Assembly (NCBI GenBank): GCA_017456895.1
Contig: JAFTIN010000028.1
Span: 1-41,457, forward strand
Direction of reading: 5' to 3'
Length of the DNA stretch: 41,457 nt
Origin: Clostridia bacterium
GTDB taxonomy: Bacteria; Bacillota; Clostridia; Oscillospirales; CAG-272
Shown here in pieces: positions 1-41,457 of the stretch. The notes under the pieces were generated by a model, which had not been told where the DNA came from, ran no database searches, and saw nothing but the letters and a program-made list of their open reading frames with translations. Within the stretch, counting starts at the first letter, position 1; the number at the start of each line of letters is the position of its first letter. Both the position numbers and the translations under genes were made by a program.

Positions 1-330
1 ACCGCAGAGTGTGAAAATGGCTGTGGTGAAACGGATACTGTAGCAGATACTGGTTCTGCACTTGGCCACAACTTCGAGAACTACGTTTCTGACGAAAACG
101 CTACCTGCGAGGCAGACGGCACCAAGACCGCAGATTGTGAAAATGGCTGTGGTGAAACGGATACTGTAGCAGATACTGGTTCTGCACTTGGCCACAACTT
201 CGAGAACTACGTTTCTGACGAAAACGCCACCTGCGAGGCAGACGGCACCAAGACCGCAGATTGTGAAAATGGCTGTGGTGAAACGGATACTGTAGCAGAT
301 ATAGGATCTGCGCTCGGTCACAATTTCAAT
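1..330 (+). repeat. 126-bp in-frame tandem repeat, 2.6 copies
   Basis: Copies run 1-126, 127-252 and a partial 253-330. Copies 1 and 2 differ by about two bases, for example GAG/GAT at the third codon and GCT/GCC near the ATC motif. The third copy decays after base 288. Each unit encodes 42 residues. The array reaches the left edge of the window, so the true copy number is unknown and could be collapsed in assembly. Confidence 0.95.
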
Positions 331-2382
331 GGAAATACAACATGTCAAAATGCTGGTTGTGACGCAGAGGCTCCTAAAGCGATTCTCAGTGTAAATGGTA
401 AAATCATTAGTGAAACTGTATACTCTGGCGGTGAAATGATTGCTGCAGACGATGTTGACGGATATACCTTTGTGGGTTGGGCTACTGAATCTCTTGGTCA
501 AAATGAGACAAATCTCTCGCCTTCTCTGCTTGAAGTTGGCAGTACACTTGAGATAGAGTCGAATACGACTTATTATGCCGTATATAGAAAGAGCGTTGTT
601 ATTGGTAGCAATTATTCTTTGACAAGTATCGATGATATTGAGCAGACAGACATTGTTGTTATCACGATGACGACGTCAAACGGTACTGTATATGCTCTTA
701 CCAGCTCAAATGGGTCAAGCGATGCTCCTAATGCAATTATTGTTGCCATTTCGGACAATGTTATAAATAGTGATATTACGCCTGATCTCAAATGGAATAT
801 ATCGAGTGAGAATGGCTCATTTACTATCTATCCTAATGGTAGAGAGGATACATGGCTCTACTGCACCAACAGTAACAACGGTGTTCGTGTTGGTACTAAC
901 GATAATAAAGCATTTGTTTTAGATACATCGGGATATCTTAAGAACACTGCTACAAACCGTTATGTTGGAGTATATACAACAAATCCTGACTGGCGTTGCT
1001 ATGAAAATACAACAGGAAATATCAAGGATCAGACACTCAGATTATTTGTTTACAGAGAAACTACAGAAATTCGTTATGTAACCTGTACTCATAGTGAAAC
1101 AACTTCTATATCAACAGCAACTTGTGAAGCATCGGGTAAGGAAACTGTAACGTGTAATAACTGTAATAAGGTAATCAGTTCTGTAGATGTAGATGCACTT
1201 GGTCACTCCTTTACCGAAATTATTCAGACAACTCCCGCTGATTGTACCAATGATGGATTAGAAGTGGTTGGATGTGAGAGATGTGATAGCACCGAAAACA
1301 GAGTTCTTCCTGCAGTTGGACATACCTTCGTAGATGGAGAGTGCTCTGTATGCCATGAACCAGATCCTAATTATCAACCTGGTAGTGGAGATGATAAAAC
1401 CTATGGATATAAACTTGTAACGGATACATCGACGCTGAAAGCTGGATCCAAGATTATAATTGTTTCCGGAGAATATGTTGCAGGCAATATATCTAATAGC
1501 ATAATGGCAAGTGTAAGCATAGATTATAGCGAAGATATTATTTTGACTCTTCCTTCAGGCGCTATTGTTCTCACTCTCAATGGAAGTGAGGGTAGTTGGA
1601 CTCTAACTAATGAATCAGGACAGCTTTTGGGAGCAACCGCAGTAAAAAAACTCGCTTGGGGAAGTGGAACTTCTACCTGGTCCATAAGCATAAATAGTGA
1701 TTCTCTGGCAACTATTCAAAATGGTACAGCATCATATGGTCGCTTCTTGTACAATACAGGTAGTCCTAGATTCACAACATATACTTCGGACACCAATGCG
1801 TCTATGCTCTTACCCCAGATTTTTGTTTACACAGAAATTGAGTCTGGATCATCAACTCCTGAACACACCTGCCAAAATGCATGTCCCACATGCGGAATGT
1901 GCACTAATGCTGAATGTACATATGATGTATGCAAGAATAATCAGTGTGAAGGGCATGATGTTTCAATATCTAAGGCTACTTCGATATCCGTTAATGATGT
2001 AGTTTATTTGGTATGTGAAGCAAAGACGATGCAGTTGTCTGGAATAAGTACAACGAGCACAAAGTATGGTATTGGAGTAGCATACACGGAAGCTTTGAAC
2101 CCTGAAACGTATTCTTTGACGGTGGTACAGGGATCAAGTGCTGGAACGTATGCCTTCAAAACCAATGATGGTAAATATCTATCTTGGAGTAGCGAAAACT
2201 CACTAACCACCTCAACAACGATAGATGCAAACTCATCATGGACAGTAGAATTTGTTGATGGAAATGCAATTATTAAGAATGCAAAAGATAATAGTCGTCA
2301 ATTACAGTGGAATGCAAGTTCACCTAGATTTGCTTGCTACACTTCTGTGCAGACAGCGATTCAGCTTTACAAAAAAGGATAG
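1..2382 (+). CDS. large secreted modular protein, 5' end outside the window
   Basis: The frame is open from base 1, so at least 793 codons belong to a gene that starts upstream. Codons 1-107 hold 42-residue Cys-containing repeats (each with LGHNF, ATCEADGTKTA and a C-x3-C pair). Codons 127-197 look like a Listeria-Bacteroides (InlB B / Flg_new) repeat: GYTFVGW, then TTYYAVY. After that come three related ~140-residue modules at about codons 198-355, 465-615 and 655-793. Each ends in a similar motif (GSPRFTTYTS, SSPRFACYTS) and an aromatic 'xxYK/R' strand, suggesting beta-trefoil-like folds. Cys-pair linkers sit between them (about 362-458 and 623-650). No catalytic motif is visible, so a cell-surface adhesive or carbohydrate-binding role is inference. 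A terminator follows 36 bases after the stop. The missing N-terminus presumably carries the signal peptide. Confidence 0.85.
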   Translation, partial: TAECENGCGETDTVADTGSALGHNFENYVSDENATCEADGTKTADCENGCGETDTVADTGSALGHNFENYVSDENATCEADGTKTADCENGCGETDTVADIGSALGHNFNGNTTCQNAGCDAEAPKAILSVNGKIISETVYSGGEMIAADDVDGYTFVGWATESLGQNETNLSPSLLEVGSTLEIESNTTYYAVYRKSVVIGSNYSLTSIDDIEQTDIVVITMTTSNGTVYALTSSNGSSDAPNAIIVAISDNVINSDITPDLKWNISSENGSFTIYPNGREDTWLYCTNSNNGVRVGTNDNKAFVLDTSGYLKNTATNRYVGVYTTNPDWRCYENTTGNIKDQTLRLFVYRETTEIRYVTCTHSETTSISTATCEASGKETVTCNNCNKVISSVDVDALGHSFTEIIQTTPADCTNDGLEVVGCERCDSTENRVLPAVGHTFVDGECSVCHEPDPNYQPGSGDDKTYGYKLVTDTSTLKAGSKIIIVSGEYVAGNISNSIMASVSIDYSEDIILTLPSGAIVLTLNGSEGSWTLTNESGQLLGATAVKKLAWGSGTSTWSISINSDSLATIQNGTASYGRFLYNTGSPRFTTYTSDTNASMLLPQIFVYTEIESGSSTPEHTCQNACPTCGMCTNAECTYDVCKNNQCEGHDVSISKATSISVNDVVYLVCEAKTMQLSGISTTSTKYGIGVAYTEALNPETYSLTVVQGSSAGTYAFKTNDGKYLSWSSENSLTTSTTIDANSSWTVEFVDGNAIIKNAKDNSRQLQWNASSPRFACYTSVQTAIQLYKKG

Positions 2383-2418
2383 TTTTCATTAACAGTTTCA
2401 TACAAAAAGAAAAAATGA

Positions 2419-2447
2419 GCCGCACTCTATCACAGAGTGCGGCTTTT
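2419..2447 (+). terminator. rho-independent terminator of the secreted protein gene
   Basis: A perfect 10-bp stem (GCCGCACTCT with AGAGTGCGGC, 2419-2428/2434-2443) has a 5-nt loop and is followed by TTTT. It lies 36 bases past the stop at 2382. Confidence 0.9.
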
Positions 2448-2449
2448 AC

Positions 2450-2475
2450 TAAATAACCACCCCTTTCGGAGTGGT
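2450..2475 (-). terminator. terminator of the tRNA-Arg transcript
   Basis: Read on the minus strand, ACCACTCC-GAAA-GGGGTGGT (arms 2468-2475 and 2456-2463) forms an 8-bp stem with a GNRA tetraloop, followed by TATTT. It starts two bases beyond the CCA end of the tRNA. Confidence 0.75.
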
Positions 2476-2477
2476 TT

Positions 2478-2554
2478 TGGCCTGCTCGATAGGATTTGAA
2501 CCTACGGTCTCAGGAGTCGGAGTCCTGTGCATTATCCAGCTATGCTACGAGCAG
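2478..2554 (-). tRNA. tRNA-Arg (anticodon CCG), CCA encoded
   Basis: The reverse complement folds as a complete cloverleaf. The acceptor pairs CTGCTCG with CGAGCAG. The D-stem is GCAT/ATGC, with AGCTGG in the loop. The anticodon stem is CAGGA/TCCTG around loop CTCCGAC, giving anticodon CCG (reads CGG, Arg). The variable loop is AGACC, the T-stem GTAGG/CCTAT has loop TTCAAAT, and the discriminator is G followed by an encoded CCA. Length is 77 nt. A terminator follows, and a 170-bp repeat forms its 5' leader. Confidence 0.95.
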
Positions 2555-2717
2555 ATAGAAGTATTAAGTTGTTAAAAATCTCCTTCGACGACGGTCTCAG
2601 AGTTTGCCGCTCGGGGGGAGTTCGATATAATCGTTCCGCATTAACTATACCACGGCCGCGATCTCCTCGCAAGGCAATATACCTTGGTCGGTATGCGGAG
2701 TCCTGTGCGTTATTCCG
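2548..2717. repeat. 170-bp direct repeat, copy 1
   Basis: This matches 2890-3059 at the same length, with about seven substitutions (roughly 96% identity). Its left end includes the first seven bases of the tRNA-Arg acceptor. Its right end (about 2695-2717) resembles the anticodon/D-arm part of the same tRNA (shared GGAGTCCTGTGC, then a TTAT/TTATT stretch). Read on the minus strand it holds TTGCGA-N17-TATAGT about 100 nt upstream of the tRNA, a possible promoter. No credible protein is encoded. Confidence 0.85.
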
Positions 2718-2889
2718 CCACCTTCGCATAGTTTGCTATTCGTCGGTCGTACACGACGAATAACGCAATATACCGCAAGCGGTATGCGTCGGATAAAAAC
2801 AAATTCAGCTCTGGCAACTCGTTGCTCTGGGTGGTTTCACTGCGCAAAAAACAACACTCAGTTGTTTTTTGCTTGTTACAGCTGTGCCA
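2718..2889. other. hairpin-rich insert between the 170-bp repeats, with a tRNA 5' fragment
   Basis: There is no gene here. It holds an 8-bp inverted repeat (ATTCGTCG...CGACGAAT, 2738-2761) and a hairpin around CCGCAAGCGG near 2771-2780, inside a GCAATATACC...GGTATGCG element also present in both 170-bp copies. A perfect 12-bp hairpin lies at 2844-2872 (GCAAAAAACAAC / GTTGTTTTTTGC). Its right edge, 2876-2896, resembles the 5' end of the tRNA-Arg (minus strand CTGCTCGTGGCACAGCTG against CTGCTCGTAGCATAGCTG), which makes it a truncated tRNA copy. Confidence 0.65.
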
Positions 2890-3059
2890 CGAGCAGATAG
2901 AAGTATTAAGTTGTTAAAAATCTCCTTCGACGACGGTCTCAGAGTTTGCCGCTCGGGGGAAGTTTGATATAATCGTTCCGCATTAACTATACCGCGGCCG
3001 AGATCTCCTCGCATGGCAATATACCTTGGTCGGTATGCGGAGTCCTGTGCGCTATTCCG
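2890..3059. repeat. 170-bp direct repeat, copy 2
   Basis: Second copy of the block at 2548-2717. It starts in the acceptor-like CGAGCAG of the truncated tRNA copy and ends in the same GGAGTCCTGTGC tRNA-like stretch, where a bipartite-hairpin repeat directly takes over. Confidence 0.85.
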
Positions 3060-3104
3060 GCTCCTTTGTGTAAAGGGAGCTGTCACGGAGTGACTGAGGG
3101 ATTG
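3060..3104 (+). repeat. bipartite hairpin repeat, copy A
   Basis: Stem 1 is GCTCCTTT / AAAGGGAGC closed around GTGT, with one bulge. Stem 2 is GTCAC-GGA-GTGAC (3082-3094). The tail is TGAGGGATTG. It belongs to the family also present at 3771, 3834, 3927, 4001, 4163 and 38457. Confidence 0.8.
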
Positions 3105-3245
3105 ATTTATCCTCCTTTCAGTATAGAGCAACCGAAAGAGTAGCCAATCGATCCACGTCACGTACATAACATTTTACCATTTTTAAGCACCTTTGTCAAC
3201 AACTATTAAAAATAATTAAAAATAATACCAAAATATAAAAAAGTA

Positions 3246-3274
3246 TAGACAATTTAAAAAAAATGTGTTATAAT
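3246..3274 (+). promoter_or_regulatory. promoter of the small lipoprotein gene
   Basis: TAGACA (3246-3251), 17-bp spacer, TATAAT (3269-3274) with an upstream TG (extended -10). The transcript leader contains a small palindrome, CCATATACATATGG (3288-3301), before AAAGGAG. Confidence 0.8.
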
Positions 3275-3326
3275 TTCACTGTAACAACCATATACATATG
3301 GTAAAAAAACAAAAGGAGATTAGACA

Positions 3327-3698
3327 ATGAAAAGAATTATTTCGACACTTCTCGTATGCGTACTCCTTCTTGGATGCGTATTCACCCTTGCTTCTTGTGG
3401 CAAGACTGTAAGCGGTAAGTATGAGCTCAAGCTTACTGATAGCAACAAGACCGTTTATGATTTCTCCATGGGTAAGGTTACCAGAACCACCACCTCCGGC
3501 ATTGCAGGCTACACCAAGGACACCGTTACCGAAGGTAAGTACAAGATCAACGAAGTTGAGAACGACAAGTTCGAGATCACCTTTACTTGGGAAGTAGACG
3601 GCAAAGAAGAGATCGAGACCGTATCCTTCTCCGAAGGCGAAGAGAATGGTGTTAAGTACATCAAGCTCGGTGGCTTCCAGCTCAATAAGGTTGACTAA
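3327..3698 (+). CDS. small putative lipoprotein, 123 aa
   Basis: It begins MKRIISTLLVCVLLLG and has a lipobox LASC at residues 21-24, so the mature protein should be lipid-anchored outside the membrane. The roughly 100-residue mature part is polar and beta-rich: SGKYELKLT, then EGKYKINEVENDKFEITF, the pattern of a small lipocalin-like or META-like beta-barrel. I do not recognise a specific family. AAAGGAG lies 10 bases before the ATG. It has its own promoter and terminator, so it is a single-gene unit. No partner gene is adjacent and no substrate can be assigned. Confidence 0.88.
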   Translation: MKRIISTLLVCVLLLGCVFTLASCGKTVSGKYELKLTDSNKTVYDFSMGKVTRTTTSGIAGYTKDTVTEGKYKINEVENDKFEITFTWEVDGKEEIETVSFSEGEENGVKYIKLGGFQLNKVD

Positions 3699-3714
3699 TC
3701 ATTTTACATAAAAA

Positions 3715-3741
3715 AGAAGCTCCTACGGGAGCTTCTTTTTT
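3715..3741 (+). terminator. terminator of the small lipoprotein gene
   Basis: Stem AGAAGCTCC / GGAGCTTCT (3715-3723/3728-3736) with a 4-nt loop, followed by TTTTT. Confidence 0.92.
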
Positions 3742-3770
3742 CGTCATAGCCTCTGTGATAGAGCCCGACT

Positions 3771-3822
3771 AAGCCTTCCTTGTGTAAAGGAAGGTGGCAG
3801 TCGTAGACTGACGGAAGGATTG
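3771..3822 (+). repeat. bipartite hairpin repeat, copy B
   Basis: Stem 1 CCTTCCTT / AAGGAAGG around GTGTA (3774-3794). Stem 2 CAGTC-GTA-GACTG (3798-3810). The tail is ACGGAAGGATTG. It is the first of five clustered copies in the gene-free stretch 3742-4290. Confidence 0.85.
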
Positions 3823-3833
3823 TCAGCGCATCT

Positions 3834-3880
3834 CAACCTCATCCACCACTTCGTGGTCCCCCTTCCCCAACGGGGAAGGT
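3834..3880 (-). repeat. bipartite hairpin repeat, copy C (inverted)
   Basis: In minus orientation stem 1 is CCTTCCCC-GTT-GGGGAAGG (3861-3879). Stem 2 is ACCAC-GAA-GTGGT (3845-3857), followed by a GGATGAGG tail. Same two-stem architecture as copies A and B with different stem sequences. Confidence 0.75.
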
Positions 3881-3926
3881 TGCTCACTGCGGCTCCCTCC
3901 TCGGGTAGCAAGCGTAGCGAAACCGT

Positions 3927-3975
3927 GCCCTCTCCGTCACCTTCGGTGCCACCTCTCCCGTAGTGAGAGGCTTGC
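3927..3975 (-). repeat. bipartite hairpin repeat, copy D (inverted)
   Basis: In minus orientation CCTCTC...GAGAGG (arms 3965-3970/3952-3957) is followed by GTGGC, a GCACC-GAA-GGTGA hairpin and a CGGAGAGGG tail. Confidence 0.7.
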
Positions 3976-4000
3976 CTGTGGCTCGCTCCCGCTCAAATTA

Positions 4001-4044
4001 GGCTCGCCCTTCGGGAGAGCTCCGCGAAGCGGTGAGGGGTTGTC
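4001..4044 (+). repeat. bipartite hairpin repeat, copy E
   Basis: CTCGCCC-TTC-GGGAGAG (one mismatch), then CCGC-GAA-GCGG, then a TGAGGGGTTGT tail that runs straight into the hairpin array at 4045. Confidence 0.7.
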
Positions 4045-4113
4045 ATCCCCGTGGGGATTTCATCTGCCCTCGGCAGATTTCATCGCGCAGCGATTTCATC
4101 CATTTATGGATTT
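4045..4113. repeat. array of four consecutive short hairpins with constant TTC linkers
   Basis: Four unrelated stems stand in a row: ATCCCC/GGGGAT (4045-4058), ATCTGCC/GGCAGAT (4062-4078), ATCGC/GCGAT (4082-4094) and ATCCA/TGGAT (4098-4111). Every stem begins with AT, ends with AT and is followed by TTC. The inner bases differ completely between units yet stay self-complementary. No coding frame explains this. Confidence 0.85.
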
Positions 4114-4162
4114 CATTGGCGCACCGCACCTTGGGTTCGCGTTATAGTGGCGGATGAGCTTA

Positions 4163-4207
4163 AAAGCCTTCCCTGTGTAAGGTGAGCCACAGAGTGGGTG
4201 AGGGAGA
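4163..4207 (+). repeat. bipartite hairpin repeat, copy F (degenerate)
   Basis: It keeps AAGCCTTCCCTGTGTAAGG and the GTGAGGGAG tail, but both stems have mismatches. This looks like a decayed copy. Confidence 0.6.
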
Positions 4208-4289
4208 TCGCGTACAGCCTTAATCAAGAAAAAGCGGCCCGGAGGCAGTAAACATAAAAACGATATTCCTTCCACATCAAATTATCCAA

Positions 4290-4318
4290 TAAAAACCGCC
4301 CGAAAAGCCTCGGGCGGT
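4290..4318 (-). terminator. terminator of the lysine ABC importer operon
   Basis: On the minus strand ACCGCCCGA / TCGGGCGGT (arms 4310-4318 and 4295-4303) with a 6-nt loop is followed by TTTTTATT. It lies 10 bases beyond the ATPase stop. Confidence 0.92.
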
Positions 4319-4328
4319 AAATATTTAT

Positions 4329-5066
4329 TTACAAAACCTTGGATAAGAACTGCTTTGTTCTCTCCTGCTTCGCATTCTTAAAGATCTCCTCCGGGCTGCC
4401 TTCCTCGACGATATATCCGCCGTCCATAAAGATAACCCTGTCGGAAACCTCTCTTGCAAAGCCCATTTCGTGAGTGACCACGATCATGGTGTATCCGCCC
4501 TTTGCTAAGTCCTTCATAACCTCGAGCACCTCGCCGACCATCTCGGGGTCGAGAGCAGAGGTGGGCTCGTCAAAGAGGATAACGTCGGGGTTCATAGACA
4601 GTGCTCTCGCGATAGCGATACGCTGCTTCTGTCCGCCCGAGAGCTGCGAGGGCTTAGCGTTTACGTACGCGCTCATTCCGACCTTCTCGATGTACTCGAG
4701 CGCTATTCTCGTTGCCTCCTCCTTAGTGCGCTTCAGCACAATCATCTGCGGCTTAACGCAATTATCCAGAGCAGTCATATTGTTGAAGAGATTAAACTGC
4801 TGGAACACCATAGCAACCTTGGATCTGTATTCGGTCAGCTTAACCGACTTCTCCTGTATATTCTTGCCCTCGTAGAGTATTTCGCCTCCGGACGGTGTCT
4901 CGAGCAGATTGATACAGCGGAGCATAGTGCTTTTTCCCGAGCCGGATGAGCCTATAATGGAGATAACCTCGCCGCGTGACACCTCAAGGTTGATATCCCT
5001 GAGCACCGCATTTTTACCGAATGACTTCTCGAGGTGGGAGAGCTTAATAACTGTATTTTCAGACAT
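4329..5066 (-). CDS. amino-acid (probably lysine) ABC transporter, ATP-binding protein
   Basis: 245 residues, normal length for the polar amino-acid (GlnQ/HisP) ATPase family. Walker A is GSSGSGKS (39-46), the Q-loop is in VFQQFNLF, the signature is LSGGQ near 143, Walker B with D-loop is [11 protein letters not shown], and the switch His is in VTHEMGF. It powers import through the adjacent permease at the inner face of the membrane. It is the last gene of the binding protein, permease, ATPase operon: its start lies one base beyond the permease stop, and its GGAGG site overlaps the permease 3' end. The lysine riboswitch at the operon head makes lysine the likely substrate; that assignment is inference from regulation, not from this sequence. 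Confidence 0.96.
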
Positions 5067-5067
5067 A

Positions 5068-5832
5068 TTATTTTGCCTCCTTTATTCTTATCTCGGCGTT
5101 TGGATCCGACTGCGAGCCGCATATTGTGTAGCTGTTTGATCCGGAGAGCTTCTTCTCGGCAAGTCTTAAAAGCCTTGTGATAGTAAAGGTCATAATAAAG
5201 TAGATGACACAGACAATAAGATAGGTCTCAAAGATTTGGAAAGTCATAGTCTGTATCTTTGTCGCCTGGTAGAACAGTTCCATAACACCGATGACGTTAA
5301 GAACCGACGTATCCTTAATATTGATGACAAACTCATTTGATACAGAGGGCAGGATATTCTTCATAACTTGGGGGATAATAACGTGCAGCATTACCCGGAA
5401 GTGATTCATTCCGCAGGAGTACGCCGCCTCAAACTGCCCCTTGTCAACCGAGATTATACCGCCTCTTACTATCTCGGTCATATAAGCTCCTGTGTTGATC
5501 GAAACGATAAAGATACCCGCAGGTATAAGGGGCAGGGTATTTCCACCGTTCATAAAAGCGTAGCCCCAGTATATAACCATGGCCTGTACCATCATGGGAG
5601 TTCCGCGGAACACCTCAACATATACACTGATTAGTACGTTTACACACTTTTGAATAATTGCTATAGCCTTGTTTTTGGACACCGGTATAGTCCTGATTAT
5701 TCCCGTACAAAGACCGATAATAAGACCTATTACCGTACCGATAAGGGCGATGAGCATAGTGTATCCGAGGCCCTTGAATAAGAGCCCTGAATACTTTTCA
5801 AGAATATTAGATATGTTGTTAAAGAAGTTCAT
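5068..5832 (-). CDS. amino-acid (probably lysine) ABC transporter, permease
   Basis: 254 residues of the HisM/GlnP permease family with about five membrane spans. The first is [18 protein letters not shown], and later ones are around residues 85-110 and 205-225. The cytoplasmic EAA loop that docks the ATPase is visible as [14 protein letters not shown], with [14 protein letters not shown] just before it. The C-terminal tail of about 25 residues after RLAEKKL is longer and more polar than usual. Only one permease gene is present, so the transporter is probably a homodimer. AAAAGG precedes the ATG. It is the middle gene of the riboswitch-controlled operon. Confidence 0.95.
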
Positions 5833-5857
5833 TATAACCTTTTTTGAAAATAATTAT

Positions 5858-6727
5858 TTACTTTTTGTAGATGATTACGAGGTTGGAGTTGTAGTAACAG
5901 TCGGTGAAGTCAACCTCCGCCTCTCTTTCCGCTGTCGGGGACATACCTGCGATAATAGCGTCATAGGTGTTAGCCTGAACACCTGCGATGAGCGCATCCC
6001 ACTTCGCGGAGTAGATCTCGAGCTCCATGCCCATTTGTGCGGCAACGTACTTTGCGATCTGTACGTCGTAGCCGTTAGCGTAGAGGTCGCTGCCCTGGAT
6101 CTTAACCGCGCCGTTAGCATCGGTAAGCTGTGACCAGTTGAAGGGTGCGTATGCGCACTCCATAGCTATCTTGAGAGTCCCGTTTGAAGTGTCGGTGTTA
6201 GTGGAAGAAAGCGCGAGAGGCTCGGAAAGGACCGCATCGGTATTTGCGCTCATTACAACCGCCTGTTGCATAAGCTTTGCGCGTGTTTCCTGGCTGATAC
6301 CCGACAGGATCTCATTAACCGTTGCAACGTACTCGCTTCCGGTCTTGAAGGCAACGGCAATTCCCGTATCTGCATCGGAGGCGGTAAAGCCTGTGTCGTT
6401 GTTCTTAAGAGCAATGTAGGCAAGTCCGGGATTTTGCTCGATAACCGCGTAAGCTGTAGGCTCCTCGGCTACGTAACCGTCGATAGCACCGGAGTTAAGA
6501 GCAGTAAGAAGCTGAGTGAAGTCGGGGTATTCTCTTACGTCAACGCCCTCGGTCTGCTCGGTGAGAGCATCAAGGTGGAATGTGCCGGTCTGTGCCGCGA
6601 TAATTGCGCCGTTAAGATCGGAGAGCGACTTTACGTCCGCCATGTTGAACTTGTCTCTGCCGCCGCATGAGGTGAACGCGCAGAGCATAAGTGCCACAAC
6701 TAAAATAAGTGAGAAAAATCTTTTCAT
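5858..6727 (-). CDS. lysine-type substrate-binding lipoprotein with swapped lobe order
   Basis: 289 residues from the second in-frame ATG, chosen because AAGGATGG overlaps the first ATG (6739) and is well spaced for the second. It has a signal peptide and lipobox FTSC (Cys 21). The fold family is SBP_bac_3, but in the wrong order. Residues 34-156 match what is normally the later half: SLSDLNGAIIAAQTGT, ALNSGAIDGYV, then GIAVAFKTGSEY. A Ser/Thr/Asn-rich linker of about 28 residues follows. Residues 184-289 match the normal start (TLKIAMECAYAPF, GYDVQIAKYVA, WDALIAGV, YDAIIAGMS, VDFTDCYYNS) and stop exactly where the hinge should cross. Both lobes look complete, so this is a circular permutation rather than a fragment. 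It should bind lysine for the adjacent permease. Confidence 0.9.
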   Translation of the reverse strand: MKRFFSLILVVALMLCAFTSCGGRDKFNMADVKSLSDLNGAIIAAQTGTFHLDALTEQTEGVDVREYPDFTQLLTALNSGAIDGYVAEEPTAYAVIEQNPGLAYIALKNNDTGFTASDADTGIAVAFKTGSEYVATVNEILSGISQETRAKLMQQAVVMSANTDAVLSEPLALSSTNTDTSNGTLKIAMECAYAPFNWSQLTDANGAVKIQGSDLYANGYDVQIAKYVAAQMGMELEIYSAKWDALIAGVQANTYDAIIAGMSPTAEREAEVDFTDCYYNSNLVIIYKK

Positions 6728-6759
6728 GGTATAAACCATCCTTCAAAAAATATTTGAAA

Positions 6760-6795
6760 AATGAAACAGTCGAAGCACAAGGCGCTCCGACTGTT
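6760..6795 (-). terminator. riboswitch expression platform: intrinsic terminator
   Basis: On the minus strand AACAGTCGGAGC pairs with GCTTCGACTGTT (6784-6795/6765-6776) with a 7-nt loop, followed by TCATTTTTC. It lies between the lysine aptamer and the binding-protein gene and would stop transcription when lysine is bound. Confidence 0.85.
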
Positions 6796-6822
6796 CATAA
6801 ATATACTAAGAACTCAATCGAA

Positions 6823-6990
6823 AGCAGCACTCCACAAGAAACTTGTGACAGTCGGTGAGATATTATCCCATCGCCCAACAAGAGCCTCTCAAATGACTCC
6901 CATTTCGGCAGACAACCCTTTCACACGTGCCCCATTGACCGTTTGAGCGGTCGGTGCGCGGCTACTCTTGAAATCTGCGCCTCTAACATT
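6823..6990 (-). ncRNA. lysine riboswitch (L box)
   Basis: Read on the minus strand, the conserved lysine aptamer blocks occur in order: AGAGGCGC (6977-6984), CAAGAGTAGC (6961-6970), GTGTGAAAGGG (6916-6926), TCTGCCGAA (6904-6912), GACTGTC (6847-6853), then a CACAAG/TTGTG hairpin and GGAGTGCT. This matches the Bacillus lysC leader. A perfect promoter lies upstream and a terminator downstream, so free lysine should shut off the importer. The P1 pairing is weak as I drew it, so the exact ends are approximate. Confidence 0.94.
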
Positions 6991-7022
6991 CTTTGATTCA
7001 ACTATTCAATTTTCATATTGGC

Positions 7023-7051
7023 ATTATAGCATACAGTTATGGTAATGTCAA
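7023..7051 (-). promoter_or_regulatory. promoter of the lysine riboswitch and importer operon
   Basis: On the minus strand TTGACA (7046-7051), exactly 17 bp, TATAAT (7023-7028): a perfect consensus housekeeping promoter. Confidence 0.93.
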
Positions 7052-7090
7052 TACTAATCTGATAAAAATGTGAATATTTTTTTATCCGCC

Positions 7091-8752
7091 CTAATTTGCA
7101 AATTTCCACGAGGAAATGACGAATACGTTTTCGGTATCTCCCTCGAAATAATTGAGCTTCAGCTTGTCACCGATTCTTATGAGAATAAGGCTTTCGTCCG
7201 CCTCAAGATATCCCTTGTATACCTTGCCATCCGTCGCTGTCACGTAAACGGTAGAGACGTCTGAGACCATCGCGATCCTAACGTTTTCTACGGTTATCTC
7301 CGCCTCGGTGTTCTGATTGCCGATGCCTATATTATTCTGCTGTAAGAGCTTCTTATACGAGCTCATTACCGCCGCCTGGGTCGTACCGGTAGCGACGATG
7401 CTGTAGTTCTCAACGTTTACGAGAGCGTAGAGCTTTACTATTCCGGTGTCGTCCTTAAGCACGAGTATATACGAAGCCTGGCCGGATACGTTTACCAGAG
7501 AGGGGAAGGAGGCTACGTAGCCCTTTTCCTGTACCTGACCCTCTGCGGCCGCCATTGCGGAGTGCTCCTCGGCTCCGATCACGGGATAGAACTTGTATTC
7601 ACCCGTCCTCGCGTTGGAGAGCATAAAGCCTACGTTGGACTTGTCTGCGGTAACCGAGGTCACGCCGGTGAAGTACCATACGTCGTCCTTGAGCGCAACG
7701 TAGCCGTAGTCGTCGGTGGTCTGCTTGCATCCTACGTTACCGATAATACTGTTGAGGAAGCCGCCGGAGTACAGACCCTGCCAGTCAAACTTCTCGCAGG
7801 CGAGATCACCCGTAAACACGATATCTACCCAGGAGGGCACGTCCTCAAGGGCGTATAGCTTGCTCGAGCCGTCGCAGGGGTTAAAGATGATCACCTCGTT
7901 TATATCCTTCGCGCCGAAGAGGCCTACTCTCGGCTTAACACAGGAAACGATATAATAAGGATTCTTATTCTCGTCTATCTCAAAGGACACAGAGTCGAAT
8001 ATCTTTGTCGGGTATTCAAAGCGCAGTTTTCTCATCAGGTCCTGACCGAAATACGCGCTCTTCACGTACTTCATCGGGGTAGCAAGCTCTATGTACTCGG
8101 CATTACTCTTTACGGGATCGACCATAACCATACCCGGTACACCCTTTGAGTTGTTTGCTATCCATTTGAAGAAGTCGTCGTACTCAAGGTTAGAGACCTT
8201 TTTCGGCGCCCCGGCAAAGTTTATCTGCGTATAGTAGTCGCTGACGTCGTACTGCGAGATGACCTCGGAGAGCGCGCCGAGTGTCTTGTCACCCAGCACC
8301 TGCGCAGACGCGGTATCCATAAGAGCAATGTGGGTGATCTCGGTAGTCTCGGGCATATCCTCGTCAAACTCCGCCTCGGTAACGGATATTACGTTAGCAT
8401 ATGCTCTCGCTCTGAAGAGCGGAGTGGACACCAGCCAACCAAACGCGATCACGAGTATAGGGACTGCTACCGCGGCTACGGCTATAATGGAGGATCTCGT
8501 GAAGGTGTAGGTTACGTTGAACTGCTTTCTTGCCTTCTTCGAGATCTTGGATTTATTTAAGTTTGCAATAATGTCCTTTAGACTCAGATTGAGCCACGGA
8601 ATGGCGAATGCCGCGATAACCGCAGTAAGGTACAGCCAGAAGCCGATCGAACGCAGATTGAGCGCGGGTAGGAACAAGTAGTAGCCGATAGCCGCCGTGG
8701 GAATGCCGAGTAAGGCGGAGAGTATCAGCTTGGATTTATCAAAGCCTTTCAT
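7091..8752 (-). CDS. membrane protein with large extracytoplasmic domain, function unknown
   Basis: 553 residues. Three hydrophobic spans lie at the N-terminus (about 6-30, 36-58 and 86-108). About 440 residues follow, presumably outside the cell, with alternating beta-strand and Gly/Asn-rich segments and no catalytic motif I recognise. The last 60 residues (VRIAMVSDVSTVYVTATDGKVYKGYL...) look like a small beta-barrel. A perfect AAGGAGGT precedes the ATG, and a strong divergent promoter pair separates it from the serine dehydratase gene. No terminator is obvious before the next promoter at 7051, so read-through into the lysine leader is possible. It is large and well preserved, hence a real gene, but I cannot assign a family. 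Confidence 0.9.
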   Translation of the reverse strand: MKGFDKSKLILSALLGIPTAAIGYYLFLPALNLRSIGFWLYLTAVIAAFAIPWLNLSLKDIIANLNKSKISKKARKQFNVTYTFTRSSIIAVAAVAVPILVIAFGWLVSTPLFRARAYANVISVTEAEFDEDMPETTEITHIALMDTASAQVLGDKTLGALSEVISQYDVSDYYTQINFAGAPKKVSNLEYDDFFKWIANNSKGVPGMVMVDPVKSNAEYIELATPMKYVKSAYFGQDLMRKLRFEYPTKIFDSVSFEIDENKNPYYIVSCVKPRVGLFGAKDINEVIIFNPCDGSSKLYALEDVPSWVDIVFTGDLACEKFDWQGLYSGGFLNSIIGNVGCKQTTDDYGYVALKDDVWYFTGVTSVTADKSNVGFMLSNARTGEYKFYPVIGAEEHSAMAAAEGQVQEKGYVASFPSLVNVSGQASYILVLKDDTGIVKLYALVNVENYSIVATGTTQAAVMSSYKKLLQQNNIGIGNQNTEAEITVENVRIAMVSDVSTVYVTATDGKVYKGYLEADESLILIRIGDKLKLNYFEGDTENVFVISSWKFAN

Positions 8753-8785
8753 ATTTTACCTCCTTGGTATGTAGCTTTCAATTTA

Positions 8786-8814
8786 ATTTTACTAAAAACG
8801 CTCAATAATGTCAA
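8786..8814 (-). promoter_or_regulatory. promoter of the unknown membrane protein gene
   Basis: On the minus strand TTGACA (8809-8814), 17 bp, TAAAAT (8786-8791). It lies back to back with the serine dehydratase promoter at 8834, 19 bases away. Confidence 0.9.
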
Positions 8815-8833
8815 GTCATCGGTGCAAAAACCA

Positions 8834-8862
8834 TTGACATATAAAATGAAAAATGATAAAAT
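8834..8862 (+). promoter_or_regulatory. promoter of the serine/alanine unit
   Basis: TTGACA (8834-8839), 17 bp, TAAAAT (8857-8862), 29 bases before the serine dehydratase start codon. Confidence 0.92.
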
Positions 8863-8891
8863 ATATAAAAATAAGCCTTCACGGAGGAACT

Positions 8892-10109
8892 ATGAAATCC
8901 ATTAGGGACGTATATAAAATTGGAAAAGGACCGTCAAGCAGTCATACTATGGGTCCTGCCCACGCTATGGAGATATTTGTCAGCGAGAATAAGGATGCCG
9001 ACGCTTTTCGCGTTGTTCTTTTCGGCTCTCTCGCCGATACGGGCAAGGGACACGGTACTGACCACGCCATAGAGATGGCCGCGGCGGGCAAGCCATGCGA
9101 GATAATCTTCAATACCAAAGACCGCGATCTCCCTCACGAGAATACTATGGATATATACGCAATACGAGGCGGAAAGGCCGATGCAAAGCCAATGCGAGTT
9201 ATGAGCATCGGCGGCGGTGACATCCGCATAGAGGGACGCGACCTCGGAGCCTCCGCTCCCGACGTTTATCCCGAGTCTACCTTTGCCGAGATATCCGAGT
9301 ATTGTAAGTCGCACGGCATTCGCCTCTCCGAATACGTCGTAATGCGTGAGGGCGAGGAAATATACAACTTCCTCTACGGCGTGTGGGACGTTATGCAGAA
9401 CGCTATTCACGAGGGACTCACCACCTCGGGTATCCTCCCCGGAGGTCTCGGTGTTGAGAGAAAGGCTCAGTACCTCTACAACCAGCGCCATATCGACGAG
9501 AGGGAGGTCACAAGAGAGAACAGGATCGTCTGTGCCTACGCCTACGCGGTCAGCGAGCAGAATGCCGATAACGGTACCATAGTTACCGCTCCCACCTGCG
9601 GCGCCTGCGCGGTTTTACCCTCGGTTTTACAGTATATGCAGAAAAAACACGCCTTCACCGACAAAAACATACTTGACGCCCTTGCGGTGGCGGGTCTTAT
9701 CGGCACCATAGTTAAGACCAACGCCTCGGTCAGCGGCGCGGAGTGTGGATGTCAGGCGGAGATAGGTACCGCTTGTTCAATGGCTGCCGCCGCTCTCGGT
9801 GAGCTGTTTGAGATGGGCATAGACCAGATAGAATATGCGGCTGAGATCGCCTTTGAGCATCATCTCGGACTTACCTGCGATCCCATCTGCGGTCTGGTGC
9901 AGATCCCTTGCATCGAGCGTAACGCCGTGGCCGCTATGAGAGCGATAAACGCTGTCAACCTTGCCAACTTCCTCTCCGGCTCGAGAAAGATATCCCTTGA
10001 TATGGTAATTGAGACTATGTATCAGACCGGTAAGGATCTCTCCCACCTCTACCGTGAGACGAGCGCGGGAGGACTTGCAAAGCTTTATAAGCAGAAGGAT
10101 GAAAAGTGA
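8892..10109 (+). CDS. sdaA: L-serine ammonia-lyase, iron-sulfur dependent, single chain
   Basis: 405 residues, converting L-serine to pyruvate and ammonia in the cytoplasm. The start is set by GGAGG six bases before the ATG at 8892. The N-terminal beta domain carries the hallmark GPSSSHTMGP (residues 13-22 region). The alpha domain carries TAPTCGACAVLP, SGAECGCQAEIG and CDPICGLVQIPC, which supply the Cys ligands of the oxygen-sensitive [4Fe-4S] cluster. Both domains are in one chain, as in the Escherichia coli type, rather than split as in Bacillus; the chain is slightly shorter than the usual ~455. It heads an operon whose last gene is a sodium:amino-acid symporter, consistent with taking up and deaminating serine or alanine. 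Confidence 0.96.
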   Translation: MKSIRDVYKIGKGPSSSHTMGPAHAMEIFVSENKDADAFRVVLFGSLADTGKGHGTDHAIEMAAAGKPCEIIFNTKDRDLPHENTMDIYAIRGGKADAKPMRVMSIGGGDIRIEGRDLGASAPDVYPESTFAEISEYCKSHGIRLSEYVVMREGEEIYNFLYGVWDVMQNAIHEGLTTSGILPGGLGVERKAQYLYNQRHIDEREVTRENRIVCAYAYAVSEQNADNGTIVTAPTCGACAVLPSVLQYMQKKHAFTDKNILDALAVAGLIGTIVKTNASVSGAECGCQAEIGTACSMAAAALGELFEMGIDQIEYAAEIAFEHHLGLTCDPICGLVQIPCIERNAVAAMRAINAVNLANFLSGSRKISLDMVIETMYQTGKDLSHLYRETSAGGLAKLYKQKDEK

Positions 10110-10261
10110 TGGAAAAAGTAAAGGTAGATAGAATAAACGAGCTCGGCAGACTCGCTAAGGAACGCGAGCTTACCGAGGAGGAGAAGGCGGAGAGGGAAGT
10201 GCTCCGCGCGGAATATATTGCTGAGTTCAGACGCGCTCTGCGCGGCGATGAGAAAAAGTGA
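10109..10261 (+). CDS. YnzC/DUF896-family small protein, 50 aa
   Basis: This short gene's ATG overlaps the serine dehydratase stop (TGATG), so it is translationally coupled. The sequence begins MEKVKVDRINELGRLAKE and continues LTEEEKAEREVLRAEYI, the two-helix pattern of the Bacillus YnzC (DUF896) family: helical hairpin proteins of about 50-75 residues that are associated in Bacillus with the SOS-induced yneA operon. It is highly charged, has no membrane segment and probably acts in the cytoplasm. Its role here is unknown; position alone suggests co-expression with amino-acid metabolism. Confidence 0.92.
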   Translation: MEKVKVDRINELGRLAKERELTEEEKAEREVLRAEYIAEFRRALRGDEKK

Positions 10262-10271
10262 GGCGTAGAAT

Positions 10272-10769
10272 ATGAGAAAAAATTGCTGTACCTGTCTTGC
10301 AAGAATTGAAAACGAGGATGCGCCCGTCCTTACTATGGGCGCCTACGGTACTCCCAAGCTGCTTTGCGACGAGTGTGCCGCTCTCGTCGAGACCGCCTGC
10401 TACGGCAGAGAATACGACGCCATCGTCGAGGCTATGGACAGACTCACCCGGAGGATGAGCGAGTCCAACGTTGACGACCGCGTGACCGTAGCTACCGTCA
10501 CCTCCATGCTCGCGGAAAACGCCGAGAGAGCGCAGAAGATCAAGGAGGGAACCTACGACTTTTCCCTTGACGAGGAGAAGCAAAACGAGGGCCTTGACGA
10601 GATCCCCGAGGAGCTTCAGGAGACCGAGGAGGATAAGCTCCTTGATGAGAAGGATGCTCAGGCAAACGCCAAGTTTGATAAGGCTATGAACTGGGCCTGG
10701 ATAGGCGTAGGTATAGGAGCTCTCGGCTTTATTATCTGGAAGCTTATCGACCTTCTTTTCCTTAAATAA
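10272..10769 (+). CDS. zinc-ribbon tail-anchored membrane protein, function unknown
   Basis: 165 residues. The N-terminus has two Cys pairs (C5-x2-C8 and C32-x2-C35, with an extra C6), the spacing of a small treble-clef or rubredoxin-like zinc knuckle. The middle (about 90-135) is very acidic (EEKQNEGLDEIPEELQETEE). The C-terminus is one hydrophobic span, WAWIGVGIGALGFIIWKLI, ending in LFLK, so the protein is probably tail-anchored with its zinc domain in the cytoplasm. It starts 10 bases after the YnzC-like gene and is clearly in the same transcript. I do not recognise the family. Confidence 0.85.
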   Translation: MRKNCCTCLARIENEDAPVLTMGAYGTPKLLCDECAALVETACYGREYDAIVEAMDRLTRRMSESNVDDRVTVATVTSMLAENAERAQKIKEGTYDFSLDEEKQNEGLDEIPEELQETEEDKLLDEKDAQANAKFDKAMNWAWIGVGIGALGFIIWKLIDLLFLK

Positions 10770-10808
10770 TCAAATCGATCACGAAAAATACAGAGTATAG
10801 AGACAACC

Positions 10809-10843
10809 GTCCTCCGCATAGGCTTAAGCGGAGGACTTTTTCT
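10809..10843 (+). promoter_or_regulatory. terminator-like hairpin that buries the symporter ribosome-binding site
   Basis: GTCCTCCGC (10809-10817) pairs perfectly with GCGGAGGAC (10828-10836) and is followed by TTTTT. The 3' arm contains GGAGGA, the only ribosome-binding site for the ATG at 10844, eight bases away. The hairpin can therefore both end transcription and block translation, so symporter output should be low unless the 5' arm is sequestered or the stem is melted. Confidence 0.75.
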
Positions 10844-12190
10844 ATGGAATTTAATCCCTTGCCTATAATACTCGCCGCAGTAGGAGTATTTTTCCTTGTC
10901 AAACTGCGATTTTTCTTTATTCTTCATCCGTTCAGAACGACAGGAAAAGCCATACGAGCTATAAATGATAGAAGGGCGCTCCGCGCCTTTTGTCTCGCTC
11001 TCGCGGGTACACTCGGTATAGGCAACGTTTTCGGCGTTGCGATAGGTCTTATTATAGGTGGCCCTGGGAGTCTCTTTTGGCTTCTTGTCTCTATGATATT
11101 TGCCATGGTGATCAAGTATGCCGAGGTGGTAATTTCAACCGATAATCTTTATCACGACACCGAGGCTCACGGCGGTATGTTCTACGTTATCCGCTCTTCA
11201 TTTGGCCGCATAGGCAAGGGTATGTCGACTCTATACTCGATCGCCGCCTTGCTTATCTCCTTTGTTCTCGGCGCCTCGCTACAGATGGCCAGCGTCTCCG
11301 AGTCTGTCAGTACCATTTCTGATATCCCGCGTGAGATATTTGCGGTAGCCGCCGCGATATTGACACTGTTTGCAATTATCAACGGAACAAAAAGAATTGA
11401 AAAAATAACGTCTATTATCATACCTTTGTCAACTATAATTTACATAATTATAACTTTAAGCGTTATTGTAATAAACTATTCCGCGATTCCTTCAGTGATC
11501 GAAAACGTTGTTAGATCGGCGTTTAACTACGATAGCGCTCTTGGCGGAGCGCTTGGCTTTTTCTTTTCCGCCCCCTTGCGTGAGGGATTTTCACGCGGCA
11601 TATTGTCAAATGAGGCCGGTGCCGGCACGTCTGCCATGGCGCATGCCAGGGGAGGTGTTCTCAGCCCTGCCAAAGCGGGCCTGCTCGGTATACTTGAGGT
11701 CTGGTTTGACACCGGACTGATATGCCTCCTTACCGGCCTTAGCATACTCGTCTCGGTGCCGGATCCGTCACTGTTTGAGGGCGGTATGCAGCTCGTGATG
11801 TACGCTATCGGATCTACACTTGGACAGCCGGGCAAGTGTGCGGTTTTCCTCTCGGTAATATGCTTTGCCTTCGCCACCGTTGTTTGCTGGTATTACTACG
11901 GAATGGAGTCCTTTTCAACTCTTTTTGGCAAGAGAAAAAGAACGGTATATCTTCCGCTCTTTCTTATCTCTGTATTTCTCGGCTTTTACCTTGATTCCTT
12001 TCTCCTCGTTCTCCTCACCGATCTGCTTATCACGGTGATGACCTTGCTTACCGTCTGTGCGCTTATAAAAAACTCCGACAGGATAAGACACCTGTCGGAG
12101 AGTAGCGGAGTTATAGATTCGGATAAGGGAAGGCTTAGGCCATTCCGTATTAAAGGAAGCGTATTTTCGAGAGACAGGGGACGCCGATAG
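10844..12190 (+). CDS. AGCS-family sodium:alanine/serine symporter
   Basis: 448 residues, about 10-11 membrane spans. Family hallmarks are visible: GIGNVFGVAIG with GGPGSLFW near residues 57-76, and LREGFSRGILSNEAGAGTSA with MAHA near 245-268, which form the sodium and amino-acid sites in AGCS carriers. It imports small neutral amino acids (alanine, glycine, serine) with sodium. Transcription probably continues from the serine dehydratase unit through the hairpin at 10809, which also covers its ribosome-binding site. The last 41 bases overlap the 3' end of the opposing homoserine dehydrogenase gene. The C-terminal tail (about residue 420 onward) is unusually basic. Confidence 0.93.
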   Translation: MEFNPLPIILAAVGVFFLVKLRFFFILHPFRTTGKAIRAINDRRALRAFCLALAGTLGIGNVFGVAIGLIIGGPGSLFWLLVSMIFAMVIKYAEVVISTDNLYHDTEAHGGMFYVIRSSFGRIGKGMSTLYSIAALLISFVLGASLQMASVSESVSTISDIPREIFAVAAAILTLFAIINGTKRIEKITSIIIPLSTIIYIIITLSVIVINYSAIPSVIENVVRSAFNYDSALGGALGFFFSAPLREGFSRGILSNEAGAGTSAMAHARGGVLSPAKAGLLGILEVWFDTGLICLLTGLSILVSVPDPSLFEGGMQLVMYAIGSTLGQPGKCAVFLSVICFAFATVVCWYYYGMESFSTLFGKRKRTVYLPLFLISVFLGFYLDSFLLVLLTDLLITVMTLLTVCALIKNSDRIRHLSESSGVIDSDKGRLRPFRIKGSVFSRDRGRR

Positions 12191-13358
12191 CCTCGAGTGA
12201 CTCGTTGGTCCTTGCCTCGCTTTCACACTCGGTTATGAAGGCGCATTCCTCCGACTCGATAAAATCAACGTTGCCGAATATCTCTCTTACCTTTTCTTCG
12301 TTGCCCTTCGGGAGGGCGATGTATTTTTTCGACTCAAAGCGCAGGAAGGCCTCATCGGCAGGGGTACTCACTCTGTTAAATCCGGGAACGATGGGATTCT
12401 CGCTGCCGTAAGCGATAATGGGAAGCAGATCTCCGACCACCGCAGAGGCAGTTGCTCCTGCACCTGCTCCCTGACCGTAGAACATTACGTTGCCGAGAGG
12501 ATCACCCACGACCTCCACAGCGTTGTATACGCCGCTTACGGTCGAGAGCGGACTGTCGGAGGGGAGCAGGAAGGGACATACCATCACGTAATTGACTCCG
12601 TCCTCGGCTATACACCTGCCGAGCAGTTTGATCTTGTGCGATAGCTTTTCGGCTGCAAGCACGTCCGCTTTTCTTATTCCCGTGATGCCCTCGGTGTGCA
12701 CGGTCTTAACGTCGTAGAGTTTGTCTGTCGCAAGGGCGGTAAGTATGGTTATCTTTCTGCACGCGTCAGTGCCTTCAACGTCAGCCGCCGGATTGGCCTC
12801 TGCATAGCCCTTGGCCTGAGCGTCAGCAAGTGCGTTTTCAAAGCTGTCACCATAGGTGAACATCTTTGTGAGGATATAGTTGGTAGTTCCGTTGAGTATG
12901 CCGCGCACCTCGTGGATCTTGTTCTGTCTTACACAGCCGAGCAGAGGATTTATGACGGGAATTCCGCCGCCAACAGCCGCTTCAAAGCGGTAGGATACGC
13001 CCATTTCCTTTGCTATTCTAACGAACTCATCGCCAAAGTTGGCCACGACCTCCTTGTTAGATGTGATGACGTTCTTTCCCGCCTTCAGAGACGCTACCGT
13101 GTATTCGTACGCGGGGTGGGAGCCACCCATCATCTCCATCACGGTGTCGACATCTTCATCGTTGATCACGTCGGTAAAGTCGTGTGTTACGAGCGAAGAG
13201 AAGGGAGAGCTTGGAAAGTCTCTTAAGTCAAGTATTCTCTTTATCTCTACCTCACAGCCGAGGTAGCTCTTTATTTCCTCTCGGTTATTTGTGATCAGGT
13301 CGGCGACACCGCCTCCAACCACGCCAAAGCCGAGTATTGCAATTCCGTGTTTCTTCAT
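12150..13358 (-). CDS. hom: homoserine dehydrogenase
   Basis: 402 residues from the ATG at 13358, chosen because GGAGG sits at the right distance; an in-frame TTG at 13370 overlaps that site. It reduces aspartate semialdehyde to homoserine, the branch point to threonine and methionine. Visible features are the NAD(P)-binding GFGVVGGGVAD, ITSNKEVVA, the catalytic-domain GGGIPVINPL, ILNGTTNYILT and AADVEGTDAC. The last ~60 residues look like a shortened ACT-type regulatory domain (YIALPKGNEEKVREIF then ECAFITE), so feedback control by threonine is possible but uncertain. It has its own promoter, and its 3' end overlaps the symporter gene by 41 bases, tail to tail. Confidence 0.96.
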   Translation of the reverse strand: MKKHGIAILGFGVVGGGVADLITNNREEIKSYLGCEVEIKRILDLRDFPSSPFSSLVTHDFTDVINDEDVDTVMEMMGGSHPAYEYTVASLKAGKNVITSNKEVVANFGDEFVRIAKEMGVSYRFEAAVGGGIPVINPLLGCVRQNKIHEVRGILNGTTNYILTKMFTYGDSFENALADAQAKGYAEANPAADVEGTDACRKITILTALATDKLYDVKTVHTEGITGIRKADVLAAEKLSHKIKLLGRCIAEDGVNYVMVCPFLLPSDSPLSTVSGVYNAVEVVGDPLGNVMFYGQGAGAGATASAVVGDLLPIIAYGSENPIVPGFNRVSTPADEAFLRFESKKYIALPKGNEEKVREIFGNVDFIESEECAFITECESEARTNESLEAIGVPCLSKIRFL

Positions 13359-13388
13359 ATTTTCCTCCAAACGGTAACAGATACCGAC

Positions 13389-13417
13389 ATTGTATCACAA
13401 AATATGTAAAAATTCAA
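13389..13417 (-). promoter_or_regulatory. promoter of homoserine dehydrogenase
   Basis: On the minus strand TTGAAT (13412-13417), 17 bp, TACAAT (13389-13394). Confidence 0.8.
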
Positions 13418-13433
13418 GTACGTATACGAAATA

Positions 13434-13466
13434 TGCGCCCCCAAATTCTTTACTTCCGGGGGCGCA
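13434..13466. terminator. GC-rich hairpin between the M23 gene and hom
   Basis: A perfect 9-bp stem TGCGCCCCC / GGGGGCGCA with a 15-nt loop. On the plus strand it is followed by CATG and then seven T, on the minus strand only by TATTTCG. It probably ends the minus-strand M23 transcript before the hom promoter, although the T-run is on the other side. The rest of 13467-13568 shows nothing but a short AATTG...CAATT inverted repeat. Confidence 0.5.
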
Positions 13467-13568
13467 CATGTTTTTTTGCTTTTTTTAACCGATCGCGTCA
13501 GCTCAAGTTACCCGTAGCTTATCAAATAATTGCTTTAACAATTAATTTAACGTACCAAAGCTCGTTTG

Positions 13569-14243
13569 TCACTCGCCTATACCGAGGCTTGCCTTCTTAG
13601 ACTCCTCGGTGATATAGTCCATAGGGTTCACTTTTACATCCTTTAAGAGTAACTCAAAGTGGAGGTGGGGCTCCTCGGCAAGCTCGGACAGGGATGTATC
13701 ACCCACCACACCGATCTTGTCACCGAGATTTACCTCGTCGCCGACCTTCAGATCACCGATATCGCTTGAAAGATTGGAGTATCTTGTTTTGATGTCGCCC
13801 TTGTGGGTTATCTCCACGGTAAAGCCGAGCATGGGATCCGAATAGATGCCCGAGACAACTCCTGCCTCAGAGGCATAAACGCCTGCGCCCTCTTCACATG
13901 AGATATCGATGCCGGTATGCACTCGCCATTCACCGAGAGTCACCGAAAATACGGGTATTTCCAAGCTGTGCTCCTTGACCACAGTGCCCGCGGTCGGTGC
14001 TACAAAGGTGAGCTTGGGCTCGGGCTTCGGGGTGGTGTCCTCGGGTGGAGTGACGTTTTCGTTTCCGTTATCGGTCGTTCCGTCGCTGACGGGCGGATTG
14101 TCCGGGGTACCGTCGTTCTTATCCCTTGATGCGGCGCCTACAATACCTACTACGATCGCAGTAATGCACAAGATAGCGATAACCACTGCATATACGATCT
14201 TCGAGGTTACCGACTTGTCGCTGAAATGAATTTTCTTTTCCAT
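13569..14243 (-). CDS. LytM/M23-domain membrane protein (SpoIIQ-like candidate)
   Basis: About 224 residues: a short cytoplasmic N-terminus, one membrane span (about 14-37), a Pro/Thr/Asp-rich linker to about residue 78, and an extracytoplasmic LytM (peptidase M23) domain. The zinc motif HTGID (from H109) and HLHFE (from H193) are present. The YxHL catalytic-site motif reads YSNL, so one conserved His is Asn and hydrolase activity is doubtful. That layout with a degenerate site resembles the sporulation channel protein SpoIIQ, but no sporulation neighbour is present, so this stays a suggestion. The start could also be the TTG at 14249, which is better spaced from AAAGGATG. Confidence 0.88.
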   Translation of the reverse strand: MEKKIHFSDKSVTSKIVYAVVIAILCITAIVVGIVGAASRDKNDGTPDNPPVSDGTTDNGNENVTPPEDTTPKPEPKLTFVAPTAGTVVKEHSLEIPVFSVTLGEWRVHTGIDISCEEGAGVYASEAGVVSGIYSDPMLGFTVEITHKGDIKTRYSNLSSDIGDLKVGDEVNLGDKIGVVGDTSLSELAEEPHLHFELLLKDVKVNPMDYITEESKKASLGIGE

Positions 14244-14431
14244 TGTCAATATATCATCCTTTCCAAAAAAATATGCTGTCACTATTTTCTTCCCACCGAG
14301 CGCGGATTATTCACCATATTCCAAAAAAAGAGAAAATCGACAAATATAGAGGAAAAGGGAAGGGGGTGTCTTTTATTTAATTTTATATATAATCTTAATA
14401 ATATTTCATTTTATCGTAGGTGGACAATTCG

Positions 14432-14460
14432 TTGACTTTTATAACCACGCGTGGTATAAT
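14432..14460 (+). promoter_or_regulatory. promoter with built-in palindromic operator
   Basis: TTGACT (14432-14437), 17 bp, TATAAT (14455-14460). The spacer contains the perfect palindrome ACCACGCGTGGT (14444-14455), centred on CG, which extends imperfectly to about 21 bp. A dimeric repressor bound here would block RNA polymerase. The rest of 14283-14431 shows only AT-rich sequence. Confidence 0.8.
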
Positions 14461-14503
14461 TAATAAAAAATGCCCGTGGGCAATAAAGAGAAAGTGGATG
14501 GTT

Positions 14504-17500
14504 ATGAAAAGAACTGTAAAGCTTGCTTTGTTAACTTTGTCGGTCTTAATTGTCGGCGTCCTTACGCTTACCGCTTGTAGCTTTGGATCCGGCTGCACTC
14601 ACAAAAACGCCGTGACGATCGACCGTGCCGTAGAGCCTACCTGCTCGTCCGACGGCCTTACCGAGGGCAGGCATTGTTCTGACTGCGGTGAGATCATCAT
14701 TAAACAGGAGACGATAAAGGCTCTTCCTCATACAGAGGTTATCGACGAGGCTGTCGAGCCCACCTGTACAGAGCCCGGCCTTTCCAAAGGAAAGCATTGC
14801 TCGGTCTGTGACACCGTTATAGTGGAGCAGAAGGTTCTTGACGCATACGGCCACCTCGAGGACACAAGGCTCGGCTACAGCGCCACCTGTACCTCTACAG
14901 GCCTTACCGATGAGGTATATTGCACTATCTGTGATGAGATAATAACCGCTGCTGTCGAGATCCCCGAAAAGGGACACGACTATGGCGACTGGGTCGTGAC
15001 CAAGCAGCCTACCGAATCAGCAGACGGAGAAAAGCGCCGAGACTGTAAAAACTGTGACGCTTACGAGACGGATATAGTTTCTTCTATCGTCCATACACAT
15101 GATACGAAAACCGTTATTAAAGCTGTCGCGCCTACCTGCACAAGCTCCGGTCTCACCGAGGGAAGAAAGTGCTCCGTGTGCGGCGAGACAGTAATCGCTC
15201 AACAGACCGTTCCCGCATCCGGCCATTCGTATCAGACAAACGTTGTTTCTCCCACCTGTACACAGAGCGGATATACCAATCACACCTGTTCCGTCTGCGG
15301 AGATTTTTATAATGACAATATGGTTGGAGCTCTCGGTCACATAGAGGCGGAAAAGCCCGCAGTAACTCCTACCTGTACCGATCCGGGACTTACAAAGGGA
15401 GTGTATTGCTCACGCTGCGGCGAAACTATTAAAGCTCAGCAGACGGTTAGTTCTCTCGGTCATAGCCACGCTATCTCCGAGGTTCCCGGTAGCGACGGTA
15501 CCTATGCCTCCGTCTGTACAAGATGCGGCGACGTTGAGTCCTACGTTACCTCTATCAAGTACGAGGATTACGGAGCAGTAGGCGACGGTGTTACCGATGA
15601 CTCCGAGGCTATCCGTAAGGCGCATAATGCGGCTAATGCCGCAGGACTTCCCGTTGAGGGCAAGGCAGGCGCAACATATTATATTGGCGCAATTTCGCAA
15701 ACTATAGTTATCAAAACCGATACAAACTGGAACGGTGCGAGCTTTATATTTGATGACAGTACTATCCGTTGGGATGATACAAAGCTCAGAAATATATGTG
15801 TATTTACCATAGCCCCCGACACCGCCGCCAGGAGCGTGAGCGTTCCCTCCGCCTTAGCAAAGAACGGTCTTTCCAAGGGGCAGACTAATATTGGTATGAC
15901 GTTCTCCGAGCCTTGTATGATCAAGATCGAGAACTCTAAAGAAAGGATCTACATACGCAACGGTGTAAACTCTACCAACGGTGCTTATAAAAATGAGATG
16001 ATTCTCGTTGACAAGAACGGCAACGTTGATCCCTCCACACCTATTCAGTTTGATTATTCCTCTATAACCACGATCATCGTATACTCCATAAACGAAAAGG
16101 CTATAAGAGTTGGAAACGCTACCTTCACTACCATAGCTCCCAATCCCAAGGAGCAGGATCCCAATTTCGAAAACAACAACACGAGCTTCTTTAACCGTGG
16201 CCTGTGTATTGAGCGCTCCAATACTACGGTTTACGACGTTGAGCATATCGTAGAAAACGAGATGATGACTATCGAGACCGACAGGAACGGTGATGGAGTC
16301 ATTGATAAATGGGGCGCTGATAAATCTTACGGCGTTACGTATAACGGATTCTATTCTTTCAACAACGCGTATAACGTTACGATGCAGGACTGCGTTGTTG
16401 AGGGACACCAAGCGTACAGCTTCTGGCAGGATCTTAACGGCGTGTCAACTCGTAACGAGGTAGGTAACTACGATATTACGGCAAGTAGATGTGTCAACAT
16501 CAATTTCATAAGAGTAAGACAGTATGAGAACGAGGCGACCGGAGAGGTGATCACCAACAGATTTATGTATCACGGTATCATGGGTACAAACTGGTGCCGT
16601 AACATGGTTCTTGACGGATGCTACCTCGACCGCTTCGACTCTCACCAGGGTATGTATAACGCCACACTTAAGAACTCCACCTTCGGCTTTGGTATACTCG
16701 TGATCGGCGGTGGTAAGCTCTATATCGAGGATGTGACCCGTGTAAGCGGATCGGCATTTATCCATCTCCGTATGGACTACAGCAGCTATTTTAACGGTGA
16801 CGTCGAGATCGTTAACTGTGATATGTCCTCCGAGCTTGCTTATATCGTTGAGGGCAAGTGGCAGAGCTTTGATTGCGGTCTTCCAAACCATATGATCAAC
16901 TCGCTTGTGATCAACGGACTTACTGTTGACCGTAACAGTATTAGTCTTTACAACATTTACGGCGCTACCGTCGACTCTCTTACCGATTCTGTCAATCCGC
17001 TTATCCTTCCTACGTATATTAAGGTTGACGGAGTAAAGAGGCCTAACGGCGCTAACGTATTCGTGAACGTATCCTCACCTGCCGATCTCTTTGCGGGAGT
17101 TGAGATTGATATGCATAAGCACACCTGGGACGACGGAGTCGTAGTAACTCCAGTGTCGACGACCAACTGTAAGTCGGGAACAATCAAATATACCTGCACG
17201 GATCCCGACTGTGGGGAAACAAGGATAGGCGTCATTCCTTCGACAAAGCCCCATTCCTCACTTACACATACCATCTCGGACGGTATCATCACCTACACCT
17301 GTCCTACCTGTAACGCGAGCTATACGCCTGACGTGAACGGCGTCTCGGACGGTTCGGATTATTCCGTTATTCAGGGCGGAGGAGCCAACGCGAGCCGTGG
17401 ATATACCACCGGTGGCTCGGATAATCCTCTTATGGAGGACGGAGTATATAAGCTTCTCAAGGCTAATTCCAACGCTTCGACACAGCTCGAGCTTTGGCTT

Positions 17501-18031
17501 CCCTCCAAGAGCAACGGACTCAACGATCTGTCGTCGGCAAATAACGCCGTTGGCTATCTTTCCTTCAAGCTTAACGCCTATACTGATCACTCGTCCGGCT
17601 TCTCGATGAAGTTCGTTGACATCGAATCGAACGTAGGCGCAAACCGTTGGAAAGAGGGCGGTGTTATCACCGAGAACTTCCTTACCGTTTCCGCTCCTGT
17701 TACCAGTGGCTGGCTCACCAAAACCACAAAGGTTACTATCTCCGGTTGGGGAGGAACTCTCAAGACGGTCGACGTGACCAAAAACGCGGATAGCTTCACC
17801 GGTTGGATCGATATTAAGCTCGTTATTGAGCTCAGCGCAGAAAATGATACGGTAACCGTCCACTACTACGTCGACGGATCTTACGTAAGGAGCGCCAGCA
17901 AGCCTCTTACCACCCTGGCTAATACCATCAGCGGTGTATACGTCTCAGGATATACCCAGAGTCAGGGCAGCGGACTTATGCTTGACGATGTAGCCTTTAG
18001 CTGCTCATTCGGTAAAAAGGTATCCGACTGA
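14504..18031 (+). CDS. large lipoprotein: Cys modules, pectate-lyase-like beta-helix, C-terminal beta-sandwich-like region
   Basis: 1175 residues from MKRTVKLALL, with lipobox LTAC (Cys 25), so it is surface-anchored. The start at 14504 fits AAGTGG six bases upstream; 14498 is also possible. Residues ~31-345 hold eight Cys-pair modules of the type PTC-x11-CSxCG-x14-GH; number 4 lacks the first Cys and number 8 is short. From ~352 the sequence YGAVGDGVTDDSEAI marks the start of a pectate-lyase-type right-handed beta-helix that runs to ~862 with repeated Asn-rich strands. Another Cys-pair region follows (~871-945), then a ~220-residue LamG/concanavalin-like region. It probably binds or cleaves a polysaccharide outside the cell; the catalytic residues were not identified. 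A single-gene unit with an operator-bearing promoter. Confidence 0.93.
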   Translation: MKRTVKLALLTLSVLIVGVLTLTACSFGSGCTHKNAVTIDRAVEPTCSSDGLTEGRHCSDCGEIIIKQETIKALPHTEVIDEAVEPTCTEPGLSKGKHCSVCDTVIVEQKVLDAYGHLEDTRLGYSATCTSTGLTDEVYCTICDEIITAAVEIPEKGHDYGDWVVTKQPTESADGEKRRDCKNCDAYETDIVSSIVHTHDTKTVIKAVAPTCTSSGLTEGRKCSVCGETVIAQQTVPASGHSYQTNVVSPTCTQSGYTNHTCSVCGDFYNDNMVGALGHIEAEKPAVTPTCTDPGLTKGVYCSRCGETIKAQQTVSSLGHSHAISEVPGSDGTYASVCTRCGDVESYVTSIKYEDYGAVGDGVTDDSEAIRKAHNAANAAGLPVEGKAGATYYIGAISQTIVIKTDTNWNGASFIFDDSTIRWDDTKLRNICVFTIAPDTAARSVSVPSALAKNGLSKGQTNIGMTFSEPCMIKIENSKERIYIRNGVNSTNGAYKNEMILVDKNGNVDPSTPIQFDYSSITTIIVYSINEKAIRVGNATFTTIAPNPKEQDPNFENNNTSFFNRGLCIERSNTTVYDVEHIVENEMMTIETDRNGDGVIDKWGADKSYGVTYNGFYSFNNAYNVTMQDCVVEGHQAYSFWQDLNGVSTRNEVGNYDITASRCVNINFIRVRQYENEATGEVITNRFMYHGIMGTNWCRNMVLDGCYLDRFDSHQGMYNATLKNSTFGFGILVIGGGKLYIEDVTRVSGSAFIHLRMDYSSYFNGDVEIVNCDMSSELAYIVEGKWQSFDCGLPNHMINSLVINGLTVDRNSISLYNIYGATVDSLTDSVNPLILPTYIKVDGVKRPNGANVFVNVSSPADLFAGVEIDMHKHTWDDGVVVTPVSTTNCKSGTIKYTCTDPDCGETRIGVIPSTKPHSSLTHTISDGIITYTCPTCNASYTPDVNGVSDGSDYSVIQGGGANASRGYTTGGSDNPLMEDGVYKLLKANSNASTQLELWLPSKSNGLNDLSSANNAVGYLSFKLNAYTDHSSGFSMKFVDIESNVGANRWKEGGVITENFLTVSAPVTSGWLTKTTKVTISGWGGTLKTVDVTKNADSFTGWIDIKLVIELSAENDTVTVHYYVDGSYVRSASKPLTTLANTISGVYVSGYTQSQGSGLMLDDVAFSCSFGKKVSD

Positions 18032-18047
18032 AAAAATAACAAATAAA

Positions 18048-18092
18048 AGCGCCAAAAGGCGCTGTGGGAGAGCTTCGGCTCTCCCTTTATTT
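18048..18092 (+). terminator. double-hairpin terminator
   Basis: AGCGCC-AAAA-GGCGCT (18048-18063) is followed by GGGAGAGC-TTCG-GCTCTCCC (18066-18085) and TTTATTTTTTC. Confidence 0.92.
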
Positions 18093-18113
18093 TTTCTTTT
18101 TACCCGCCCGTAC

Positions 18114-18142
18114 TTGACAAGTGCGCAAATATAGTATATAAT
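18114..18142 (+). promoter_or_regulatory. promoter of the CMP kinase-argS unit
   Basis: TTGACA (18114-18119), 17 bp, TATAAT (18137-18142): perfect consensus. Confidence 0.93.
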
Positions 18143-18181
18143 ATTTAAGTTAAATTCACTTTCAGGAAGGATGGGTGCGTT

Positions 18182-19000
18182 ATGGACAAGATATCCTTGG
18201 CCGGAGATCTCGGCAGCGGCAAGAGCACGGTAGCGAAGATACTGATCGAAGCTCTCGGCGCCGAGTATTATTCTACCGGCAGTATAGTCAGAGCTATAGC
18301 CGAAAAGAAGGGCATGACCATAGGAGAGCTCAACGTCTATATGGAGACTCATCCGGAGATAGACAGGGAAGTAGACGACGGGCTTATCGCCCTCGCCTCT
18401 GATCCCAGATCGCTCATTATCGACTCGCGTATGGCCTGGCATTTCACCGAGGGTACCTTCAAGGTCTACTTATCCACCGACACCGAGACCTCTGCGATCC
18501 GTATTATGAGCGCCAACCGCTCCTGTGAGCACGCCTCGACGCTTGAGGAGACCATCGCCTGTACAAGAGCTCGTCGAGAGAGCGAAAAGAAGAGATATTC
18601 AGAGAAGTATGGAGTCGACATTACCGACCTTACCAATTACTCACTCGTCGTGGACACCACCGGCGCCACGCCCGAGGAGGTAGCCGGCGTGATCATCTCC
18701 TCGTTTGAAAAATGGAGAGAGAACAGAGAGGCTACATTCTGCTATCTTTCTCCCGAGAGACTCAACTATATTGACGACGAGCACGATGCAGAGCTGCTCC
18801 GAGACCTTTCCGCAAGGCTTGAGAGGGGAGAGGATATCCCCGAGATCACCGTCTTTGAGAAGGACGGAGAGTTCTATCTTGATTCCGGCACGGAGTCTGC
18901 TCTCGCATACGCCTTCAACCTCTACACCTACCTCCCCGTAAGACTTGTTAAGGGCGAGCAGGGGGAGAGAAAATACGTCAAAATGAAGAATTCACTTTAA
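18182..19000 (+). CDS. archaeal-type cytidylate kinase-like protein with extra C-terminal domain
   Basis: 272 residues. The first ~180 follow the archaeal-type CMP kinase pattern, not the usual bacterial Cmk: P-loop GDLGSGKST (8-16), YYSTGSIVRAIAEKKGM, HPEIDREVDD, then a lid with RARRESEKKRYSEKYGVD and the domain end LVVDTTGATPEEV. It should phosphorylate CMP/dCMP or a related small substrate using ATP. Residues ~185-272 are an extra domain not found in normal CMP kinases: IPEITVFEKDGEFYLDSG and LPVRLVKGEQGE resemble the ParB/sulfiredoxin-like fold. It starts the transcript that continues into argS with a 9-base gap. The second kinase-like gene at 40594 is of a different type. Confidence 0.85.
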   Translation: MDKISLAGDLGSGKSTVAKILIEALGAEYYSTGSIVRAIAEKKGMTIGELNVYMETHPEIDREVDDGLIALASDPRSLIIDSRMAWHFTEGTFKVYLSTDTETSAIRIMSANRSCEHASTLEETIACTRARRESEKKRYSEKYGVDITDLTNYSLVVDTTGATPEEVAGVIISSFEKWRENREATFCYLSPERLNYIDDEHDAELLRDLSARLERGEDIPEITVFEKDGEFYLDSGTESALAYAFNLYTYLPVRLVKGEQGERKYVKMKNSL

Positions 19001-19009
19001 GAGGTAAAT

Positions 19010-20760
19010 ATGCTTATTCTTAAGAAGAAGACCGCTTCGCTTCTCGCGGAGTGTATAAAAGAAAAGTTCGGAGAGGGACTTCTCTCATCCGATGAAATAT
19101 TCACTATGCTTGAGTATCCTCCGGATACTTCAATGGGCGACATAGCGCTGCCTTGCTTCCGCCTGTCGAGAACGCTCCGCCGCTCTCCCGTGCAGATCGC
19201 ACAAACACTTGCGGAGAACGTCTCGTGCGACGAGTTCTCCTCGGTATCGGCTCTCAACGGTTACCTTAACTTCAAGGTCAATCACACAGCCTTTGCATCA
19301 AGGGTAGTCTCCGACGTTGACAGACTCGGTGACAAGTACGGCTCGCCTATGAACGGTGTCGGTAAGAAGGTCGTCCTCGACTACTCCTCACCCAACGTTG
19401 CCAAGCCCTTCCACATCGGCCACCTCGGTACCACCGTTATCGGCCACTCCCTGAAGCTCCTTCACGAGTTCGCGGGCTACGACTGCTTCGGCATCAACTA
19501 CCTCGGTGACTGGGGTACCCAGTTCGGTAAGCTCATCGTTGCCTACAAGCTCTGGGGCGATAAGGAGACTATCGAGAAGGGCGGAGTAGACGAGCTCGTT
19601 AAGCTCTACGTCAGGATCAACAACGAGATAAAGAGGGAAGAGGACGAGAGCTCGGCAAAGGATCCCGAGGGCAAGAAGTCGTCGCCCCTCGCAGATGAGT
19701 CCAGGCGTGAGTTCACCGCGCTCGAGCACGGTGACGAGGAGAACCTCGAGCTTTGGCGCTGGTTCGTGTCCGTCAGCCTTGAGGAATATCAAAAGACGTA
19801 TAAGCAGCTCGGTATCGAGTTCGACTCATACAAGGGCGAGAGCTTCTACACAGACAAGATGCCCGCCGAGGTACAGAAGCTTCGTGACAAGGGCCTGCTC
19901 GAGATTGACGACGGCGCGTCCATAGTCAACCTTGATAAGTGGAATATGCCCGTCTGTCTTATCTTAAAGCGTGACGGCTCCACTCTCTATCCCACCCGTG
20001 ATATTGCCGCGGCAGTATATCGCAAGAACACCTATAACTTTGATAAAGCGATCTACGTCACCTCCGCCCAGCAATCCTTACACTTTGCCCAGTGGTTCAA
20101 GGTGGTTGAGCTTATGGGCTACGACTGGTATGACGAGCTCGTCCACGTGCCCTACGGTACCGTCAGCGTAAACGGTATGAAGCTCGCGACCAGAACCGGT
20201 AACGTAGTTCTTCTCAAGGATCTCTTTGCCGAGGCTATCGAGCGCGTTGCCGAGATAACCAAGGAGAAGCACCCCGATCCCAAGGAGTGCCTCGAGATCG
20301 CCGAGAAGGTTGGCGTTGGCGCAGTAGTGTTCTACTACCTCTCCAACAACCGTATGCGTGACATCAACTTTATGATGGAGGACGCACTTTCCTTGACGGT
20401 AACACCGGTCCCTACGTTCAGTATACCTACGCGCGTACCTGCTCCGTGCTTGAGAAGGCGGATATCAAGGGCGAGATGACCGGCGCGGAGCTCTCCGACG
20501 TTGAGTTCGAGCTTGCTAAGTGTCTGTCCGTATTCCCCGAGCGTATCAACGCCGCTCTTGCAGATTACGAGCCCAGTATAGTAACAAGATATATCCTTGA
20601 CCTCGCCGCGGCCTTCAACCGCTTCTACCACGAGTGCAAGATCGTCGGCTGTGAGGACGAGCAGCTTCGCTCCAGCCGTATCGCTCTTACCAGGGCGGCC
20701 AACCAGGTGCTCCGCACCGCTCTTCATCTTATCTGTATGCAGAGCCCCGAGAAGATATAA
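19010..20760 (+). pseudogene. argS: arginyl-tRNA synthetase interrupted by a one-base deletion
   Basis: Class I ArgRS joining arginine to tRNA-Arg. The first frame (19010-20479) carries the N-terminal tRNA-recognition domain, the HIGH box in HIGHLGTTVIGH, YLGDWGTQFG, and the KMSKS-equivalent ATRTGNVVLL, and runs correctly to DINFMMEDALS. It then turns to nonsense and stops at 20479. The missing part, the anticodon-binding domain, continues in the frame ending at 20760 (SVLEKADIKGEM ... LHLICMQS). At 20391-20394 the text CCTTGACGG should be CCTTTGACGG: one T is missing. Repaired, the protein is 583 residues, normal length. Because ArgRS is essential and no other copy is seen, a sequencing or assembly error is the simplest explanation. 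Confidence 0.93.
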
Positions 20761-20778
20761 AATTTAGGAGATATAAAT

Positions 20779-21504
20779 ATGTCAGGACATTCAAAATGGA
20801 ACAACATTAAGCACAAGAAGGAGAAGGCTGACGCCGCTAAGGCCAAGATCTTTACCAAGATCGGCAAGGAGATGGCAGTAGCTATTAAGGAGGGCGGTCC
20901 CGATCCGTCCAACAACTCCCGCCTTCGCGACCTTATCGCTAAGGCAAAGGCTAACAACGTGCCTAACGACAACATTCAGAGAACTATTAAGAAGTTCACT
21001 GATTCAAACGACATCAACTACGAGGAGATCGTCTACGAGGGCTACGGTCCCTCGGGCGTTGCTATCATAGTTGAGACCTCTACCGACAACCGTAACCGTA
21101 CCGCGGGCAACGTCCGCGCCGCCTTCAACAAGTATGGCGGAAACCTCGGCCAGAACGGCTGTGTAGGCTTCCTCTTTGAGGAGAAGGGCGTTATCACCAT
21201 CGTTGACGAGGATGAGGAGCTCGATGAGGATAAGGTAATGGAGGACGCTCTCGAGTGCGGAGCAGAGGACATCAAGTGTGACGAGGGTGAGTACACTATC
21301 TACACCTCTGTTGATGACTTTGCGGACGTACGTGAGGCGATTATAGGCCTCGGCTACACCCTCGCTACCGCCGACCTTGCAAAGGTTCCTTCGACCTACG
21401 TTGACCTCGATAACGATGACGATATCGAGAATATGGAGAAGATGCTCGACAAGTTCAACGAGGACGATGACGTAAACGCGGTTTACCATAACTGGAATGC
21501 TTAA
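20779..21504 (+). CDS. yebC: YebC/PmpR-family protein
   Basis: 241 residues, the normal length. The N-terminal signature SGHSKWNNIKHKKEKADA, followed by KIFTKIGKEMAVAIKEGG, is diagnostic of the YebC/TACO1 family. The acidic middle and the domain with TSVDDFADVREAI are also typical. These cytoplasmic proteins act as DNA-binding regulators in some bacteria and as ribosome-associated factors easing translation of proline stretches in others; which applies here cannot be told. TTAGGAG precedes the ATG, 18 bases after the argS end, so it is probably co-transcribed with argS. A strong terminator follows. Confidence 0.97.
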   Translation: MSGHSKWNNIKHKKEKADAAKAKIFTKIGKEMAVAIKEGGPDPSNNSRLRDLIAKAKANNVPNDNIQRTIKKFTDSNDINYEEIVYEGYGPSGVAIIVETSTDNRNRTAGNVRAAFNKYGGNLGQNGCVGFLFEEKGVITIVDEDEELDEDKVMEDALECGAEDIKCDEGEYTIYTSVDDFADVREAIIGLGYTLATADLAKVPSTYVDLDNDDDIENMEKMLDKFNEDDDVNAVYHNWNA

Positions 21505-21535
21505 GCTTTGCCACCCTCGGGCGCAAAGCCTCAAT

Positions 21536-21567
21536 AAAAGCCACGCATTTTTGCGTGGCTTTTATTA
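21536..21567 (+). terminator. terminator after yebC
   Basis: A perfect 12-bp stem AAAAGCCACGCA / TGCGTGGCTTTT (21536-21547/21552-21563) with a TTTT loop. It marks the left edge of the AT-rich island. Confidence 0.93.
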
Positions 21568-21757
21568 TATCTAATTTGCCGTTTAAGGCAAATATATCTG
21601 ACCTTTAGGTATATCGACAAGCATTTCTCAAATGTGGTATCTCATCACTTTCCTCTGTGTAAAAGCACTAAATCTTACCTGCAAAATTTGTATATATTAT
21701 TTTTTATTTTTTGAAACCAAAACGCCTTTTCGGTTGTAAAAATATTTTATTTTTAAA
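21560..21757 (+). repeat. ~200-bp duplicated upstream module, copy 1
   Basis: Nearly identical to 22668-22864. Both begin at the T-run of a terminator (TTTTATTATATC). Both contain the small hairpin TTTGCC-GTTTAA-GGCAAA, the block CATTTCTCAAATGTGG, and AT-rich runs, and end at TTGTAAAAATATTTTATTTT just before the promoter of a lipoprotein gene. No protein is encoded; the gap 21568-21802 holds only this module. Confidence 0.93.
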
Positions 21758-21802
21758 ATATTGGATTGCACTATCCCCCCGGTTTTGAAAAAAAGAAAAA
21801 AC

Positions 21803-21832
21803 TTGACAAGCGTCATAGATTTAATATACAAT
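21803..21832 (+). promoter_or_regulatory. promoter of lipoprotein gene 1
   Basis: TTGACA (21803-21808), 18 bp, TACAAT (21827-21832). Confidence 0.8.
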
Positions 21833-21860
21833 AAAATTGTAAGAAAAAGGAAGTTCTGTT

Positions 21861-21911
21861 ATGGAAAAGATGACTCTTACAAAGAATAAAAATATTAAGA
21901 GGGAAAAATGA
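21861..21911 (+). CDS. possible 16-codon leader peptide
   Basis: ATG at 21861 is preceded by AAGGAAG at normal spacing. It encodes a very basic peptide (MEKMTLTKNKNIKREK), and its TGA overlaps the ATG of lipoprotein gene 1 (ATGA). Translation of the two would be coupled. Coding status rests only on the ribosome-binding site and the overlap. Confidence 0.45.
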   Translation: MEKMTLTKNKNIKREK

Positions 21912-22600
21912 ACATTTTTAAAAAAACGTTATCTACTATATTTTGTCTTACTTTGCTATTATCAATCACGTCTTGCGGCTTCGTTGAATGGATAAAGAAT
22001 GTGTATGATGAAAATTCATGCGGCAAAACGCCGGAAGGATACACAGCAGGCTTTTGGGAACCTCCTTATTTTTACGAAAATAGGGAGTTTCACTGGGTTG
22101 AGACCTTTGAGGAGGTTTTGATTGCTATCGAGCACTTAGAGGCTGCAGGAAATGATATTCCCAAACAAATAATGTCGAAATATGAGACTGATTTGGTAGA
22201 TGCTAAGTACTGCTTCATCATGGATATAGCATCCGGTCATAAGGAAGATAAAAGTAAAGTATGGTATGATAGGAAAGCTAACCGTATCTTAATATGGTAT
22301 ATCGGTATGTTGGATGATCTTAGTATTGAGGAATTGGAATACACATACTATGGTTTGTTTAGAGGATTTGATGTATCTTTGGGTGTAAGAAGTGATATAC
22401 CGCTGGAGGATATAGTTTTTGATTGCACAAATTCAAAAGGCTGGTGCCTTCTTGAGCCAAGAGAAAAAGGTGAACTGCATTTTGGAAGCATAGTCTATTA
22501 CCAAATACAAAGACATGATAATGAGTTGCCCAAGACCTTTCACGAAGATTTTTTGAAAAGTTTAGTATTCATAGGAGGAAAAGAATATGAGGATGACTAA
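21908..22600 (+). CDS. putative lipoprotein, paralog 1 of 3, 230 aa
   Basis: Signal peptide and lipobox ITSC near residue 22. The mature part shares with the next two genes a block around WVETFEEVLIAIEHLEAAG (residues ~61-79), an aromatic-rich middle (Y/W/F clusters), and a closing LPKTFHEDFLKSLVFIGG. Paralog 2 also shares PEGYTAGF. This looks like one small secreted domain of about 150 residues. I do not recognise a named family and see no catalytic motif. Its signal peptide differs from that of paralogs 2 and 3. It has its own promoter and terminator. Codon use is AT-rich (TTA, TTG, AAT, GAT), unlike the GC-richer housekeeping genes on both sides. Confidence 0.88.
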   Translation: MNIFKKTLSTIFCLTLLLSITSCGFVEWIKNVYDENSCGKTPEGYTAGFWEPPYFYENREFHWVETFEEVLIAIEHLEAAGNDIPKQIMSKYETDLVDAKYCFIMDIASGHKEDKSKVWYDRKANRILIWYIGMLDDLSIEELEYTYYGLFRGFDVSLGVRSDIPLEDIVFDCTNSKGWCLLEPREKGELHFGSIVYYQIQRHDNELPKTFHEDFLKSLVFIGGKEYEDD

Positions 22601-22646
22601 AAAGATATAAGCTATTTTGTTAACGGTATCCGTTTTACTTTCTTAC

Positions 22647-22672
22647 CCCCGGTTTTACCGGGGGATTTTTAT
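22647..22672 (+). terminator. terminator of lipoprotein gene 1
   Basis: CCCCCGG-TTTTA-CCGGGGG (22647-22665) followed by ATTTTTA. Confidence 0.9.
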
Positions 22673-22864
22673 TATATCGAATTTGCCGTTTAAGGCAAAT
22701 ATATCGGACCTTCAGGCATATTGACAAGCATTTCTCAAATGTGGTATCTCATCACTTTCCTCTGTGTAAAAGCACCAAATCTTACCTGCAAAATTTGTAT
22801 ATATTATTTTTTATTTTTTGAAACTAAAACGCCCTTTCGGTTGTAAAAATATTTTATTTTAAAA
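22668..22864 (+). repeat. ~200-bp duplicated upstream module, copy 2
   Basis: Second copy of 21560-21757, again starting in the T-run of a terminator and ending shortly before a promoter. Differences are scattered single bases (for example CTTTAGGT/CTTCAGGC), about 95% identity. The gap 22601-22909 holds only the preceding terminator and this module. Confidence 0.93.
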
Positions 22865-22909
22865 ATAAGATCGTATCATAACACTCATCCGCTAAAAAAA
22901 GTGAAAAGC

Positions 22910-22939
22910 TTGACAGACAGCGTAGGTTGATTATATAAT
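22910..22939 (+). promoter_or_regulatory. promoter of lipoprotein genes 2 (and probably 3)
   Basis: TTGACA (22910-22915), 18 bp, TATAAT (22934-22939), related in layout to the promoter at 21803. Confidence 0.85.
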
Positions 22940-22948
22940 ATAATCGAA

Positions 22949-23087
22949 AGAGAGAGGAGAATATATAATGAAAAAAATAATAGCTCTTATTTTGATATAT
23001 TCAGTGATGCTTGTTTTTCTCACCGGATGCTCGTATATTGATATGATCATCGGGAACAATGCGACCGCTGGTGACGAAACGGGCAAT
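22949..23087 (+). repeat. leader-cassette repeat, copy 1 (RBS plus first 40 codons)
   Basis: This matches 23874-24012 at a constant offset of 925 bases. Within the 120 coding bases only about six differ (about 95% identity). Similarity stops sharply after the codons for ETGN/QTGN. Confidence 0.95.
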
Positions 23088-23765
23088 TCCGGATCAACAG
23101 GCGATAGTGATCAGCATAAGAACGGACACGGACATACCGGTATTGTTCCGGAGGGTTATACAGGTGGGTTTTCAGAAGCCTCTTGTTTGCATGAAGTCGA
23201 TGGCTTTTATTGGTTAGAGACATACGAAGAAGTTCTTGATGCAATAGAACTTTTAAAATCCCACGGAAGCACCGTAGAAAATAAACGATACGGAAACACC
23301 GTAAAGCGTAGTATTGGATTTAACTATGAGGGAGATTTATTTGACGTAAAGTGGTGTTTTACGTATCCGAGATCTAAGGCAGAGCCTCTTGAAGAAGGCA
23401 AAAGCTTCTTTGACAGAAGAATTGATGAAGGTGAATTCGTTTGGTTTGCTTTTGCCAAAGATGTTACTATAGATAAGCTTGTTTATTCCTACTACGAAAG
23501 ATACGGTGCCTTTCATATACGGTATCCTTATAATTCAACATCGGGGTTGTATAATTACGTTGTGGATGTAGAAAACGTTGAGGACTTATCATTCGATTGG
23601 TTTGGAAGATATGATTATGGCGTCGTAGATCAGCCTCTTGAGGGCAGTTATTATGAAATAATGTATCAAGGGGAACTTGTGGCAGACATGCACTTTGACT
23701 ATAATTATCCGTTACCAATAGAATACCACAAAGAATTTTTAAGTACAATGGTTGTTATTGAATAA
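22968..23765 (+). CDS. putative lipoprotein, paralog 2 of 3, 265 aa
   Basis: Signal peptide MKKIIALILIYSVMLVFLTG with Cys 21 as lipidation site, then SYIDMIIGNNAT and a Gly/Ser/Asp/His-rich spacer (~35-58). The mature domain has PEGYTGGF, WLETYEEVLDAIELL, DVKWCF and the closing LPIEYHKEFLSTMVVIE, matching paralog 1 block for block at low overall identity. The first 40 codons are nearly identical in DNA to paralog 3, whereas the rest is not. No catalytic residues can be proposed; a surface-exposed binding protein is the plain inference. Its own promoter lies upstream, behind a duplicated module. Confidence 0.9.
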   Translation: MKKIIALILIYSVMLVFLTGCSYIDMIIGNNATAGDETGNSGSTGDSDQHKNGHGHTGIVPEGYTGGFSEASCLHEVDGFYWLETYEEVLDAIELLKSHGSTVENKRYGNTVKRSIGFNYEGDLFDVKWCFTYPRSKAEPLEEGKSFFDRRIDEGEFVWFAFAKDVTIDKLVYSYYERYGAFHIRYPYNSTSGLYNYVVDVENVEDLSFDWFGRYDYGVVDQPLEGSYYEIMYQGELVADMHFDYNYPLPIEYHKEFLSTMVVIE

Positions 23766-23873
23766 AAATAAAAGTTATATTGCAGATATCGAAGCCTTGC
23801 CTGGGCCAAAGTGGGCAAACTTAGCTTAATTCGTGCGATAGTATGAATTTCACAGCAAAGCGACTTTATCAGA

Positions 23874-24012
23874 AGAGAAAGGAGAATATATAGTGAAGAA
23901 AATAATAGCTCTTATTCTAATATATTCAGTGATGCTTGTTTTTCTCACCGGATGCTCGTATATTGATATGATCATCGGGAACAATGCGACCGGTGGTGAC
24001 CAAACGGGCAAT
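23874..24012 (+). repeat. leader-cassette repeat, copy 2
   Basis: Second copy of 22949-23087, including the GGAGAATATATA ribosome-binding region and 40 codons. The start codon here is GTG instead of ATG, one of the six or so changes. Confidence 0.95.
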
Positions 24013-24645
24013 GCCGACATAAATAAGGATTACGATGAAAAGGTGTTTTGCGAAGGCGATATACATTATTACTACTGGATAGAGACGTATGAAGATCTTG
24101 TAGAGGCTGTTGAAAGACTAAAAACTAACTGTAACTACATAGAGTATTCTTTAATCTTTGATTGTGAGGGAATGATTTACAATGGCAATGCACTTGATGT
24201 AAAGTTTTGCTTAAGGACAAGTCGTGACATTAATGGAGAGCACTTTCTTGATGTAAAAAATGCATTTGTATACATTGAGTGGTATTTGTGCGACAGATAT
24301 ACACTTATTAGCAGTGATATGAGCTTGAGTGAAAAAAGAGCTCGTATCGAAGATAATTTATTGTTTACCAACTCAGGAATTCCGAGCACCATAGGCTCGG
24401 ACACTGTGTTAGAGGATAAAGATCAGCTGTTTTGTTCACCGGACGGCTTTTATGACGTAAATTCGGGATTTGAAGATTGGCCATACGATGATAATGAGTG
24501 CAATGACTTCAGAGTTGTGTATAAAGGAGAAATTGTTGGCTACTTTGAGGCCCCCGAAGGAAGGTTTCCGAAGTATTCGGATCTGCCCATAGAGTTTATG
24601 AAGGAACTTGTTAAAACAGCAGTAATCATAGATAGGAGCTTCTAA
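23893..24645 (+). CDS. putative lipoprotein, paralog 3 of 3, GTG start, 250 aa
   Basis: Signal peptide and lipobox are the same as in paralog 2 (Cys 21). The mature domain has YYWIETYEDLVEAVERL, ALDVKFCL and a closing LPIEFMKELVKTAVIID, so it belongs to the same family. Its central part is very different (CDRYTLISSDMSLSEKRARI has no match in the others). GTG start behind GGAGAATATATA. No promoter or terminator was found in the 127 bases before it, so it is probably read from the paralog 2 promoter. The stop is five bases before the next ATG, so the protease-like gene is in the same transcript. Confidence 0.9.
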   Translation: MKKIIALILIYSVMLVFLTGCSYIDMIIGNNATGGDQTGNADINKDYDEKVFCEGDIHYYYWIETYEDLVEAVERLKTNCNYIEYSLIFDCEGMIYNGNALDVKFCLRTSRDINGEHFLDVKNAFVYIEWYLCDRYTLISSDMSLSEKRARIEDNLLFTNSGIPSTIGSDTVLEDKDQLFCSPDGFYDVNSGFEDWPYDDNECNDFRVVYKGEIVGYFEAPEGRFPKYSDLPIEFMKELVKTAVIIDRSF

Positions 24646-24650
24646 AAATT

Positions 24651-26024
24651 ATGAAACGAATGTTGATGCGATTTATATCTGTTTGTTTGATTTTATCCGT
24701 TTTATTAAGTGTTGTTGATTTGCATGTATCCGCGACTTCACTTACATATAAAACGTGTGTTGCCCATCATTTTGATAAGTTAGGTGGAAATGTACCAAGA
24801 AATGTAAAAGGAAGTTGTGGTTTCGTTGCACTTAGCTTGTTTTTGATGTTTTATAATATTTACTGGAATGAAAATATCGTTTTAGAAGAATTTGAAGATC
24901 ACAACGTTGTGAATTGCAATCCATATTCGTTTTCGAACGCTTCTCCGCAATTAGCAATTGAGAATGAATTTTTGCCTACCAATGAAGATGGAACAAGTAT
25001 ATCAACGGAACAGTATAGAACCTTTATCGAAGAAAACAAGACAAACTATTTGCATATGTACCTTCTCTTTCTTGCCTCTCTCGATATAGAAAATGATGGT
25101 GAACCGATTCTGAATTTGAACGATGAGAATTATACATTGACGACAAGAGAACTTAAAACATTGCTTGAATACTATTTGTACAATATATGCAATGTTGATC
25201 CGCGAGGTGTTACAGTTCATACTGAATACTCTTATGGTTTGATTACTTCGGAGAGTAACAGTTTATTTGTTCAGAGTATTATTGATAAAGTAAAAGGAAA
25301 TGGAGAAGACGGAGTAAATAGTAAAGGGATACCTGTGATAATTAGGGGAACTGACCCAGCAAGTGGCACTACACCTGAAACAAAAACAGGGCATTTTATG
25401 ATTGCATACGATGTCGTTAATAAAAAAAACAGTGATGGAACAGAATATGAAGACTTAGTGTTACATGCGTGTTACGAGTCCGAGTATGAGTACTCTTTAT
25501 TAACAACAGATTATAAATTAAATGTCGACATTCTATGGATAGAAGTAAATGAAGATTATTTCTCGCATGTATGCTGTGATAACTATTTATGGTACCCGAC
25601 ACAAACATATGTTTGCTCTTGCGAGGCATATAAGGATTTGCACCCGGAGCATACTCACGAGAATTCCGGGGTGTATGTGTCCAGAGACGCAGAGGGGCAC
25701 GTATATGAGTGCGTGTGGGGTGACACGAGCAAAGAACCTCATAAACGCGCCTCAAGTAGTAGTGTTTCCGACACAATACACGAATCTACTTGCAGATGCG
25801 GATACAAATTTACCGAAGCACATAGATATACAAGCTATCAGATAATATCTAACTCCCTGCATTACAAAGTTTGTGGCTGCGGTTACAAGTATTCCGAAAA
25901 TCACATTTTTGTAAAGCAGTCAGCTCAATACTCAATATGTACAGAGTGCGGCTACAGGCGAGACCACTTTGGAGGCAACGAAAACGTTCATCTCGGCACC
26001 GAGGAGGACGAAGAAACCGAATAA
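24651..26024 (+). CDS. secreted papain/C39-like cysteine peptidase candidate with Cys-rich tail
   Basis: 457 residues. Signal peptide to about residue 28 (LSVVDLHVSA, no lipobox, so freely secreted). Residues ~54-70 read GSCGFVALSLFLMFYN, the usual look of a papain/C39-like nucleophile Cys at the start of a helix. Residues ~245-252 read KTGHFMIAYDV, fitting the active-site His on the next strand. These two match C39-like secreted proteins, but the third catalytic residue is not certain. From ~310 there is a Cys/His-rich tail of about 150 residues with CCD, CSC, CRCGY, CGCGY and CTECGY pairs, related in style to the Cys modules of the proteins at 1 and 14504. It follows paralog 3 by five bases. 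Confidence 0.8.
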   Translation: MKRMLMRFISVCLILSVLLSVVDLHVSATSLTYKTCVAHHFDKLGGNVPRNVKGSCGFVALSLFLMFYNIYWNENIVLEEFEDHNVVNCNPYSFSNASPQLAIENEFLPTNEDGTSISTEQYRTFIEENKTNYLHMYLLFLASLDIENDGEPILNLNDENYTLTTRELKTLLEYYLYNICNVDPRGVTVHTEYSYGLITSESNSLFVQSIIDKVKGNGEDGVNSKGIPVIIRGTDPASGTTPETKTGHFMIAYDVVNKKNSDGTEYEDLVLHACYESEYEYSLLTTDYKLNVDILWIEVNEDYFSHVCCDNYLWYPTQTYVCSCEAYKDLHPEHTHENSGVYVSRDAEGHVYECVWGDTSKEPHKRASSSSVSDTIHESTCRCGYKFTEAHRYTSYQIISNSLHYKVCGCGYKYSENHIFVKQSAQYSICTECGYRRDHFGGNENVHLGTEEDEETE

Positions 26025-26028
26025 ACAC

Positions 26029-26056
26029 AGCCTGCTCGGTAACGAGCAGGCTTTTA
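26029..26056 (+). terminator. terminator closing the lipoprotein island
   Basis: AGCCTGCTCG-GTAA-CGAGCAGGCT (26029-26052), a perfect 10-bp stem, followed by TTTAC. Confidence 0.92.
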
Positions 26057-26083
26057 CTTTTCAAAATATTTACCTTGACTTTC

Positions 26084-26112
26084 TTGACATTTACGCTTAT
26101 CTATTATATACT
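26084..26112 (+). promoter_or_regulatory. promoter of the SPFH operon
   Basis: TTGACA (26084-26089), 17 bp, TATACT (26107-26112). Confidence 0.9.
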
Positions 26113-26147
26113 AAAAGAAAAAACTATCCTTGAAAGGAGAAATGAAT

Positions 26148-27422
26148 ATGGGTATTATTAAGGCATTTTTAGGCGCTATGGGCGGCAACCTTGCCGATCA
26201 GTGGGCAGAGGTCCTTGAGGCGGACAATATGAGCGACACCACCGTCTTTACCAAGGGCGTAAAGGTTCGCACAGACAAGAGGAGCAGCAACAAGCGCGGC
26301 ACCGAGGACGTTATTTCCAACGGATCGGTCATTCACGTTTACCCCGGCCAGTTTATGATGCTCGTCGAGGGCGGCAAGATCATCGACTTCACCGCAGAGG
26401 AGGGCTACTACAAGGTAGATAACAGCGCGGCTCCCTCGCTCTTTGCAGGACAGTTTGGCGCATCTCTCAAGGACGCCTTCACTCGTATCAAGTTCGGTGG
26501 CACTCCCTCCTATGCGCAGAAGGCATACTTCATCAACCTCCAGGAGATAAAGGGTATTAAGTTCGGCACCAGAACTCCCGTAAACTACTTTGACAACTTC
26601 TATAATTCCGAGCTCTTCCTGAGAGCGCACGGAACCTATTCCATAAAGATCACCGATCCCATCAAGTTCTACACCGAGGCTATTCCCAAGAACGCTGAGA
26701 GAGTGGACATCTCCGAGATCAACGAGCAGTATCTCAACGAGTTCCTCGAGGCTCTCACCGCTACTATGAACAAGATGAGCGCAGACGGTATCCGTATCTC
26801 CTACGTAGCCTCCAAGTCCCGTGAGCTCTCGCAGTATATGGCAAACGAGCTTGATCAGGGCTGGAAGGAAACCCGTGGCTTTGAGGTGCAGTCCGTAGGT
26901 ATCGCGAGCGTCTCCTACGACGAGGAGTCCAAGGAGCTTATCAATATGCGTAACAAGGGCGCTATGCTCGGTGACGCGAATGTCAGAGAGGGCTACGTTC
27001 AGGGCTCAATTGCTCGCGGCTTTGAGGCTGCAGGCTCCAATCCCGCAGGCGGCGCTAACGCCATCTTCGGCATGGGTATGGGAATGAATGCCGCAGGCGG
27101 ATTTATGGCAGGCGCTTCAGAGACCAACAGAGAACAGATGAGATACGACCGCGAGAAGGCGGAGGCAGAGGCACGCGCTAAGGCAAACGGCTGGAAGTGC
27201 TCCTGCGGTAAGGAAGGCAACGAGGGTAAATTCTGCTCCGAGTGTGGCGCAAGAAAGCCCGAGGTTTCCTCCTGGACCTGCTCCTGCGGTAACGTATGCA
27301 CCGGCAAATTCTGTCCCGAGTGCGGATCAAAAAAGCCGGAGGGAAAGTGGACCTGCTCTTGCGGTAACGTCAATGACGCCGACGCGAGATTCTGCTCTGA
27401 CTGCGGCTCCAAGAAGGCATAA
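26148..27422 (+). CDS. SPFH-domain protein with three C-terminal zinc ribbons
   Basis: 424 residues from the third in-frame ATG (26148), which has AAAGGAG eight bases upstream. Residues ~20-270 match the SPFH/Band-7 group often labelled virion core protein-like (Bacillus YdjI type): QFMMLVEGGKIIDF, then YFINLQEIKGIKFGT, and RAHGTYSIKITDP. A short Gly/Met/Ala-rich linker follows, and then three zinc ribbons of the form WxCSCG...FCxxCG in the last ~75 residues. No membrane span is present. Such proteins form large oligomers on membranes and occur beside zinc-ribbon and TPM proteins, with a proposed role in envelope stress. It is the first gene of a four-gene run. Confidence 0.93.
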   Translation: MGIIKAFLGAMGGNLADQWAEVLEADNMSDTTVFTKGVKVRTDKRSSNKRGTEDVISNGSVIHVYPGQFMMLVEGGKIIDFTAEEGYYKVDNSAAPSLFAGQFGASLKDAFTRIKFGGTPSYAQKAYFINLQEIKGIKFGTRTPVNYFDNFYNSELFLRAHGTYSIKITDPIKFYTEAIPKNAERVDISEINEQYLNEFLEALTATMNKMSADGIRISYVASKSRELSQYMANELDQGWKETRGFEVQSVGIASVSYDEESKELINMRNKGAMLGDANVREGYVQGSIARGFEAAGSNPAGGANAIFGMGMGMNAAGGFMAGASETNREQMRYDREKAEAEARAKANGWKCSCGKEGNEGKFCSECGARKPEVSSWTCSCGNVCTGKFCPECGSKKPEGKWTCSCGNVNDADARFCSDCGSKKA

Positions 27423-27462
27423 TCAACACTCCTACAGAGACAATAAAAGCGAGGCTTCCTAT

Positions 27463-28533
27463 ATGGAAACTATCATTACATATAAGTGTAAAAATTGTGA
27501 GGCCGGTCTGATATTTGATGCCGAGGCACAGCTCTTTAAATGCGAATTTTGTCTATCAAAGTTTACAGAACTTGAGCTAAACGACACAGAAAGCGCAAAG
27601 AAGGCTGAGGAAAAGGCAAAGGAAACAGAGGACTTCAGAAAAGAGATACTCGAGTACGTGTGCTCGAGCTGCGGCGCCGAGGTCATAGCAGATAAGAACA
27701 CCGCCGCCTCCTTCTGTTACTACTGTCACAACCCGATAGTTTTAGCAGATAAGGTGAGCGGAGAGTTTAGGCCTACGAAGATCATCCCCTTTAAGTTTGA
27801 CAAGGATGAGGCAAAGAACACCTTCCTCCGCTTTGCCAAGAAAAAGTGGTTCGTACCGAGAGATTACTTCTCGGGAGAAAGCATTGATAAGATCAGCGGC
27901 GTTTACTATCCCTTCTGGGTGACTGACGCCGATACCGACTCCGAGCTACGCGGAATCGGAAAGAACGTACGTACCTGGCGCTCCGGTGATTATCGCTATA
28001 CCGAGACCACCACGTACGCCGTCGGCCGCAGAGGAAACATTCATTTTGAGGACATCACGACCTCGGCTATATCCACCGAGGACAAGGAGATGCTCGAGGG
28101 CATACTTCCTTATCCTATGGAGGATTACCGTGACTTCTCTATGCCGTACCTTCAGGGCTACGTTGCCAAGAAGCGCGACATCGACCGCGAGGCTCTTTCC
28201 TCGGAGGTGAAGGGAAGGATGAACTCCTACGCCCAGACTATACTCGAGCGCACCACCAACTACGGCTCCTTAGCTGTAAATTACCTTGACGTGGCCGTCC
28301 TTAAGAGCCACTGGGAATACAGCCTTATGCCGATATGGATCCTCACCTATAAGAAAAAGCACAAGACCAATAAGAAGAAGGACAAGACCTACGTCTACGC
28401 CATGAACGGCTCGACCGGTAAGGTATACGGTGAGCTCCCCGTGAGCATACCTAAGCTTATCCTTGCCGCCCTCGGCGCCTTTATCGGCGCGGGATTGCTC
28501 GCCTTCCTTCTTGGCTATGCGTTCTTCATTTAG
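27463..28533 (+). CDS. double-zinc-ribbon membrane protein (TFIIB-type zinc ribbon family)
   Basis: 356 residues. There are two zinc ribbons: C9/C12 with C27/C30, and C67/C70 with C85/C88, joined by a charged helix. A central beta-rich domain of ~200 residues follows (KIIPFKFDKDEA, ISGVYYPFWV), and one C-terminal membrane span, ILAALGAFIGAGLLAFLLG. This matches proteins annotated as TFIIB-type zinc-ribbon-containing that commonly sit next to YdjI-type SPFH genes. The start is set at METIITYKC because upstream codons in this frame overlap the SPFH gene. The gap is 40 bases with only a weak ribosome-binding site, so translation may depend on the gene before it. Confidence 0.9.
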   Translation: METIITYKCKNCEAGLIFDAEAQLFKCEFCLSKFTELELNDTESAKKAEEKAKETEDFRKEILEYVCSSCGAEVIADKNTAASFCYYCHNPIVLADKVSGEFRPTKIIPFKFDKDEAKNTFLRFAKKKWFVPRDYFSGESIDKISGVYYPFWVTDADTDSELRGIGKNVRTWRSGDYRYTETTTYAVGRRGNIHFEDITTSAISTEDKEMLEGILPYPMEDYRDFSMPYLQGYVAKKRDIDREALSSEVKGRMNSYAQTILERTTNYGSLAVNYLDVAVLKSHWEYSLMPIWILTYKKKHKTNKKKDKTYVYAMNGSTGKVYGELPVSIPKLILAALGAFIGAGLLAFLLGYAFFI

Positions 28534-28541
28534 GAGGTAAT

Positions 28542-28757
28542 ATGACGGAAGTAATTATTATTTCGGTTGTTTTAGCCGTCGCCGCGGCCGTTGCGGTCTG
28601 CGTCGGTGTTATCATTACGTATAAGAGAGGCGTTTTCGGTCATATTTATCCACTTGAGCATTACACAAATCTTGAGCTTACCTACCGCGAGGACAGATTC
28701 CTTAACAGGCACGTAACCAGAGTTAAGGTCACCTCCGATAACAATAAGAAGAAGTAA
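28542..28757 (+). CDS. small single-span membrane protein, 71 aa
   Basis: GGAGGTAAT precedes the ATG, eight bases after the previous stop. Residues ~3-27 form one membrane span (VIIISVVLAVAAAVAVCVGV). A polar tail has the aromatic stretch HIYPLEHYTNLELTYREDRF and a Lys-rich end. There is no known family. Its place in the operon suggests a partner of the SPFH and zinc-ribbon proteins, perhaps replacing the TPM-domain membrane protein seen in related operons; this is inference. Confidence 0.85.
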   Translation: MTEVIIISVVLAVAAAVAVCVGVIITYKRGVFGHIYPLEHYTNLELTYREDRFLNRHVTRVKVTSDNNKKK

Positions 28758-28769
28758 ACGGAGGTAAGG

Positions 28770-29666
28770 ATGAAGGGACCTATCACGGGCACGTTTATAG
28801 ATGAGATCACCTACGATATTCCCTCGTCAAACTGGACGAGAGGCCAATGGAAGCGTGATCTTGACAATATGATGAAGGTCGGCATCGACACTCTTATCTT
28901 TATTCGCGGCGGCTTCTTAGGCAAGACCATCTATCCATCAAGGCATTTCGGTACCGAATCGACTAACGACTTTGCCGGATTTATCCTCGAGGAGGCTGCA
29001 AAGCGTAAGATGAAGGTGTTTATGGGCCTTCACATCTCGGACATCGACTGGGGTAAGGGCGACGCGCAGGGCGAGATCGAGCGCAACCGCCACTTTATCG
29101 ATGAGGTCTATCACAGATACGAGGGTATACCGTCCCTCCACGGCTGGTATATACCCCAGGAGGCGAGCAAAAACGAGCTTAATATCACCGAGGTGATGAA
29201 GGGGCTCTCGTATATCTGCAAGGAAAAGGACGAGACCATGCCCGTCCTTATCAGCCCGTATTTCAACACCTACGTGACCGGCGGAGACTTCACCCCCGAA
29301 AGACACGGTGAGGAGTGGCACGCTATCTTCCGCGAGTGCGCGAAAGAGATAGATATCTGCGCATTCCAGGACGGCTCGGCTCCCATTGAGACCATGCGCG
29401 AGTACTTCAGAGTGAACAAAAGGCTTTGCGACGAGTTTGGTATGGAGCATTGGGTAAACACGGAGACCTTTGAAAGAGACGTCAGACGTATGTATTATCC
29501 GATACCCTTCGATCTTCTTGAGCGAAAGCTCTCCGAGCACGGGGAATACGCGGACAAGATCATCACCTTTGAGTTCTCACATTTTCTGAGCCCTCAGTCG
29601 ATCTACCCCTCCGCCCGCAACCTCAACAGACTCTATCGCCGCCGCTATAAGCGATACGGCAAATAA
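28770..29666 (+). CDS. DUF4434-type TIM-barrel protein (glycoside-hydrolase-like)
   Basis: 298 residues, no signal peptide. The pattern fits the DUF4434 group of TIM barrels related to glycoside hydrolases: ITGTFIDEITYDIPSSNW, WKRDLDNMMKVGIDTLIFI, KVFMGLHISD, GWYIPQE, LISPYFNTYV, ICAFQDGSAP, and HWVNTETF. Acidic residues after beta-strands (IPQE near 128, QDGS near 199, NTETF near 230) could serve as catalytic acids. Without a signal peptide it should be cytoplasmic, which is unusual for a polysaccharide enzyme. GGAGGTAAGG precedes the ATG, 12 bases after the small membrane gene, so it is the last gene of the operon. Substrate unknown. Confidence 0.88.
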   Translation: MKGPITGTFIDEITYDIPSSNWTRGQWKRDLDNMMKVGIDTLIFIRGGFLGKTIYPSRHFGTESTNDFAGFILEEAAKRKMKVFMGLHISDIDWGKGDAQGEIERNRHFIDEVYHRYEGIPSLHGWYIPQEASKNELNITEVMKGLSYICKEKDETMPVLISPYFNTYVTGGDFTPERHGEEWHAIFRECAKEIDICAFQDGSAPIETMREYFRVNKRLCDEFGMEHWVNTETFERDVRRMYYPIPFDLLERKLSEHGEYADKIITFEFSHFLSPQSIYPSARNLNRLYRRRYKRYGK

Positions 29667-29674
29667 TAACGGAT

Positions 29675-29712
29675 AAAGCAGGATTAGAATTCAAAAACTA
29701 ATCTTGCTTTTT
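29675..29712 (+). terminator. terminator of the SPFH operon
   Basis: AAAGCAGGATTAG / CTAATCTTGCTTT (29675-29687/29698-29710, one G-T pair) followed by TTCT. Confidence 0.85.
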
Positions 29713-29715
29713 CTA

Positions 29716-29744
29716 TTTACTTTAATAATTTTTTGTGCTAAAAT
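29716..29744 (+). promoter_or_regulatory. promoter of the uvrB-uvrA-nrdG-dut unit
   Basis: TTTACT (29716-29721), 17 bp, TAAAAT (29739-29744). Confidence 0.7.
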
Positions 29745-29760
29745 ATATAGTGCGAAAATA

Positions 29761-29778
29761 TGCAGTATGAATACTGCA
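29761..29778 (+). promoter_or_regulatory. 18-bp palindrome at the uvrB transcription start, operator candidate
   Basis: TGCAGTATGAATACTGCA has 8-bp arms and a 2-bp centre. It lies about 9 bases past the predicted start of transcription and 41 bases before the uvrB ATG. It does not match the Bacillus LexA box (GAAC-N4-GTTC). Confidence 0.6.
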
Positions 29779-29801
29779 CATCATAATATCGAGGAGGGCG
29801 T

Positions 29802-31757
29802 ATGCAAAACGGAAAATTCATTCTGAAAAGTGAATACAAGCCGACGGGCGATCAGCCTGCCGCAATTGCCGCCCTTACCGAAGGCATTCTCGCAGGTGAG
29901 AGAGCGCAGACTCTGGTCGGTGTTACCGGCTCGGGTAAGACCTTTACTATGGCCAACGTTATAGCCAATCTTAACCGCCCGACTCTCGTTCTCGCGCACA
30001 ATAAGACTCTCGCAGCCCAGCTTTGCACAGAGTTCCGCGAGTTCTTCCCGGACAATGCGGTGGAGTATTTCGTTTCCTACTACGATTACTACCAGCCCGA
30101 GGCTTATATCCCCGGTAAGGATATGTATATTGAGAAGGATGCTATGATCAACGACGAGATAGATATGCTCAGACATAGCGCTACCTCGGCTCTCTTTGAG
30201 CGCCGCGACGTCATAATCGTCGCCTCTGTCTCCTGCATCTACTCGCTCGGTGATCCGCTTGAGTATCAGGGACTTCTTGTCTCGCTCCGTCCGGGGCAGG
30301 AGATGTCGCGCGACGATCTTATCCGCGCGCTCGTTTCTATCAGCTATGAGAGGAACGATATGAACTTTATCAGAAACAAGTTCCGTGTCCGCGGTGACGT
30401 CGTTGAGATCTTTCCCGCCTCCGCTCGTGACTATGCCATCAGGGTAGAGTTCTTCGGTGATGAGATCGACCGCGTATCCAAGATAAACACAGTCACAGGC
30501 GACGTTATCGAGCGCCTTTCCTATACCGCCATCTTCCCGGCCACGCACTACGCCGTATCCGACGAGAAGCGAGAGGCCGCTCTTGCCGAGATCGAAGAGG
30601 AGATGAGGGAGAGAGTCAAATTCTTCCGCTCCGAAAACAAGCTTATCGAGGCGCAGAGAATAGAGGAGAGGACAAAATACGATATTGAGATGCTCCGTGA
30701 GGTTGGCTTCTGCTCCGGAGTAGAGAACTACTCGCGAGTGCTTTCGGGCAGACCCGAGGGATCGACACCGTACACTCTCCTCGATTATTTCCCGGACGAC
30801 TTCATTATGTTTGTTGATGAGTCACACGTAACGCTTCCGCAGGTGCGCGGTATGTCGGGCGGTGACTTCGCACGTAAAAAGAACCTCGTTGACTACGGCT
30901 TCAGGCTTCCCTCTGCCTTCGACAACCGTCCTCTTTTCTTCGACGAGTTTGAGGAGAGGATACGCCAGGTCGTATTCGTCAGCGCAACCCCCGCTGACTA
31001 CGAGAGAGCAGAGAGCTCCTCGATTGTCGAGCAGCTTATAAGGCCTACCGGACTTATAGATCCTCTCGTGGAGGTGAGGCCGGTTGAAGGACAGATAGAC
31101 GACCTGCTCGGTGAGATCAGGGCGACTGTGGAGAGGGGAGAAAAGACTCTCGTCACCACCCTCACGACCAAGATGGCAGAGGACCTCACGGAGTACCTCT
31201 CCGCCAACGGAATCAAGGTGAAATATATACACCACAGGGTGGAAACAATAGAGCGCATGCAGATCATAAGAGACCTGCGTCTTGGGTTGTTTGACGTGCT
31301 CGTCGGTATCAACCTCCTAAGGGAAGGCCTCGACATACCCGAGGTCTCGTTGGTTGCTATACTCGACGCCGATAAGGAGGGCTTCCTCCGCTCCGAGACC
31401 TCGCTTATCCAGACCGTCGGACGTGCCGCGAGAAACGTAAACGGCCATGTAATTATGTACGCCGACACAGTCACGAGATCTATGCAGGGCGCTATAGACG
31501 AGACCAACCGCCGCCGTGATATACAGATGCGCTATAACGATGAAAACGGCATAACTCCCGCAAGTATAAAAAAGAGGGTGGCCGACGTTATAGAGATAGG
31601 CAAGAAGGTCAAGCCCGAGAGCGAAAAGAAGCTCTCAAGACTCGAGAAAGAAAAGCTTATCGAGAAGCTTACAGCGGAGATGCGCGACGCGGCAAAGCGT
31701 CTTGAGTTCGAGCAGGCGGCGTATATCAGAGACAGAATTAAGGAGCTGAGAAAATAA
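29802..31757 (+). CDS. uvrB: excinuclease ABC subunit B
   Basis: 651 residues, normal length. UvrB is the DNA-damage verification helicase of nucleotide excision repair, working with UvrA (next gene) and UvrC (not in the window). Walker A is GVTGSGKT (40-47). The strand-separating beta-hairpin region holds [12 protein letters not shown] (near 93-104), and motif II is VDESHV. The C-terminal half has [17 protein letters not shown] and TVGRAARN. The UVR domain that binds UvrC is the last ~35 residues ([18 protein letters not shown]). GAGGAGG precedes the ATG. A palindrome near the transcription start suggests damage or repressor control. Confidence 0.98.
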
Positions 31758-31793
31758 TCTCGGCTCAAGCAAAAGAAACTAAAAGGTGCAAAA

Positions 31794-34619
31794 ATGTCAA
31801 GAAATATTGTCATTAAAGGTGCAAAAGTAAATAATTTAAAGAATATAGACGTGACTATCCCTCGCGATAAGCTGGTAGTATTGACCGGTCTTTCAGGCAG
31901 CGGAAAGTCATCCTTGGCCTTTGACACTCTGTATGCCGAGGGGCACAGGCGCTTCGTTGAGAGCCTCTCCTCCTACGCTCGTATGTTTATAGGTCAGATG
32001 GACAAGCCCGACGTAGATCTTATCGAGGGACTCTCTCCGTCGATCTCCATAGACCAGAAGACGACCTCCAAGAATCCGCGCTCGACCGTTGGTACCGTGA
32101 CCGAGATATACGACTATCTCCGCCTTCTCTACGCGAGAGTAGGTACTCCTCACTGTCCCGTCTGCGGCAAGGAGATCGTGCAGCAGTCGCTCGATCAGAT
32201 CGTCGCCAAGATCCTCTCGCTCCCCGAGGGCACGCGCTTTATGGTGCTTTCGCCGGTCGTCAGAGCGCAGAAGGGTATGCACGAGAAGGTGTTTGCGGAT
32301 GCGCGTAAGAGCGGTTTTGCCAGAGTTAGAGTAGACGGCAATCTATACGATCTTACCGAGAATATAGAGCTTGATAAGAACCTGCGTCACACTATAGATA
32401 TAGTAGTTGACAGACTCGTTATCAAGGAGGATATTCGCTCACGTCTTTCGGACTCGGTCGAGAGCGCTCTGCGTGTCTCCGACGGCAGGGTGACGATTGT
32501 TACCGTGCCTCGTGATGGCGAAGGCGAGGAGCTCGAGTTTTCCCAGAAATACGCCTGCGAGGAGCATGGAATCAGTTTTCCGGAGCTTGAGCCGAGAATG
32601 TTCTCCTTCAACAATCCTATCGGCGCGTGTCCCGAGTGCTCCGGTATCGGAAATATGCAGCGCATCTCGGTCAAAAAACTCATTCCCCACAAGGAGCTTT
32701 CTCTCCGCGACGGAGGTATCACGGTCAACGGCTTCAAGACCATGACCGAGGACTCCTGGACCGGACCTCTTATTGCCGCAGTTGGTGAAATATACGGCTT
32801 CACCCTCGATACACCTCTTAAGGACTTTACAGAGGAGCAGATGGATATACTGATGTATGGCTCGGGGACGAGAAAGTACACGGTTATGAGATACTTCGGC
32901 GGCGAGGGCAGAGAACAGACCACGACCTTTGACGGTATCGTCCGAATCATTGAAAAGCGTATGCGAATGCAGGGCGGTGACTATTATCAGGAATTCGTCG
33001 AGGAGGTTGCTTGTCCGAGGTGTAAGGGACGCAGACTCTCGGATACGGTTCTCGGCGTTACCGTCGGCGGACTCAACATTGACGAGATCACCAGACTCTC
33101 CGTAGATAAAATGCTAAAGTTCGTTGAGGAGCTCTCCTTCGACGAGTCGAAAACGATAATTGCAAAAGAGGTGCTTAAAGAGATAAAGGCGCGGCTGAAC
33201 TTCCTCGTCAGCGTCGGTCTCGATTACCTCAACCTTGCCAGGACCGCAGGTACACTCTCGGGCGGCGAGGCGCAGAGAATACGTCTTGCCACGCAGATAG
33301 GCTCGGCGCTTACGGGTGTTCTCTATATCCTTGACGAGCCCAGCATAGGCCTCCACCAGAGGGATAACGGCAAGCTTATCGCTACGCTTAAGCATCTTCG
33401 AGAGCTCGGTAACTCTGTCATCGTCGTAGAGCACGATGAGGAGACCATGCGTGAGGCGGACTTTATCGTTGACATAGGCCCGGGCGCCGGTATCCACGGC
33501 GGCGAGGTCGTCGCGGTAGGTACTCCCGACGAGGTTGCTGATAATGAAAACTCTATAACCGGCGCGTATCTTTCGGGTAGAAAATGTATACCCGTGCCGA
33601 AAAAGCGCAGGGAAGGTAACGGCGAGCATCTTCACATAGAGGGAGCAGAGGAGAATAACCTCAAGAAGCTCAGCGTCGATATCCCCCTCGGCAAGTTTAT
33701 TGCCGTCACCGGTGTATCGGGTAGCGGAAAATCCTCTCTGATCAATTCGGTTCTTTTAAGAACACTTCAAAGAGATCTTAACCGCGCTATCACCTATCCC
33801 GGTAAGGTGGAGAATATTACAGGCCTTGAGCACCTCGATAAGGTTATAGCCATTGACCAGAGCCCGATAGGCAGAACTCCCAGATCCAATCCCGCGACCT
33901 ACACGGGTCTGTTTACCGATATCAGATATCTTTTTGCTAAGACAAAGGACGCCAAGGCAAAGGGATATGACGCCGGCCGCTTCTCCTTCAACGTTAGGGG
34001 TGGACGCTGCGAGGCCTGCGAGGGTGACGGAGTAAAGTGTATTGAGATGAACTTCCTGCCCGACGTCTACGTAAAATGCGACGTCTGCGGCGGCAGAAGA
34101 TATAACCGCGACACCCTTGAGGTGAAGTATAAGGGCAAGAATATCTACGACGTGCTCGAGATGTCCGTAGAGGAGGGAATGTATTTCTTCGAGGGACTGC
34201 CCCAGCTTGAAAGAAAGCTGCGTACACTCTTTGACGTCGGCCTCGGATACATCAAGATCGGCCAGTCCTCCACCACTCTTTCAGGCGGTGAGGCGCAGAG
34301 AGTAAAGCTTGCTACCGAGCTCTCAAAGCGCTCTACGGGTAAGACTATATACATTCTCGATGAGCCGACGACAGGTCTTCACACCGAGGACGTATCCAAG
34401 CTTATCTCCATACTCAACAGGCTTGCCGATGCGGGCAACACCGTCATCACTATAGAGCACAATCTCGATCTTATCAAGTGCGCCGACCACATTATCGACC
34501 TCGGTCCGGAGGGCGGTGACGGAGGCGGTACGCTGGTTGCAGAGGGCACTCCCGAGGAGGTAGCTAAGTGCGAGCGCTCATACACGGGTATGTTCTTAAA
34601 AGATAAGTTAAACAAATAA
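31794..34619 (+). CDS. uvrA: excinuclease ABC subunit A
   Basis: 941 residues, full length. UvrA is the dimeric damage-scanning ATPase that loads UvrB. There are two ABC modules: Walker [13 protein letters not shown] (from 32) with signature [13 protein letters not shown], and a second Walker [11 protein letters not shown] with signature [13 protein letters not shown] and LDEPTTGLH. Zinc modules are visible as CPVCG and CPECSG in the first half, and as CEACEGDG with CDVCGGRRY in the second. AAAGGTG precedes the ATG, 36 bases after uvrB. Co-transcribed with uvrB. Confidence 0.98.
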
Positions 34620-34639
34620 TATGTAAGGTAAAGTTTACA

Positions 34640-35215
34640 ATGTATTACGGAACAGTAAAGAAATTTGACGTAGCAAACGGAGAGGGCATTAGAACGACTC
34701 TCTTTGTTAGCGGTTGTACGAACAGGTGTAAGAACTGCTTTCAGCCCGAGACATGGGCCTTTGATTACGGTCAGCCCTTCACCGATGAGGTAGCCGAGGA
34801 CATCCTCTCTACCTTTAATAATGCCTCTGTCAGAGGGCTTACTATCCTCGGCGGAGAGCCTATGGAGCCATCAAATCAAAGAGCCCTCCTTCCTTTCCTC
34901 CGCGAGTTCAAAAGAAGGTATCCAAGCAAGACTCTTTGGCTCTTCACGGGCAATCTTTACGAGGAGCTTACAGGCGCACTCGGAGAGCATCCGAAGTGTA
35001 TAGAGGTAACCTCGGATATTCTTGAACTCGTCGATATTCTTGTCGACGGCAGATTTGAGGAGGAGAAAAAGCAGCTTGGCTTAAGATTCCGCGGATCATA
35101 TAACCAGCGTATAATTGATATGAACAAGACGCGCGCCTCCGGACAGATCGTGATCTGGGAGGGCTGTAAGCTTGATAAAGCGTATAAAAAGAACGAGGAG
35201 AGAACAGATTCATGA
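34640..35215 (+). CDS. nrdG: anaerobic ribonucleoside-triphosphate reductase activating protein
   Basis: 191 residues, slightly longer than the typical 155-180. A radical-SAM activase that puts the glycyl radical on NrdD so that deoxynucleotides can be made without oxygen. The cluster motif C26-x3-C30-x2-C33 (CTNRCKNC) lies after NGEGIRTTLFVSG. The SAM-contact GGEP occurs at about residue 73 (TILGGEPMEP). The partner nrdD is not in this window, although the two genes are usually adjacent. It lies 20 bases after uvrA, and its stop overlaps the dut start by 4 bases. It joins repair and nucleotide supply in one transcript. Confidence 0.95.
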   Translation: MYYGTVKKFDVANGEGIRTTLFVSGCTNRCKNCFQPETWAFDYGQPFTDEVAEDILSTFNNASVRGLTILGGEPMEPSNQRALLPFLREFKRRYPSKTLWLFTGNLYEELTGALGEHPKCIEVTSDILELVDILVDGRFEEEKKQLGLRFRGSYNQRIIDMNKTRASGQIVIWEGCKLDKAYKKNEERTDS

Positions 35216-35649
35216 AGGTTAGAATTCAAAAGCTTGATGAAAGAGCAGTACTTCCTACTTACGGCACTGAGTATTCGGCAGGTGCAGACCTTTACGCTCT
35301 TACCGAGGGAACGGTTGAGATAGCGCCTCATGAAACCGTGCTTCTCCATACAGGTATCGCCGTTGAGATCCCCGAGGGATATTGCGGACTTATTTTCGCG
35401 CGCTCAAGCCTTGGTACAAAGCGCGGCCTTGCTCCCGCAAACAAGGTTGGCGTTATCGACGCGGACTATCGCGGAGAGGTTAGGGTAGCGCTACATAACC
35501 ACTCACAAAAGGTAGCCTCGATTGAGTGCGGCGAGAGGGTTGCCCAGCTCGCCATCGTCCCCTTCCTTAAGGCGGAGTTTGAGCTTGCGGATGAGCTCTC
35601 GGATACCGTAAGAGGTGCCGGCGGATTTGGCTCAACCGGTACAAAATAA
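35212..35649 (+). CDS. dut: deoxyuridine 5'-triphosphate nucleotidohydrolase
   Basis: 145 residues, the standard trimeric dUTPase. It hydrolyses dUTP to dUMP and pyrophosphate, keeping uracil out of DNA and supplying dTMP synthesis. All five family motifs are present: AGADLYAL (I), ARSSLG (II), GVIDADYRGE (III, with the catalytic Asp), RVAQLAI (IV) and RGAGGFGSTG (V). The ATG overlaps the nrdG stop (ATGA), so translation is coupled. It is the last gene of the uvrB unit before a bidirectional terminator. Confidence 0.98.
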   Translation: MKVRIQKLDERAVLPTYGTEYSAGADLYALTEGTVEIAPHETVLLHTGIAVEIPEGYCGLIFARSSLGTKRGLAPANKVGVIDADYRGEVRVALHNHSQKVASIECGERVAQLAIVPFLKAEFELADELSDTVRGAGGFGSTGTK

Positions 35650-35674
35650 GTTTTTTGTAAATCAAAGATAACAA

Positions 35675-35702
35675 AAAAGGACGAGAAAACCCTCGTCCTT
35701 TT
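35675..35702. terminator. bidirectional terminator between dut and the pseudouridine synthase gene
   Basis: AAAAGGACGAG / CTCGTCCTTTT (35675-35685/35692-35702), with T-runs readable on both strands. It serves the two convergent units. Confidence 0.9.
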
Positions 35703-35711
35703 CATATTTGC

Positions 35712-36686
35712 TTATCTGTCAAAGAATTCGCTTGTAAAGTAAATATCACTTTTGGGTATGGAAAATTCCTTGCCGTTAAGGTATTCGAGCGCAGTCTTTT
35801 CACCCTTGAAGCTGAAGCGCAGCTTGTATGAATACAGCGCCTGGAACTTGTAGCCCGAGGCCCTGTCGCTCTTGTTCACTCCGTATTTTCCGTCACCCAC
35901 AAGAGGGTGTCCGATATGGGCCATATGCGCCCTTATCTGGTGCGTTCTGCCGGTCAGAAGCTCGACCTCGACAAGTGCGTCCGAGCCCTTCGTGGCTATC
36001 ACCCTGTACTTCGTTATAATGTTTTTTGCGCCTCTGGGAGGATTCTTATCGTAGACTCTTACCTTGTTGAGCTTTTCGTCCTTGATGAGGTAGCCGGTAA
36101 GCGTGGCCTCCTTCTTCTCGGGTATACCGTGTACGGCGGCAAGGTAGAGCTTGTCTATCTCGCGCAGACGTATCTTCTCGTTCATCACTCTCAGAGCCTC
36201 CGCGGTCTTTGCAGCGATAACGATACCTCCGGTGTTGCGGTCTATCCTGTTGCATAGGGCAGGGGCAAAGCTCTGCTCGTCCTCGGGCTTATACTCTCCC
36301 TTTTGGTAGAGGTATGCCTGAACGTGCGCTATCAGCGTATTGACCTTGGAGTCCTCGTCCTCGTGTACCGAAACGCCGGGGCGCTTATTGAGGAGAAGGA
36401 TATTCTCATCCTCGTACACTATATCGAGCTTCGGCTGTATCCTGTCAAGAGAAAGACAAACGCCCTCGCTCTCATCAAGCTTGGCAAAGAACTCCTCGGC
36501 GAGAAAGCACTGTATCACGTCGCCCTCAAGGAGCACCGTATTGTTTTCGGCTCGCTTGCGGTTGACCTTGATCTTCTTCGTGCGGATAGATTTGTATAGC
36601 AGGCCTATCGGTAGGTCGAGCGCCTTGGTCAGAAACTTGTCCAGTCTCTGTCCTGAGTCATTTTTGCCGATTTTTATCTCGCGCAT
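35712..36686 (-). CDS. RluA-family pseudouridine synthase
   Basis: 324 residues. The N-terminal S4 RNA-binding domain (~13-60, SGQRLDKFLTKAL) is followed by the RluA catalytic domain: LLLNKRPGVSVHEDE, the catalytic Asp in NRIDRNTGG (D149; the common form is HRLDxxTSG), and RTHQIRAHMAHIGHPLVGD. It isomerises uridines in rRNA or tRNA; which site cannot be told from sequence. Its ATG directly follows the TAA of upp (TAAATG), so it is translated by coupling from upp, with no ribosome-binding site of its own that I can see. Confidence 0.95.
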   Translation of the reverse strand: MREIKIGKNDSGQRLDKFLTKALDLPIGLLYKSIRTKKIKVNRKRAENNTVLLEGDVIQCFLAEEFFAKLDESEGVCLSLDRIQPKLDIVYEDENILLLNKRPGVSVHEDEDSKVNTLIAHVQAYLYQKGEYKPEDEQSFAPALCNRIDRNTGGIVIAAKTAEALRVMNEKIRLREIDKLYLAAVHGIPEKKEATLTGYLIKDEKLNKVRVYDKNPPRGAKNIITKYRVIATKGSDALVEVELLTGRTHQIRAHMAHIGHPLVGDGKYGVNKSDRASGYKFQALYSYKLRFSFKGEKTALEYLNGKEFSIPKSDIYFTSEFFDR

Positions 36687-38509
<1,823 letters not shown>

Positions 38510-38596
38510 TTCGCACCCGTTTATCGGAGATACATTTCCTAACCAAGCAAGTATTACCTTTTGTAAAACAAAAATAAACCCACCACAGAGGATATC

Positions 38597-38627
38597 AAAA
38601 AGCCGCAGACGCATTGCGGCTTTTCTA
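38597..38627 (+). terminator. terminator after the nucleotidyltransferase-like gene
   Basis: AAAAGCCGCA / TGCGGCTTTT (38597-38606/38615-38624) followed by CTATTTG. Confidence 0.85.
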
Positions 38628-38726
38628 TTTGTCTATTGAACTATTTTTTTGTTGCAATCAATTGGTCAGCAAAATTTGAGCTCTTTCAGAGCGCTGAAAC
38701 AAATATATTCTTTTTTCCTTCTTTCC

Positions 38727-38755
38727 TTGACATTTCCCCTGAAATGTTATACAAT
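38727..38755 (+). promoter_or_regulatory. promoter of the metallo-hydrolase/isomerase pair
   Basis: TTGACA (38727-38732), 17 bp, TACAAT (38750-38755). Confidence 0.92.
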
Positions 38756-38794
38756 TGAATTAAAGAAAAATTACCGTTTGACATCGGAGGAAAT

Positions 38795-39646
38795 ATGAAG
38801 ATTCAGTACTGGGGAACAGCCGCTGCAGAGGGCGTTCCCGGCATATTCTGCAACTGTGAGACCTGCCGTCTTGCAAGGGAGGAGAAGGGCAGAAAGATCC
38901 GCACTCGCTCTCAGATACTTATCAACGACGATCTTCTCGTCGATTTTGGCCCGGATACCTATATGCATACCTTAAGGTATGACTTTGACCTTTCACGCCT
39001 TCCTCACGTTCTTATTACGCACCCTCACGAGGATCATCTTTATGCGGACGAGCTTACCAACCGTCTGCCCGGCTTTACCAAGAGCCCCTTCGTTGATACC
39101 ATGATAATCCACGGCTCGGAGGACACGCTCTCCTATATCAGAAAGGTCAGCGACAACAACCCGAGCTACAAGAATCAGAACAGAATGCTCTTCGATATTA
39201 TGAAGCCCTATGAGTCACGCAGAATAGGCGACTACATAGTAACGCCCCTTCCCGCAGAGCACGGCACCAAGACGCCCTTCGTCTACCTGATAGAGCAGGG
39301 CAACAAGTCCTTCCTCGTCCTTAACGATACCGGCCGCCCCTCCTACGAGGTCTACGAGTATCTTATCAAGCGCGGTATTGTCCTTGACGCCATCTCCTTT
39401 GACACTACCTACGGCTACGAGAACGTGCTTGTGAAGTACGGCAAGGCAGATCACCATATGGGCCTACTCGATAACGTTGCAGTCAAGGGCTTCCTTGATA
39501 TGAACGGCGTTACGGACAAGCACACCGTCTGTATCTCGAGCCACTTCTCCCACCAGGGTGTTGATGCAGATTACGACAAGATGTGTGAGCACGCAGACAG
39601 ATACGGCTTCATCATCAGCTACGACGGCCTTGAGATAGAGATCTGA
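38795..39646 (+). CDS. PhnP-like metallo-beta-lactamase-fold hydrolase
   Basis: 283 residues. The metal-binding motif is HPHEDH (H76-x-H78-x-D80-H81). Further His/Asp ligands sit in PAEHGTKTP, NDTGR and SSHFSHQG. The N-terminus has GIFCNCETCRLA (C19, C21, C24), the extra zinc site typical of the phosphodiesterase PhnP. It should cut a cyclic or linear phosphodiester in the cytoplasm. No other phosphonate genes are near, so the PhnP substrate should not be assumed. GGAGGAAAT precedes the ATG. The gap to the next gene is 12 bases, so the two form an operon. Confidence 0.92.
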   Translation: MKIQYWGTAAAEGVPGIFCNCETCRLAREEKGRKIRTRSQILINDDLLVDFGPDTYMHTLRYDFDLSRLPHVLITHPHEDHLYADELTNRLPGFTKSPFVDTMIIHGSEDTLSYIRKVSDNNPSYKNQNRMLFDIMKPYESRRIGDYIVTPLPAEHGTKTPFVYLIEQGNKSFLVLNDTGRPSYEVYEYLIKRGIVLDAISFDTTYGYENVLVKYGKADHHMGLLDNVAVKGFLDMNGVTDKHTVCISSHFSHQGVDADYDKMCEHADRYGFIISYDGLEIEI

Positions 39647-39658
39647 TCGGAGACAATT

Positions 39659-40525
39659 ATGCTTTTTGCGACTCAAACAGACTTTCTCGCCCGTAAATAC
39701 GGACTTGTCCGTGCGGTCGAGATGCTTATCGAGGCAGGCTATCCCGCCATCGATATTACAATGTACAATATTGACGGCTGTCCGTTTACCGACGACTACC
39801 GCGAGGTTGCTGCAAGGCTTCGCGCCATGGCGGACAAGGCCGGTGTACAATTCGTCCAGGCGCACGCTCCGTTTGGCGGCGGATATGATCGTTACCTCAA
39901 CGAGCTTATCCCGCTTTTCCCGCGTGTTTTCGAGTTCTGCGCGCTCCTCGGTATTGAGAATCTCGTCGTCCATCCTATAATGAGAGGCCATTATTACGGC
40001 CACGAGGAAGAGCACTTCGAGATGAATATGAAGTTCTACCGCGCCATAGCTCCTCTTGCGCGTACAAACAAGGTTAAGATCGCTCTTGAGAATATGTGGG
40101 ACAGGCACCCCGTGACCGGCAGGATCTGTGACCACGTATGTGAGGATCCGTACGAGCTGTGCCGCTACTATGACGAGCTTGCAGACCCGGAGATCTTCAC
40201 CGTTTGCCTCGATCTTGGTCACGTTGCGCTCTGCGGCAGAGAGCCAGAGGATGCCGTACGAATTATAGGTCACGACCGCCTCGGCTGTATCCACGCGCAC
40301 GACGTCGATTACGTCTCGGATCTGCACACTCTCCCGGGTGCTGCAAGGCTTAATTGGGATAGGATAGCAAGAGCTCTCGGTGAGGTAGATTACCGTGGCC
40401 CATTTACCCTTGAGGCAGATTGCTTCTTCGATGGATTTATGGAGGAGCAGTATCCCGTAGTGGCTAAGTTTATGGCCGATACCGCCAGAACTATATCCGA
40501 TAAAATTGACCTTTATAGGCCATAA
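39659..40525 (+). CDS. sugar-phosphate isomerase/epimerase-like TIM barrel
   Basis: 288 residues of the xylose-isomerase-like TIM-barrel (AP endonuclease 2) superfamily. Likely metal ligands are the Glu in KIALENMWD, Asp and His in VCLDLGHVAL, His and Asp in CIHAHDVD, and the final Glu in FTLEADCF. VQAHAPFGGG and LVVHPI are the expected N-terminal strands. It probably isomerises or epimerises a sugar or sugar phosphate. The partner upstream is the PhnP-like hydrolase, so a two-step phosphodiester-to-sugar-phosphate salvage is a fair guess. CGGAGA precedes the ATG. Confidence 0.9.
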   Translation: MLFATQTDFLARKYGLVRAVEMLIEAGYPAIDITMYNIDGCPFTDDYREVAARLRAMADKAGVQFVQAHAPFGGGYDRYLNELIPLFPRVFEFCALLGIENLVVHPIMRGHYYGHEEEHFEMNMKFYRAIAPLARTNKVKIALENMWDRHPVTGRICDHVCEDPYELCRYYDELADPEIFTVCLDLGHVALCGREPEDAVRIIGHDRLGCIHAHDVDYVSDLHTLPGAARLNWDRIARALGEVDYRGPFTLEADCFFDGFMEEQYPVVAKFMADTARTISDKIDLYRP

Positions 40526-40555
40526 ATGTAAATAAATATATTCAAATAATAGCAA

Positions 40556-40583
40556 AAAGCGGAAGGCAAATGCCTTCCGCTTT
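40556..40583. terminator. bidirectional terminator between convergent genes
   Basis: A perfect 13-bp stem AAAGCGGAAGGCA / TGCCTTCCGCTTT (40556-40568/40571-40583) with a 2-nt loop. The T-run is stronger on the minus strand. Confidence 0.9.
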
Positions 40584-40593
40584 ATATATCGGT

Positions 40594-41223
40594 TTATTCC
40601 TCTATCAACTTGCTTGCGCATGCGGCGATGATCTTTGCCGCTCCCTCAATGCCGAGGGTAGAGGAGTTGATCGCTATATCGTAGTTATCAAACTTGCCCC
40701 ACTTATTACCGGTATAGAAGTTGTAGTAGGACGAGCGCCTCTTGTCCGTCTTGCTGATAACGTCGATTATCTGTCCGGGCTTAAGCTCGGGGTGTCTCTC
40801 GGCAACTCTCGCTTCTCTGTGGTCGAGATCTCCGTAGACAAAGATCCTGAGTAGCTTTTCCTCATCTCTGAGTACGTAGTCCGCGCACCTTCCTATGATA
40901 ACGCAGCTGCCCTCATGGGCGTATTCCTTGATGACCTCGGACTGCAGTATAAAGAGCTTGTCGTTGAGCGGCATCTTATAGCCGAAGTGCATAGTAGTAC
41001 CCAGCACGTTTGAGCCCATAGCGAGCGTGTAGAGCAGACTGTTAGCCGCAGACTCGTCCGCGAGCTTTGTTACCTTTTCGTCAAGACTGCCTCTTGTTGC
41101 CGCCTCGGTGATCAGCTCCTTGTCGTAGAGCGGTATGCCAAGGGCCTTGGCTACCAGTTCTCCGATCTCTCGTCCGCCGCTTCCGTACTGGCGCGCGATC
41201 GTTATTATGATTTTTTTATTCAT
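40594..41223 (-). CDS. cytidylate-kinase-like protein (Cytidylate_kin2 type)
   Basis: 209 residues. The P-loop is ARQYGSGGREIG (near 10-21), with Gly-Arg in place of the classic Gly-Lys-Ser/Thr, which is characteristic of this family. PLYDKELI, CVIIGRCADYVL and RIFVYGDLDHREARV follow the same family pattern, and the lid has KTDKRRSSYYNFYTGNKWG. A small-molecule kinase role is likely; whether CMP is the substrate is unproven, and the window also has an archaeal-type CMP kinase at 18182. AAGGAGG precedes the ATG, and it has its own promoter and terminator. Confidence 0.92.
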   Translation of the reverse strand: MNKKIIITIARQYGSGGREIGELVAKALGIPLYDKELITEAATRGSLDEKVTKLADESAANSLLYTLAMGSNVLGTTMHFGYKMPLNDKLFILQSEVIKEYAHEGSCVIIGRCADYVLRDEEKLLRIFVYGDLDHREARVAERHPELKPGQIIDVISKTDKRRSSYYNFYTGNKWGKFDNYDIAINSSTLGIEGAAKIIAACASKLIEE

Positions 41224-41253
41224 AGATAGCCTCCTTGCAATTTTGATATATAT

Positions 41254-41282
41254 ATTTTACCAAAAAAACTTCCATTTGTAAA
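41254..41282 (-). promoter_or_regulatory. promoter of the Cytidylate_kin2-type gene
   Basis: On the minus strand TTTACA (41277-41282), 17 bp, TAAAAT (41254-41259). Confidence 0.85.
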
Positions 41283-41310
41283 TACAAAAAACCAAATTAG
41301 ATAATATTTC

Positions 41311-41339
41311 TTGAAAAAAACACTTTCCTATGCTACAAT
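41311..41339 (+). promoter_or_regulatory. outward-facing promoter near the right edge
   Basis: TTGAAA (41311-41316), 17 bp, TACAAT (41334-41339). It drives something beyond the window; 41340-41457 shows no start codon with a good ribosome-binding site. Confidence 0.8.
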
Positions 41340-41457
41340 ATACTTAGGCAAGAGAGAATAATACGAACCAGTTTTAAAGAGATAAATTTCACATAATCCA
41401 TCGGCAAAAATTCATATAATATTCTCATATTATCTCAAATTTTCAGCCTCGCCTTAC

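Follow-up and report, generated by a model that had tools for sequence, protein, structure and literature searches.

The fold of amino-acid solute-binding proteins, which are among the most studied bacterial receptors, is shared with the glutamate receptors of animals. In the SBP_bac_3 family the standard chain order is the N-terminal half of lobe 1, then lobe 2, then the C-terminal helices. A gene on the minus strand of the stretch of clostridial DNA analysed here (the window, 41,457 nucleotides) had been read in a first-pass annotation as a lysine-binding lipoprotein in which this order is circularly permuted. We therefore asked whether the order of this protein is truly swapped, whether its two halves form one binding protein, and whether the arrangement is peculiar to this locus or has arisen elsewhere in Clostridia.

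The lysine operon and its binding-protein gene

The gene belongs to what reads as a single transcription unit for an amino-acid ABC importer, running on the minus strand from a promoter-like site to a terminator-like site. The promoter-like site at 7023..7051 is of the sigma-70 type (TTGACA-17-TATAAT, with TG before the -10 element) and matches 12 of 12 consensus bases; it is a consensus match only, and the same search gave 3 sites compared with 4.8 in shuffled sequences. It is followed by a lysine riboswitch aptamer at 6817..6993, which at 86 bits exceeds the RF00168 covariance-model gathering score of 30 and covers the full model (positions 1-182). A likely intrinsic terminator of this riboswitch, a 15-bp stem followed by CATTTTTCAA, lies at 6764..6796, as located by a pattern scan that found 3 sites compared with 2.6 in shuffles; the 92-nt stretch 6830-6739 has a folding energy of -31.3 kcal/mol (z -4.8). 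The binding-protein gene itself (5858..6727, 289 aa) is directly followed by genes for an ABC permease (PF00528, 5068..5832, 83.5 bits) and an ABC ATPase (PF00005, 4329..5066, 130 bits), an order conserved in relatives, and the unit closes with a terminator-like site at 4295..4318 (10-bp stem and T run). Given this anatomy and the behavior of known lysine riboswitches, high lysine would be expected to shut off the operon by terminating its transcription. The gene is intact and sits in an operon under a lysine riboswitch, as had been noted from the sequence. Slightly downstream of the operon, at 4052-4118 on the same strand, a Gut-1 RNA match scores just at gathering (50.4 compared with 50).

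The reading frame can be taken as 293 aa from the ATG at 6739 or 289 aa from the ATG at 6727. We chose 6727 because the sequence GAAGG at 6744-6740 abuts the first ATG and stands 12 nt before the second. From inspection of the sequence, a signal peptide is predicted at 6668..6727, followed by a lipobox, FTS-C, whose cysteine codon is at 6665-6667; this cysteine is present in at least 90% of 43 homologues. The mature protein consists of two blocks. Block 1 (6245..6646) contains lobe 2 (SLSDLNGAIIAAQTGTFH ... AEEPTA ... NNDTGF) followed by the C-terminal part of lobe 1, and block 2 (5861..6181) contains the N-terminal half of lobe 1 (GTLKIAMECAYAPFNW ... AGMSPTAER ... NLVIIYKK) and ends at the hinge. 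Between them, a linker (6185..6244) joins the old C-terminus to the old N-terminus.

Three other reading frames of the window were recorded. The one at 36687-37982(-), of 431 aa, has a uracil phosphoribosyltransferase at residues 229-430, while its N-terminal stretch of about 228 residues gave no Pfam match at 1e-6; the one at 8853-10109(+) encodes a single-chain serine dehydratase whose beta part, placed before the alpha part, matches only positions 1-71 of 155; and the one at 14420-18031(+), of 1203 aa, has no Pfam match at 1e-6.

Chain order and predicted fold

A reference profile of 247 positions, built from 46 normal-order relatives, matched the window protein in two swapped pieces: residues 33-166 correspond to profile positions 111-244 (113 bits), and residues 188-294 to positions 2-108 (177 bits), the residue numbers being those of the ORF preceded by one additional residue. 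When the mature chain, with the signal peptide removed, was rotated stepwise and rescored against this profile, rotation at the linker merged both pieces into one match spanning positions 2-244 and raised the score from 177.4 to 299.9 bits. Scores stayed within 5 bits of each other for start residues 159-189, and a normal-order control protein gained nothing by rotation (369.3 to 369.7 bits). The same swap appears against a solved normal-order structure, AncQR (4zv1), whose residues 108-219 match query residues 35-150 and whose residues 9-104 match query residues 186-293. As its order is swapped, the protein is a permuted variant and not a standard member of the family: the window gene is an SBP_bac_3 gene in circularly permuted order, and both of its lobes are complete. 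The first-pass annotation was correct on both points, and needs refinement in two details. The second lobe does come first after the lipobox, but the first block also carries the C-terminal helices of lobe 1; and the linker does join the old termini, but it measures about 20-25 residues (from 166 to about 186) instead of about 28.

The position of the break can be read from normal-order protein L042, which runs ...NLVIITKK-DSSYASATSLADF... through the corresponding point; in the window protein ...NLVIIYKK closes the chain and CGGRDKFNMADVKSLSDL... opens the mature part. This comparison agrees with the earlier view that the chain ends at the hinge, and places the new chain ends at the first hinge crossover with little sequence missing there.

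Standard annotation detects just part of such a protein. Pfam PF00497 scores 76.9 bits, above its curated cut-off of 26.4, and covers residues 190-293 only, its positions 2-92 matching block 2; the only other Pfam matches at E<=1 are PF10613 and PF03466. TIGR01096, a model for Lys/Arg/Orn-binding proteins, gives 107 bits, below its cut-off of 256, and does not separate the two forms, as normal-order L045 scores 105.9. The dN/dS of the two blocks is 0.07 and 0.07 in the comparison with L026 and 0.07-0.22 in other non-saturated pairs, values that indicate purifying selection on both. The linker sequence varies among homologues, and its dN exceeds that of either block in five of five pairs. A LALSS-like stretch in the linker was considered as a signal-peptide relic; the normal-order tails shown gave this no clear support.

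An AlphaFold2 model of the protein, computed as a monomer, is confident (pLDDT 91.7), and its residues 27-293 align with a single bilobed protein, OpuAC, of which 2b4m is the best end-to-end fold match. Among the 50 Foldseek matches shown, TM values normalized by query length range from 0.25 to 0.42, in a search that is not permutation-aware, and the absence of a chain from these structural comparisons carries no weight. In the end-to-end alignment with OpuAC the predicted halves do not form two separate domains, which had been raised as an outcome that would speak against a permutation. The two blocks would come together in a single chain and enclose a single ligand site. The protein likely binds lysine, and we infer that its part in an ABC importer is that of an ordinary lysine-binding lipoprotein.

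The alternative that survives best is a domain-swapped dimer, in which each pocket would combine block 1 from one chain with block 2 from a second. Swapping of this kind could be eased by the single crossover and by a linker 20-25 residues long, and engineered permuted lobes of ribose-binding protein are described, in the portion of the source available, as being in monomer-dimer equilibrium, one of them swapping segments (PMC9815098). However, the confident single-chain model, itself a monomer model only, aligns over its full length with OpuAC, and the accessible part of the work on the permuted glucose-binding protein TpMglB-2 describes a monomer under its authors' conditions (PMC4990184). 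We consider the swapped dimer improbable. The explanation that we hold with good confidence is that of a permuted SBP_bac_3 protein, anchored by lipid, with one two-lobed pocket, serving lysine import and having a permutation history of its own. Such a protein would fold into the normal pocket and likely supply captured lysine to the ABC importer whose genes follow directly.

Break-point classes and the number of origins

At the sensitivity of the search used, the host genome contains just two SBP_bac_3 genes, and the second is also permuted, at a different point. This gene (L001:1447-2313(-); contig 3, 21847-22710) adjoins its own permease and ATPase and is of a class that we call type B, with the order C-terminal helices, lobe-1 N-half, lobe 2, and an end near the second crossover. 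The model of a database relative 98% identical to it (P0122) is of moderate quality (pLDDT 76.3), and its residues 101-288 align with residues 2-176 of LAO, as expected for type B. Full-length type B was found in 30 of 146 genomes of the family and, at E<=1e-55, in 27 of 391 genomes of the class, the host's own genome being included in both counts. The order also contains proteins of the window's own type, A, that lie outside the window clade (L136, L158-L161), and proteins of a type A', with the break inside lobe 2 (L090, L098, L110). In profile positions the class boundaries are 109-117 for A, 129-137 for A' and 200-206 for B. By these alignments at least three break-point classes exist in Clostridia. 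In the two main ones, A and B, both lobes would be continuous, with one crossover instead of two.

Some class assignments are less clear than that of the window protein. Rotation gains are modest throughout type B (49.7 to 64.6 bits for L001) and below 3 bits for L103 and L111, which were assigned to type B by eye from N-terminal matches that are weak (5.1 and 3.1 bits), the automatic call for L111 being normal-order. The classes of L149sbd, L150sbd and L155sbd were likewise set by eye, their automatic calls being wrong or doubtful. In several loci the domain is fused to a permease in one ORF, as type B in L189, L191 and L192 and as type A in L149 and L150. Six loci that carry other permuted genes, one gene being common to two of them, gave no Rfam match.

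In the established model, circular permutants originate in a tandem duplication whose outer parts are then lost. Three observations make this route fit. First, in the GlnPQ tandem (6h30) the alignments of the permuted profiles bridge the boundary between SBD1 and SBD2, as duplication predicts, A1 31-286 corresponding to chain residues 100-326 and A2 47-277 to residues 187-394, although each domain of GlnPQ is itself in normal order. Second, fused SBP_bac_3 arrays occur in related genomes, in normal phase (L153, L154) and, in L143-L148 and L162, as one ORF of about 750-1220 aa that contains several units and has permuted phase at both ends; the four permuted-phase arrays checked with Pfam (L144, L147, L148, L162) all continue into a permease, and in L144 and L147 the chain goes on to include an ATPase. 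Third, at L211:588-2370(-) a type-B gene and then an A' gene lie adjacent before one permease. The clade of the window protein itself yielded no permutation intermediate. For the window form, the ancestor would have been a normal-order lysine-binding gene under the same riboswitch, which would have been duplicated head to tail and then have lost its outer parts, so that the new chain ends came to lie at the first hinge crossover. The product would be a Venus flytrap whose chain crosses between the lobes once and not twice, with its lipid anchor beside the hinge. This event would have been independent of at least one further permutation that the fold underwent in Clostridia, exemplified by the second gene of the host with its break near the other hinge crossover.

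Phylogenetic analysis bears on this separation. Permuted sequences were rotated and aligned with normal-order ones, giving a quick tree of 78 rows, and a careful tree and AU tests were based on 71 of these. The rows dropped were L020, L103, L151, L099 and L155sbd, for long branches (that of L020 probably due to a badly cut rotated stretch), L117, identical to L044, and L150sbd, for gaps. The careful tree groups the window clade (support 69/68, and 99 in the quick tree) with the normal-order lysine-type proteins, and a 100/100 branch separates it from every other permuted protein. One clade of the window form with the other type A was rejected (p 1.5e-7), as were the window form with B and A' (p 1.8e-39) and with all other permuted rows (p 6e-89). 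The remaining type A, A' and B as one clade were weakly rejected (p 0.023); the values for B alone, which was not rejected, and for the other type A alone were p 0.067 and p 0.09. The rejections and the 100/100 branch therefore point to at least two independent permutations in Clostridia, and probably three. The best tree nests A' within B (support for the two together 99/94), which suggests that a break point can move after a first permutation, yet a clade of B alone is not rejected.

A mobile break point speaks for an explanation by one ancient permutation, all permuted SBP_bac_3 proteins of Clostridia then descending from it and the remaining forms being the work of later cuts or reversals. 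All classes do occur in one order, and type-B and A' genes are found side by side in L211. Nevertheless, a single origin of all permuted forms is rejected by the AU tests of the window family against the others, and the position of that family with normal-order lysine proteins across a fully supported branch argues the same way; we regard one shared origin as very unlikely, and retain separate permutations.

Spread of the window form and known permuted proteins

The window form is not a singleton. The best 120 of 6415 homologues are 276-377 aa long, most near 290, and for each a single local alignment covers at least 88% of the query. Named genomes gave 226 matches, the best 80 of which were kept as 79 loci; these comprise 34 permuted in the same way as the window protein, 44 in normal order and one fragment (L040); taxon names of some contigs are NCBI labels as given (L037, for example, Erysipelotrichaceae). 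The collected loci include 43 distinct proteins with the window order, and chance is excluded by this recurrence. Of 146 family genomes, 35 had a match at E<=1e-30. In 12 of these the permuted form is present and is the sole match at this threshold, 18 have a protein read as normal-order, and five (G331, G365, G383, G361, G355) match by single blocks. At the same threshold no normal-order copy was found in the 12 genomes with the permuted form, in counts that rest on at most 6 to 16 scored candidates per genome, so that absence is not proof. Misjoining of pieces of two neighbouring genes during assembly or gene calling, for which the fragmented, 65% complete host assembly might give grounds, is ruled out beyond reasonable doubt by the recurrence of the order in independent assemblies (the 34 loci and 12 family genomes, a few genomes being shared) and by the low dN/dS on both sides of the linker, as the first-pass annotation had supposed in denying an assembly join.

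Outside the family the form was not seen in our samples. It was found in one of 391 class genomes at E<=1e-60, that of the host itself, and in three of 295 genomes sampled from the order, all of the same family, and it consequently looks confined to one family. Its nearest counterparts are the normal-order lysine-type proteins of Clostridia (L038, L039, L041-L047), which are 50-54% identical to the rotated window protein and share motifs in both lobes, the riboswitch and the operon, and which differ in running lobe-1 N-half, lobe 2, C-terminal helices. A lysine riboswitch lies upstream in 33 of the 34 permuted loci, the remaining one (L033) beginning inside the gene at a contig end, and in 13 of 19 normal-order loci tested, including all nine of the nearest group. 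Permease and ATPase follow in both forms, with some loci stopping short of the ATPase or the permease. Within one family, the permuted gene seems to have replaced the normal-order gene in place.

Permuted solute-binding proteins are known from other families. In the part of the TpMglB-2 (Tp0684) study available, this Treponema pallidum lipoprotein is described as a permuted type I glucose-binding protein, Type Ic or Cluster Bc, which binds glucose, changes conformation and is monomeric, with relatives in Gram-positive and gut bacteria (PMC4990184). It resembles the window protein as a natural circularly permuted binding lipoprotein; it differs in type, ligand and family, and its permutation is described there as adding a fourth crossover (PMC4990184), whereas in the window protein the count would drop from two to one. 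By sequence (Pfam, E<=1) the window protein does not belong to that type I sugar-binding family. Permutation has also been reported, in the accessible part of the source, among glycine-betaine-binding proteins including OpuAC (PMC2395249). OpuAC has the chain order and overall fold of the window protein, but 2b4m is only 8% identical to it over aligned residues, and no OpuAC Pfam match was found at E<=1. LAO/ArgT, HisJ, GlnH and other solved SBP_bac_3 proteins belong to the same family by sequence and match block by block, but are in normal order. The engineered RBP-CPN and RBP-CPC, as far as the available text goes, likewise have lobes made continuous by permutation, but are engineered separate lobes of type I (PMC9815098). 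We found no report of a permuted SBP_bac_3 protein in the open-licence literature of PubMed Central, though subscription papers may exist, and the portion of PMC9732360 at hand mentions no natural permutation. As far as searched, then, permuted binding proteins are known, while the SBP_bac_3 family, its break points and their repetition are new. The arrangement had first been taken as undescribed, which seems to hold for this family but not for solute-binding proteins in general, and what had seemed one odd gene belongs to a clade.

Permutation of this fold recurs in Clostridia, and the window gene is one instance of it. We lean, by a modest degree, towards a wider picture in which SBP_bac_3 was permuted several times independently in these bacteria with a moving break point (type A at hinge crossover 1 at least twice, window family included; A' inside lobe 2; B near crossover 2), head-to-tail arrays serving as intermediates. 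Types A and B would then be one-crossover proteins with two continuous lobes, the double crossover held to matter for hinge motion would be dispensable, and some bacteria would run re-cut versions only. Matched pairs of permuted and normal-order proteins, 50-54% identical and under the same riboswitch and operon, offer a test of how the fold acquired its hinge motion, a question set out in the available part of PMC9815098, and the natural permutants provide ready-made permuted scaffolds for biosensors.
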